Assembly: GCA_003024785.1 (NCBI GenBank)
Contig: PUQB01000025.1
Span: 744,001-808,000, forward strand
DNA: 64,000 nucleotides
Direction of reading: 5' to 3'
Origin: Selaginella tamariscina
Lineage: Eukaryota > Streptophyta > Lycopodiopsida > Selaginellales > Selaginellaceae
Part shown: piece after piece, positions 1 through 64,000 of the stretch
Layout of the letters: every line of letters starts with the position of its first letter
Position numbering within the stretch: the stretch's first letter is position 1
The notes under the pieces: generated by a model
The model's input: only the letters and a program-made list of their open reading frames with translations
Database searches by the model: none
Told to the model about the DNA's origin: nothing
Made by a program: the position numbers and the translations under genes

Positions 1-110
1 TGGAAACATCAATAGAAGATGCAGAAGATCTTGAACCATCTCACAAGCGGCTTAGACCTTCTTCGCCTCATTCAGAAGGTAATAGCGAAGAAGAATTGAT
101 AATGAATTGA
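1..110 (+). CDS. 3' end of ParB-like/degenerate methylase-like gene (partial)
   Basis: The reading frame entering the window encodes an acidic, Ser/Glu-rich tail with a basic patch (SHKRLRPSSP, a possible nuclear localisation signal), and stops with TGA at 108-110. It is the same as the C-terminus of the gene at 47498-50602, differing by silent or single changes. The start, the ParB-like region and the methylase-like fold are off the left edge. It is followed after 257 bases by the phosphatase-like gene, in the same order and spacing as in the internal element. It would be the nuclear protein encoded by the element, judged only from its near-identical sister copy. Confidence 0.8.
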   Translation, partial: ETSIEDAEDLEPSHKRLRPSSPHSEGNSEEELIMN

Positions 111-367
111 TAGAGTGATGAATAGTTGTAAATGAGTGTAACATAAGGCATTTTTGTATATTTCTTTTATATTTGTACAGAAAATAAATTCTCAAGGATT
201 AATGAAGCTTTTAGTTCAAACATGGGTCACACATTAACAAGGTAAATAATATACCTTGATAATTTTAAGGTCAGCTAATTATCATTTTGCAGATGTAATG
301 AAATAATTGAGAACATGGATTTTCAGCATTGCCATGAGGTAAGAGAGGGGTTTGGCGACAATTTCTT

Positions 368-1558
368 GTGCCACATGTCAGAATGACAGAGTTCATGCAG
401 GAAATGGATAATAATGCAGCTCAAAACATCGTTACCATGGGGGCCACTTCAGTTTTTGCATCATCATTTTTATTGGCTTCAGTTCCGAAATCAATTTCTT
501 CAGCGCATGCAATATCTGAATCTTGTAAGGATGATGTACAATTAAATGATGAAGGGATAGGCAACGAAATAGTGGCAACGGATAAATGTGAAAGGGAGCA
601 AACAAGTGATTTGCAAAGTATTCAAGAGGCAACGCTATCTCATGTTACTCATGGCCATATTGTGTTGTTGGATGTCAATGGTGTTCTGCTTCATCGACAA
701 AGGCCCGAGGATAGAAAAACAGAAATCAAACAAGGAGATTTCATTCCTTGTCATGGTAAATTTCGATATGATATTATTTTTCGTCCAGGGTTGGATCGTC
801 TCTTTCAAAAGCTTAAGGAGATGGGTGCGCTTGTGGGGATTTGGTCATGCATGCAGATTCATAACTTAACACCGCTGTTGAGTTTACTTAAGAAACATTG
901 TAGTGTTGCAGAAGAGGTGATTCGTAAAGATTGGATTTTTGACCAGCGAATGTGTTATAAACCTCTCGAATTTCACAATATAAGAAAGGAAAGCAAGCCA
1001 TACTTCTTCAAGAATGAAAGAATAATTGGGACTCATGGGGAGATCAGTCGCTTAAGGATAATGAAGAATGCACATATGTTAGTAGTAGACGACTCTCCTC
1101 AGAAGGCTATGCTCAACCAAAACATTGCTTGTATTCATCCAATCACTTTCGATCCATATTCTGATATCGATATCATGGATGAGCTAGTGAACTACTTGGA
1201 TACGTGCCTCAGAAAGAAGAATCTCGAAAATTTTTGTGAGCAGTATCCACCGTATCATACATTTCCTGAAGCTTTTCTTTCTCGTGATATTGAATTTTAT
1301 AAAATGAAGGATAGCAACCGGGCGCTTTATAATATTATTCTTAAGGAACGTCAGTTTTTAGATGAGCCTTTATGCAGACCTTCTCTTATCACATCTTATG
1401 TATTAACAAGGATGGCAACTCCCAATTGCATTCGTGAGAGTGTTAAGTGGTGGCAACAACATCAAGATATTGACCAAAATGATTTGATTAATCCGGAGAG
1501 TGATGATTTAGACAAAATGAAAAGATTTCTTTGTATGATAGAAAGAAAGTATTTATAA
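368..1558 (+). CDS. FCP1/SCP-type HAD-fold phosphatase-like protein, copy 1 (intact)
   Basis: A single uninterrupted frame of 396 residues; Met6 is an equally good start. The FCP1/NIF-type HAD domain runs from about residue 95 to 290. Motif I is LLDVNGVLLHR: the nucleophile Asp is present (residue 102), but the second Asp of the usual DxDGT is Asn (residue 104). Motif II is GIWSC (Ser160), and the distal acidic motif is VVDDSP (Asp241/242). Plant FCP1-domain proteins with D-x-N-G variants are known, so activity is uncertain. The first ~90 residues are low-complexity with no clear targeting signal. The C-terminal ~110 residues are unassigned. It sits in the 3' part of the TIR element, downstream of and co-oriented with the ParB-like gene, and so looks like transposon cargo. 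Unlike its sister at 50859 it carries no frameshift. Confidence 0.8.
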   Translation: MPHVRMTEFMQEMDNNAAQNIVTMGATSVFASSFLLASVPKSISSAHAISESCKDDVQLNDEGIGNEIVATDKCEREQTSDLQSIQEATLSHVTHGHIVLLDVNGVLLHRQRPEDRKTEIKQGDFIPCHGKFRYDIIFRPGLDRLFQKLKEMGALVGIWSCMQIHNLTPLLSLLKKHCSVAEEVIRKDWIFDQRMCYKPLEFHNIRKESKPYFFKNERIIGTHGEISRLRIMKNAHMLVVDDSPQKAMLNQNIACIHPITFDPYSDIDIMDELVNYLDTCLRKKNLENFCEQYPPYHTFPEAFLSRDIEFYKMKDSNRALYNIILKERQFLDEPLCRPSLITSYVLTRMATPNCIRESVKWWQQHQDIDQNDLINPESDDLDKMKRFLCMIERKYL

Positions 1559-1659
1559 AAAAATTAACATGTTGATAAGAAAATGATTTCATTTGTAATT
1601 ATGTTTGATAGTATTTCTTCATTATTGTAAACTATTTTTAGAATAATATGAATATTCTA

Positions 1660-1847
1660 AGATATTTTAGGAATATTCCTTACTAAGTAAGGTTATTGAA
1701 GGATTAATTAATTAATTAATTAATATTTAAGGCTTAATTACATATTAATTAAATGATTAATTAATAATTAAAACTTAAGTATTAATTAGTAATTTATTTT
1801 ATATTCCCATTTTCACGTATCATGCCCACTTTAGTTACAACGTGCAT
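1660..1847. repeat. AT-rich subterminal region and terminal inverted repeat (copy 1)
   Basis: Contains GAATATTC-type palindromes near 1648-1680, runs of TTAATTAA, and the terminal repeat at 1821-1847. Read on the minus strand the terminus is ATGCACGTTGTAACTAAAG followed by TGGGCATG, which matches both ends of the element at 37488-52410. Confidence 0.75.
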
Positions 1848-2052
1848 ATATGCTAGAATAAACAAGGAATATCCGCAAATATACTAGAATAATATGAAGC
1901 CTCCTGAGCCGGAGCCTCCTTTTCACCGAGGCCCGATAGTGAGTTAGTTTGTCGCAGAACAAACAAGAAAGAAAACATCAAGACAACTACTGAATTGAAA
2001 ATGAAGACAAACATTACTTACAATCCATGTCACTCGTGACTTTTCTAGTCTA

Positions 2053-2800
2053 GTGACGTTGTCTAGGAGTCGCAGAGAATTTTGCTTCGTCTGGGATTAT
2101 AGGGTTTTGGGTAGTCTGCCAATGAATGCATGTTTCCCAGTACGGCTCGGCTGGTCAAGGCCTGCACGCAGTCGAGGGACCTGTTTCAGGGCCGCCGGAT
2201 CAGATTCTGGGCACCAATTCAAGCACTACCTTCGTCTCCAATCTCCTGGTAGACACGTACGGCAAATGCGGGAGCCTGGGCGAAGCGCGCGCCGAGTTCC
2301 AGCGGACCGTCAGCCCCAACGTCTTCTCGTGGATCCACAACGACGCTCTCGACGAGGCGAGGTGGCTCCATGCCGCAATGCCGGGCAAGAGCCCGATCTG
2401 CAGCAGTTATACAGGCTCTGTCGCAGTGAGGCCTGCTTGATCAGGTATTAGAACTGTGTGCCTGAGGGTCCCCACAGCGTGATGCATCTGCTGGACAGCC
2501 ATGCTGCAGCCTTGTGCTGACAATGGGGAAGCAGCGCTGGCAAGCCTTGTCTTCTCCAGAATGATACCGCTGCCATGGCTGCCACTGCGCAGACCGGGCG
2601 CATCGAACAAGTCAAGCAGATGTTCGATTCCATGGCCATACGCAACGACGACCCTTGCGTCTGCATATGCCATGGATGGGCAACTGCAGCAAGCTGCCAC
2701 GGCGTTTTGGCTAATGCCGCAGCGCCGCATTGTCGTCTGGAACGCCATGATAGCTGCCTACGGTGAAGTTGGCGACGTAGCTCTATTTGCCATTTATATG
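2053..2800 (+). pseudogene. PPR protein fragment, unit I
   Basis: GC-rich stretch with pieces of a plant pentatricopeptide-repeat protein spread over several frames. Peptides visible include SNLLVDTYGKCGSLGEAR (2240-2300) and, further on, YAMDGQLQQAATAFWLMPQR and VVWNAMIAAYGEVGD (~2660-2780). These fit PLS-type PPR proteins, which normally act in organellar RNA processing and editing. The region holds only about three to five repeats in broken frames and lacks a full reading frame or an E/DYW end, so it is a relic. The GC-rich codons contrast sharply with the AT-rich spacer beginning at 2790. Sister copies lie at 58575-59260 and, as a tail only, at 24397-24540. Confidence 0.8.
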
Positions 2801-3815
2801 AAAATATTTAACATAAAACCTTTACTGTTATACTTGGGTTTCAACGCCCTATGTAGGTTTAAAATTTAAGTAGCTGTTGATACCAAAAGTTGATCGTTAT
2901 ATTTGATACAGTGTATTTAGTTTTAAAACTACATACGATGTATTTAATTCATTATACACTTCATCATGTAAATATTAAATATAAAAACTTTATTATTAGA
3001 ACTGCAAATATTTATATTCTAAAACACAGCAGGAAGTGCCATTGTAGAGAAGGGTACTTTAGATATGTAATATACTTGAATATATAACACGCTTATGTTT
3101 GACTCAGTGTGATAACTGTCAAGTAAAGCTTTAAACATACCTATACCAGATTTTATTATATATCTTCACCGTTTGTGCATAAACGAAATTTTATAAAAAC
3201 CTATAGTAATTTTTAGCAACTAAAAATTGTTAATGCCCTAATTAGGTTACCACGTCAGCTAATATACTTTGGATATGCTGCTAACAAAGACGTTTACCTC
3301 GTTTTTACCTCTTCCTTATGACATGATGTAATACGTTTAGGGCTTATGCATTGTGTACTGATGATAACGTGGCATGCCACCTAAGCATGAGTGCTAGTCA
3401 CTATTTAATTAGTATTAATCTTAAAATGTAAAAAGAGATTAGCCAGATAAATATAGTAATTAACATATTTAAGTTTTCTCTCAAATGTGAGAAAATGTGA
3501 ATGTACATGCATGTGTAGTGTGTGTATCTATGGCATATATTATGGAGATTAAGTGCAAAATCACACATTTTTATTTTTTATTTATATATTTCGCTCAAAT
3601 TGAAAGAGCAGATATATATTTAGAATGTCAGATATTATTCAGCTACAAAACCCTGCTTATATACAGGAGACTTCCTGCCATGTGGCACACATGCAACACG
3701 TGGCGTTGACACATGGGGGCCAGATCACCACCCATGTGTCACTACGCATGTGTGTATATAATAATGCGTATATACAGTATGTTAATAATATACAATATCT
3801 TACATTATCCTCCTT
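2800..3815. other. AT-rich spacer without recognisable genes, unit I
   Basis: Shared with 24540-25660 and 59240-60270. Short open frames here are not conserved between copies. A sub-stretch at 3700-3770 is rich in CACATGTGTCAC-like short palindromes. Nothing functional was identified. Confidence 0.6.
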
Positions 3816-3819
3816 TCTG

Positions 3820-6800
3820 CAGCTGTGTAGATGGTGATGGATCTGATGGTCCTGGATCTGTGTGAGTTGGGCCATCTAAGGTATGACCAAACGTATTCAA
3901 CAAGTCTTGAATGACAAACCGTTTCATTCGAACTACCCATGAGATCCCACCAACTATACTTGATATACCTAAAGACCAACCTTTCAAAGTACTCGGCAGG
4001 GACCAAGCCACTTATGTAATAAACCAGTTACAAGCCCAGGTGCAGTCAGCTTGGGAAACCAATACTAAGTCACCGTCAGCATAGTCTGGTGGAATTTGAT
4101 GTTATGGCATTTGAAGAAGATTGTTGCCGTATTGAGCTCGACCAAGATGTTCAACAGACTCTGCACGCAGAAGAGGCAAGACAACATCCAAATGTCGAGC
4201 CCACATTTTGCATCCTCGGCACGTGGTAGATTCGATAATAATCCCAATTCACTAGGCAACTTAGGATCATATCCATACAATGCCTTGAATGGAGAGATAC
4301 CAATCAAACTTTAAATGCCTGTTACATAAGTAATCTCAAGCATCGCAAGTATCAATCCCAGTCAGTGTGATTGAAGTTTCACATACTTCGAGATCATACC
4401 CTTGAAGGTCTGATTCAATCGCTCTACCAAACCATTAGTTTGTGGATGATATGGAAAGGCAAAGAGTGTTTTACCCCTAACCTCTCACACAACACTCAGA
4501 ATACCTCTACAATGAAAGCAGGGCCATTATTATTTGATAACATCTGCTCTGGACAAGAATGCTGCAAAACCACATTATCGAACAAAAACAAAGCTGTTGA
4601 CATGGCAGTTACATCCGAAAGAGCACCAACCTCCACCTAACGAGTTAAATAATCGGATATGACAATGATGTATTGGTTACCTTGAGAAGAACGTGGAAAA
4701 GGTCCCATTAAATTCACTGTAATTAACTCAAAAGGGCGAGAGACATTGATGGATTCTAACACCCCCCAGGCCCGAGTCATAAAGGAATTTCGGTTTGACA
4801 AATGGGACAGCTTTGAATATACCTGATCACATAACCACGCATGCTGGGCCAATAAAAGGATCTGCGGAGCTTCTCCAACACTCGTTGGTGACCAGGATGA
4901 CCTCCAACAATAGGCGAATCATGATATGCTCGAAGAAGGTGTGGAACATATGTAGAGGGCACAACCAAACGCCATCTGTCTTCTGGATTTGTCCCAATAA
5001 AATATAATAAAACCATCCTGAAGTCAAACTTAGCATGATATTGTCGAAACCGAGGTTCAAAAGAAGAATTTGCAAACGCATCTCGTAATTGCCTCGCGTC
5101 CACAGTTCATGTTTTTGGGCATCCTGCCACTATTCCAAGGATGGTAAGTCGCCATCAAATACCTAAGGGCTTGTATCAAACCGAACGCTGCAGTGACTGC
5201 ATGAACAGGCAAAGTGGAATCAGAAAGGGGTGCTCGAGAAAGTGCATCCGCATCCACATTGTTTGCTCAGGCCTGTGCACCACCTTAAAGTTATATACTT
5301 GGAGACGTAATGCCCATCTAGCTTACACGACCCACTAATTCTTCCGTTTTAATAAGGAGGTGACAGCAGCATGATCACACTCCAAAGTGTTTCACTCCCA
5401 TGTAAGTAAGCATGAAGTCGTTTAAAACCCCAAACAACAACCAGGCATTCTTTTTCAGTAGTGCTCAGCCGACTCGAGTACTCGACTAATGTAAGCCACC
5501 GGGTGTCGAATTGAAGGATCCACAACATCGGTTTGCATCAACACACCACCAATTACCAGCATTAAGGCATCTACTCGTAAAATGAACGGACGAGTAAAAT
5601 CTGGGTATTGAAGCAATGGTGGAGTTGTCAGGAATTCTTTTAACTGGTCAAATGCCTGTTGACACCTGCGAGTCCACCTGAAAGGTACTTGTGGACGAAC
5701 TAACTCCCAAAGAGGGGCAGTTCAATTAGTGAGATGATCGACGAATTAACCCAAAGTACTGTGCACCTTGCTCAAGAAACGCTGGACTTACGGAAATAAG
5801 GGAACTCTCGAACAGCTCGCAAACTTCATTGGATTCACATGTAAACCCTCTCGAGATATACGATAACCCAAGTAAGTGTTGTCGGTCGACCAAACACACA
5901 CTTTTCAAGTTTCAACTTCAAGTCAACTTCTCAAAATCGATTCAAGAACGCTTCGTACATCACAAATGTGATCCTCCCAAGAACCATACCCATGAATGAG
6001 CACATCGTCGATAAAATCGGCAGTGATATCAGGCATATCTGAAAGAAACTCATTCATCATGTGTTGAAAGGTGGCAGGAGCTGAAGTCAATCCACTAAAA
6101 ACTCGTAAAGACCAAATGGTGTCTGGAAGGCCGTTTTTGGAATATCCTCCTCAGCCATAGGAACTTGCCAATATCCTGATGCCAAATCCAACTTAGTAAA
6201 CCATCGACTCTGACCCAAACAATTTAATAGATTGACAGAGTTCGGAAGTGGATAAACATATTTGATGGTAACATCGTTGAGAAGTCGGTAATCCACACAA
6301 AATCGTAAAGATCCATTAAGCTTGGGAACTAAATGAGGTTCACATGCCCATGGACTCCGTGATGGACGACACACTCGCTTACTGATCATATTTGTAACAG
6401 CTGTTTGCATGGCTGAAACTCTTTGGTGACCTGTGTCGAACCGGGACTTTGAAAGGCTTTGCATTGCCAATGGGTATACAGTGTTGAGTCTTCACACATG
6501 CACCTTGGGACAATAAACTTGCATACTGCTGCTTAAGTGTTCGATGCATTGTGCTCGATACTCAGATGATGGATTCGGCATTTGAACCTATTGAGATGAA
6601 CACCACCCCAAGACCGGAATTAAAGGAGTTGTATACGTGATACAAACAGCAACAAGCTTCTCTGGACATAAAGGAACAGACTGCAGAGACACAGACTCCA
6701 AATGTAATACAGGAGGAGAGAGTGAAAAATCACACATATCTTTCGACTACTTCAACCAATCACATCCCAGAATAATGTCAAAGACCTGGGAAGGGACAAC

Positions 6801-6960
6801 CCTAAGAGACCTAGAAGGAAACTTACGATTGTCATCCAAAACTAGCATAGTCGAAGTGTACTATGATATTGCACGAGACTGTCCATTACCATATCAAAAT
6901 GTGCAAGACCTTATATGCACGTCTTAAGGGTCGATGTATACAAGGAAGGAAACCTTCCCA
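3820..6960 (-). mobile_element. Ty3/gypsy retrotransposon fossil, unit I
   Basis: Minus-strand pol remnants in the usual Ty3/gypsy order. Reverse transcriptase lies at about 6470-5990 (peptides such as RFCVDYRLLN and LDLASGYWQVPM), followed by RNase H at about 5650-5250 and an integrase with an H2C2 zinc-binding region at about 5100-4770 (peptides GGHPGHQRVLEKL and CPICQ). The integrase core and C-terminal region continue to about 3820. No LTR pair was found at its edges. It is broken by many interruptions and looks old. The same fossil sits in the same place in units II and III, so it inserted before the segmental duplication. Confidence 0.85.
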
Positions 6961-7128
6961 TAAATGAGCTTGGATATGTGTGAGTAGAGTTTTAACAAGG
7001 TAACGCACGATGCATTCTAGAATAAGGCAAGAGGTGTACGTAGGCGTGTGTGAAGTGGATTAGTAGCAGGAGGTAACACAGGATGTATCTGAGAAGGATG
7101 TATGGAGTAGCTGAAATTCTCAGCGAGC

Positions 7129-7778
7129 ATGAAAGTGTTATGGGATTGGCAAGGTAACACTGTCCTGCTCATGTTGCTCATAGTTTCTTTCATTCATTCA
7201 ACTCCAGCAGCAAAAGAACATGAATACAGACGGGATTTGAATGAGCTCCGTTTGGACAGTACGGATAGGATGAACAGGTTTAGTGGGGATTGGCTTTATA
7301 ACAGAATGAACAGGTTTGTGTTCAATCGTAATGAAGAGCAGACACATGCGAGTTTACAGGGGAAAGTGTTGAATGGTGGTTTAAGTACTGAGAATGGGAC
7401 AGATAGGTGGGACTTGTTGGATAAGAACCGGACGAATAGCGTACATGATTTGGTAAAGGGTCATAGTCTGAAGCAACAGAATATGGAAAGTTACCTGCTT
7501 CATAACTGCTGGAAGTTGTATATATCTTGGACGTCTTATTCCAGGTACGCACGCACACACACACATATAAAATTGTAAAGGTTACATGTGTGTAGACGTG
7601 TGTATGAGTGCGCATCTATATTAGTGTGTGTGCTCCAAGATTGATGTATGTAACTTTTCAGGCAGTGGAAGCTGCATGGTTTGGAAGTTCGCAGCACTCG
7701 GAAGCTACTACAAAATGATGGTGATTTCCAGAATGGGATAAAGAGGCGAGACATACGTCTTGCAATCATCCTAGGTGA

Positions 7779-7818
<40 letters not shown>

Positions 7819-9895
7819 TATCTGTGGCATTTCTATTTGGCATAGATATCTTATGTGACATATATATGCGTTACTTAACTTGACTGCACGTCACACACTA
7901 TATACATCTATAGGAAGATTAATTGCATGAGCATGTAATATATGTATATCATTTTTATATGGATATACGGTATTTATATGATTTGAAATGGCGGCAAATC
8001 ATTTATAGCATACTAGGCATATTCCCATTTTCCTATATCCTTGATATTAATGATGTCTGTGTGTAGTAACGCCTAAAATATACCATGTGTTAGTGCATTA
8101 TATAATCTGTGTTAATTGAACAGGTTGCTTCTCGGCGTTTATTGCACTTTTGATATGCGGACCACTGTGTTGTATTTGTTATGGAGCCAAACGTATAAGG
8201 GATATGCGATCCAAAGCTGCAGCTACACACAGCCTCATGTTTGCTGAACAATGGAGAGCTTATAACTTGTACATGCCATTCAATGAAGAGGAAGAGCTTG
8301 GGCAGCACGCATTGTCCTGGTATGTGTGTGTGTGTTGAAGTTGTCTATATACACGTATATCATCTAACAGTACTTGATATACTAGATTAAATAATATTTA
8401 TTCTTCAAGACAACAATATTAAATTCATACTATTATCCGAAACTTTTTTTTTTTAATTTGAAAGTTGTGAGTAGAGATTGACCTCTGTCTTCTAATTTAA
8501 TTTATACACAAGAGTTGATTTCAATGTATTCTTATATATGCGTCCTCTCCCCCTCTCTCTCTCTCGTGTATGTCTCATACCTACAATTCCTTGTGAAGGT
8601 CCGCGTGGCAGTTTGTTTATAGAGGCATACCAGATGAACTAAACGGATTAAGCACCGCTATATTTCAATCAATTCCTCCAGTTTCAGGGTACACACACTC
8701 AAGATATGCACATATATACATATATTTGTACAATATGTATATACGTATATATATAGATAATATATGACACACAGAATCAGGTTTTAAACATTATAGGTCC
8801 ATTGCAGATGTTTGAGCGGTAACGGGCAGCCTCTTCAGCAGATAAGATTGAACCCAGGTATTTCAATGCTAGTCCTTATGTCAAAACTATGTATGGATCT
8901 ATGTGTATGTACATATAGTTTAATAATGTATGCAGGCTGTGCTCGTCTAAGAAGAACCCAGTCACTTCAATGCTTGCTTCCGTTATCTCCCAGTTGTCAT
9001 CCCCCAAATTGTCTTCCCAATGTTAACTATTTCGAAGTCGCTATTCTCAGCTTCTCTAGGAATGGTAAAAACGAGAGAACTTCAGGCTGTATAAGGCAAA
9101 CAAGTTCTATAAAATACACTGTATATATTACTTATTAGTGATAATAATTTTGATTAATTAGTGTTAACTGTGTACAGTGGACGAGTTGGTATTGGACTAG
9201 CAGCAAGGCCTGCTCCTCCATTTCGTCTTCCAGGTCTTGACATGGTTTCTTTGGGATTTCATTCCAATGGGTGTGTATACATCAATTATCCTCATGATGG
9301 TATTGTCATGAGTAGGAGATGGAACTACGTTGGAGTTACTGTTGGTTGTGGGTACGACTTGGATAGGTACTGTATATAAACATATTGTGTGTGTGTGTGT
9401 GTACATATACATATATGAATGTCAAGTAAATGTATCTGTTTTAGGGGGTGGTGTTTTTCACACTTAATGGTGGACAGCCGGTAATGACCGACTTTGCGTA
9501 CCGAGCAGATGGTTCTATGCCCTCCACAATCCCACATTTGTTTCCAGTTGTTGGAGCAGATTGTGACATTACTATCGTTGCAAACCTCGGACAGGTACAG
9601 TGTATAATGCATATGTATGTAGAATCACACACTTATATATAAGTATGTTATATTTATAAATACAGTTATATATAGAAATGTGTCTACATCATAATGAATT
9701 TTGTACAGACGGAGTTTTTGTATGGGCCAGCGAATGCAAGAAGATGTTATGCGGAGTTTAGTGAAAACCAGCAGGAGTTTAGCGGGGGACAAGTTTTGCC
9801 GGATGCAAGGGACAGGATAGTGTTGTTGTCGGAATTGGTGGGGACAGTGATAGCGGTGGTCCAACGGCTGAGATGGAAGATGCGGAATCGAGGTA
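7129..9895 (+). CDS. SPRY-domain membrane protein gene, unit I (multi-exon, probably decaying)
   Basis: Exon 1 (7129-7544) opens with a likely signal peptide (hydrophobic core VLLMLLIVSFI, cleavage near STPAAK), then a Lys/Asn-rich ectodomain. Exon 2 (~7663-7773) and exon 3 (~8126-8320) encode a transmembrane segment around LAIILGCFSAFIALLICG followed by Cys-rich and basic residues (KRIRDMRSK). Later exons (~8600-8690, 8809-8855, 8937-9064, 9178-9366, 9445-9595, 9709 on) encode the SPRY domain: YFEVAILSFSRN, GRVGIGLAARP, GFHSNG, VFFTLNGGQ and DITIVANLGQ. Most junctions have GT/AG signals; the one near 9064/9178 could not be phased. SPRY domains bind proteins; a plasma-membrane or endomembrane role is inferred. 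A one-base deletion relative to unit II near 9808 disturbs the last exon. Confidence 0.7.
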
Positions 9896-9959
9896 TACTT
9901 TTCTGCTTCTGAGGAAACTCAGCAGAGTTTTAGTATGTTATAGTTTTTTATGTGTTTGG

Positions 9960-10485
9960 CAGGAAGTGCCATTGCATAGAAGGGTACTTTTGCGAACGTA
10001 GAGATGTAACATATTAACGTGTTTATGCTTTTGTATAAGTATATGATATAAAGTTAACCATATGTGATTAAGTCTTTATAAATATTTAAACTTAGTCTCA
10101 CTAAATCCTAAATTGTCTGATGTATATATAATATAACTATATAATATGATAATAAACACTTGCCACGAATATTCATATTATCGATTGTTTCTTTCCTTAT
10201 TTAATAGACACTTGGAAGATAAACGTATTCATATGTTCACTATACCGATTATTGATATCACTAACCGTGTGTGTGTGTGTGTGTGTGTCTTGATATATAA
10301 TTGATGTATATATGTGTGTGTGTGTGTGATCCATAATTGCATAATATAATATGTGTATATGTGTGAGAGAATGTATACGTATTAATGACTAGGTGTATGT
10401 AGGTAGTAGAATTTAAATAATAAATGGGACAGAGAAGAAAGGTATACATATATGCACATATTAATGTGCGTGTGTATTGATATTT
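9960..10485. other. AT-rich spacer with GT/CA microsatellites, unit I
   Basis: Holds (GT)n at about 10267-10288 and 10310-10328, and no gene. The same spacer occurs at 31760-32235. Short open frames across the CA repeats are not believable as genes. Confidence 0.6.
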
Positions 10486-11590
10486 TTATTATCGTTAACT
10501 GTCATTCTTAAAATTTGAAGATAAATTTTTTATAAGTACTATTGAAGTTAAGAGGCATGATTTCATATGCAATATTTAATAAGCTGAATATGCATTACAT
10601 ATAGATGTTTGAATATAAAGAGGTTATTAAAAAAGAAAGAGTTATATCTGTTTATGTATATAAGATGATTAATAAATTGTGGGAAAACAAAATATAAAAA
10701 AAATAAAAAAAAAAACACAAAATAAACATAATCAGTAACACATGCATAATTTTAAAACATTTTTGAACATACAGTAATGTTTATGTGATACTATGAGGTT
10801 AAAATTAAATTTAATCCCTAAAACTCAACTTCATTAAGTAAACTTCATCAACATACAGTAGATACTATGAGGTTAAAATTAAATTTAATCCCTAAAACTC
10901 AATTTCATTAATTAAAATATTCAAGCTGGTCAAATGAGTAATGCTGACAAATTTCACAGTAAGTAAACGTCATGTCCATGAAAAGGGACCCATTCTCTTC
11001 ATTGCCTCCTTCTTCATCACTAGAGCTCTCTAAAAGATCATGAACTTGGACCTATAATGCATGTACCATTCTTCTGAACAAGTTGAACATAAAAAAGCAC
11101 GAACCTCGTTCAGCTAGTGGCAGTATCGGTAAGGTGCTTATCCACATGTCATTGGTCGTTCCAATGGCTTCAGCATAAGCCCGGAGTTGCCGCGCAGAAC
11201 GAAGCCGTACAGTTGAAGGAGGTTCATCTCGGACAGTGGCTCGGCATGTTCTAAAAAAAAGAGACATTGCAGAACACGGTCCCTCCCATAGAACATGTAT
11301 AAAAAATAAAAGAAAATTCACATTTACTTTAATTCTCATAAGTTTCTTTCCTATAACATACACTAAAAACCCATTCATAAATGCATTTAAATAAAAAAAT
11401 ATGTTAATTCAAAAATGCATTAATCCTAAACGGCATTACATTTTAATTTTCTAATTTTTAATAAAGATTTTAGTTTTTTTTATAATTTATTTTATTAAAT
11501 TTTCTCCATATCATAACACTCAGTATCTTAAATCCCTCTTAAATAATATTGGAATAAAAGGGAGCGTATTCTACAAAAAAAATTCTGCAT
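10486..11590. other. 1.1-kb segment unique to unit I
   Basis: In unit II the sequence jumps directly from the match of 10485 to the match of 11591 (at ~32235), so this block was inserted here or lost there. It holds a direct repeat of about 60 bases (tactatgaggttaaaatta..., near 10790 and 10862). On the minus strand at 11378-10930 there is an exon-like stretch with peptides CRATVRDEPPSTVRLRSAR and MFNLFRRMVHAL, ending in an acidic run (SSSDEEGG). I do not recognise the family. GC content rises in that stretch, which supports former coding. Confidence 0.5.
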
Positions 11591-11754
11591 ACGGCTTAGG
11601 AGTACCAATGGAGTTGCCAAGACGCCAATAGAAACAAATAGGTTGCCTCTTCCAGCAAACCAGACCTTTACACACCACTAGAAATTTTCAGCGCTTTTTG
11701 ACTCGGTTCGGGTTTGACCACGTGCTTTGGTCATGCTTCGGCGATTTGTGATCT

Positions 11755-14011
11755 ATGCAGCCAAATGCGATGGGGCGATGTGGATGCTCACTCTTCATCC
11801 TCGGAGTCACCCACCTCCAGCTTGTCTCCGCTGTTGGTTACATGAGCACTCTTTCAGCCATGTGGCTTAGCACAGGTCGCGAATACTCTGTCTGTAGCCT
11901 TGGGCCAAGACTGCTCCTCCAAAGCGTCATCAGACATCCCACCTTCAGGCATCCCATTCTACGCGTTATCGGGAGGGGTTACTTCACCTGCGGCTTGCAA
12001 CAGCAGAAGAATGTCCCGATTTGTTGGGGGTTGAACGTGATCGAAGAGTACAAGGATGTGAGCTACGCGGATTTGAATTCAGGTGGGTGGCATGCCTGTG
12101 CAGTCAGGCTCGGTTCCGATCGGGTGGACTGCTGGGGGTACAATGCGACGGGCCAAAGCCAGCCTCCGTCTGACCAGGACTTCTGGAAAGTCACTGCAGG
12201 TGATCACTTTACTTGCGGCCTGAGCAGGTCCAGTGCCAAAGTAACATGCTGGGGCCAAATAACATCATCGAATGTGACTGTTCCTGATCCGGGAGCAACG
12301 TTCGAGAAAATATATGCAGGCAGGATTCACGTATGTGGCATCGAGCGAGGTACGAAGAAGACACTATGCTGGGGTGACAACACTTACAAGCAGTGCGAGC
12401 CTCCGGTTGGAGTGAAGTTTCAAGCTATCAGCGGGGGATTGCGTCACACATGCGGCTTGAAGGAAGATACACACGAAGCGATGTGTTGGGGTGATAACTC
12501 CACATCACAGCTGCAAGTCCCGACTGGCACTGCATTCTCGAGCATCGCAGCTGGTGATTGGTACACCTGCGGAGTCACTATGAATGGAGGAGCTATTCGT
12601 TGCTGGGGAACCTTTACTGGTACTCTGGATGGCATCAAGACGAACAGAGGCTTATGCTCTTCGTCTTGCGACAATGGACAGTATGAGGACAATACAGGTG
12701 TTTGCATGAGCGGGAGACTGTTTGTCTTGCTTGCTCTCAAGGTCCATGCCCTGAGAGCGGACAAACAGAAATTGCCCATTGCAACAAAACCAGTGACAGG
12801 GTATGTGCTGCAGGCAATACCGTGGTAAGCACCTCCGCCGAAGACAGGTAACAAGCCGAACACCGTGGGGATTGTTGGTGGTGTTCTTGGTGGCTTAGCA
12901 GCTGTTACAGCCGTGGCAGGTGTTGCCGCATGCATATGCCGCAGACATCCAGTTGATGCGTCCGTCCGTGGAGATGATAGGTGGGACAACCTTGCAAACA
13001 GAGTCGTGGCATTTTCAAGTGTCGAGCTCCAGGTGGCCACTCGAAACTACAGGGAAGACATGATCCTTGGAAGAGGCGCATTTGGAGTGGTCTACAAGGG
13101 TATACTTCCAAACGGTCAAGCTGTAGCCATCAAGAGGGCTGCTGGTTCAGGGACGTCTTCCACGTTTGACAGGGAGCTGGAGCTGCTTGCAAGAGTGAAC
13201 CACGTCAACCTCGTCAACTTGGTTGGCTACTGCAAAGCTGACGGCTCCTGGTTTTCGAGTTCATGGAGAATGGCTCTCTCTACGACTGCCTCTTCAAGAA
13301 GCCGGAGCTGAAGTTGCGTGCTGGCCGTCGAGTGAGGATCGCACTGCAGGCTGCTCGGGGTATAGAGTATCTCCCATGACTACTCGAGTCCGAGCATTAT
13401 CCACAGAGACATCAAGAGTGCAAATGTGCTACTCGACGGCCACTGGAATGCGCACGTCTCCGACTTTGGGCTCTCGCTCTTTGGCCCTGTTCCAGGTGAA
13501 ACTCATCTCAGCAACGTGACAGTCATGGGGACTCCAGGTTACCTCGATCCAGAGTACTTCCAGACTCTGCAGCTAACCAGCAAGAGCGATGTCTACAGCT
13601 TCGGTGTCGTGCTGCTGGAGCTTATCACCGAACGCAAGATTGTCATCAAGGAGCAGGGTTCGGTGCAAGGCATTGTTGCTTGGGTGTCTAACCTCGTGGA
13701 GGAAAATCGAGCTGCTGATACTGTAGCTGACCTTTCTGTCAGGTATGACTTCACGAGTTGCGGAAGCGGCTTGTTGGAACAGATGCTGCAGTTGGCACTC
13801 GACTGCACGAAGTCACAGGGGAGAGACCGCCCGAGCATGAGCTTTGTTGCTAGGAAGCTGGAAGAGCTGCTCGAGCTGCTGCCGGCCCAAGCTACCTGCG
13901 ACGAACTTCAGATAGTTCTACAGCAGTCATAAGCTCCGATACCCCGGCTGTATCACTCGTTTCCAGGTTCTAACTGCTCATTTTACCGTGCAGTTAAGCG
14001 TGGAGTCGTAT
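11755..14011 (+). pseudogene. CRINKLY4-like receptor kinase, unit I copy
   Basis: Begins MQPNAMGRCG with a hydrophobic signal segment. The ectodomain has crinkly/RCC1-like repeats with recurring Cys-Trp-Gly (ICWGLN, DCWGYN, TCWGQI, LCWGDN, MCWGDN, RCWGTF). It continues with a TNFR-like Cys-rich stretch, a Gly/Ala/Val-rich transmembrane segment (GIVGGVLGGLAAVTAVAGVAA, ~12870-12930) and a Ser/Thr kinase domain: GRGAFGVVYKG, VAIKRA, HRDIKSANVLLDG, DFGLSLFG and GTPGYLDPEYF. CR4-family kinases act at the plasma membrane in epidermal and cell-fate signalling. Compared with unit II this copy has N-terminal deletions near 11875-11960, a lost G near 12715, a two-base loss at ~12823 giving a stop, a lost G near 13241, an extra C near 13374 and an 8-base loss near 13904. 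It is GC-rich and apparently intronless. Confidence 0.85.
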
Positions 14012-14014
14012 AAC

Positions 14015-16680
14015 AGGTTTAACGCCGAGGGCTCATGTTTTTACTAATAATATTTCACCATATAATTTATTTCATCAAAACCAAGCTGAGATTATCCACA
14101 GACCAACGTTGACCCAAAGTTGTAAGAGAATTAATTTATAAAATACTCATCAATTATAAAATACTACCATCTTATATTAATTAATAAAAGCTATTAATTT
14201 AATTTTAAGTATTTCATGATATAGTTTATCAATATATTTAATACATGACTATAATTTGTATACAAGGTTTTACATTAATATGTTAGATGCTTTTTATTAT
14301 TGAAAGAAGAAACTAAGTCCAATTGGTATTTAAAAAGACATTATTTTTAACTAGTTTAAAATTCTTAATTAATTAATTAATTAATTATTAATAATTTATT
14401 TATTTGACGGGTAAATCTATTTGTCTTTAATTATGGATATCACAATTGAACTGCGTACAAAACTGGCATTATGTTGCATGCACATCCTTTTATTTGAAGA
14501 TTAAAACGTTCATGATCTAAGTAGATGCGCGCGTGTGTATTTGTGTGTGACAATAATTTCACCAATATACAAACAGAAAGCACTAATATATAACTGTTGC
14601 ATTGTTTAAAGGCTTTTCCAAATAAGTAACATAATTTTAAATTTAAATACTTAAATCATGAAGTTTTTCTAAATAAACAGTAATATTAAAAATCCAATTT
14701 CATGGTTGTTAAATTTATGTATACGTTTTTATAAATTTCATTTATGCACAAACATGTGCTTTAACTCACTGGTGAAGATATTTGATTTAAGTAATTTCTT
14801 ACAACTTTTAATAATAAAATCTGTTATAGATATTTTTTAAACTTTATTTAACAGTGAATGAATATTAACACGCTTATGTTTGACTCAGTGTGCACATGTG
14901 TATAAGAGGATATTCTCTCCAAAGTACGCAATGGCACTTACTCTCCATATGTGCTTGTATACAGAATATAGACAAGTGCTTTGATTTTTATAAATACTTT
15001 TGCAGTTTTAAATCAAATAAAATAAAGTTTTTATTTTTACTGATATAAAATATAAAAATCGTTTGTAACTTTTGCAGTTTTAATCATATAAATGGTATAT
15101 AAATACGTATATTACTCTTGTTGTATACAATTGTCCTATAGAAGCTTTTAATGCTAATGCACGCCCGCACACACCACACACACACACAACATGGACGCGG
15201 CTGCACGTGGACATTGTTGTGTTGTACATTACACTTTTTAATATATTTGTAGTGGAATTTTCATTATGAATTATATTTTTCATGTATCATCTAGAGATAT
15301 TCCAAACCCTAAAGGATTTAGTAAATAAGACGATACACTTGTAAATCAACAGAGTAAACAAGTTCAGACAACACACACACGTACGCACACATACACCTAC
15401 TCATTAATATGTACACACTGTATATGGATCATACATACACACATATTACGTCACCAATATTCTAAGAACGTCATCAGCTAAGAAATTTTAACTCTTTTTG
15501 TCTGTAATTATAAATATCATATATCTTTATCCATTATCTATTATTGAGCGAGTAGGGACGTTAAATAATAATAATAATAATAATAATAATTCTTCAAAAA
15601 GATATAAAATTAGTAAATTCATTAAATTAACTAAATTAATTAATTATGATTAAGGGACTCCTAAATCACTGTTGCATTGTTCCAAAAATTTTGAATTTAA
15701 TACTTAAAAGATATGCAACTTATATATACTAATACACATATATATTCACATGAAAGGGGTGGCGGGATTAATCTCACAACCCTTTCTAATATATATATAT
15801 ATATAATATAATTTTATATAGACATGCCACAGGAACACACTCTATCGACCACTGCACAATATACACACATATACAATTGGGTTTTATGAACTTTGTCTAA
15901 AATAGTAAAACTAAATCAAATAATATTAATTTTAAGTATAATTAAGTGAATTGAGTTACATTGTAGAGATATTTTATGAAGTTTTTAATTATATATATTT
16001 CTAATAAATTAGGAAATTAAATACTTCAATTATGAATTTTGTCTAAAATAGTAAAACTAAATCAAAATATTATAATATTAATTTTAAATATTATTAAGTG
16101 ATTTAGAAATTGGAGTTTCATTGTGCAGAATATTTTTGAAGCTTAATAATAAAATTGAATATATAATATATATTTTTAATCTCCCTCATTCAACACGGGT
16201 CAAACATAACATAAGCATGTTAGCATTTAAATTATGTTAATATCTATATCTGGTAATGGTAAACACGTAAAATACTGAATTTCCTCGTAAGTGTTTCATT
16301 TCAGTGGTTTTCAACGAACTAGTTGCATTCACCGTCTAGAAATAAAATATCAATCATAATAGTAATATAGTGTGCATGTTTGCGTTATTAATATATATAG
16401 ATATATGTATTTATGTATACACATACACATACACATTATATATGTATGTATGCCATATACACACGCCATTCACACACGCACTATATGTGTATAATCTAAC
16501 ATTCATAACATGTCAAGTGATAGGAACTTATAAATGAAGTAGGAAAATTTGAAAAACGTAAGTTGATTTAAAATGTAATTGGTTTATTCGTAATAAAGAA
16601 AATGATATGTAACTCTTATGGTAAGTAGCGTGATATATAAATATATGTATATATATAATTGCTTTAGAAACCATGTAGAA

Positions 16681-16740
<60 letters not shown>

Positions 16741-17255
16741 AACACAGTGAATCTATATATTTTTAAACTTTTAAATTTTTTATTATACTTTATATGTGAA
16801 AAACAACTTTTGTATCTAATTAAAACTGAAACATTCTCACAGTTTCCAAATGTTTAAAAAGATTAAAATAATATGTTGTATATTCGATTGTTAATCTAGT
16901 ATATATCATCTATATTATGAAATATATAAATTTCCCATACGAATTTTAATCCACCCCATGAGAGTGGGTTAAACATTAACAAATGGGTTTTTATTATATT
17001 ATTATTATATATTGTTCTTTCTTACATGATATATTATTACATTTTTTAATTATATTTATAATTCGTATAGTTTTTATACATTTTACACACACACATTGAA
17101 TCTTTAATATTAATATTAATGTAAATTTTATTTATAAATCAAATTGATAAATTTAATTTAATAGAATTTGGTAATTTAATCAGACTCTAATTAATAATTT
17201 TTGTGTGTGTGTGTGCTTTCTGAAGTGTTGATTTACAAGTGTATCATCTAAAAGG
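14015..17255. other. Long AT-rich, microsatellite-rich spacer, unit I
   Basis: Low-complexity DNA with TTAATTAA runs (14370-14390), (AAT)n at 15565-15592, (AT)n at 15790-15805 and a compound (GT)n(GA)n at 16682-16740. The same region is at 34700-37195 in unit II, where it is shorter. No credible coding exon was seen. Confidence 0.7.
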
Positions 17256-17259
17256 GGAG

Positions 17260-18740
17260 CTTAAAATGGATTTCAAAGACATGTTCTCCTCTCACTTCGT
17301 ACAAAACAGCAAATCATTATGCAATTCACCCATTGTCATGATACTACAGTTGCTCGCAGATACAAAGGCATGGCTTCAAAATCGACATAAGTCTTAGATG
17401 TTGTTGTTGATGTTGACAGATGCTACATAAGACTGCAGGACTAGTTCATTAACAATGTTGTGTTGAAGGCTTACTTGGCAGAATATAACAAGTACAAGTA
17501 CAGCGACAATGCTATAGAGGTATGTTCCACTTGTTGTGCAACTTATTCCATTAACATTTTCCTGAGTTACATCAATTTTAGAAGTTGTGCGACCCACCGC
17601 ATAACTTGTATTCGATTTCAGTACACTGCCATTGATGGACCATAAATCACACAACTGTGGACTTAGTGGAGTTACAAAGCAGGCGATGACTGCTGTTTGG
17701 ACAATGGCGATAGAGTACCTTCGAAATGTTATATATATATATCACTTAAACTGTTTCTATATGTATTAAAAACATCATATATAAGCTGATTATATCATAT
17801 CAACAACTCGTCTGTATGTCTTTAACTTCCTTCTAACAGGAACACCACTTGTATAATTGTATACGACAGACTCTTGAAGAGATGAATCTAGGATATTCTA
17901 GGAATATACTCCAACACAAAATATAGGTGACAGGTAATGTATACCCCAGGTATTATACATGCTTAACATTGTCTTATATGCAGACACTGGCACTTGATGC
18001 CACAGCGTAGTGAGAGAATGGTGGAAGCAGAAAAGCGAGAGGTAAGCATTCCTAATTTTCTGGATTTGTTCATCGATTTTCTGGTTTACAGGCTGCACTG
18101 ATGGGTTTTATTATTCGGTTCCTCCTCATCACCAAACAAAGAAGTTGCACGATGTCTAAATTAATATGCATGCTTGAAGATGTGCCTGTAGTTAGTGACC
18201 CAAGAATGAGCCAGTTTGAATATGATCTCCAAGCTACAGGTAACCTACTATTGTTGGAGATTTAATCATGTATGTACTTGCAGCCTTCTACACAGTGGAA
18301 CCTTTCCACCACCTACGTGCAGTTTCGGATAAAGATGAGGAATTTCACCAACAAGCCATTGAAGCAGCGAAACGCAACGATGATATCGCTAACTGAGGTG
18401 AAACGTGGACTATCTTTCAAGGAAGACGTGGAACTTGTGATGAAGAAAGTCATCCATTCATACTTGTTCGTGACACTGCTGCTGCAATGAATGTAATCAG
18501 GTCAACTCAGGGTCAACAAGCTTGGAACCTCAATCCCTCCCACGGAAACAACAACAGCTGGTTATTGCTGCTCTACCAAGGCCTAGAATGATGTTGTCTC
18601 AGGTACTGCATCAAAGGTCTACTGAGTGCACATCTTCGGTACCTTGGAAGACTGCTGAGTATAGATTACAGCCGAACCACCACGGAAGATGCTTGCTGTG
18701 CGAACAGAGCAGTCCCGCACTTCGTTGCTGATGAACATGG
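17260..18740 (+). pseudogene. Remnant of an unrecognised multi-exon gene, unit I
   Basis: A likely start ATG at 17265 is followed by short moderately GC exon-like blocks separated by AT-rich pieces. Recognisable coding patches include DFKDMFSSHFVQ (17265), a block near 17440-17520, a block near 18110-18240 (DPRMSQFEYDLQAT) and a longer one at about 18283-18520 (LTEVKRGLSFKEDVELVMK). The block at 18320-18500 is conserved in unit II at 53230-53400, where small indels put it in a partly different frame. I do not recognise the family and assign no function. The unit II copy is split by the 14.9-kb element at 37487/52411. Confidence 0.5.
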
Positions 18741-18769
18741 CTAAATAATAAAGAATGAGCTTATTATGC

Positions 18770-19376
18770 TCGGAAGCAGATCAAAAGAGATGGTACAAAG
18801 TACGTGAATGCTTCCATCTCAGCTGGGCCTTGTGAGCCTTGCTTTCTTGGGAAGCAATATAATTCCCGTTCTGTCCCATACAGTCTGCTCCATAACCAAG
18901 GCCCTTCTACTTGAATGTAGATGCCCTGCTTGGGCATCCGCGGTGGTTCCTAAAGCAACCTAGAGCTTTCTGATGTTTTAATTCACCACAAATCTGTGGT
19001 GGATTTGTCCTAAAGTTCAATGTCAATGTTGCATTACAGAAACATGGAAACAAGAATTACCTGATTCCGTGTTGATTTTCCCTTGAGGAAGGGAGTCTTA
19101 TCCGCGTCTGGCCATGTTGCTAGCAATATCAAGCTCCACAAGGGACATGTTCAGCAGCAAAGTCGGAACGTATACGTTGGGGCCTACCAAAGCACTGCAG
19201 TATCCTGAGTATATTGTATCTGCTCGCTTGTTTGTGGAAATATTGGCTGCGACAATATAATGGGATGCTCCATCAATGATCGTGTGCACTCTAAAACCAT
19301 AATGAGATAGTTTGTCGCAGAACAAACAAGAAAGAAACATCAAGACAACTACTGAGTTGAAAATGAAGACAAACAT
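18770..19376 (-). pseudogene. Integrase catalytic-core-domain-like remnant, unit I
   Basis: Minus-strand peptides GFRVHTIIDGASHYIVAA and NKRADTIYSGY resemble the start of an integrase-type catalytic core of the kind found in standalone eukaryotic integrase-like genes (IDG...NN.A.TV pattern). Unit II/III sequence at 57838-58470 holds more of it, including KTPFLKGKSTRNQ and QRIEHQWRDVLEKL. The remnant is broken and short, with an unclear parent element. Confidence 0.55.
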
Positions 19377-19639
19377 TACTTACAAGTTACAATCCATGTC
19401 ACTCATGACTTTTCTAGTCTAGTGACGTTGTCTAGGAGTCGCAGAGAATTTTGCTTCGTCTGGAGTGCCGCCATTTCGGAGGCTTGGGGCCCAGGAGGCC
19501 TGGGCTCGAATATTCAAGAATATTCTAGAATATTTTGGAATATTCTTTCTGGTCGGCAGTATTGGCCTCAGTCGTTGTATTTTTATTTTTTCTATTTTAT
19601 ATTAGCTTAATTTATTACTCAATATACATTAGCTAAAGT

Positions 19640-22600
19640 TTCTTCTTCATCTTAAGTAAAGCTGCAGTTCTCGAACCACTAGTTACCCTTGGACGTGGAG
19701 GTGTTTGAGTAAGTAATTCCTCTGGTCTAATGTTTTTTGCGAGCTTGTTTGTTGCCAACCTAGAGAGTTCAAAACTCTTCTCGGTTCCTATAATATTCCT
19801 TCCGAGCTCGACGGCAACTAACAACGATGACCGGGTTCCGGAACCAATATCCCAGACTAGGTCGCCAGGTCTACTGAGACGCTCGATCAAAAGCTACATA
19901 AGTCGAACATTCTTCGATTGACTGCACAAACTTCCATTAGGATAAACAAAGCAAAGTACTTCCTTACCAAGCCTTTTGAAAACGGTCGGTGGTGTCAACG
20001 AGGATCGTGTTCGTCAACGCTAGAGGGTTTGGCCTCTTCGACTTCTTCTTAGAGCTTTGCAGCACCAAGAGAACTAACAAGTTATCCTGCCACATAAACC
20101 AAGTTAAACTTGAACTTGAATATCTATCTTACCTTAATTTTGTCACGGTATCCCCAGCCTCGTGCACGATAGACGCTGTAAGTCCCTGCAACCTCCAAGT
20201 TGATTACTGCAGCTGCCTGAATCACCGCCGAAACAGAAGGAGAACTCGCGAAGACGACCATGAAACCACTTGCTGCCAAGTGCATTTCACTGAACTGCAA
20301 GGCCTCCTCAAACTTCACCGGATCTAGCTGCACAATGTCCTTGTTGATGCTAGCACCTCCATATACAAGCTCATTGGGCAAGTCGAGGATGACGAGGTTG
20401 AAGCCGTATTCACCTACCACTTCCTGGAACACCATTTGTGACTCACCCGTATGTAGTCTGTCAACCTGTTGTCGGAGCTTGGTGTACACCTCTGTCTGGG
20501 AAGCACCCAGCTTGAAGAAAGACCTGCTCATCTCCTCCATGTCACACACAGCTAGGTCGTAGGATCCACGGGATGCAGCCAGGGTCGGGATGAAGGTCAT
20601 CAGGTCGTCCTTGATGTCCAAACTAGCTACAAGTGGCTGCACCTCATTGATTGTAAAGTCGATTGTCAGCGGAGGTGCTGTAGAAGAGCTTGGTCCCGCT
20701 CCCAATCCCTTTGCAGGTGTAGTTGTCTTCCGCACCGTCTTCTTCATCTTGCTCTTCTTGATAGCCTCTACTTCGTCCGGCTCCCAAACAATCGCTGGTA
20801 GATCATTGCCGTGCACGTCGAATAGTGAGCTCTCCCAAGCTGGTGGTTGTTGCGACGGACAGTCGAGCCAGAATGGAACATGCTCCTGTTCGAACGGTGT
20901 TAGAGCTCCTCTGCTCTTCGACCACATGTGAGGCTCGCTTGTATGATCTGTCCACAGCTTCATCATATGGGACGGTGCCATTTTCTTTGCCAGTATGAAC
21001 CTGTAACACAAAGTCAGACAGTAGCAATGCTAGAATGAAAGCTTACCTCCATATCATCCGACGCGCAGACTCCTCACGCTCCAGAAACTCATTCGGCTCC
21101 ATCGAATAAGTGAACCGTATGCAGTCATGGAAGGGCTAAAAGACCAGGCACTTGCTCCGAGTTCTCATCTCGTCAAACCAGCTCATGAAGTCAACATCCG
21201 TTCCAACTTCTTCACCATCCTCTCGCAACCCCTTAAGGATCTGAATGGTTTCCTCGCACACAGCCTTCCAATATAAGTCCAAGGTGAACCACTTGATCCA
21301 CTCTTTGTCTTGCATGCCTGGTAGCCCAAGTGTCTGTTTGTTTTGCCTTAGATTCGAGACGGGTGAGCTTGTTCAAGTATCGGAGTCGCAGCATGTTTGG
21401 AATCTTCGCCTTTGACATCGCATACAGCTTCTCAATGCTCATCCAGCAACACTGCTTATGAGAGATGTTCATCACCTTCTGGAACCACTCCTCCCCCAAG
21501 TCTGGGTCTATGATGGAGAGGAACTTGTGCATACGCTTGTCATGCTTATTGTACATTAGCTGCTTCAGGTTCACCTCAACTTGTGAATTGCCCTTAGCAC
21601 TGGTGACTGCTATGTCGAGATCATCGTCGATCTTGTTTTGCACATAGAATAAGTTAAAAACTTCTTTCTTATAAATTAAATCGGAGATTACCTTGAAAAG
21701 GATCTTTGCGCAGATCAGGTTCGGAAGAGGATGCCAAGCCGTCTTTCCTGTTGAACTCTCCTTCCACTTCCGCACCTCAAGACGATCAGCCTCCGTGAGT
21801 GACTCGAGGATTTTCTGAGTTCCTTCGGTACTAGTGCAGACCGCCTTTACAACGAGGAGAATATGTGGTAGCGTTGTTTCCACAGATGTTGCTGAAGATC
21901 TGTTCAACGAAACTGTAAGTCTAAACTCTTAACAAAAAGAAAAGAAAATACTCACATGTTAATCGATTGGAACATTGAAACCAGTTGAAGATTGTCGAGG
22001 TTCTCCATGGAGATGAAACTCGATTGAACGCGAATAGCCCATCGTTGGTTGTCCTCTGCATCCTCCCGGTACAGCTTTTGCAAAGCCTGTAGCCTATGGT
22101 TCCCGTCCTAGCAGCTGAACTTCCGGTTTGAGAGCCTTGAAGCCCACTGTTTGTACTCCGGCTGAGTAAGAGCTTGCTCAAAAGACTGGTGCTGCTCGTA
22201 CTGAATCGTGTCCTTTGACAGCTCCGATAGCTCCTCAGCAGTGAGTTGATCTCCAATGGACAGAACGAACAAGGCCGTGTTGCGTAGATAATCAGCCTTC
22301 TTCAACGATGACACCAGCTTGTCCAAGTCCCCTGGGTTCACTCGTCGAACTACCTTGTTCGAATGTATTCTACAGATGGGCACATCAGGAGGATCACCAA
22401 GTCCCTTAATAGTAATTTTGTCGAGCAGGTTCGCTGAGCTCTCCAAATGCAGCTCGCCGGTATGCTGTATAACTCCTTCGGCTCTTGGCCTTTTGGATCA
22501 GCTTTCCCGCGGCCTCTCTTTTTGCTGACTGCCTCCTCCAAGTCGTCCTCGCTAGCTTCAACTGCCTCTGTCATCTGCACTTGCTCGTTCAGGACTGCAA

Positions 22601-22830
22601 CCTCAGCGGATGAAGGAGGCAACTGCGACGAGCTCTCCGGGAAATCTGTGATTGTTGGTGGAGGCTGCTCCTGCTCAACTGGTACTACTCCAGACTGAGT
22701 CACTGGAGGATCCTCCTTTGCTACATTAGATGGTTCTCCTCTCTTGCCTCGCTTCTGCTTCGATATCCTCTTCTCTTCCCGTGGCTCTTCATCAGGCGCA
22801 GTCTCTAGTAGACGTTTTTGAAGCTCTCAC
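19640..22830 (-). pseudogene. ParB/Srx-like + permuted DNA-methylase-like gene (element 2)
   Basis: Reading leftward, a charged Pro/Glu-rich N-terminus (~22800-22500) with a basic patch (SKKRGRGK) leads to a ParB/sulfiredoxin-like region: VPICRIHSNKVVRRVNPG near 22390, then DGNHRLQALQKL near 22107-22070, the GNHR core of ParB-like domains. A helical middle (21907-21233) follows, then a Rossmann-like methylase region. FNLVILDLPNEL near 20400 sits where a permuted N4/N6 methylase has its DPPY motif. PGDLVWDIGSGTRSSLL near 19870-19820 matches the AdoMet-binding motif I. DLPN instead of DPPY suggests loss of catalysis. An in-frame TAG (22108-22110) stands just before DGNHR, and there are apparent frame changes near 22445 and 21850, so this copy is decayed. 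At least one intron is visible (~21950-21908, GTGAGT...TTACAG). Confidence 0.65.
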
Positions 22831-22904
22831 CATTTTGTAAACTCTGGAAAGCAAACACACAAGTCAATTGATTAGAAAAATAAAAAACAAACCTGTGGCT
22901 GCCG

Positions 22905-23745
22905 ACTCAAGCTAGATGGTGCCGACCCTCTCAGTCGGCAAGAGATGTAGAAGAACAAATCCTGCCGACTGAGATAGTTGGTGCCGACCTCTCAGATCGG
23001 CACTGAAGAGATAATGGTGCCGACTGAGATAGGATGGTGCCGTCCCTCTCAGACGGCACAAATGGGAAGACCCATTAACTGGTTTAAAAGAAATACTTGA
23101 GCCGCAAAGCAAAATAAACAAATTCAAAATACCTTGTGGCTGCCGACTGAAGAAGGATGGTGCCGTCACTCTCAGTCGGCACAAATGGGAAGACACATTA
23201 ACTCTGAAAAAAAAACATTGTGATACGGATACTTGAGCCGCAAAGAAAAAAAAATAAATCGAAAATACCTTGTGGCTGCCGACTGAACCAGGATGGTGCC
23301 GTCACTCTCAGTCGGCACAAATGGGAAGACACATTAACTCTGAAAAAAAACATTGTGATACGATACTTGAGCCGCAAAGAAAAAATAAACAAATCGAAAA
23401 TACCTGTGCCGACTGAACCAGGATGGTGCCGTCACTCTCAGTCGGCACAAATGGGAAGACATTAACTTGAAAAAAAACATTGTGATACGGATACTTGAGC
23501 CGTAAAGAAAAAAATAAACAAATCGAAAATACCTTGTGGCGGCCGACTGAACCAGGATGGTGCCGTCACTCTCAGTCGGCACAAATGGGAAGACACATTA
23601 TCTCTGAAAAAAGAAATACTTTGAGGTGCAAATCATAAAATACAGAAATTGCACATACCTTGTGGCTACCGACTGAGCAGGATGGTGCCGACAATCTAAA
23701 TCGGCACAGAAATCTCGATTGATTTACTTGGGCGATGCACGAATC
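22905..23745 (-). repeat. Tandem exon-like hairpin repeats upstream of the ParB/methylase gene
   Basis: About six to eight copies of a roughly 115-140-base unit. On the minus strand each holds a ~71-nt block bounded by a T-rich tract plus CAG at its 5' end and CACAAG|GTATTTT at its 3' end, which look like 3' and 5' splice sites. Inside is an inverted repeat, GTGCCGACTGA...TCAGTCGGCAGC, with an inner GTGACGGCACC. The block length is not a multiple of three, so the repeats are better read as duplicated 5'UTR exons or structural DNA than as coding exons. The outermost copy (~23710-23660) follows a leader with CTAGGGTTTT-type boxes. Confidence 0.75.
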
Positions 23746-24194
23746 GACTCGAAATGGATGGCGCCGCAATGGAAACCGTAACTCTGAGATCTGAGATTGA
23801 AAAAACCCTCGAGATCTGCCGCAGTGGAAACAGATCTAAGATTGAAGAAACCCTAGCCACAGTGGAAACAGTAAACCCTATCTACCAAAAAACCCTAGCC
23901 GCAATGAAAACAGTGAACCCTATAGAATAAATGTGACATTAATATTTAGGGTTTATTTTAAAATATGTGAATAATTAATAAATGTGAAGATATTTCAAAT
24001 CATAAAAGGTAGTAATTAAATTAAATCGGTGATATTAGAGAGGACATCATTAAGAACACTCAGCATAGAATTAATTATATACAAACGTGTATTCACGTTT
24101 ATTATCAACATTATAATTTTTTTTTGGCGAGCGAGAGTGTGTTTAATCTTTTGCTTTGCTTTCCTAAACCACCGAGCTTTCTCCTTGCGTTGTC

Positions 24195-24380
24195 GTGGCC
24201 AGAGTTACCTATGAAGGCATTGACAAAGATTTCCTAGTCGATGAAGATGGAAATGCTTTTGTGTTTGAACATGATCTTCACATTGCTTTCAACATTCCTT
24301 GTTGGTTCAGTATACATGTGGTTCAATTGATGTCAGTTTCTGCGAGTTCTGGAGAAGATGTGGAGTTGTTACCAAAAGGT
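24195..24380 (+). CDS. Possible first exon of an unknown gene, divergent from the ParB/methylase gene
   Basis: Opens MARVTYEGIDKDFLVDEDGN and ends LLPKG just before GTAATG, a plausible splice donor. The rest of the gene is missing because the unit II PPR tail begins at about 24394. It lies ~250 bases from the leader of the opposite-strand gene. No family recognised. Confidence 0.35.
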
Positions 24381-24396
24381 AATGCATCAAACTAGT

Positions 24397-24540
24397 TTGT
24401 TTGCATATGCCATGGATGGGCAACTGCAGCAAGCTGCCACGGTGTTTTGGCTAATGCCGCAGCGCCGCATTGTCGTATGCAACACCATGATAGCTACGTA
24501 CGGTGAAGTTGGCCTCGTAGCATATTTGCCATTTATATGA
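24397..24540 (+). pseudogene. PPR fragment tail, unit II
   Basis: Encodes YAMDGQLQQAATVFWLMPQR and then VVCNTMIATYGEVG, matching the end of the unit I and III PPR fragments. The 5' part was replaced by the insertion at 19462-24393. It marks the point where unit II resumes. Confidence 0.75.
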
Positions 24541-25660
24541 AAATATTTAACATAAAACCTTTATTGTTATACTCGGGGTTCAACGGCCTAGTGCCATGTA
24601 AGTTTAGAATTTAAGTAGCTGTTTATACCAAAAGTGCCACATCTAGGTGGTCGTTATATTTGGTACAGTGTATTTAGTATAAAATTACATACGATGTATT
24701 TTAATTCATTATACACTTCATTATGAAAATATTAAATATAAAAACTTTATTATTAGAACTGCAAAAGTTCTAGTGTATATTTATATTCTGTATACAAGCG
24801 CATATGAAGTAAAACACAGCAGGAAGTGTACTTTGGGGAGAATGTAGATATGTAATATACTTGAATATTAACACGCTTATGTTTGACGCAGTGTGATAAT
24901 TGTTAAGTAAAGCTTCAAAAATACCTATACCAGATTTTATTATTAAAAGTTGTAAGAAATTGAATATCTTCACCGTTTGTGCATAAACGAAATTTTATAA
25001 AAACTAATGCCCTAATTAGGTTACCACGTCAGCTAATATACTTTGGATATGCTGCTAACAAAGACGTTTACCAGAAGGCCAAGTGTTATGGACGTGGAAG
25101 GCCAAGTGTCGTAAATGTGGAAGGCCAAGTGGACGTGGGTGTATGAAGACCTGACACGTCACTTCGTTTTTACCTCTTCCTTATGACATGATGTAATACG
25201 TTTAGGGCTTATGCATTGTGTACTGATGATAACGTGGCATGCCACCTAAGCATGAGTGCTAGTCACTGTTTAATTAGTATTAATCTTAAAATGTAAAAAG
25301 AGATTAGCCAGATAAATATACATATTTAATTTTCTCAAATGTGAGAAAATGTGAATGTACATGCATGTGTATGTGTGTGTATCTATGGCATATATTATGG
25401 AGATTAAGTGCAAAATCACATATTTATATATTTGCGCTCAAATTGAAAGAGCATATATATATTTAGAATGTTAGATATTATTCAACTACAAAAACCCTGG
25501 TTATATACAGGCCATGTGGCACACATGTGACACTTGGCATTGACACATGGGGGCCAAATCAACACCCATGTGTCACTACGCATGTGTGTATATACACATG
25601 CGTATATACAGTATATTACATAATATACAATATCTTATATTATCCTTCGCTCTGCAGCTA
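24540..25660. other. AT-rich spacer, unit II
   Basis: Matches 2790-3830 and 59240-60280. Differs by a short insert at about 25072-25165 with three tandem copies of AAGGCCAAGTG-type sequence. No gene seen. Confidence 0.6.
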
Positions 25661-28600
25661 TGTAGATGGTGATGGATCTGATGGTCCTAGATCCATGTGA
25701 ACTGGGCCATCTAAGGTATGACCGAATGTATTCAACGAGTCTCGAATGACAAACCGTTTCATTCGAACTACGTGAACTATTTCAACCTCATGAGATCCCA
25801 CCAACTATACTTGATACACCTATTTTCGGAGTACTCGGCAAGGACCAAGCCACTTATGTAATAAACTAGTTGCAAGCCCAGGTGCAGTCAGCTTAGGAAA
25901 ATGTACTAGTACTAAGTCACCGTCAGCATAGTCTGGTGGAATTTGATGTCGTGCATTATAAAAAGATTGTTGCCGTATTTGAGCTCGACCAAGATGTTCA
26001 GTAGACTCTGCACACAGAAGAGGCAAGACAACATCCAAATGTCAAGCCCACATTTTCGCATCCTCAGCACGTGGCAGATTTGATGATAATCCCAATTCAC
26101 TAGGCAACTTAGGATCATATCCATACAATGCCTTGAATGGAGAGATACCAATCGAATTTTGAATGCCTATTACATAAGCAAATCTCAAGCATCACAAATA
26201 TTAATCCCAGTCAGTGTGATTGAAGTTCATATACTTCGAAATCATACCCTTGAAGGTCCAATTCAATCGCTCCACCAAACCATTAGTTTGTGGATGATAT
26301 GGAGAGGCAAATGAGTGTTTTACCCTAACCTCTCACATAACACTTGGAATACTTCTGCAATGAAAGCGGAGCCATTATCTGATAACATCTGCTCTGGACA
26401 AGAATGCTGCAAAACCACATTATCGAACAAAAACAAAGCTGTTGACATGGCAGTTGCATCCGGAAGAGCACCGTTAAATAATCAAATATGACAATGATGT
26501 ATTGGTTACCTTGAGAAGAATGTAGAAAAGGTCCCATTAAATCCACTGCAATTAACTCAAAAGGGCGAGAGACATTGATGGATTCTAACACCCCCATGGC
26601 CCGAGTCATAGAGGAATTTCGAGTTTGACAAATGGGACAACTCTGAATATACCTAATCACATAACCACGCATGCTAGGCCAATAAAAGAATCTGCGGAGC
26701 TTCTCGAACACTTGTTGGTGACCAAGATGACCTCCAACAATAGGCGAATCATGATATGTTTGAAGAAGGTGTAGAACATATGTAGAGGGCACTGCCAAAC
26801 GCCATCTATCTTTTGGATTTGTCCCAATAAAATACAATAAACCATCCTAAAGTTGAAACTTAGCATAATATTGTCGAAATCGAGGTTCAGAAGAAGAATT
26901 TGCAAACGCATCTCGTAATTGCCTTGTCCACGGTTTATGTTTTTAGGCATCTTGCCACTATTCCAAGGATGGTAAGTCAGCATCAAATACCTGAGGGGCT
27001 TGTATCAAATCAAACACTGCAGTGATTGCATGAACAGGCAAAGTGGAATTAGAAAGGGGTGCTCGAGAAAGTGCATCCGCATCACAATTGTTTGCCCAGG
27101 CCTGTGCACCACCTTAAAGTTATATGCTTGGAGACGTAATGCCCATTTGGCTACACAACCCACTAAATTCTTTCGTTTTAATAAGGAGGTGACAGCAGCA
27201 TGATCACACTCCAAAAATATTTCACTCCCATGTAAGTAGGCATGAAGTCGTTCAAAACTCCAAACAGCAACAAGACATTCTTTTTCAGTAGTGGAATAAT
27301 TCTGCTCAGCCGGCTCGAGTACTCGACTAATGTAAGCTACCGGGTGTCGAATTGAAGGATCTACAACATCGGTTTGCATCAACACACCACCAATACCAAC
27401 ATCTAAGGCATCTACTCGTAAAATGAACGGACGAGTAAAATCTGGGTATTGAAGCAATGGTGGAGTTGTTAGGAACTCTTTTAACTAGTCAAATGCCTAC
27501 TGACACCTGCGAGTCCACCTGAAAGGTACCTGTGGACGAACTAACTCCCAAAGAGAGGCAGTTCGATTAGTGAGATGATCGACGAATCGACCCAAGTACT
27601 GCACCTTGCACAAGAAATGCTGGACTTCCTGTACTGTACGGGGACGAGGGAACTCTCGAACAGTTTGCAACTTCATTGAATCCACCTGTAAACCCTCTCG
27701 AGATATACGGTAATCCAAGTAAGTGGTGTCGGTCGAACTAAACACACACTTTTCAAGTTTCAACTTCAGGCCAACTTCTCGAAATCGATCAAGAACGCGT
27801 CGTACATCACGAATGTGATCCTCCCAAGAATCATACTCATGAATGAGCACATCGTTGATAAAATCGGCAGTGATATCAGGCATATCTGAAAGAAGCTCAT
27901 CCATCATGCGTTGAAAGGTGGCAGGAGCTGAAGTCAATCCAAAAAGCATGACTAAAAACTTGTAAAAACCAAATGGTGTTCGGAATGCCGTTTTTGGAAT
28001 ATCCTCCTCAGCCATAGGAACTTGCCAATATCCTGATGCCAAATTCAACTTAGTAAACCATCGACTCTGACCTAAACAATCTAATAAATCGGCAGAGTTT
28101 GGAAGTGGATAAACATCTTTGATGGTAACATCGTTGAGAGGTCGGTTCAGGCTTGGGAACCAAATGAGGTTCACATGCCCATGGACTCCGTGATGGACGA
28201 CACACCCACTTACCGATCATATCTATAACAGCTGTTCGCATGGCTGATAACTCTTTTGGTGACTTGCGTTGAACCGGGACTTTGAAAGGCTTTGCATTGC
28301 CTGTGGGTATACAGTGTCAAGTCTTCACACGTGCACCTTGGGACAGATCAAATTTGAATAAACTTGCATACTACTGCTTAAGTTGTTCAATGCATTGTGC
28401 TCGATACTCAAGTGACGGATCTGACATTTGAACCTGTTGAAATGAACACCATTCAAAGACCGGAATCAAAAGAGTTGTATGCGTGATACAAACAGCAACA
28501 AGCTTATTTAAACGTAAAGGAATAGACTGCAGAGACACAGACTCCAAACGTAATATAGGAGGAGAGAATGAAAAATCACACATACCTTTCGACTACTTTA

Positions 28601-28840
28601 ACCAATCACATCCCAGAATAATGTCAAAGACCTGGGAAGGGACAACCCTAAGAGATCCAGAGGGAAACTTACAATTGTTACCCAAAACCAGCATAGTCGA
28701 AGTGGTGTACTGTGATATTGCACGAGACTACCCATTACCATATAAAATGTGCAAGACCTTATATGCACGTCTTAAGGGTCGATGTATACAAGGAAGGAAA
28801 CCTTCCCATAAATGTGCGTGGATATGTGTGCAGTAGAGTT
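25660..28840 (-). mobile_element. Ty3/gypsy retrotransposon fossil, unit II
   Basis: Same fossil as 3820-6960, with longer open stretches. Reverse transcriptase lies at about 28240-27500 (peptides LASGYWQVPMAEEDIP, GLTSAPATFQRMMDELL). RNase H lies at about 27457-27005, the H2C2 integrase region at about 26837-26600 (GGHLGHQQVFEKL, CPICQ), and the integrase core and C-terminal part on to about 25700. No flanking LTRs. It is broken in several places and old relative to the tandem duplication, which it predates. Confidence 0.85.
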
Positions 28841-28977
28841 TTAACAAGGTAACGCACAATGCATTCTAGAATAAGGCAAGAGGTGTACGTAGGCGTGTGT
28901 GAAGATGTATGGATTCAGGAGGTAACACAGGATGTATCTGAGAAGGATGTATGGAGTAGCTGAAATTCTCAGCGAGC

Positions 28978-31690
28978 ATGAAAGTGTTATGGGATTGGCA
29001 AGGTAACACTGTCCTGCTCATGTTGCTCATAGTTTCTTTCATCCATTCAATACAGACGGGATTTGAATGAGCTCCGTTTGGACAGTACGGATAGGATGAA
29101 CAGGTTTAGTGGGGATTGGCTTTATAACAGAATGAACAGGTTTGTGTTCAATCGTAATGAAGAGCAGACACATGCAAGTTTACAGGGGAAAGTGTTGAAT
29201 GGTGGTTTAAGTACTGAGAATGGGACAGATAGGTGGGACTTGTTGGATAAGAACCGGACGAATAGCGTACATGATTTGGTAAAGGGTCATAGTCTGAAGC
29301 AACAGAATATGGAAAGTTACCTGCTTCATAACTGCTGGAAGTTGTATATATCTTGGACACACACATATAAAATTGTAAAGTTTACATGTGTGTGTAGACG
29401 TGTGTATGAGTGCGCATCTATTAGTGTGTGTGCTCCAAGATTGATGTATGTAACTTTTCAGGCAGTGGAAGCTGCATGGTTTGGAAGTTCGCAGCACTCG
29501 GAAGCTACTACAAAATGATGATGGTGATTTCCAGAATGGGACAAAGAGGCGAGACATACGTCTTGCAATCATCCTAGGTGAGTCTATATATATAGATATA
29601 TATATATATATATATCTGTGGCATTTCTATTTGGCATAGATATCTTATGTAACATATATATGCGTTACTTAACTTGACTGCACGTCAATATACATCTATA
29701 GGAAGATTAATTGCATGAGCATGTAATATATGTATATCATTTTTATATGGATATACGGTATTTATATGATTTGAAATGGCGGGAAATCATTTATAGCATA
29801 CTAGGCATATTCCCATTTTTCCTATATCCTTGATATTAATGATGTCTGTGTGTAGTAACGCCTAAAATATACCATGTGTTAGTGCATTATATAATCTGTG
29901 TTAATTGCTTCTCGGCGTTTATTGCACTTTTGATATGCGGACCACTGTGTTGTATTTGTTATGGAGCCAAACGTATAAGGGATATGCGATCCAAAGCTGC
30001 AGCTACACACAGCCTCATGTTTGCTGAACAATGGAGAGCTTATAACTTGTACATGCCATTCAATGAAGAGGAAGAGCTTGGGCAGCACGCATTGTCCTGG
30101 TATGTGTGTGTGTGTGTCTGTGTGTGTTGAAGTTGTCTATTTACACGTATATCATCTAACAGTACTTGATATACTAGATTAATAATATTTATTCTTCAAG
30201 ACAACAATATTAAATTCATACTATTATATTTAATCATCCGAAACTTTTTTTTTTTAATTTGGAAGTTGTGAGTAGAGATTGACCTGTGTTCTAATTTAAT
30301 TTATACACACAAGAGTTGATTTCAATGTATTCTTATATATGCGTCCTCTCCCCCTCTCTCTCTCGTGTATGTCTCATACCTACAATTCCTTGTGAAGGTC
30401 CGCATGGCAGTTTGTTTATAGAGGCATACCAGATGAACTAAACGGATTAAGCACCGCTATATTTCAATCAATTCCTCCAGTTTCAGGGTACACACACTCA
30501 AGATATGCGCATATATACATATATTTGTACAATATATATATATGTATATATATAGGGATACTTATAATATATATGACACACAGAATCAGGTTTTAAACAT
30601 TATAGGTCCATTGCAGATGTTTGAGCGGTAACGGGCCTCTTCAGCAGATAAGATTGAACCCAGGTTCAAAACTATGTATGGATCTATGTGTATGTACATA
30701 TAGTTTAATAATGTATGCACGTCTAAGAAGAACCCAGTCACTTCAATGCTTGCTTCCGTTATCTCCCAGTTGTCATCCTCCAAATTGTCTTCCCAATGTT
30801 AACTATTTCGAAGTCGCTATTCTCAGCTTCTCTAGGAATGGTAAAAACGGGAGAACTTCAGGCTGTGTAAGGTAAACAAGTTCTATAAAATACACTGTAT
30901 ATATTACTTATTAGTGATAATAATTTTGATTAATTAGTGTTAACTGTGTACAGTGGACGAGTTGGTATTGGACTAGCAGCAAGGCCTGCTCCTCCATTTC
31001 GTCTTCCAGGTCTTGACATGGTTTCTTTGGGATTTCATTCCAATGGGTGTGTATACATCAATTATCCTCATGATGGTATTGTCATGAGTAGGAGATGGAA
31101 CTACGTTGGAGTTACTGTTGGTTGTGGGTACGACTTGGATAGGTACTGTATATAAACATATTGTGTGTGTGTGTGTGTGTACATATACATATATGAATGT
31201 CAAGTAAATGTATCTGTTTTAGGGGGGTGGTGTTTTTCACACTTAATGGTGGACAGCCGGTAATGACCGACTTTGCGTACCGAGCAGATGGTTCTATGCC
31301 CTCCACAATCCCACATTTGTTTCCAGTTGTTGGAGCAGATTGTGACATTACTATCGTTGCAAACCTCGGACAGGTACATGTGTATAATGCATATGTATGT
31401 AGATATCACACACTTATATATAAGTATGTTATATTTATAAATACGGTTATATATAGAAATGTGTCTACATCATAATGAATTTTGTACAGACGGAGTTTTT
31501 ATGGGCCAGCGAATGCAAGAAGATGTTATGCGGAGTTTAGTGAAAACCAGCAGGAGTTTAGCGGGGGACAAGTTTTGCCGGATGCAAGGGGACAGGATAG
31601 TGTTGTTGTCGGAATTGATGGGACAGTGATACCGGTGGTCCAACGGCTGAGATGGAAGATGCGGAATCGGAGGTATACTTTTCTGCTTCT
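28978..31690 (+). pseudogene. SPRY-domain membrane protein gene, unit II copy
   Basis: Same exon layout as 7129-9895: signal peptide exon, linker exon, transmembrane exon (IALLICGPLCCICYGAKRIR at ~29915-29970) and SPRY exons ending in LNGGQPVMTDFAYRADGS and VVGADCDITIVANLGQ. Relative to unit I it has lost 23 bases in exon 1 just after the signal peptide (near 29050), shifting the frame. It has also lost 9 bases that include the exon 3 splice acceptor (near 29905), 3 bases in a short exon near 30635, and 2 bases near 31500. The last exon keeps the frame that unit I has lost. This copy is probably non-functional despite well-conserved exons. Confidence 0.75.
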
Positions 31691-31759
31691 GAGGAAACTC
31701 AGCAGAGTTTTAGTATGTTATAGTTTTTTATGTGTTTGGCAGGAAGTGCCATTGCATAG

Positions 31760-32235
31760 AAGGGTACTTTTGCGAACGTAGAGATGTAACATATTAACGT
31801 GTTTATGCTTTTGTATAAGTATATTAAGTCTTTATAAATATTTAAACTTAGTCTCACTAAATCCTAAATTGTCTGATGTATATATAATATAACTAATATA
31901 ATATGATAATAAACACTTGCCACGAATATTCATATATTCGATTGTTTCTTTCCTTATTTAATAGACACTTGGAAGATAGCGTATTCATATGTTCACTATA
32001 CCGATTATTGACATCACTAACCACGTGTGTGTGTGTGTGTGTGTGTCTTTGATATATAATTGATGTATATATGTGTGTGTGTGTGATCCATAATTGCATA
32101 ATATATATGTGTATATGTGTGAGAGAATGTATACGTATTAATAACTAGGTGTATGTAGGTAGTAGAATTTAAATAATAAATGGGACAGAGAAGAAAGGTA
32201 TACATATATGCACATATTAATGTGCGTGTGTATTG
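31760..32235. other. AT-rich spacer with GT/CA microsatellites, unit II
   Basis: Counterpart of 9960-10485. Contains (GT)n at about 32025-32046 and 32075-32085. No gene seen. Confidence 0.6.
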
Positions 32236-32389
32236 GCTTAGGGGTGCCAATGGAGTTGCCAAGACGCCAATAGAAACAAATAGGCTCCAAAAGTATTGCC
32301 TTTACACACCACTAGAAATTTTCAGCGCTTTTTTGACTCGGTTCGGGTTTGACCACGTGCTTTCGTCATGTTTCGGCGGTTTGTGATCT

Positions 32390-34699
32390 ATGCAGCCAAA
32401 TGCGATGGGGCGATGTGGATGCTCACTCTTCATCCTCGGAGTCACCCACCTCCAGCTTGTCTCCGCTGTTGGTTACATGAGCACTCTTTCAGCCATGTGG
32501 CTTAGCACAGGTCCCTCATCTGGCGAATACTCTGTCTGTAGCCTTGAGCTGACAAGACTCACGGCAAGCTGCTCCTCCAAAGCGTCGCACATTAACCCAT
32601 CAGACATCCCACCTTCAGACATCCCATTCTACGCGTTATCGGGAGGGGGTTACTTCACCTGCGGCTTGCAACAGCAGAAGCATGTCCCGATTTGTTGGGG
32701 GTTGAACGTGAGCGAAGAGTACAAGGATGTGAGCTACGCGGATTTGAATTCAGGTGGGTTTCATGCCTGTGCAGTCAGGCTCGGTTCCGATCGGGTGGAC
32801 TGCTGGGGGAACAATGTGATGGGCCAAAGCCAGCCTCCGTCTTACCAGGACTTCTGGAAAGTCACCGCAGGTGATTACTTCACTTGCGGCCTGAGCAGGT
32901 CCAGTGCCAAAGTAACATGCTGGGGCCAAATAACATCATCGAATGTGACTGTTCCTGATCCGGGAGCAACGTTCGAGAAAATATATGCAGGCAGGATTCA
33001 CGTATGTGGCATCGAGCGAGGTACGAAGAAGACACTATGCTGGGGTGAGAACACTTACAAGCAGTGCGAGCCTCCGGTTGGAGTGAAGTTTCAAGCTATC
33101 AGCGGGGGATTGCGTCACACATGCGGCTTGAAGGAAGATACACACGAAGCGATGTGTTGGGGTGATAACTCCACATCACAGCTGCAAGTCCCGACTGGCA
33201 CTGCATTCTCGAGCATCGCAGCTGGTGATTGGTACACCTTGCGGAGTCACTATGAATGGAGGAGCTATTCGTTGCTGGGGAACCTTTATTGGTACTCTGG
33301 ATGGCATCAAGACGAACAGAGGCTTATGCTCTTCGTCTTGCGACAATGGACAGTATGAGGACAATACAGGTGTTTGCACGAGCGGGGAGACTGTTTGTCT
33401 TGCTTGCTCTCAAGGTCCATGCCCTGAGAGGGGACAAACAGAAATTGCCCATTGCAACAAAACCAGTGACAGGGTATGTGCTGCAGGCAATACCGTGGTG
33501 GAAGCACCTCCGCCGAAGACAGGTAACAAGCGGAACACCGTGGGGATTGTTGGTGGTGTTCTTGGTGGCTTAGCAGCTGTACAGCCGTGGCAGGTGTTGC
33601 GCATGCATATGCCGCAGACATCCAGTTGATGCGTTCGTCCGTGGATGATAGGTGGGACAACCTTGCAAACAGAGTCGTGGCATTTTCAAGTGTCGAGCTC
33701 CAGGTGGCCACTCGAAACTACGGGGAAGACATGATCCTTGGAAGAGGCGCATTTGGAGTGGTCTACAAGGGTATACTTCCAAACGGTCAAGCTGTAGCCA
33801 TCAAGAGGGCTGCTGGTTCAGGGACGTCTTCCACGTTTGACAGGGAGCTGGAGCTGCTTGCAAGAGTGAACCACGTCAACCTCGTCAACTTGGTTGGCTA
33901 CTGCAAAGCTGAGCGGCTCCTGGTTTTCGAGTTCATGGAGAATGGCTCTCTCTACGACTGCCTCTTCAAGAAGCCGGAGCTGAAGTTGCGTGCTGGCCGT
34001 CGAGTGAGGATCGCACTGCAGGCTGCTCGGGGTATAGAGTATCTCCATGACTACTCGAGTCCGAGCATTATCCACAGAGACATCAAGAGTGCAAATGTGC
34101 TACTCGACGGCCACTGGAATGCGCACGTCTCCGACTTTGGGCTCTCGCTCTTTGGCCCTGTTCCAGGTGAAACCCATCTCAGCAACGTGACAGTCATGGG
34201 GACTCCAGGTTACCTCGATCCAGAGTACTTCCAGACTCTGCAGCTAACCAGCAAGAGCGATGTCTACAGCTTCGGTGTCGTGCTGCTGGAGCTTATCACC
34301 GAACGCAAGATTGTCATCAAGGAGCAGGGTTCGGTGCAAGGCATTGTTGCTTGGGTGTCTAACCTCGTGGAGGAAAATCGAGCTGCTGATACTGTAGCTG
34401 ACCTTTCTGTCAGGTATGACTTCACGAGTTGCGGAAGCGGCTTGTTGGAACAGATGCTGCAGTTGGCACTCGACTGCACGAAGTCACAGGGGAGAGACCG
34501 CCCGAGCATGAGCTTTGTTGCTAGGAAGCTGGAAGAGCTGCTCGAGCTGCTGCCGGCCCAAGCTACCTGCGACGAACCTGGAACTTCCGATAGTTCTACA
34601 GCAGTCATAAGCTCCGATACCCGGGTGTCTCACTCGTTTTCAGCTCTCCCAGGTTCTAACTGCTCATTTTACCGTGCAGTTAAGCGTGGAGTTGTATAA
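32390..34699 (+). pseudogene. CRINKLY4-like receptor kinase, unit II copy (kinase half open)
   Basis: The N-terminal half (32390-33237) encodes a signal segment and the crinkly/RCC1-like repeats with Cys-Trp-Gly motifs, more complete than in unit I (it keeps TGPSSGEYSVCSLELTRL). An extra T at about 33239 shifts the frame inside a repeat. The Cys-rich TNFR-like part (CLACSQGPCPERGQTE, CNKTSDRVC) continues in the next frame, with further single-base losses near 33580 and 33601 in the transmembrane segment. From 33587 to 34699 the kinase domain is fully open: GRGAFGVVYKG, VAIKRA, HRDIKSANVLLDG, DFGLSLFG, GTPGYLDPEYF and KSDVYSFGVVLLELITERK. It ends with a Ser/Thr-rich tail. All visible catalytic residues are kept. 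A truncated cytoplasmic kinase could be made, but a full receptor could not. Confidence 0.85.
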
Positions 34700-34701
34700 C
34701 A

Positions 34702-36624
34702 GGTTTAACGCCGAGGGCTCATGTTTTTACTAATTATTTCACCAAAAACCAAGCTGAGATTATCCACAGACCAACGTGGCAAAGTATAGAATTAATTTAT
34801 AAAATACTCATCAATTAAAATATTACCATCTTATATTAATTAAAAAAGCTATTGAGTACCATAATAAAATATGTTAGAAGTATAAATTTATCAAATTTAT
34901 TTATTAAAAATCCAATTTCATGGTTGTTAAATCTATGTATACGTTTTTATAAATTTCATTTTATGCACAAACAGTGTGCTCTAACTCACTGGTGAAGAAT
35001 ATTTTATTTAAGTAATTTCTTACAACTTTTAATAATAAAATCTGTGAATGAATATTAACACGCTTATGTTTGACTCAGTGTGCACATGTGTATAAGAGGA
35101 TATTCTCTCCAAAGTACCCTTCTTTACAATGGCACTTACTGCTGTATTTTACTCCACATGCGCTTGTATACAGAATATAGACACAGTTTTAAATCAAATA
35201 AAATAAAGTTTTTATTTTTACTGATATAAAACTATCTAAATACGTAAAGCTGATTTACATGATATAATATACTAATATGTGTGCATGTGTATTTGATATA
35301 TATACGATAACATCTATGCCATGAGCATGTATCACTTTAAATAATTATTTAAATAAATATATACCTGGTAATAACACAGACTATATATATATTTTTTAAA
35401 ATTAATATAGACATTGACTTTGTACATGGCAAGTTGTGGAGGTCCATTTAATTTCTAACTATAAAGTTATTTTAAATTTTTGATTTAATTAATTAAACAC
35501 CTTAGACACAATGTACACACACACACAGACGTGTGTGTAGGATATTGTTGTGTTGTACATTACACCTTTTAACATATTGTAGTGGGATTTTATTGACTAT
35601 GACGTGATGACGCATTAAAAGTAATTGATTTGTCAAACAATGTGGGTTACAAATTACAATGACTAGAACACCAATATTCTAAGAACGTCATCAGTTAAGA
35701 AATTTTAACTCTTTTTGTCTGTAATTATAAATATCATATATCTTTATCCATTATCTATGATTGGGCGAGTAGGGACGTTAAATAATTAATAATAATAATA
35801 ATAATCCTTCAAAACGATATAAAATTAATTAATTTATGATTAAGGGACTCCTAAATCACTGTTGCATTGTTCCAAAATTTTTGAATTTAATACTTCAATT
35901 ATGAACTTTGTCTAAATAGTAAACTAAATCAATAATTTATTTTTAAGTATAATTAAGTGAATTGAGTTACATTGTAGAGAATATTTTATGAAGTTTTTAT
36001 AATAAATTTGGTATATATATTTCTCATAAATTAGGAAATTAAATACTTCAATTATGAATTTTGTCTAAAATAGTAAGACTAAATCAAATATTATATATAA
36101 TTTTAATTTATTAAGTGAGTTAGAAATTGGAGTTTCATTGTGCAGAATATTTTTGAAGCTTAATAATAAATTGATATATATATATTTTTTTAATCTCCCT
36201 CATTCAACACGGGTCAAACATAACATAAGCATGTTAGCATTTAAATTATGTTAATATCTATATTCTGTAATGGTAAACAAGAACTATAACGCCGTAAAAT
36301 ACTGAATTTCCGTAATATAGTGTGCATGTTTGCGTTATTAATATATATAGATATATGTATTTATGTATACATACATATACACATACACATACATTATATA
36401 TGTATGTATGCCATATACACACGCCATTCACACACGCACTATATGTGTATAATCTAACATTCATAACATGTCAAGTGATAGGAACTTATAAACGAAGTAG
36501 GAAAATTTGAAAAACGTAAGTTGATTTAAAATGTAATTGGTTTATTCATAATAAACTCTTATGGTAAGTAGCGTGATATATAAATATATGTATATATATA
36601 ATTGCTTTAGAAACCATGTAGAAA

Positions 36625-36665
<41 letters not shown>

Positions 36666-37195
36666 CCGTGAATCTATATATTTTTAAACTTTTAAATTTT
36701 TATTATACTTTATATGTGAAAAACAGCTTTTGTATCTAATTAAAACTGAAACATTCTCACAGTTTCCAAATGTTTAAAAAGATTAATACAATAATATGTT
36801 GTATATTCGATAATAAATACTGTTAATCTAGTATATATCATCTATATTATGAAATATCATAAATTTCCTATACGAATTTTAATCCACCCCATGAGAGTGG
36901 GTTAAACATTAACAAATTATACTTATTACATATATGGTATAATATATTATTATTATATTGTTCTTTCTTACATGATATATTATTACATTTTTAATTATAT
37001 TTATAATTCGTATAGTTTTTATACATTTTACACACACACATTGAATCTTTAATATTAATATTAATGTAAATTTTAATAAATCAAATTGATATAGAATTTG
37101 GTAATTTCAGATCTATGTTAGTATATTAATAATTTGTGTGTGTGTGCTTTCTGAAGTGTAGATTGACAAGTGTATCATCTAAACGGGGAGCTTAA
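34702..37195. other. AT-rich microsatellite spacer, unit II
   Basis: Counterpart of 14015-17255, shorter by several deletions. Holds (AAT)n near 35785-35803 and (GT)n(GA)n at 36626-36665. No gene seen. Confidence 0.65.
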
Positions 37196-37198
37196 AAT

Positions 37199-37487
37199 GG
37201 ATTTCAACGACATGTTCTCCTCTCACTTCGTACAAACAGCAAATCATTATGCAATTCACCCATTGGCATGATACTACAGTTGCTCGCAGATACAAAGGCA
37301 TGGCTTCAAAATTGACATAAGCCTCCTTCTTCCGAACACGATACTGTGGATGCTGTTGTTGATGTTGACAGATGCTACATAAAGCTGCAAGACGAGTTTA
37401 TTAACAATGTTGTATTGAAGGCTTACTGGGCAGAATTAACAAGTACAAGTACAGCGACAATACTTGTTGTGCAACTTATTTCATTAA
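37199..37487 (+). pseudogene. 5' part of the unrecognised gene, unit II, split by the element
   Basis: Matches 17265-17552, including the start MDFNDMFSSHFVQ, and stops at the TTAA target duplication. The continuation is at 52411. It was probably a remnant before the insertion, as the unit I copy also lacks a clean reading frame. Confidence 0.5.
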
Positions 37488-37514
37488 ATACAAGTTGTAA
37501 CTAAAATGGGCATG
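37484..37514 (+). repeat. Left TSD (TTAA) and terminal inverted repeat of element 1
   Basis: TTAA at 37484-37487, then the terminus from 37488. Its ~28 bases match the right terminus with about three mismatches and one single-base gap. Confidence 0.85.
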
Positions 37515-40500
37515 GCTATAATCTCATTTCCTAATAATTAGCAATTTTAGCTATTTAATTAGCATTTTCTAATATTAAAGGAATTCTTTAAAATATATAT
37601 TTGAAAGAGAATATTCTTTAGAATATTCTATTTTGTATTCTACCCTTTAATAAATTATAGCATTCATTGAACAAAAATTAATAACATTATAAAAGTAGAA
37701 TGTATTAAATTATATAATATATTGCCTAATATAACAATTAAGGAAGAGCATAAGAGGTACATTATATAAATATTGATGTTGTTATTAAAATATTAATATT
37801 TAAATATAACATTATTAATTAAAAATTTGTAGTAGTAATAATATATATATAAAATCCTATAATAATATAGTCAATCTTCCATATCATTTTTTAAATTTAT
37901 ATAGTTAAGTATACAATTTGGTTATTATTAAAGAGTTTATAATAATTATGAATATTAAATATATATATTTTATAATTTTGTAATTGCTTTAAGCTTCAGA
38001 AAACATACATTCCCTTGCAGTTTTGTTAATCGTGACTTTATCAACGCTTCTTGACATCCACCCATATCGAATGGATTTAACATTTATAAAACATGCTGGG
38101 TCTTTTTGATTGGGAGACCATGTTTTCTCTAGGCATCCATTATATCTTTCGCTCTCCTTCTCGTGTCGCCTTTTTTGTGGTTTGAACCATGCAACCTTAA
38201 CAATACTATTTTTTGTGATTACTTCAGGTGTGTCGATAATTTGACCCATCCAAATAGGCTGATTATATGACGCATCTGGAGTAATGAGAACCATCATTAG
38301 TTTTTGAAGATCCTTGCAGCAATCAAAGTATGCTTTAGGTTTTTGGTTCCTTTGTCCAACAAAGTGTGGGGTTTGCACTTCCACATCACTACTGGCTTCT
38401 ATGTCGTCTATGCTCAGTGATGTCATTTTCTCCTCTCGCCACCTTGTTTTAGGCCAGAAAGGGTGTTGCAATTCTGTACTTGTGACAGTAGGCCCTTCCA
38501 ACTCTCGAACAACAGTCTCCCAATAGTTGACCACATGCTTATATAGTTCTGAGTAACCAGTTGCCTTATCAGAATTCTTTGGCATCGATTTTTTGAACCC
38601 ATGCCACATATTTTTTGATGCCATCAATAATAACCTCTTGTTCCTTGAGCTGGGCACTCAATGGAATAGGGTCTGGTTGTCCTTCTGGAGAAGTGGCTTT
38701 CCATCCTCTCCACTTTTGAAGAGCATTAAGCCCTCTTTCGGTAACCACTCCTGCTCTGATGGCCGTAACTTGTACTGCATAATAGGTATACCATCTCGTA
38801 TGGAGAAAAAAGAATTGTAGCGGCACAAGGTGACCAACTAAAGAATCACTCCCTTCTTTTATATACTCCTTGAGAAATTTTTTGAAGTCTGGCACTCAGT
38901 CACAGCAAAGCAAACTTTTTTTTGGAGATGCAATTTTCAAAAAGATTCATCATATGCGGTAAGGTAAGTGCACTTGTCCTTTTTGTAGAGTTGGAGACCT
39001 TGCTGAAGAACGCATCAATATCTTCATGAGTGTGATCAACCATAAGGAAACTGAGCGTGATTTTCAAACACACCTTTGGCAACAAGCATTGACAAGTATG
39101 CTAGCACATATCTAGAAAATAAAAGTAAGTATGAGCTTGAGAAACCCTTAAGTAAAATGATTTACCTATTTTTGTTCTCGCCTGCACAATTATCCATCTG
39201 TAAAAGCAAATGACGAGGAAGCTTATTTGATGTTGAGGACACTACACTATTTGAGCTAGATCCCTCCACTGAACCTGAACTCTCAACAGGGCCATCTGTT
39301 TTTTGTGCAGGTTGCTGACAATGCCTCTCATATTCCCAAGTAGCCTCAAGTGCAGATGTGTTCATGAGAGCATTATGTAAAGGTTGAAGGTGTTGTTTCT
39401 TCACTTTGAGATCACTGATAGGACTTGTCTGTGAGTGGGCTTCAAGGTTTCTGAAACACATGGCTAACGACCCAATAGTGAAATTGGAGTCGCTAGACCA
39501 ATGTGGAAGTGAAAAGTGTCCATATGACTCACAACCGTGTCCATGTGTTAGCACCTGTCAATGAAATCGGAAGTTTCATGACATTTCCAAGGCACTTTGG
39601 TGTTGCAAAGAGCTTTGGAATGCTGGTCTTTGAATGATCCATCTTGTCATGGATCAAGCACAGGTACTCTGATGGGTGTGACACAGAAAGCATGCGGTGT
39701 GCATAGTACTGAGACCGGCAAGTTTGTTGTGCAATCATGTGGGCCTCCATCTTCTTTGAATGGCAGTGATTTCCACCAAGGTTTTTGCACAAGCCTCTGC
39801 AGCCTTCAATGATGTACAAGTGTCACACTTGGAAAAGCTAGAGTGTTTTGCAATCTCCACATCCTTAAAATGAGTATTCCATATGTTGTTGAAGGTACCA
39901 GTGCAGATTGCTTGGAGCCCCATCAAACTGAGGCACTTGTTCACATGTTCACAGCTTCAATTGAGTGTAGATTGAAGGAAAACCTTGAGATTTTCCCTGA
40001 CCCCTGCATTTGTGGTTCGGCATTTGTGAGGCATCCTGTCTGCATTTGCTTCCACAAAAGCCTTGAGTATCTCTATGGCTGCCATGATGTGAGAGCGGGT
40101 TTTGACCAAGCGAGTGTTCCCATGAACTGAGGTTCGCGCTCCATCTAGCCACTTCATCCTCCGACGGTAGAACGTGGTCTTTGGGATCCCGTTATACTGT
40201 ACCAAGCTTTGAAGCAGATGGCCACCTTATTAAATACCATGGATGTACTCTGATAACCTGTGTCCGAGGCCATTCCATCAATACACCCAGTTAGTGCAGC
40301 ATATACAAACTCATGCCTTTGCTTTTGGGTGAGCATACGAAAGACATGTCTACATTGGGTAATTTCATTCCGGTCTGCCATCTGACAACACTTCTTCTTG
40401 CAACAGTCAATCGTGGAAATGCTCGTAACACTTTCGGAAGATGTAGGATCCATCTTTACCCTCTTGCTGAAACTTGCAGGGGAAGATCTACAACCCATGA

Positions 40501-41245
40501 ATCGCCTTTTTCTTACAATAGGACCAATGCAAGGAACCTCTTCAAATATGAGTTGTTCTTCCGGGTTGTTATTATTGAAATCCAACCCAGAATATGTTGA
40601 ACCATCTTGCCGTCTTAATTCAGATGTTCGCCACCTCACGAGGGATCCAGGATACAATGTGCCATTAGGTGAAACCTCTGTCACAACTACACCCACGAAG
40701 TCGGACCCTAGTTTCTCTTCTGACACTGCTTCCATTGGATTTATAGCTGTGATGATGCCTCTTCCGACTTCAATCTCACGAAGAAAGAGAATCACCTCAT
40801 CCATCACAGCAGGCAAGCCATCATCTGGTAAACTCGTGCTACTATTTTTTGTGACTCTGCATATTCTGTGTCAGCCTTGACTTCATCCAAATTCCACAAT
40901 ACAGGAGAACCCTCCTCAAATTCCATTCCAAGAACCTCAACATGCTTGTAAATGGTGTTCACCCATACGTACACACAAGATCCTTGGGCAATATTGTGAC
41001 ATGATGCATTATTATCTCGAACTTCCACAGTTCCAGTGCCAACTATCTCGTTGTTCCGAAGAAGACATACTTTATCTCCAGTATTAAACATATTGTCCTG
41101 CACATAAATAATTGTATTATTTATGATATCTGTTTATGCAATATTTCTAAGAAATCTGAATTACGGTTACTTAATAATATGCATATGCAATAATACATAA
41201 TTATGTTTAGAGATAATATCTCATGTTTGATTAATACAACTGATG

Positions 41246-42000
41246 GGCGGGATTAATCCCGCCCACGAATCCCTCCGACGAGGAACGGTCGGCGGGATTA
41301 ATCCCGCCGCCGACTCAACCCCTTCGGAGAGAGTCGGCGGGATTAATCCCGCCTTGGACTCCCTCCGACAAGGAAGACGGCGGGATTAATCCCGCCGCCT
41401 CTTCCTCCTGGGGGAGTCGGCGGGATTAATCCCGCCGACTCTCTCCGACGAGGAAGGTCGGCGGGATTAATCCCGCCGCCGACTCCCCTGGAGAGAGTCG
41501 GCGGGATTAATCCCGCCGGACTTCCTCGTCGGAGAGAGTCGGGATTAATCCCGCCGGACTCCCTCGGGAGGAAGAGGCGGGATTAATCCCGGCTCTTCCT
41601 TGTCGGAGGGAGTCCAAGGCGGGATTAATCCCGCCCACAATTCTTACGACGGGGAATGGGTGGCGGGATTAAACCCGCACATAACTCTCTCCAAAACTAT
41701 GATTTCAAAGAGATCTCGGGATAAATCCTGTCCCCAAATCCTTAAAACAGGGATGTGGTGGCGAGATTAATCCCGCCACCCCTTCCCTGCCTCCTAAAAT
41801 GGTTGGCGGGATTAATCCCGCCGACAACTCTTTCTAATAAATTCTGGTAACTCTTCATCAGTTGAGAAGGTTATCGACGGGATTAATCCCGCCACTCTTT
41901 TTCAGTGGCGGAGAAGCATTGCCCGAGAGATGGTGGCGGGATTAATCCCGCCACCTCTTCGAAGAGGCGAAAAAGAAATGGCCGGATTAATCCCGCCGCC
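41246..42000. repeat. Palindrome array L (18-bp palindrome GGCGGGATTAATCCCGCC)
   Basis: About 15 exact or near copies, beginning at 41246, 41291, 41336, 41379, 41419, 41460, 41500, ~41538 (short), 41576 and 41618, then more widely at ~41661, 41758, 41803, 41876, 41934 and 41981. A weaker copy lies at 42038. Spacing in the dense part is 36-45 bases. Some copies extend outward to a 28-base perfect palindrome (GAGTC flanks at 41414-41441). The array lies in the apparent first intron of the transposase-like gene (42172-41104). GC content is far above the neighbourhood. Confidence 0.95.
41336..41635. repeat. 300-bp inverted repeat built from eight palindromes
   Basis: Not only the palindromes but also the spacers mirror each other about a centre near 41487. 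The spacer after 41353 (TTGGACTCCCTCCGACAAGG) is the reverse complement of the one before 41618 (CCTTGTCGGAGGGAGTCCAA). The next inner pair (41397-41418 and 41556-41575) also mirror, as do the innermost flanks (CTCTCTCCGACGAGGAAG and CTTCCTCGTCGGAGAGAG). Confidence 0.9.
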
Positions 42001-42679
42001 CCGGTTAACCTAGAATATTAAGTTAAAAGGATATTTAAACGGGATAAATCCCTAACGGAATATATTATAATCCTAATGCATTTCTAAACCCCTAAATTGT
42101 AATTTTAAGAGAGAATGTAAGAGAGTGAATCTTATAAGTATTTTTAAATTTGTTTATAATACTTACTTGTAAACAGCACTGAAGGCGCCGTGCTTTCCTA
42201 TAAAGAATAGCACCCAATTTAATCTCGCTCCTGAGATGATCACTATGAAGAAAAAGAAGATTAAAGAGTGAAATACAGAAATGAAGAAAACCCTTTGCCG
42301 GAGAAAGAACCAGATCTGAATTTGAGTGGGAAATTAAATGCATTTTCAAATTTACATGTCAGACCGACAATACATATGTCAGAAATTCAAATTTTTTAAA
42401 AAGAACAGAAAATAAAATTTAAGATGAGTTGACACAAATATCCGACACTCTGACATATATACTCTCCAGTTCCAATGAGTATTTTAAAATTGCATTTAAT
42501 GTTATTCAAGTGATTCAAGCTGTTTAATATTACGAAATTTTAGACTATATTCTACATTCTTAGTATTCAAGTATATTTATATATATATATATATATATAA
42601 ATATATACTTATACAATAAATAAATTGATATATTATTATGTATCATTTAAAATATATTCATAGTCTGTTTATTATTATT

Positions 42680-43365
42680 ATTTTCTTAATTACTCGAGTA
42701 TTTAGTTTTCATTTCCTAGTATCAATGGGATATTCTTTAATATTTTATTAATATTTGAAGAATATTCTAATATTAAACCTGATTATCATAATTAAATTAG
42801 TCTTGTTCTTAATTATTGCAGTAATTATTCTACATTTGTATATATTAATGGGATTTTCTCAATTAATTTGTTATTATTTCAAGAATATTCATGTGTTAAA
42901 CCTTATTATCAATATTAAATTAATACACACTATGAACATATTTTAAATTATACATAATAATACATCATTTTATCTAATATATAGTCATATATAGTTTTAA
43001 TAATATATATATTAATATCATTTCCTTAATTACTTGAGTAATTAATCTTCTTTATATTAATGGGATATTCTTTATTATTTTCTTATTATTCCAAGAATAT
43101 TCCAATATTAAACATGATTATGATAATTAATTTAGTTAATTATTTGAGTACTTAATTTACATTTGTATATATTAATGGGATTTTCTCAATTAATTTCTTA
43201 TTATTTCAAGAATATTTCAATGTTAAACCTTTTTATCAATATTAAATTAATATATATTATTAAAACTATATATGGCTATATATTAGATAAAATCATATAT
43301 TATTATGTATAATTTAAAATATGTTCATAGTGTGTTTATTAATATTATTTTCTTAATTATTCGAT
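42680..43365. repeat. AT-rich direct repeats in the element centre
   Basis: At least four diverged copies of a 120-190-base unit with TCAATGGGATATTCTTTA or TTAATGGGATTTTCTCAATT followed by TTATTATTTCAAGAATATTC and ATTAAACCT. They start near 42720, 42845, 43055 and 43175. No coding function is apparent. Confidence 0.7.
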
Positions 43366-43600
43366 GTTTGTTTTGCACACATATATAAACACAATCATAA
43401 ATTTACACACGCATTACAAGAACTTACAAAAACACATATGCACACACATGCACAACCCTAAACCAAACTGAAGAAATATGTTGCTTCTTTATTGAAAACA
43501 TCATGTTCAACGCATGTATGATATATGTACTCAATCTGTGTGTATGTAACACATTGAATTTACATGTGTAATATTTATATTAAGCTTGTTGGGAGCAAAC

Positions 43601-44180
43601 CCTAAACCCTAAACCCTAAACCCTGTGTATACATGTGTGTACAAAAATAATTTTTCAACACTCTCTCTTCACACCATGCATGATCCATCCTAAACCCTAA
43701 ACCCTAAACCCTAATATGTAACACAATGAATTTACTCATGTAATATGTATGTATGTCTGTGTGTATACACGTGTGCATGTATATATGTGTACTCTGTATG
43801 TATATATGTGTACTTTCTGTCTTCTCTCATACATACACACCATGCATGATCCATGTTAATATGTACTGTCTCTCTTCTCTCAAACATACACACCATGCAT
43901 GATCTATAATATGTACTCGGTCTCTAATATTATGTACTAATATGTATGTATGTCTGTGTGTATAATACACACCATGCATGATCCATAATATGTACTGTCT
44001 CTCTTCTCTCATATACTATGTATGTATATCTGTGTATAATATGTGTAAGTATATATGTGTACTAATATATGCAATGTGTACAAAAATAATTTTTCAACAC
44101 TCTCTCTTCTCTCATACATACACACCATGCATGATCCATCCTAAATCCAAAACCCTAAACCCTAAACCCTAAACCCATGT
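43601..44180. repeat. Three short interstitial telomere-type (CCCTAAA)n tracts
   Basis: Tracts of three to four CCCTAAA units at about 43602-43624, 43691-43713 and 44152-44176, within repeats that also carry CATACACACCATGCATGATC. They match the plant telomere repeat and the telo-box of plant promoters, and lie in the intergenic region between the divergent genes. Confidence 0.85.
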
Positions 44181-44514
44181 AATATGTATGTATGTCTGTG
44201 TGTATACACGTGTGTATGTATATATTATGTGTATTAATATATGCAATGTGTATGTATGTATTGATACACATGAAACTTTAACACTCTCATGGACACACAC
44301 ATGTTAAATCCCTGCATGATTTATATTTTTGGGGTGTATGTGATACACCCACGCACACGCACGCGCTAATAATATAATGAAAGAATATTCGTTTAGGGCG
44401 AATCTATATTTTATTCTTTTTAGGGTTTAAGTATATTCTCAGAAGGAATATTCTATTAGGGTTAATATATATATTTAATTCCTTTAGGGTTTAGGTATAT
44501 TCTTAGGGTTTCAA

Positions 44515-44560
44515 GAGGCGGCGGCTGTGAAATCGGCGGCGGCGGCTGTGCACACAGGTG
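44515..44560 (+). other. Candidate leader exon of the ParB/methylase-like gene
   Basis: A GC-rich (GGCGGCGGCTGTG) stretch ends in GCACACAG|GTGAGA, a good splice donor. The next good acceptor with an ATG behind it is TATTTTGCAG at ~47459, which would place array R in a 2.9-kb 5'UTR intron. Inferred from splice motifs only. Confidence 0.4.
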
Positions 44561-44562
44561 AG

Positions 44563-44565
44563 ATC

Positions 44566-44596
<31 letters not shown>

Positions 44597-44865
44597 ATAT
44601 GTATAGGAGTGTGCGTATAAATTTATTTATTAGTTTTATCTCTCGCACACACACGCACACTCCTGTGTATGTATATGTGTGTGTGGGTGTGTGTTTGTTT
44701 ATCTGTATGATTTTATTTGTTTCGCTCACACACGCATACACACGATATACATATACACATATATATATATATACCTATATACATATATACATACATATAT
44801 TATGTGTACCAGTATCTGTAAATTTTTTTTTATTGATCTATCTCTCCCACACACACGCACACTGC

Positions 44866-44921
<56 letters not shown>

Positions 44922-45558
44922 ATCAATGCATATTAACAAATAGTATACAACACTAGTTTATATATATGCTTATATATTCATATGGGTTATATATCTATAT
45001 ACACACATATATATATGTGTGTGTTTATCTGTATAATTTTATTTATTTATTAGTTTTATCTCTCGCACACACACGCACACTCCTGTGTATGTATATGTGT
45101 GTGTGTGTGTGTGTTTGTTTATCTGTATGATTTTATTTGTTTCGCTCACACACGCATACACACAATATACATATACACATATATATATACCTATATACAT
45201 ATATACATACATACAACACTAGTTTATATATATGCTTATATATTCACAGACTCTCTCTCTTTCTCTATGGATTATATATCTATATACACACATATATATG
45301 TGTGTGTTTATCTGTATAATTTTATTTATTTATTAGTTTTATCTTTCGCACACACACGCACACTCCTGTGTATATATATGTGTGTGTGTGTGTTTGTTTA
45401 TCTGTATGATTTTATTTGTTTCGCTCACACGCATACACACGATATACATATACACACATATATATACCTATGTACACACATATATTATGTGTACCAGTAC
45501 TGTATAATTTTATTTATTTATCTATCTCTTGCACACACACGTACACTCCTATACATAC

Positions 45559-45589
<31 letters not shown>

Positions 45590-45665
45590 CACACACACAT
45601 ATATATATGTGTGTGTTTTTATCTGTATAATTTTTTTATTTATTAATTTTATCTCTCGCACACAC
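44563..45665. repeat. CA/GT/TA minisatellite with ~180-420-base higher-order units
   Basis: Four copies of a block beginning TCTCGCACACACACGCACAC, at about 44640, 45060, 45345 and (diverged) 45527, each followed by GT-rich, TTTCGCTCACAC and TATATA parts. (CA)n at 44867-44905 is the longest pure run. Long open frames through it are artefacts of the repeat. Confidence 0.85.
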
Positions 45666-45680
45666 GCTAAGCCCCTCGAG

Positions 45681-47155
45681 CGGCGGGATTAATCCCGCCG
45701 CTATAGGTTTATGGCCTCGGCGGCGGGATTAATCCCGCCGCTATATGGTTGGGGCCATGGCGGCGGGATTAATCCCGCCGCTCACCCATGCCCTGCGCGG
45801 AATGCGGCGGGATTTATCTCGCCGGCAATGGCCTGTGTGAAGGCCCTAATGGGCGGGATTAATCCCGCCGGATTCCGCGCAGGGCATTTACAGGGGATGG
45901 GCGGCGGGATTAATCCCGCCGCTCATGAGGCTAACCGAAGAGCCTGCATGAAAGATCCTGCACGGAAGGCTAACCGAAGAGCCTGCATGACATGTCCTGC
46001 GCGTAAGGCGGCGGGATTAATCCCGCCGCCCAGGGAATTCACGCAGGACATGAACGGCGGGATTAATCCGGCCCCACGCTCATGCCCTTCGCGGAGGGCG
46101 GCGGGATTAATCCCGCCGCTCAGGCACTTCCGCAGGATATAAGCGGCGGGATTAATCCCGCCCCCACCCATCCCTGTTCAAAATGCCGCAGCCAATATAT
46201 ATGTGTGAGCGCATGATTTACGAGAGGGCGGCGGGATTAGTCTCTCCGAACCTTCATTACCCGGTGGCGGGATTAATCCCGCCACCCTTCTTTTTTCCTC
46301 CATTGGTATGTTGAATCAATCCCGACTAACTCTGTCTGAGACGGAGAAGGTTTACAAAATACCAATGGAGGGAACTGAGAAGGGTGGTGGGATTAATTTC
46401 ACCATCCCTTACATGGTGGGCGGGATTAATCCCGCCGCGTACGCATGCCCTGCGCGGAATCGGGCGGGATTTATCCCGCCGCCATTGGCCTCCTGAAGGG
46501 CCTAGGCGGCGGGATTAATCCCGCAAGATTTCGCACAGGGCATTGGCGTTCGGCGGGATTAATCCCGCCGACTAAGGCCGAGTGAAGGGCCTGGGACGCG
46601 GGATTAATCCGCCGGACGCATCCCTGCGCGAATCGGGCGGGATTTATCCCGCCGCCATTGGCCTGCCTGAAGTGCCTAGGCGGCGGGATTAATCCCGCCC
46701 GATTCCGCGCAGGGAATTGGCGTCCGGCGGGATTAATCCCGCCGCATAGGGACCGAGTGAAGGCCCTGGGCGGCGGGATTAATCCCGCCGAGTCTTCAAT
46801 GCCTGTTGGAGGAATGAATCCCGCCACCCTTCCTTTTTTTCTCCATTGGTGAGTCGGACCAATCCCAAACGTTTCTGTCTGAGACGTAGAAGGTTTTCAA
46901 CATACCAATGGAGAGAATTGGGAAGGGTGGGGAAATTCATTTAACCATCACTTACATGGTGGGCGAGATTAATCCCGCCCCCTTTCTGGAGTCACTGAAG
47001 GGGTGTGAGAAATAAATCCTGCCCAGTTCTCTCTGAACCGAGAAGGGTGGCAAGATTAATTCCGCACTCCCGTTCAAGGCCTCCAGAAAGGTGGCGAGAT
47101 TAATCCCGCCCACTCTTTCAGGAGGCATTGAAGGGGTGGCGAGATTAATCCCGCC
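45681..47155. repeat. Palindrome array R (same 18-bp palindrome)
   Basis: About 25 copies of GGCGGGATTAATCCCGCC or near variants (GGCGGGATTTATCCCGCC is frequent), from 45682-45699 to 47138-47155. The spacers are longer than in array L and carry their own inverted pairs, such as GCCCTGCGCGGAAT with ATTCCGCGCAGGGC (45789/45869 and 46447/46695). A ~174-base unit is repeated at 46443-46546 and 46617-46722. The array lies upstream of the ParB/methylase-like gene, probably in its first intron. Open frames (Gly-Gly-Ile-Asn-Pro-Ala repeats) exist on both strands only because the palindrome has no stop. Confidence 0.95.
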
Positions 47156-47269
47156 GCACCTTCCATGTGAATATATATGTGTATTAGTATATATAAGTTG
47201 CATATCTCATTTTATTTACTTTTATCATCTTATCATAATATTTCGAGTAAAAGCTAGGAATCTATGTAA

Positions 47270-47356
47270 AACTGTCCAGAGCTCACATTTGTGGTGGTTC
47301 TAAAACGAAATGTTATCTTTCTTTTGCACTAACACAAATGTGAGCTTCGGACAGTT
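47270..47356. repeat. Isolated foldback hairpin in the leader of the ParB-like gene
   Basis: The left arm (47270-47293, AACTGTCC..AGCTCACATTTGTG) and right arm (47333-47356) are reverse complements, apart from a two-base mismatch in the middle. The loop is about 39 bases. It sits about 140 bases upstream of the start codon, in the apparent intron. Confidence 0.85.
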
Positions 47357-47497
47357 AATTACGTCTACTTCTCTCTGTGTATTATTTTTGTATATTCGGG
47401 TTTATACAAGTGTGTGTGCGTTTTTATATAATTTATATTATAGTGTATTATTTTGCAGAAGGACGATTTGATCAAACAAGGAGATCGAGTCATTAGT

Positions 47498-50400
47498 ATG
47501 GAGTCGTCGTCAAATTCTGGGTAAGAATTAAAATAAAATCTGTTATACTCGGATACTTGAACTAATCATTTTTGTATTCAGATGTGGAATTGAGGTGACA
47601 TTAAAGACAAGAGCAGGAGAAGAGATGGGCAGGGGGATTCTGGAATCAACTTGGCCATATTTTAAGATAAATGGGAAGCGCATTGGAGCAACCATGGCTG
47701 CTGTCAAATTAACCTCTGTCACATCTCATGGACAAGCAAAACAATGGAAAGTAGATTCGCTAGTCAAGCACCCGAAAGCAGGCTGCGAACCCAGATTGGA
47801 CGATCTCGACACATATGCCTTGTTCCATCCAATGTCACGTTCTCGGATCCAGAGGTCGTCAGTTACAACATTAATTTCGGGTGGTTTTGTCGACTTGTGG
47901 ATAATGACGTTCACGTGTTCACTAATGATGTTGACCTTGGAGTTCTTCTTCAACTCAACGAAAGCCCATCTATGGAGGGGATCCATCTGGATGTCTACTT
48001 CGAAAATCTTCAGACTCATCGAGTAGGTGTATTGTCAGGAGATATTGCTTCACAATACAGAAAATCAGCAAGTGAAGCAATCTTCCCTCTTCACATTGAA
48101 GAAGAACACAGCGACATCATAATGGAGATTGAGAGGGTGGCTCGGTCTCAGGTTCTCTACAGATCACGTTCAATTTGCTTAGGGAGCTTTGGGAGCTGGA
48201 AGAGTGTACCGAGAACACTAGAACAGCTGCAGTCGGGGATCACACATGTTGATTCGGATCGCAAAAGAAAATCATCAATCGTTTTGTCAGCTGCACCTGT
48301 GGCATCTCATGCTGCAATAAGTCACAAGGAAATGATGTTGGATGATAAGATTTATCCTTGTAGGGTTAAATATTGCAGCGTCAACCCAAACTTCAATTAC
48401 AGGCCACTCAACCAGGAACGTGTAGCTGAGCTCATGGAGAAGATGAAGGACGACAATTCTTATACCGTTCCACATAATGCTGTTTTGTGTCCATACTATG
48501 AAAGAAGGAAGGGCGCTGACAAAGTCTGGATCACAACACCAGAACAACTCATGAAGATTCAGACGGAGAATAAAAAATCTATCAAGTACTACATCATTAG
48601 TGGCCAGCACACAATAACGGCAGCCCAACGACTTCTCGAGGAACACAACAAAGGAACGATGGCAACAAAACTTTCCGAGCATACCCGTGAGAAGCTGACA
48701 AAAAGATCGGCGTTTTTAGCTAAGCCGAATCTCACAATCGAGCAGTACCATAAGTTATCGGCGGAATGGGACGCTGCCGACACCAACCACTACAACAGCA
48801 AAATATGGGAGAAGTTTAAACACACGCGAGCCGTGTGGGAATCTCTTCAGCGACCACAAAGAGCTACCGCAGGGAATACACAATCTGCGGAATACCGGGT
48901 AAGCAAATTGTTTGGGCGGGATTTATCTCGCCGGTATATTAATCTGTCTTTTTCCTCAGAGAGTTGAAGAAATTGCAGCAGTTGATTTTGCCCAGGTGGG
49001 CGGGAAGGAAACATCCTTTCTGATGATGTTGATTTCTTGCCCCGAAGATAAGATCTTTGCCAAATGGTTGGGGATTATGGAATCCTTTTCAAAAGGAACA
49101 CTGAAGAAGAAGCAGACAAGTGAAGGGGAGCCCTCAGAAAAGTCTGCAAAGAAACCCAGTAAGACGCCGAAGGCTAAGTCTGTTCAATCTACAAAGGATG
49201 TAGACAACGATTTCAAGCTCACATGGTTGAAGCCTTTAAATGGAACAACGATGGAGGAGATGGAAGTCTTGGCTGATTTGGTGATCGATGGCAAACTACA
49301 AATTAATAACAGCAGCCCAACCTCTCCTTTTCATCTCAAGGCAATGGAGTTGAAGACGGTCAGGCATTTCAAGGAGTGGTTGGGAATACACTGCCACAAA
49401 CTGGGTTGGACCTCGACTTCAACATATGAAGAGGTCAGCAAATATTTGCATGTGACGAACGATGATATGCTTGTCGAATGGGTGAACCAATCGGAAGATC
49501 TGGGCAAGAATCTATTGCACGCCAACGCCAAAAAAGGGAACATTGGGATGACGCCTTCTCTTATGGCAGTCCTTCAGCAGCGGAGAACCGAATTGAACCT
49601 TATAAAGGAGGATGCTACAAATCACGACAAGCCCTACAGATGTTTGTTGTTAGATTCGGAGACTTTATGGGGTAACATCACTGCTTGTAGGAAACCGTTT
49701 CAATTGTTCGTGATGGATCGGCGGGTGTCAAAAAATCTTTCGACAGATAGGGCACTAGAGGATCTGGTGGAGAAACTTAGCCGTGCAAGCATATACATAG
49801 AAGGTATTTATTATTGAATTCATGCTTGCGCTCTTCACTGATACCTACTTTTTCAGGTATTTATTTCTTGATTCTTGCTCATGTCACCGATACTTTTGCC
49901 TTCGCCTTCGCCAAGAAGAATAGACATCGTTGGACAGGATTTTATATGAACGATGCTAATCCCAAGTGCATTGATACCGTTGTTCACTTGGTTGTTAGGA
50001 ATGCGCCAAACAATTTCAAGCTTCCAAATGACTGGCCAGGCATCTGTTTGCACTCCAACGGCCCTGAACCTCCATCCGATACACCGATAGGTATGAGTGA
50101 CGTATTCGGCAATGTACGTTATCCAAACATTACAAGTCAAGCGGCACGGAGCATCGTCAACTTGATTAGGGGTCCTCACAGTGATGCGTGGGTTTTTGAC
50201 TACTGCACTAGGGGGTCCGTCTTGAAGGAGTGTTACCTTCGGCATACATGTGTGTTTGCCGTTGAAAAGGATAAGACCATGGTTGAGGACCTGAACAAGT
50301 GGATAGATTGGGTCTCAACTGAGTACCCCAACGATTCCATAAAGGCGTATTTGAGAAAGTTCCCTCCAGATAAGTGCGATAGCTCTGAAGGTGAATCTGG

Positions 50401-50602
50401 TTCAATCTCGGAGTCTGAGAACGAACTTCAATCAGATATTAGACCGGAAGTTATCTCGAGGAGTACAGAACATTCGCACACTCCAGGACCCATGGAAACA
50501 TCAATAGAAGATGCAGAAGATCTTGAACCATCTCACAAGCGGCTTAGACCTTCTTCGCCTCACTCAGAAGGTAATAGCGAAGAAGAATTGATAATGAATT
50601 GA
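47498..50602 (+). CDS. ParB/Srx-like + degenerate permuted DNA-methylase-like protein (element 1)
   Basis: Start ATG 47498. Introns at 47521-47581, 48899-48959 and 49804-49856 all have GT-AG ends and restore frame; total is near 970 residues. An apparent frame change between about 47690 and 47830 is unexplained (tiny intron or frameshift). The first ~270 residues are unassigned. A ParB/Srx-like region runs ~48355-48640, with RPLNQERVAELMEKMKDD and then ISGQHTITAAQRLLEE; GQH-T replaces the usual G-x-H-R. A Lys-rich linker and a helical region follow. In a permuted methylase fold, LFVMDRRVS (~49705) sits at the DPPY position and WVFDYCTRGSVLKECYL (~50186) at motif I, both degenerate. The tail is acidic with SHKRLRPSSP, a possible nuclear signal. 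It probably binds DNA but is unlikely to methylate it. The phosphatase-like gene follows by 256 bases. Confidence 0.7.
48914..48932. repeat. Degenerate palindrome copy inside intron 2 of the ParB-like gene
   Basis: GGGCGGGATTTATCTCGCC lies within the 61-base intron 48899-48959. It is the only copy of the array palindrome noticed outside the two arrays. Confidence 0.8.
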
Positions 50603-50858
50603 TAGAGTGACGAATAGTTGTAAATGAGTGTAACATAAGGCATTTTTGTATATTTCTTTTATATTTGTACAGAAAATAAATTCTCAAGGATTAATGAAGC
50701 TTTTAGTTCAAACATGGGTCACACATTAACAAGGTAAATAATATACCTTGATAATTTTAAGGTCAGCTAATTATCATTTTGCAGATGTAATGAAATAATT
50801 GAGAACATGGATTTTCAGCATTGCATGAGGTAAGAGAGGGGTTTGGCGACAATTTCTT

Positions 50859-52041
50859 GTGCCACATGTCAGAATGACAGAGTTCATGCAGGAAATGGAT
50901 AATAATGCAGCTCAAAACATCGTTACCATGGGGGCCACTTCATCATCATTTTTATTGGCTTCAATTCCGAAATCAATTTCTTCAGCGCATGCAATATCTG
51001 AATCTTGTAAGGATGATGTACAATTAAATGATGAAGGGATAGGCAACGAGATAGTGGCAACGGATAAATGTGAAAGGGAGCAAACAAGTGATTTGCAAAG
51101 TATTCAAGAGGCAACGCTATCTCATGTTACTCATGGCCATATTGTGTTGTTGGATGTCAATGGTGTTCTGCTTCATCGACAAAGGCCCCAGGATAGAAAA
51201 AAAGAAATCAAACAAGGAGATTTCATTCCTTGTCATGGTAAATTTCGATATGATATTATTTTTCGTCCAGGGTTGGATCGTCTCTTTCAAAAGCTTAAGG
51301 AGATGGGTGCGCTTGTGGGGATTTGGTCATGCATGCAGATTCATAACTTAACACCGCTGTTGAATTTACTTAAGAAACATTGTAGTGTTGCAGAAGAGGT
51401 GATTCGTAAAGATTGGATTTTTGACCAGCGAATGTGTCATAAACCTCTCGAATTTCACAATATAAGAAAGGAAAGCAAGCCATACTTCTTCAAGAATGAA
51501 AGAATAATTGGGACTCATGGGGAGATCAGTCGCTTAAGGATAATGAAGAACGCACAGATGTTAGTAGTAGACGACTCTCCTCAGAAGGCTATGCTCAACC
51601 AAAACATTGCTTGTATTCATCCAATCACTTTCGATCCATATTCTGATACCGATATCATGGATGAGCTAGTGAAACTACTTGGATACGTGCCTCAGAAAGA
51701 AGAATCTCGAAAATTTTTGTGAGCAGTATCCACCGTATCATACATTTCCTGAAGCTTTTCTTTCTCGTGATATTGAATTTTATAAAATGAAGGATAGCAA
51801 CCGGGCGCTTTATAATATTATTCTTAAGGAACGTCAGTTTTTAGATGAGCCTTTATGCAGACCTTCTCTTATCACATCTTATGTATTAACAAGGATGGCA
51901 ACTCCCAATTGCATTCGTGAGAGTGTTAAGTGGTGGCAACAACATCAAGATATTGACCAAAATGATTTGATTAATCCGGAGAGTGATGATTTAGACAAAA
52001 TGAAAAGATTTCTTTGTATGATAGAAAGAAAGTATTTATAA
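50859..52041 (+). pseudogene. FCP1/SCP-type HAD-fold phosphatase-like gene, copy 2 (frameshifted)
   Basis: Nearly identical to 368-1558. The catalytic region is the same: LLDVNGVLLHR with Asn in place of the second Asp, GIWSC, VVDDSP. A nine-base deletion removes VFA near residue 28. One extra A near 51673 shifts the frame after DELVK, giving a short alternative end and a stop at 51722. The original C-terminal frame is still open from 51679 to 52041. The truncated product would keep the whole HAD core, so partial function cannot be ruled out. It lies in the 3' part of element 1, about 370 bases from the right terminus. Confidence 0.8.
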
Positions 52042-52382
52042 AAAATTAACATGTTGATAAGAAAATTGATTTTGAGCATCTTACAGAGTAGTTATATATG
52101 TGTGTTATAACATACGTGTGTGTGTGTGATGTGCATACACTTACAACCTTTCATTTGTAATTATTTTGATAATATTTCTTCATTATTGTAAACTATTTTT
52201 AAATAATATGAATATTCTAAGATATTTTAGGAATATTCCTTACTAAGTAAGGTTTATTGAAGGATTAATTAATTTAATTAATTAATATTTAAGGCTTAAT
52301 TACATATTAATTAAATGATTAATTAATAATTAAAACTTAAGTATTAATTAGTAATTTATTTTATATTCCCATTTTCACGTAT
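52042..52382. other. AT-rich subterminal region of element 1
   Basis: Includes GAATATTC-type palindromes (52208-52240) and TTAATTAA runs, with a short GT microsatellite near 52117 missing from copy 1. GAATATTC palindromes also lie near the left end (37610-37636). Confidence 0.65.
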
Positions 52383-52414
52383 CATGCCCACTTTAGTTTA
52401 CAACGTGCATTTAA
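52383..52414 (-). repeat. Right terminal inverted repeat and TSD (TTAA) of element 1
   Basis: Catgcccactttagtttaca plus acgtgcat on the plus strand, then TTAA at 52411-52414. Identical in position and nearly in sequence to the end of the copy at 1821-1847. Confidence 0.85.
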
Positions 52415-53711
52415 TATTTTCTTGAGTTACATCAATTTGAGAAAGTTGTGCGACCCACCGCATAACTTGTATTCGATTTCAGTACACTGCCATTGATGGA
52501 ACCAAATCGCACAACTGTGGACTTAATGGAGTTACAAAGCAGGCGATGACTGCTGTTTAGACAATGGCCGATAGAGTACCTTCTAATGTTAGAAAAAATA
52601 TATATATCACTTAAACTGTTTCTATATGTATTAAAACATCATATATAAAGCTGATTACATAATATCAACAACTCGTTTGTATGTCTTTTAACTTCCTTCT
52701 AACAGGAACACCACTTGTATAATTGTATACGACTGTGTATGGACACCCTAAACTACTCAGACTCTGAAGAGATGAATCTAGGATATTCTAGGAATATACT
52801 CCAACACAAAATATAGGTGACAGGTAATGTATACCCCAGGTATTATACATGCTTAACATTGTCTTATATGCAGGACCACTGGCACTTGATGCCACAGCGT
52901 TAGTGAGAGAATGGTGGAAGCAGAAAGCGAGAGTAAGCATTCCTAATTTTCTGGATTTGTTCATCGATTTTTGGTTTACAGGCCTGCACTGATGGGTTTT
53001 ATTATTTGGTTCCTCCTCATCACCAAACAAAGAAGTTGCACGATGTCTAAATTAATATGCATGCTTGAAGATGAGCCTTGTAGTTGTGACCCAAGAATGA
53101 GCCAGTAGTTAGTGACCCAAGAATGAGCCAGTTTGAATATGATCTCCAAGCTACAGGTAACCTACTATTGTTGGAGATTTAATCATATGTACTTGCAGCC
53201 TTCTACATAGTGGAACCTTTCACCACCTACGTGCAGCTTCGGATAAAGATGAGGAATTTCACCAACAAGCCATTGAAGCGCGAAACGCAACGATGATCTC
53301 GCTAACTGAGGTGAAACGAGGACTATCTTTCAAGGAAGACGTGGAACTTGTGATGAAGAAAGTCATCCATTCATACTTGTTCGTGACACTGCTGCTGCAA
53401 TGAATGTAATCAGGTCAACTCAGGGTCAACGAGCTTGGAACCTCAATTCCTCCCACGGAAACAACAACAGCTGGTTATTGCTGCTCTACCAAGGCCTAGA
53501 ATGATGTTGTCTCAGGTACTGCATCAAAGGTCTACTGAGTGCACATCTTCTGTACCTTGGAAGACTGCTGAGTATAGATTATAGCCGAACCACCACGGAA
53601 GATGCTTGCTGTGCGAACAGAGCAGTCCCGCACTTTGTTGCTGATGAACATGGCTAAATAACAAAGAATGAGCTTATTATGCTCGAAGCAGATCAAAAGA
53701 GATGGTACAAA
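52411..53711 (+). pseudogene. 3' part of the unrecognised gene, unit II
   Basis: Continues the sequence interrupted at 37487 and matches 17555-18795. A block at about 53060-53170 carries a short local duplication (AATGAGCCAGTAGTTAGTGACCC). Exon-like blocks such as LTEVKRGLSFKEDVELVMK at ~53300-53360 are kept. It ends where the copia element begins. Confidence 0.5.
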
Positions 53712-56700
53712 TGTTGAGATATATCCAGCGTGGAGTTCAAGCTGGAAGAATAATTATATATGGTTTAGACCATATATAGCTAGGCCGTATATACTTATGG
53801 AGAACTACCATATATAGTTATAAAGAAATTCACAACATGGTATCAGAGCCAAGAACAACAGTAGTTCAAGGGTCATAGGAAGTAGCAAGTGCAGTTTGTG
53901 GAGCGTTATATCCTCAAGAACAGTTAGTCAGTGACAGACATACTTAAGAACATGACGACAAGTCACAAATCAATCCCAATTCCGGTCTTTGATGGCACGA
54001 CTTTGAGAACTGGCAGCGGGAAATCTCGTTTGTTATGATGCGTGATAATTGTCTACGAATTGCATATGGTAGTGAGGTGAAACCTCAGACAAACCCAGAA
54101 GATTGGCAGGTTTGACATAACAAAGCGTTGTCACTAATGGGATTGGGCTTGGTAAACATCACCACCATCACCTGGATCTAAGCAAGTCAGCTTCCGAGAA
54201 TTGGATAGAGTTGAGGGTGATTTTTGGCAATCAGGCACGAAAGGAGAGATCTGTGGTATCGCTGAAAGGAAAGTTTTTTAAGCTCGAGTTTGGTCCCACA
54301 GAACCAGCATCTGTGTTCCTTGGAAGAATGAAGTCCATTCTTGCTCAGCTCACTGCCTCGGACAGACCATTTCAGATATAGATAAAACCACGGTGCTTCT
54401 CGGGGCCTTGACTAGGCCAGACCACGTGACTCTCAAGACGACACTGGAGAATACATCAGGGATGTCTTATCAGGAGATTCAAGCTGCAGTCATCAACCAT
54501 GATCCAAATCCTCAAGCAGACATAACCAGCGGTACAGTGGGACATTCTCAAGTCCTCTTCACTTCGAGCCAATTTTGAAAAGAAAACCAACTTCAATCCA
54601 CAGTCAGTGAGGAGTGGAGCAGTGCTTCACACTATAAAGGTAGAAGTAGCACAAATAGGCAGGACATTCCACCGTTAAAGCTTGGACTGTGCAACTACTG
54701 CAAAAAGATGGGGCATTTTGCCAAGAGTTGTCCAGACAAGGCAGCAGGAAAACCACGAGCAAACGAACTGAAGAACAAAGGCAATCAGCGGATGGCCCTC
54801 ATGGTAACCACTAACCTCAGTCCTTTCGAGGAAGAAAATATCCTTTGGTTGGATAGTTGTGCCAATGTTCACTGTACTCATTAGTCATTGAACAGAAGGA
54901 GGTATTTTGTGACGTTTATAAATGATTATACTTGTTACACAGTGGTGAAATTCTTGATTAACAATCAGAAGTAGCAGAAATGTTTCGGCTATATAAAATT
55001 GATGCAGAAAACGTGTGGCAGAATTTGAAAATCCGCGTACTTAGGAGTGATAGAGGTGTGGAGTATCAAGCAAGTGCTTAAGAAGTTGTGTGAAGAATCT
55101 GGGATTCAACAACTTTACAGCCCCATACTCAGCTTAGCAAAATGGAGTGGCAGAGAGAATGAATCGAACTCTAGTAGAGACGACAAGATGCATGCTTATG
55201 CATGCAGGAACACCGCTCAATATTGGCAGAGGCCTTAAGGCACATCCAGCTACATCCAGAATCGACTTCCTGCAAGTAGCATTGGTGGAGAAGTTCCATT
55301 CACCCGATGGACTAGGAAGCGAGTCAGTTTGAAACACCTTCGTGTGTTTGGGTGCTTGGCATATGCACACGTTCCAAACGAACTCCATCATAAGTTGGAG
55401 CAGAAGAGTAACATGTATATCATGGTGGGATATTGCCATGAGAGCAAGGCATATAGGCTTTACGATCCCACTCACCAGAAAATTGTTGTGAGCCGAGACG
55501 TTAAGTTTAATGAGGATATGCTTTACAAGGATAAGTTTTACAGTTCAAGTTAATCCGACGGTTATATTCTTGAGGAGAGCAGCACAGGATCCACCAGCAC
55601 ATGGCTTGATCCAGGGCGGATTGGGGAAGATCTAGGACTGCAAATTGCAGCAGAACCAAATCTGAGTGAGGAGGAGCACGAAAGCAAGGAGGAATTCCTC
55701 CACTTCAGCAAGCACTCCGCAGGTACCTAATCCAGACCGACCCATCAACACCAATCACGAGAGTGGGAGAATTAGTTACAAGTCACGAAAGGCAAGAGAA
55801 ACTGATGAGTCTTCAACTCCTTCTTCACCTCCATGTATCCTCGGGAGCCTCGGACAGTGCATGAAGCTATGCAATCACAAGAGGCAGCAGAATGGAGGGC
55901 TGCCATGGGGAGGAATATGCTTCTCTCCTCAAGAACCAGGTTTGGGAGCTTGTTACTCTTCCCCACGGTTGTCGCATTGTAAGTACCAAGTGGCTATTCA
56001 AGAAGAAGTTAGATGCACATGGCAAAGTACTCCGATACAAGGCTCAGTTTGTTGCACAAGGATTCTCACAAATTGCTGGAGTTGACTTTTATGAGACGTA
56101 TTTACTAGTGGTGAAGATGGCTTCCATTCGTCTCATTCTTCGGATAGCAACTAGCTTGAATCTGGAAGTTCACCAGCTTGATGTAAAGACTGCTTTTCCT
56201 GTATGGAGAGCTAAAGAAGGAAGTCTATACTACACAGCCTGAGGGATTCATGGTGCAAGGACAGGACACAGTTTGTCATCTTCGAAAGGCCCTATATGGC
56301 TTGAAGCAGTCACCACGAGCCTGGTATGATCATGTAGACAGTTCTCACCTCCATCGGTTTCCAAAAGTCCACTGTAGATGGAAACGTATATGTCTTTCGA
56401 TAGGGAGTGGACTTTGCATACTTGGCATTATACGTTGATGACAACATCATGGCCGCCAGCCAGTTTCGGCTTGTTCAATTCTTTGAACACCAGTTTCGAT
56501 CTCAGTTTGAGATCTCCACAGCCGGCGATCTATGCTATTGTTTGGGCATTCAGGTGTTCCGGGATAGAGCTGCAGGGGTATTCAGCTATCTCAAGCACAC
56601 TATGTGCAAGAGATATTCAGAAGTATGACATGGCCAACAGCAACCCTATCAGCACCCCATGGATGTACACACACAACTTTCAAAAGACCAACAGCCGATG

Positions 56701-57619
56701 TCTGAGGAGGAGAGACGAGTCATGGCACATGTTCCTTATAGGCAGATAGTTGTTGTTTTTATATCTAACCATTTCAACTCAACCAGACTTGGCTTTTGCA
56801 GTCGGAGTGGTTTCCAGGTTTGTAGAGAATCCAGGAGAGGCTCATTGGACAACAGTCAAACGTATCTTACGATCTTGCGAGCACAGTCGGGTTTTGTCTC
56901 ACATATTCAGCTAGTGGGAGCTCTACAAGAGATCACATGGTAATGGATCTAGTGGGTTTCACAGATCAGATTGAGCAGAAAATAGGGAGACTAGGAAGTT
57001 CACTTCAGGATATGTGTTTCTCTGGATGATGGCTTATTAGTTGGGTGAGCAGACTGCAACGAGTGATTGCACTCTCCTCGATGGAGCCGAGTACATTTCA
57101 GCAACAGAGGTGGCCAAGGAAGCAACATGGTTAATGAAGTTGTTGAAGGACATGGGAATTTCATTTTCGAGACCGATCACAATTTACTGTGACAGTACTA
57201 GTGCTATAGCTACTTCAGAGAACTAGACATCATGACAAAGTCAAGCATGTCGATGTGAAGTATCATTTCATCCAACAAGAGGTTCGAGCCGGGAAATATC
57301 AACTCAAGCATGTGTCTAGTATCGAGATGGTTGCAGATATTATGACCAAGGCCTTGAGCATGGATAGTTTCTCAGCGACACTAGTCTCGAATGACCATCT
57401 TGAACTCTCACGGTTGAGTGGGAGTGTTGAGATATATCCAGCGTGGAGTCCAAGCTGGAAGAATAATTATATATGGTTTAGACCATATATAGCTAGGCCG
57501 TATATACTTATGGAGAACTACCAGTTATAAAGAAACTGTATAAATAATATCTAAAAATACAAAAACATAGGTTTAATTGATATTCGGCTTGGCTTGTGCT
57601 TTAACACCTTTTCACAACA
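53712..57619 (+). mobile_element. Ty1/copia retrotransposon, broken
   Basis: The 5' LTR is 53712-53837 and the 3' LTR 57425-57619; both start TGTTGAGATATATCC and end TTCACAACA. The 5' LTR is the shorter. A primer binding site matching initiator-Met tRNA (TGGTATCAGAGCC) follows at 53838. Target duplication is about 4-5 bases (CAAA/ACAAA); unit I at 18795-18805 is the empty site. Internally, in copia order, there are a gag zinc knuckle (CNYCKKMGHFAKSCPD, ~54690), integrase remnants (~54900-55550), reverse transcriptase (~55890-56700) and RNase H to ~57400. It is broken in several places and its LTRs still align well, so it is fairly young. Confidence 0.9.
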
Positions 57620-58475
57620 CAAAGTACGTGAATGCTTCTATCTCAGCTGGCCTTGTGAGCCTTGCTTTCTTGGGAAGCAATATAAATTCCCGTTCTGTCC
57701 CATACAGTCTGCTCCATAACCAAGGCCCTTCTACTTGAATGTAGATGCCCTGCTTGGGCATCCCTAAAGCAACCTAGAGCTTTCTGATGTTTTTAATTCA
57801 CCACAAATCTGTGGTGGATTTGTCCTAAAGTTCAATGTCAATGTTGCATTACAGCAGCCAATTTGTTACAAATTGCTACGCGATGCAAATCCCTGCTACA
57901 TGTCTCAGAGGGCATGGCTGCTGCACATTCCAAGCTGAGATCAAGGTGAAGTAAATAATTGCAGTCGTTTCTGAAGTATGCTTCATACTGCATATGAGGC
58001 TCTGCCGGTGCTGGGCTGCTTAAGTCGAGTATTTCACAATCTTCCATGGTATTGAATGTGAAACTTGGCCCACCATGCAAGCTTTTCTAGCACATCTCGC
58101 CATTGGTGTTCGATACGCTGCTCCAGAGTGAGAGCCAAAACATGGAATACAAGAATTACCTGATTCCGTGTTGATTTTCCCTTGAGGAAGGGAGTCTTAT
58201 CCGCGTCTGGCCATGTTGCTAGCAATATCAAGCTCCACAAGGGACATGTTCAGCAGCAAAGTCGGAACGTATACGTTGGGGCTACCAAAGCACTGCAGTA
58301 TCCTGAGTATATTGTATCTGCTCGCTTGTTTGTGGAAATATTGGCTGCGACAATATAATGGGATATGACGTGTGCACTCTAAAACCATAATGAGATAGTT
58401 TGTCGCAGAACAAACAAGAAAAAACATCAAGACAACTACTGAGTTGAAAATGAAGACAAACATTACTTACAATCC
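57620..58475 (-). pseudogene. Integrase catalytic-core-domain-like remnant, unit II/III junction
   Basis: Fuller version of 18770-19376. Minus-strand peptides include FCDKLSHYGFRVHT (~58405), ADKTPFLKGKSTRNQ and QRIEHQWRDVLEKLAWWAKF (~58200-58090) and FTFNTMEDCEILDL (~58055). The layout fits a standalone integrase-type catalytic core protein with a C-terminal DNA-interaction region. It is broken and the parent element is unknown. Confidence 0.55.
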
Positions 58476-58574
58476 ATGTCACTCATGACTTTTCTAGTCT
58501 AGTGACGTTGTCTAGGAGTCGCAGAGAATTTTGCTTCGTCTGGGATTATAGGGTTTTGGGTAGTCTGCCAATGA

Positions 58575-59260
58575 ATGCATGTTTCCCAGTACGCTCGGCT
58601 GATCAAGGCCTGCACGCAGTCGAGGGACCTGTTGCAGGGCCGCCGGATCCATGCCCAGATTCTGGGCACCAATTCAAGCACTACCTTCGTCTCCAATCTC
58701 CTGGTAGACACGTACGGCAAATGCGGGAGCCTGGGCGAAGCGCGCGCCGAGTTCCAGCGGGATCGTCAGCCCCAACGTCTTCTCGTGGATCCACAACGAC
58801 GCTCTCGACGAGGCGAGTGGCTCCATGCCGCAATGCCGGGCAAAGAGCCCGATCTGCGCAGTTATACAGGCTCTGTCGCAGCGAGGCCTGCTTGATCAGG
58901 TATTAGAACTGTGTGCTTGAGGGGTCCCACAGCGTGATGCAGTCTGCTGGACAGCCATGCTGCAGCGCTGGCAAGCCTTGTCTTCTCCAGAATGCCTGCT
59001 TGGAACGTTCTGTCCTATACCGCTGCCATGGCTGTCACTGCCAGACCGGGCGCATCGAACAAGTCAAGCAGATGTTCGATGCCATGGCCATACGCAACGA
59101 CGACCCTTGCGTCTGCATATGCCATGGATGGGCAACTGCAGCAAGCTGCCACGGCGTTTTGGCTAATGCCGCAGCGCCGCATTGTCGTCTGGAACGCCAT
59201 GATAGCTTGCCTACGGTGAAGTTGCGACGTAGCGTATTGCCATTTATATGAAATATTTAA
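58575..59260 (+). pseudogene. PPR protein fragment, unit III
   Basis: The best preserved of the three fragments. LIKACTQSRDLLQGRRIH, AQILGTNSSTTFVSNLLVD and TYGKCGSLGEARAEFQR lie at 58600-58760, and AYAMDGQLQQAATAF and WLMPQRRIVVWNAMIA at ~59130-59210. Frame changes between these blocks and the lack of further repeats make it non-functional. Full-length relatives normally have ten or more repeats and act in organelles. Confidence 0.8.
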
Positions 59261-60250
59261 AACATAAACCGGGGTTCAACGGCCTAGTGCCATGTAAGTT
59301 TAGAATTTAAGTAGTTGTTATATACCAAAAGTGCCACATCTAGGTGGTCGTTATATTTGGTACAGTGTATTTAGTTTAAAATTACATACGATGTATTTTA
59401 ATTCATTATACACTTCATTATGAAAATATTAAATATAAAAACTTTATTATTAGAACTGCAAAAGTTCTAGTGTATATTTATATTCTGTATACAAGCGCAT
59501 ATGAAGTAAAACACAGCAGGAAGTACTTTGGGGAGAATGTAGATATGTAATATACTTGAATATTAACACGCTTATGTTTGACGCAGTGTGATCCTATACA
59601 GATTTTATTATTAAAAGTTTAAGAAATTGAATATCTTCACCGTTGTGCATAAACGAAATTTTATAAAAACCTATAATTGTAATGCCCTAATTAGGTTACC
59701 GTCAGCTAATATACTTTGGATATGCTGCTAACAAAGACGTTTACCTCGTTTTTTACCTCTTCCTTATGACATGATGTAATACGTTTAGGGCTTATGCATT
59801 GTGTACTGATGATAACGTGGCATGCCACCTAAGCATGAGTGGCTAGTCACTGTTTTAATTAGTATTAATCTTAAAATGTAAAAAAAATTAGCCAGATAAA
59901 TATAGTAATTAACATATTTAATTTTCTCAAATGTGAGAAAATGTGAATGTACATGCATGTGTATGTGTGTGTATCTATGGCATATATTAATGGAGATTAA
60001 GTGCAAAATCACACATTTTTATTTTTTTATTTATATATTTGCCCTCAAATTGAAAGAGCAAGATATATATTTAGAATGTTAGATATTATTCAATTACAAA
60101 ACCCTGGTTATATACAGAGACCTTGCCATGTGGCACACATGCGACACTTGGCGTTGACACATGGGGGGTTAGATCAACACCCATGTGTCACTACGCATGT
60201 GTGTATATACACATGCGTATATACAGTATGTTACATAATTATAGTATCTT
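59260..60250. other. AT-rich spacer, unit III
   Basis: Counterpart of 2800-3815 and 24540-25660. No gene seen. Confidence 0.6.
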
Positions 60251-60259
60251 ATATTACCT

Positions 60260-63200
60260 CCCCTCTGCGGCTGTGTAGATGGTGATGGATCTGATGGTTC
60301 TAAGATCCATGTGAACTGGGCCATCTAAGGTATGACCGAATGTATTTAACGAGTCTCGAATGACAAACCGTTTCATTCGAACTACGTGAACTATCTCATC
60401 AACCTCATGAGATCCCATGAACTGTACTTGATACACTAAAGACCAACTTTTCGGAGTAACTCGGCAAGGACCAAGCCACTTATGTAATAAACTAGTTGCA
60501 CAGCCCAGGCAGTCAGCTTGGGAAAACGTACTAGTACTAAGTCACGGTCAGCATAGTCTGGTGGAATTTGATGTCGTGCATTGTAAAAAGATTGTTGCCG
60601 TATTTGAGCTCGACCAAGATGTCAGCAGACTTTGCACGCAGAAGAGGCAAGACAACATCCAAATGTCAAGCCCACATTTTCGCATCTTCGGCACATGGCC
60701 GATTCGATGATAATCCCAATTCACTAGGCAACTTAGGATCATATCCATACAATGCCTTGAATAGAGAGATACCAATCGAATTCTGAATGCCTGTTACATA
60801 AGCAAATCTCCAAGCATCACAAATATTAATCCAGTCAGTGTGATGTGAAAGTCACATACTTCGAAATCATATCCTTGAAGGTCCAATTCAATCGCTCACA
60901 CCAAACCATTAGTTTTGGTGATGATGGAGAGGCAAATGAGTGTTTTACCCCTAACCTCTCTCACACAACACTCAGAATACCTTTGCAATGAAAGCGGAGC
61001 CATTATCTGATAACATATTGCTCTGGACAAGAATGTTGCAAAACCACATTATCGAACAAAAACAAAGCTGTTGACATGGCAGTTGCATCCGGAAGAGCAC
61101 CAACCTCCACCTAACGAGTTAAATAATCAAATATGACAATGATGTATTGGTTACCTTGAAAAGAATGTAGAAAAGGTTCCATTAAATCCACTGCAATTAA
61201 CTCAAAAGGGCGAGAGACATTGATGGATTCTAACACCCCATGGCCGAGTTGTAGAGGAATTTCGAGTTTGACAAATGGGACAACTCTGAATATACCTAAT
61301 CACATAACCACGCATGCTAGGCCAATAAACGGAGCTTCTCGAACACTTGTTGGTGACCAAGATGACCTCCAACAATAGGCGAATCATGATATGTTTGAAG
61401 AAGGTGTGGAACATATGTAGAGGGCACTGCCAAACGCCATCTATCTTTTGGATTTGTCCCAATAAAATACAATAAACCATCCTGAAGTCGAAACTTAGCA
61501 TAATATTGTCGAAACCGAGGTTCGGAAGAAGAATTTGCAAAACATCTCGTAATTGCCTCGTCCACGGTTCATGTTTTTGGGCATCCTGCCACTATTCAAA
61601 GGATGGTAAGTCAGCATCAAATACTTGAGGGGCTTGTATCAAATCAAACACTGCAGTGACTGCATGAACAGGTAAAGTGGAATCAGAAAGGGGTGCTCGA
61701 GAAAGTGCATCCGCATCACAATTGTTTGCCAGGCCTGTGCACCACCTTAAAGTTATATGCTTGGAGACGTAATGCCCATTTGGCTACACAACCCACTAAA
61801 TTCTTTCGTTTTAATAAGGAGGTGACAGCAGCATGATCACACTCCAAAAATGTTTCACTCCCATGTAAGTAGGCATGAAATTGTTCAAACCCCAAACAGC
61901 AACAAGGCATTCTTTTTCAATAGTGGAATAATTCCGCTCAGCCGGCTCGAGTACTCGACTAATGTAAGCCACCGGGTGTCGAATTGAAGGATTTACAACA
62001 TCAATTTACATTAACACACCACCAATATCAACATCTAAGGCATCTACTTGTAAAATAAACGGACGAGTAAAATCTGGGTATTGAAGCAATGGTGGAGTTG
62101 TTAGGAACTCTTTTAACTAGTCAAATGCCTGTTGACACCTGCGAGTCCACCTGAAAGGTACCTGTGGATGAACTAACTCCCAAAGAGGGGCAGTTTGATT
62201 AGTGAGATGATCGACGAATCGACCCAAGTACTGCACCTTGCACAAGAAATGCTGGATTCCTGTACTGTACGGGACGAGGGAACTCTTGAACAGCTCGCAA
62301 CTTCATTGAATCCACCTGTAAACCCTCTCGAGATATATGATAATCCAAGTAAGTGGTGTCGATCGAACCAAACACACACTTTTTAAGTTTCAACTTCAGG
62401 CCAACTTCTCGAAATCGATCAAGAACGCGTCGTACATCACGAATGTGATCCTCCCAAGAATCATACCCATGAATGAGCACATCGTTAATAAAATCGGCAG
62501 TGATATCAGGCATATCTGAAAGAAGCTCATCCATCATGCGTTAAAAGGTGGCAGGAGCTGAAGTCAATCCAAAAGGCATGACTAAAAACTTGTAAAGACC
62601 AAATGGTGTTCGAAAGGCCGTTTTTGGAATATCCTCCTCAGCCATAGGAACTTGCCAATATCCTGATGCCAAATTCAACTTAGTAAACCATCGACTCTGA
62701 CCTAAACAATCTAATAAATCGGCAGAGTTTGGAAGTGGATAAACATCTTTGATGGTAACATTGTTAAGAGGTCGGTTCAGGCTTGGGAACCAAATGAGGT
62801 TCACATGCCCATGGACTCCGTGATGGACGACACACCCACTTACCGATCATATCTGTAACAGCTGTTCGCATGGCTGATAACTCTTTTGGTGACTTGCGTT
62901 GAACCGGGACTTTGAAAGGCTTTGCATTGCCTGTGGGTATACAGTGTCGAGTCTTCACACGTGCACCTTGGGACAGATCAAATTTGAATAAACTTGCATA
63001 CTACTGCTTAAGTTGTTCAATGCATTGTGCTCAATACTCAAGTGACGGATCCGACATTTGAACCTGTTGAGATGAACACCATTCAAAGACCGGAATCAAA
63101 AGAGTTTATGCGTGATACAAACAGCAATAAGCTTATTTAAACGTAAAGGAATAGACTGCAGAGACACAGACTCCAAACGTAATACAGGAGGAGAGAATGA

Positions 63201-63450
63201 AAAAACACATACCTTTCGACTACTTTAACCAATCACATCCCAGAATAATGTCAAAGACCTGGGAACGGACAACCCTAAGAGACCCAGAGGGAAACTTACA
63301 ATTGTCACCCAAAACCAGCATAGTCAAAGTGGTGTAATGTGATATTGCACGAGACTACCCATTACCATATAAAATGTGCAAGACCTTATATGCACGTCTT
63401 AAGGGTCGATGTATACAAGGAAGGAAACTTCCCATAAATGTGCGTGGATA
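60260..63450 (-). mobile_element. Ty3/gypsy retrotransposon fossil, unit III
   Basis: Third copy of the same fossil. Reverse transcriptase lies at about 62960-62200 (ASGYWQVPMAEEDIP, GLTSAPATF), RNase H at about 62100-61700, the integrase H2C2 region at about 61560-61280 and the integrase core beyond. It is broken in many places, without LTRs, and shares its position with the unit I and II copies. Confidence 0.85.
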
Positions 63451-63608
63451 TGTGTGCAGTAGAGTTTTAACAAGGTAACACACAATGCATTCTAGAATAA
63501 GGCAAGAGGTGTACGTAGGCGTGTGTGAAGATGTATGGATTAGTAGCAGGAGGTAACACAGGATGTATCTGAGAAGGATGTATGGAGTAGCTGAAATTCT
63601 CAGCGAGC

Positions 63609-63783
63609 ATGAAAGTGTTATGGGATTGGCAAGGTAACACTGTCCTGCTCATGTTGCTCATAGTTTCTTTCATCCATTCAACTCCAGCAGCAAAAGAACA
63701 TGAATACAGACTGGATTTGAATGAGCTCCATTTGGACAGTACGGATAGGATGAACAGGTTTAGTGGGGATTGGCTTTATAAAG
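63609..63783 (+). pseudogene. SPRY-domain membrane protein gene, unit III, 5' end only
   Basis: Starts MKVLWDWQGNTVLLMLLIVS, as in unit I, and keeps the STPAAKEHEY stretch that unit II lost. It ends after FSGDWLYK, where unrelated GC-rich sequence begins. Only the signal peptide and the first ~55 residues remain in the window. Confidence 0.75.
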
Positions 63784-64000
63784 AGTCCCGACAAAAAGAG
63801 GGCTTCCGGGCTTGGACCCGGAATATTCTAAAGAATCTACCAGAATATTCTTAGAATATTCCTAAATATTCTTAGAATTTAGGATTTTGGCTCAGTCGGC
63901 AATTAACAACAAAAAATATTTAAATCATAGCCATGTTTATACTGTATTATTAAAGTTTTATTTCAACACCAAAGAGTACAATTCAACACTTGTCACTTCT
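63784..64000. mobile_element. Left end of another insertion resembling element 2
   Basis: Begins AGTCCCGAC, then GGCTTCCGGGCTTGG and CCCGGAATATTC, followed by repeated GAATATTC palindromes and TCAGTCGGCAATT. Element 2 at 19462 begins AGTGCCGCC, then GGCTTGGGGCCC and GGGCTCGAATATTC, with GAATATTC repeats and GGTCGGCAGTATT. The same order of motifs suggests one family. The rest lies beyond the window. Confidence 0.45.

Follow-up and report, generated by a model that had tools for sequence, protein, structure and literature searches.

An apparently young, high-copy DNA transposon of Selaginella tamariscina with a DUF7869 gene, accessory genes and palindrome arrays

When DNA transposons multiply, the copies that accumulate are usually short and non-autonomous. 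In the lycophyte Selaginella tamariscina, a window of 64,000 nt (the whole stretch of DNA analyzed; assembly GCA_003024785.1, contig PUQB01000025.1, positions 744,001 to 808,000) contains a gene-bearing insertion of nearly 15 kb. To what kind of transposon does it belong, and how could such an element spread through its host as complete copies?

Structure of the element and its empty site

The insertion is a genuine cargo-bearing DNA transposon with terminal inverted repeats (TIRs), and its features are listed in Table 1. The first-pass annotation had described a TTAA duplication, inverted termini of about 28 bases, palindrome arrays and an uninterrupted allele in the same window, all of which we recovered. 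The termini align over 27 to 28 bases with three mismatches and one extra A. The flanks of the element, once joined, align across the junction to the single TTAA of a paralogous host unit (unit I), with an unrelated 18-base gap upstream. The window also holds the right end of a second copy, which the first-pass annotation had missed.

Table 1. Features of the transposon and related sites, in window coordinates
Feature	Position	Strand	Remarks
Transposon	37488..52410	.	14,923 bp; target-site duplication, TIRs, empty allele in unit I, genome-wide copies
Left target-site duplication TTAA	37484..37487	.	
Right target-site duplication TTAA	52411..52414	.	
Left TIR	37488..37514	+	27 nt
Right TIR	52383..52410	-	28 nt in this copy; genome-wide count made with a 27-nt form
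Transposase gene (DUF7869)	37989..41091	-	Two exons; predicted start codon and splice sites
Palindrome array 1	41246..41997	.	16 copies of GGCGGGATTAATCCCGCC, ≤4 mismatches; adjoins transposase start, upstream
AT-rich center	42000..45680	.	Microsatellites and plant-telomere-like AAACCCT tracts
Palindrome array 2	45682..47155	.	27 copies, ≤4 mismatches; upstream of rightward genes
Accessory gene with introns	47498..50602	+	~890 aa; resembles ParB and methylases in motifs only; model read by eye
Lone diverged palindrome	48915..48932	.	Within predicted intron of accessory gene
NIF (NLI-interacting factor-like, HAD) phosphatase-like gene	50859..52041	+	Pfam NIF match
Second transposon copy, right end	1..1847	+	~98% identical; then ATAT, not TTAA
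Empty target site in paralogous host unit (unit I)	17551..17554	.	Single TTAA

Copy number, length and target sites

If the element is a family, its termini and genes should recur elsewhere, and they do. In the host assembly of 300.7 Mb, the commonest form seen of the left end has 1,755 matches and the right end 1,534 (each with ≤1 mismatch; reversed-pattern controls, 0), and we found 2,095 sites of the transposase and 1,951 of the NIF phosphatase-like gene (controls, 0). The family thus numbers some 1,500 to 2,100 copies, roughly two thousand, and accounts for roughly 7 to 10% of the assembly. Given that ends, transposase sites and NIF sites occur in similar numbers, most copies appear to be full length, at about 14.6 kb.

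Spacing was examined among the exact matches listed. A properly oriented right end lay ≤40 kb away for 44 of 89 left ends; 27 of these 44 pairs were spaced 13.65 to 15.09 kb apart and 7 just 4.0 to 11.9 kb, and the other 45 left ends had no partner among those matches. Likewise, of 100 listed transposase sites, 54 were accompanied by a listed NIF site no more than 16 kb away in the expected direction (46 of the 54 pairs at 10 to 14 kb), 3 had one on the wrong side, and 46 had no partner among the exact matches listed. Twenty-nine sampled copies were 97.1 to 99.7% identical over the NIF frame, and the family appears to be young. The recent spread of about two thousand 15-kb copies, most of them complete with their genes, would make the family a natural setting in which to ask how an entire DNA transposon evades silencing.

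Insertions of the family duplicate 4 bp, variable in sequence and mostly AT-rich. The duplication is exact in 16 of 33 copies, versus 2.1 expected from shuffled pairing, and in 5 of 9 copies sampled by their right ends, versus 0.8 expected. No exact duplication of 4 bp is seen in the remaining 17 and 4 copies, of which one has a 5-bp duplication and some are one base off. Listing the flanking four bases, as the first-pass annotation had proposed, therefore gave a divided answer: the sampled copies differ in their flanks and an exact duplication is present in about half of them, but this is usually not TTAA. Gene content is shared across copies. In the right-end-sampled set, the exact duplications are ATAT, ATAT, CTAT, GTAT and CTTT (TTAA in 0 of 5), a variability that excludes piggyBac- or Kolobok-type specificity, and TTAA could not be kept as a feature of the family.

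Membership in a TTAA-specific superfamily (piggyBac or Kolobok) is accordingly very improbable. Besides the window copy, 4 of the 33 copies (C1093, C691, C457 and C756) do have an exact TTAA duplication, but that set was sampled by a query that itself contained TTAA. Moreover, DUF7869 is the sole Pfam match of the transposase above its cut-off, in agreement with the earlier view that the gene is not of piggyBac type, and the element ends start with 5'-AT, versus 5'-RR in the excerpted description of Kolobok (PMC9587614). We rejected segmental duplication in place of transposition as almost inconceivable: the window does contain a large host unit in tandem copies, but the outer flanks, where listed and compared by eye, are distinct from copy to copy (among 20 left flanks, L011 and L015 are the one matching pair), the boundaries of the element are constant to the nucleotide, and the empty allele has a single TTAA.

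Encoded proteins and superfamily placement

The transposase matches the DUF7869 profile (E=9e-47), as first annotated. Its gene has a 54-bp intron (about 39112 to 39165) and several frameshifts in the window copy; in copy C113, both exons are open and encode 1,021 aa. The motifs IHDKMDHSKT, LQMDNCAGENKNR and GHTHEDID align with two distant relatives, DUF7869 proteins from a Logan contig (P0001) and Mytilus edulis (P0002), and D484, D637 and D677/D679 (C113 numbering), conserved in this alignment, are candidates for a D-D-D triad. A fold prediction made via P0001 had a pLDDT of 29.5, too low to show an RNase H fold. We infer from these sequence motifs that the DUF7869 protein may be an RNase-H-type D-D-D transposase; DUF7869, a domain of unknown function, would then gain a concrete role, that of a transposase with a 4-bp stagger. 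No relatives were found in the viral contigs searched, and the prokaryote genomes searched yielded one 3.2-kb contig (L124), which is probably a eukaryotic contaminant.

All three genes of the first-pass annotation are present. Its HAD phosphatase label holds, with a match to Pfam PF03031 (NIF; E=6.8e-12, 45.8 bits versus a cut-off of 21.8). The NIF gene of the window copy is frameshifted near 51690, and the frame is open (396 aa) in the second copy, at 368 to 1558. Substitutions in this frame comprise 15 synonymous, 31 nonsynonymous and 1 stop (ratio 0.55, p=0.065), so that purifying selection is not significant. The usual first catalytic motif in such phosphatases is DxD; here it is DVN, and the NIF protein may therefore be inactive. 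The ParB/methylase label of the accessory gene, which is seen in the window copy and five other copies, stays at the level of motifs: no Pfam, NCBIfam, PHROGs or PDB match supported ParB or methylase, and a PDB fold search with a single-sequence model of the ParB-like region (pLDDT 45.8) gave no match at E≤0.001. Among 5.8 billion proteins, neither the NIF nor the accessory protein had homologues at E≤0.001.

The first-pass claim that the element matches no known superfamily was too strong. In excerpts of the published descriptions, Sola elements have a 4-bp duplication, a D-D-D transposase, TIRs of 11 to 1124 bp and sizes of 2 to 9 kb, some exceeding 15 kb (PMC10741241), and they occur in the moss Physcomitrella (PMC10741241, PMC9033089). 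Our element has a 4-bp duplication (exact in 16/33 and 5/9 copies, against 2.1 and 0.8 when shuffled), candidate D-D-D motifs and a plant host; its TIRs (27 to 28 bp), its length (14,923 bp) and its end spacing (27/44 pairs at 13.65 to 15.09 kb) are compatible with the Sola ranges. It differs in three features that the excerpts do not mention for Sola: some 2,000 closely similar copies, most of them full length at 14.6 kb; a pair of accessory genes; and arrays of an 18-bp palindrome. By published description only, we infer that it may be Sola-like in behavior. That DUF7869 elements are instead a separate superfamily with no relation to Sola is a serious possibility that we place a little below even: our literature search returned no paper on DUF7869, but the shared duplication, size range, TIR length, candidate triad and plant host argue against it. 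P0001 and P0002 resemble the transposase over full or partial length and have the same conserved motifs, but at 24 to 35% identity, and they are known as proteins only, without element ends or cargo. With piggyBac, Kolobok and KolobokP, the element shares 4-bp duplications and, in the window copy, TTAA; it differs in lacking TTAA specificity as a family and any piggyBac or Kolobok profile match, and in its termini.

Palindrome arrays and a possible escape from silencing

The element carries about 40 copies of the 18-bp perfect palindrome GGCGGGATTAATCCCGCC, mostly spaced 38 to 46 bases apart, in two arrays upstream of two divergent transcription units. The host assembly contains 27,128 exact sites (control, 0). 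In the DNA sampled, the palindrome is nearly confined to the element, with 100 matches in 152 kb of element DNA versus a single near-match in 141 kb of nonelement DNA. Its core holds 1.7 to 1.9 bits per position versus 0.27 to 0.49 in the flanks, a contrast that in part follows from the selection of sites by resemblance to the core. All five further copies examined contained array 2 and a counterpart of the intron palindrome of the accessory gene. The palindromes look like putative protein docking sites, and the 18-bp sequence could readily serve as a probe for whatever protein binds them.

Such a protein could be the transposase itself, the sole DNA-acting protein identified with some confidence, or the palindromes could be a structural device such as cruciforms, since perfect palindromes can extrude as hairpins; in either case they would have no counter-silencing role. 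We consider this alternative plausible, if short of probable. In CACTA elements, subterminal repeats are bound by the transposase; the arrays described here, however, are not subterminal, given that about 3.8 kb separate the left end from array 1 and about 5.3 kb separate array 2 from the right end, and they adjoin two predicted gene starts. It is rather unlikely that the arrays and the accessory genes are host DNA that was captured and is carried along without use to the element. The nonsignificant selection on the NIF frame would fit that idea, but the genome-wide numbers of NIF and palindrome sites agree with that of transposase sites, and the palindrome core is kept while spacers diverge.

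We favor, as probable on the whole, an explanation in which the element is a young, high-copy, mostly full-length cut-and-paste plant transposon, with the following putative steps. The DUF7869 transposase would bind the element ends, excise the element and insert it with a 4-base stagger. We speculate that the repeated palindrome is bound by the accessory protein, or else by the transposase, and that the bound protein protects both promoters from closure by host silencing, in the manner of VANC proteins in VANDAL elements; this would explain the amplification of full-length over short copies. The NIF protein, also speculatively, might have the RNA polymerase II tail as its substrate or docking site. 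The more specific idea, that an unclassified DUF7869-transposase element evolved a sequence-specific escape from silencing by means of an accessory, possibly ParB-like, protein loaded on the palindromes next to the two promoters (about 40 in each copy), is tentative, and we think it somewhat unlikely. If true, such an escape let complete 15-kb autonomous copies, not short parasites, reach about 2,000 copies, 27,000 palindromes and 7 to 10% of the assembly.

The nearest parallel for this idea is VANDAL21 of Arabidopsis, a Mutator-like element that encodes VANC and, in the excerpted reports, has motif arrays in its noncoding parts and introns (PMC5735166, PMC10398659). In both systems, a short motif nearly restricted to the element is arrayed many times in noncoding and intronic DNA, the arrays vary between copies, and proteins besides the transposase are encoded (PMC5735166). 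The transposases differ, and the motif is an 18-bp perfect palindrome here versus a 9-base directional motif there. The accessory protein is likened to VANC by array layout only, and its binding to the palindrome is putative.

Target sites and insertion

The window copy is bounded by inverted repeats of 27 to 28 bases and lies directly between two TTAA sequences. At the equivalent place in unit I, a paralogous host unit, the insert is absent and a single TTAA is present; the joined flanks of the window copy align to unit I across the junction, with an unrelated 18-base gap upstream. Flank alignment and end comparison thus bore out the first-pass annotation in claiming an uninterrupted allele, a TTAA duplication, and ~28-base inverted termini. 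A second window copy, seen as a right end, terminates at the same base and is followed by ATAT, not TTAA.

Features of the element and its host units in window coordinates
Feature	Position	Strand	Detail
Second window copy	1-1847		right end, at left edge of the window; ~98% identical to window copy
Host unit	1936-63784		three partial tandem copies, ~81-95% identical
Empty site, unit I	17551-17554		single TTAA
Tandem repeat	23019-23708		136-bp unit, close to host units
TTAA before element	37484-37487
Element (window copy)	37488-52410
Left end	37488-37514
DUF7869 transposase gene	37989-41091	-
Palindrome array 1	41246-41997		GGCGGGATTAATCCCGCC, 16 at ≤4 mismatches, 10 exact
AAACCCT tracts	43597-44176		short; plant telomere unit; centre of element
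Palindrome array 2	45682-47155		GGCGGGATTAATCCCGCC, 27 at ≤4 mismatches, 14 exact
Middle gene	47498-50602	+
NIF gene	50859-52041	+
Extra segment	52073-52148		~76 bp; missing from second window copy and 39 other copies scored
Right end	52383-52410
TTAA after element	52411-52414

The host unit contains RCC1, protein kinase, and gypsy-like reverse transcriptase/RNase H/integrase pieces.

Duplications were tallied in copies named here after their host contigs. The left-end set, whose query itself included TTAA, used 36 of 40 listed copies (four had no obtainable right region). Both ends were readable in 33, and 16 of these had an exact 4-bp duplication, versus 2.1 by shuffled pairing: TTAA (5), ATAA, AAAA, TTAT, TATC, ACAA, TTTA, TCTA, and AAGA. 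One further copy had a 5-bp duplication. For the right-end set, 20 copies were drawn from 39 right-end matches; 16 had a left region, 9 were readable at both ends, and 5 of the 9 had exact duplications (ATAT twice, CTAT, GTAT, and CTTT), versus 0.8 by shuffled pairing. The other readable copies had no exact 4-bp duplication, a few appearing one base off (e.g., C113, C1022, and C147). C653, misplaced by a fuzzy match in the tally, has an ATAA duplication in one reading, and C1293 has ATGG by eye; C1293, C102, and C125a are, by eye, inserted within other element copies. The TTAA duplication therefore holds for the window copy and fails as a family rule, since none of the five right-end duplications is TTAA; these ruled out TTAA-specific insertion. 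The varied footprints show that the element inserts with a 4-bp stagger.

Abundance and age

The host assembly (300.7 Mb, 1,391 contigs) gave 26 matches to the chlorophyll a/b-binding family (best E value, 3.8e-50); among 14 control genomes, the cyanobacterium alone gave a match. The host is thus photosynthetic, and its genome size and introns, together with the element's AAACCCT tracts, are consistent with a plant. In this assembly, we counted 1,755 left ends and 1,534 right ends (≤1 mismatch), 2,095 matches to a transposase 29-mer, and 1,951 to a NIF gene 28-mer (both ≤2 mismatches), with every paired reversed-pattern control at 0. Position-based pairing used the 100 exact matches listed per pattern; for the ends, all 100 right ends and 89 left ends were used, the 11 left ends beyond contig C213 being left out because the right ends listed stop there. 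Among these matches, 44 of 89 left ends could be paired with a right end in the correct orientation no more than 40 kb away, and 45 had no partner. Twenty-seven pairs spanned 13.65 to 15.09 kb (median, 14,626), two of them, in C191, using one common right end. Seven were shorter (4.0 to 11.9 kb; on C213, C172, C136, C132, C42, C156, and C1), possibly internal-deletion derivatives, and the 10 exceeding 17 kb are probably mispaired or nested. Twenty-five copies measured 12.7 to 15.5 kb, although for most the sequence taken covered just 11.5 to 17 kb from the left end. Similarly, of 100 listed transposase sites, 54 were accompanied within 16 kb by a listed NIF site in the expected direction (46 of these at 10 to 14 kb); for 3, the NIF site lay on the wrong side. 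Multiplying 1,534 to 2,095 copies by 14.6 kb, we infer a share of ~22 to 31 Mb, or 7 to 10% of the assembly, assuming mostly full-length copies and a nonredundant assembly.

Ends are tandemly duplicated in a few copies (C80 near 563730-564238; C191 near 284258-284567), which may stem from abortive repair or, as at C1293, from one copy inserting into another.

Thirty-nine other copies, among the 40 best-ranked of 1,818 candidates (the 40 that were scored), showed 100% (rounded) identity over the first 351 bases of the right-end query. Across the 1,188-bp NIF frame, 29 sequences were 97.1 to 99.7% identical to the second window copy (33 were given, the others being dropped for short or no match).

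Genes and palindrome arrays

In the window copy, the transposase gene has several frameshifts and matches DUF7869 in pieces (E values, 2.5e-16 and 1.8e-10; profile search). Several frameshifts in this copy's genes fall at A runs where C113 is open, reflecting either decay or assembly error. In C113 both transposase exons are open, and removal of a 54-bp GT-AG intron gives 1,021 amino acids matching DUF7869 at 9.1e-47, which confirms the DUF7869-type gene proposed from sequence. A read-through search returned two relatives at E ≤ 0.001, one similar along its whole length and the other from Mytilus edulis; motifs invariant among these proteins (IHDKMD-like, QxDN, and GHTHED.D) point to a candidate D-D-D active site. 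A literature search for DUF7869 found no paper. DUF7869 pieces, along with a weak Ulp1-type protease match slightly below cutoff, also occur on a 3.2-kb contig (L124) that is labeled as an Acidimicrobiales MAG but is probably a eukaryotic contaminant.

The NIF gene scored above its Pfam cutoff, in agreement with the HAD phosphatase-like gene first claimed, and is an open 396-amino-acid frame in the second window copy. The first motif of its protein is DVN rather than the usual DxD, so the protein may be inactive. Selection on the frame was not significant (ratio, 0.55; P = 0.065).

The middle protein contains NPNFNYR...YYIISGQHTITAAQRL, which we take to be a ParB-type motif, and VFDYCTRGSVLKE...VFAVEKD, presumably methylase-like. 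The label “ParB/methylase-like” stands at this motif level; profile, PDB, homology, and fold searches gave no ParB or methylase support. In C658 each of the three long exons has an open frame, and the gene is present with various breaks in C113, C926, C686, and C1281. Gene content is thus shared among copies, as the first-pass annotation had proposed checking, given these five copies and the transposase and NIF counts.

Palindromes are mostly spaced 38 to 46 bases apart. Each array lies upstream of a predicted start codon, array 1 by ~150 bases and array 2 by ~340 bases. The palindrome core carries 1.7 to 1.9 bits per position versus 0.27 to 0.49 in the flanks, a contrast partly built in by choosing sites by core. 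C113 has 14 and 25 copies in its arrays. Array 2 was found in 5/5 other copies with differing counts (the sequence taken may start inside it). Within a predicted intron of the middle gene, the window copy and all five of these copies each carry one diverged palindrome. There are 27,128 exact sites genome-wide (reversed-pattern control, 0); the 100 listed, all on contig C1, are clustered, and for many the distance to a listed transposase site is as expected. At ≤2 mismatches, the obtained sequence had 100 matches in 152 kb of element DNA versus a single match in 141 kb from outside the element.

Comparison with known systems

We propose that the DUF7869 protein would perform insertion by cut and paste, because of its motifs and a genomic count matching that of the ends. 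Sola elements, as described in PMC10741241, have a D-D-D transposase, 4-bp duplications, and TIRs of 11 to 1,124 bp, are mostly 2 to 9 kb with some >15 kb, and are known from moss; the listing in PMC9033089 includes Physcomitrella Sola1. Our element agrees with these published traits, its D-D-D site being a candidate, and we describe it as Sola-like rather than file it as Sola. The layout of its palindrome arrays resembles that of VANDAL21, in which, as described in PMC5735166 and PMC10398659, VANC binds to a motif repeated in arrays within noncoding parts and introns and strips silencing marks. By analogy, we hypothesize that the middle protein would act as VANC does, binding the arrayed motif and removing silencing marks.
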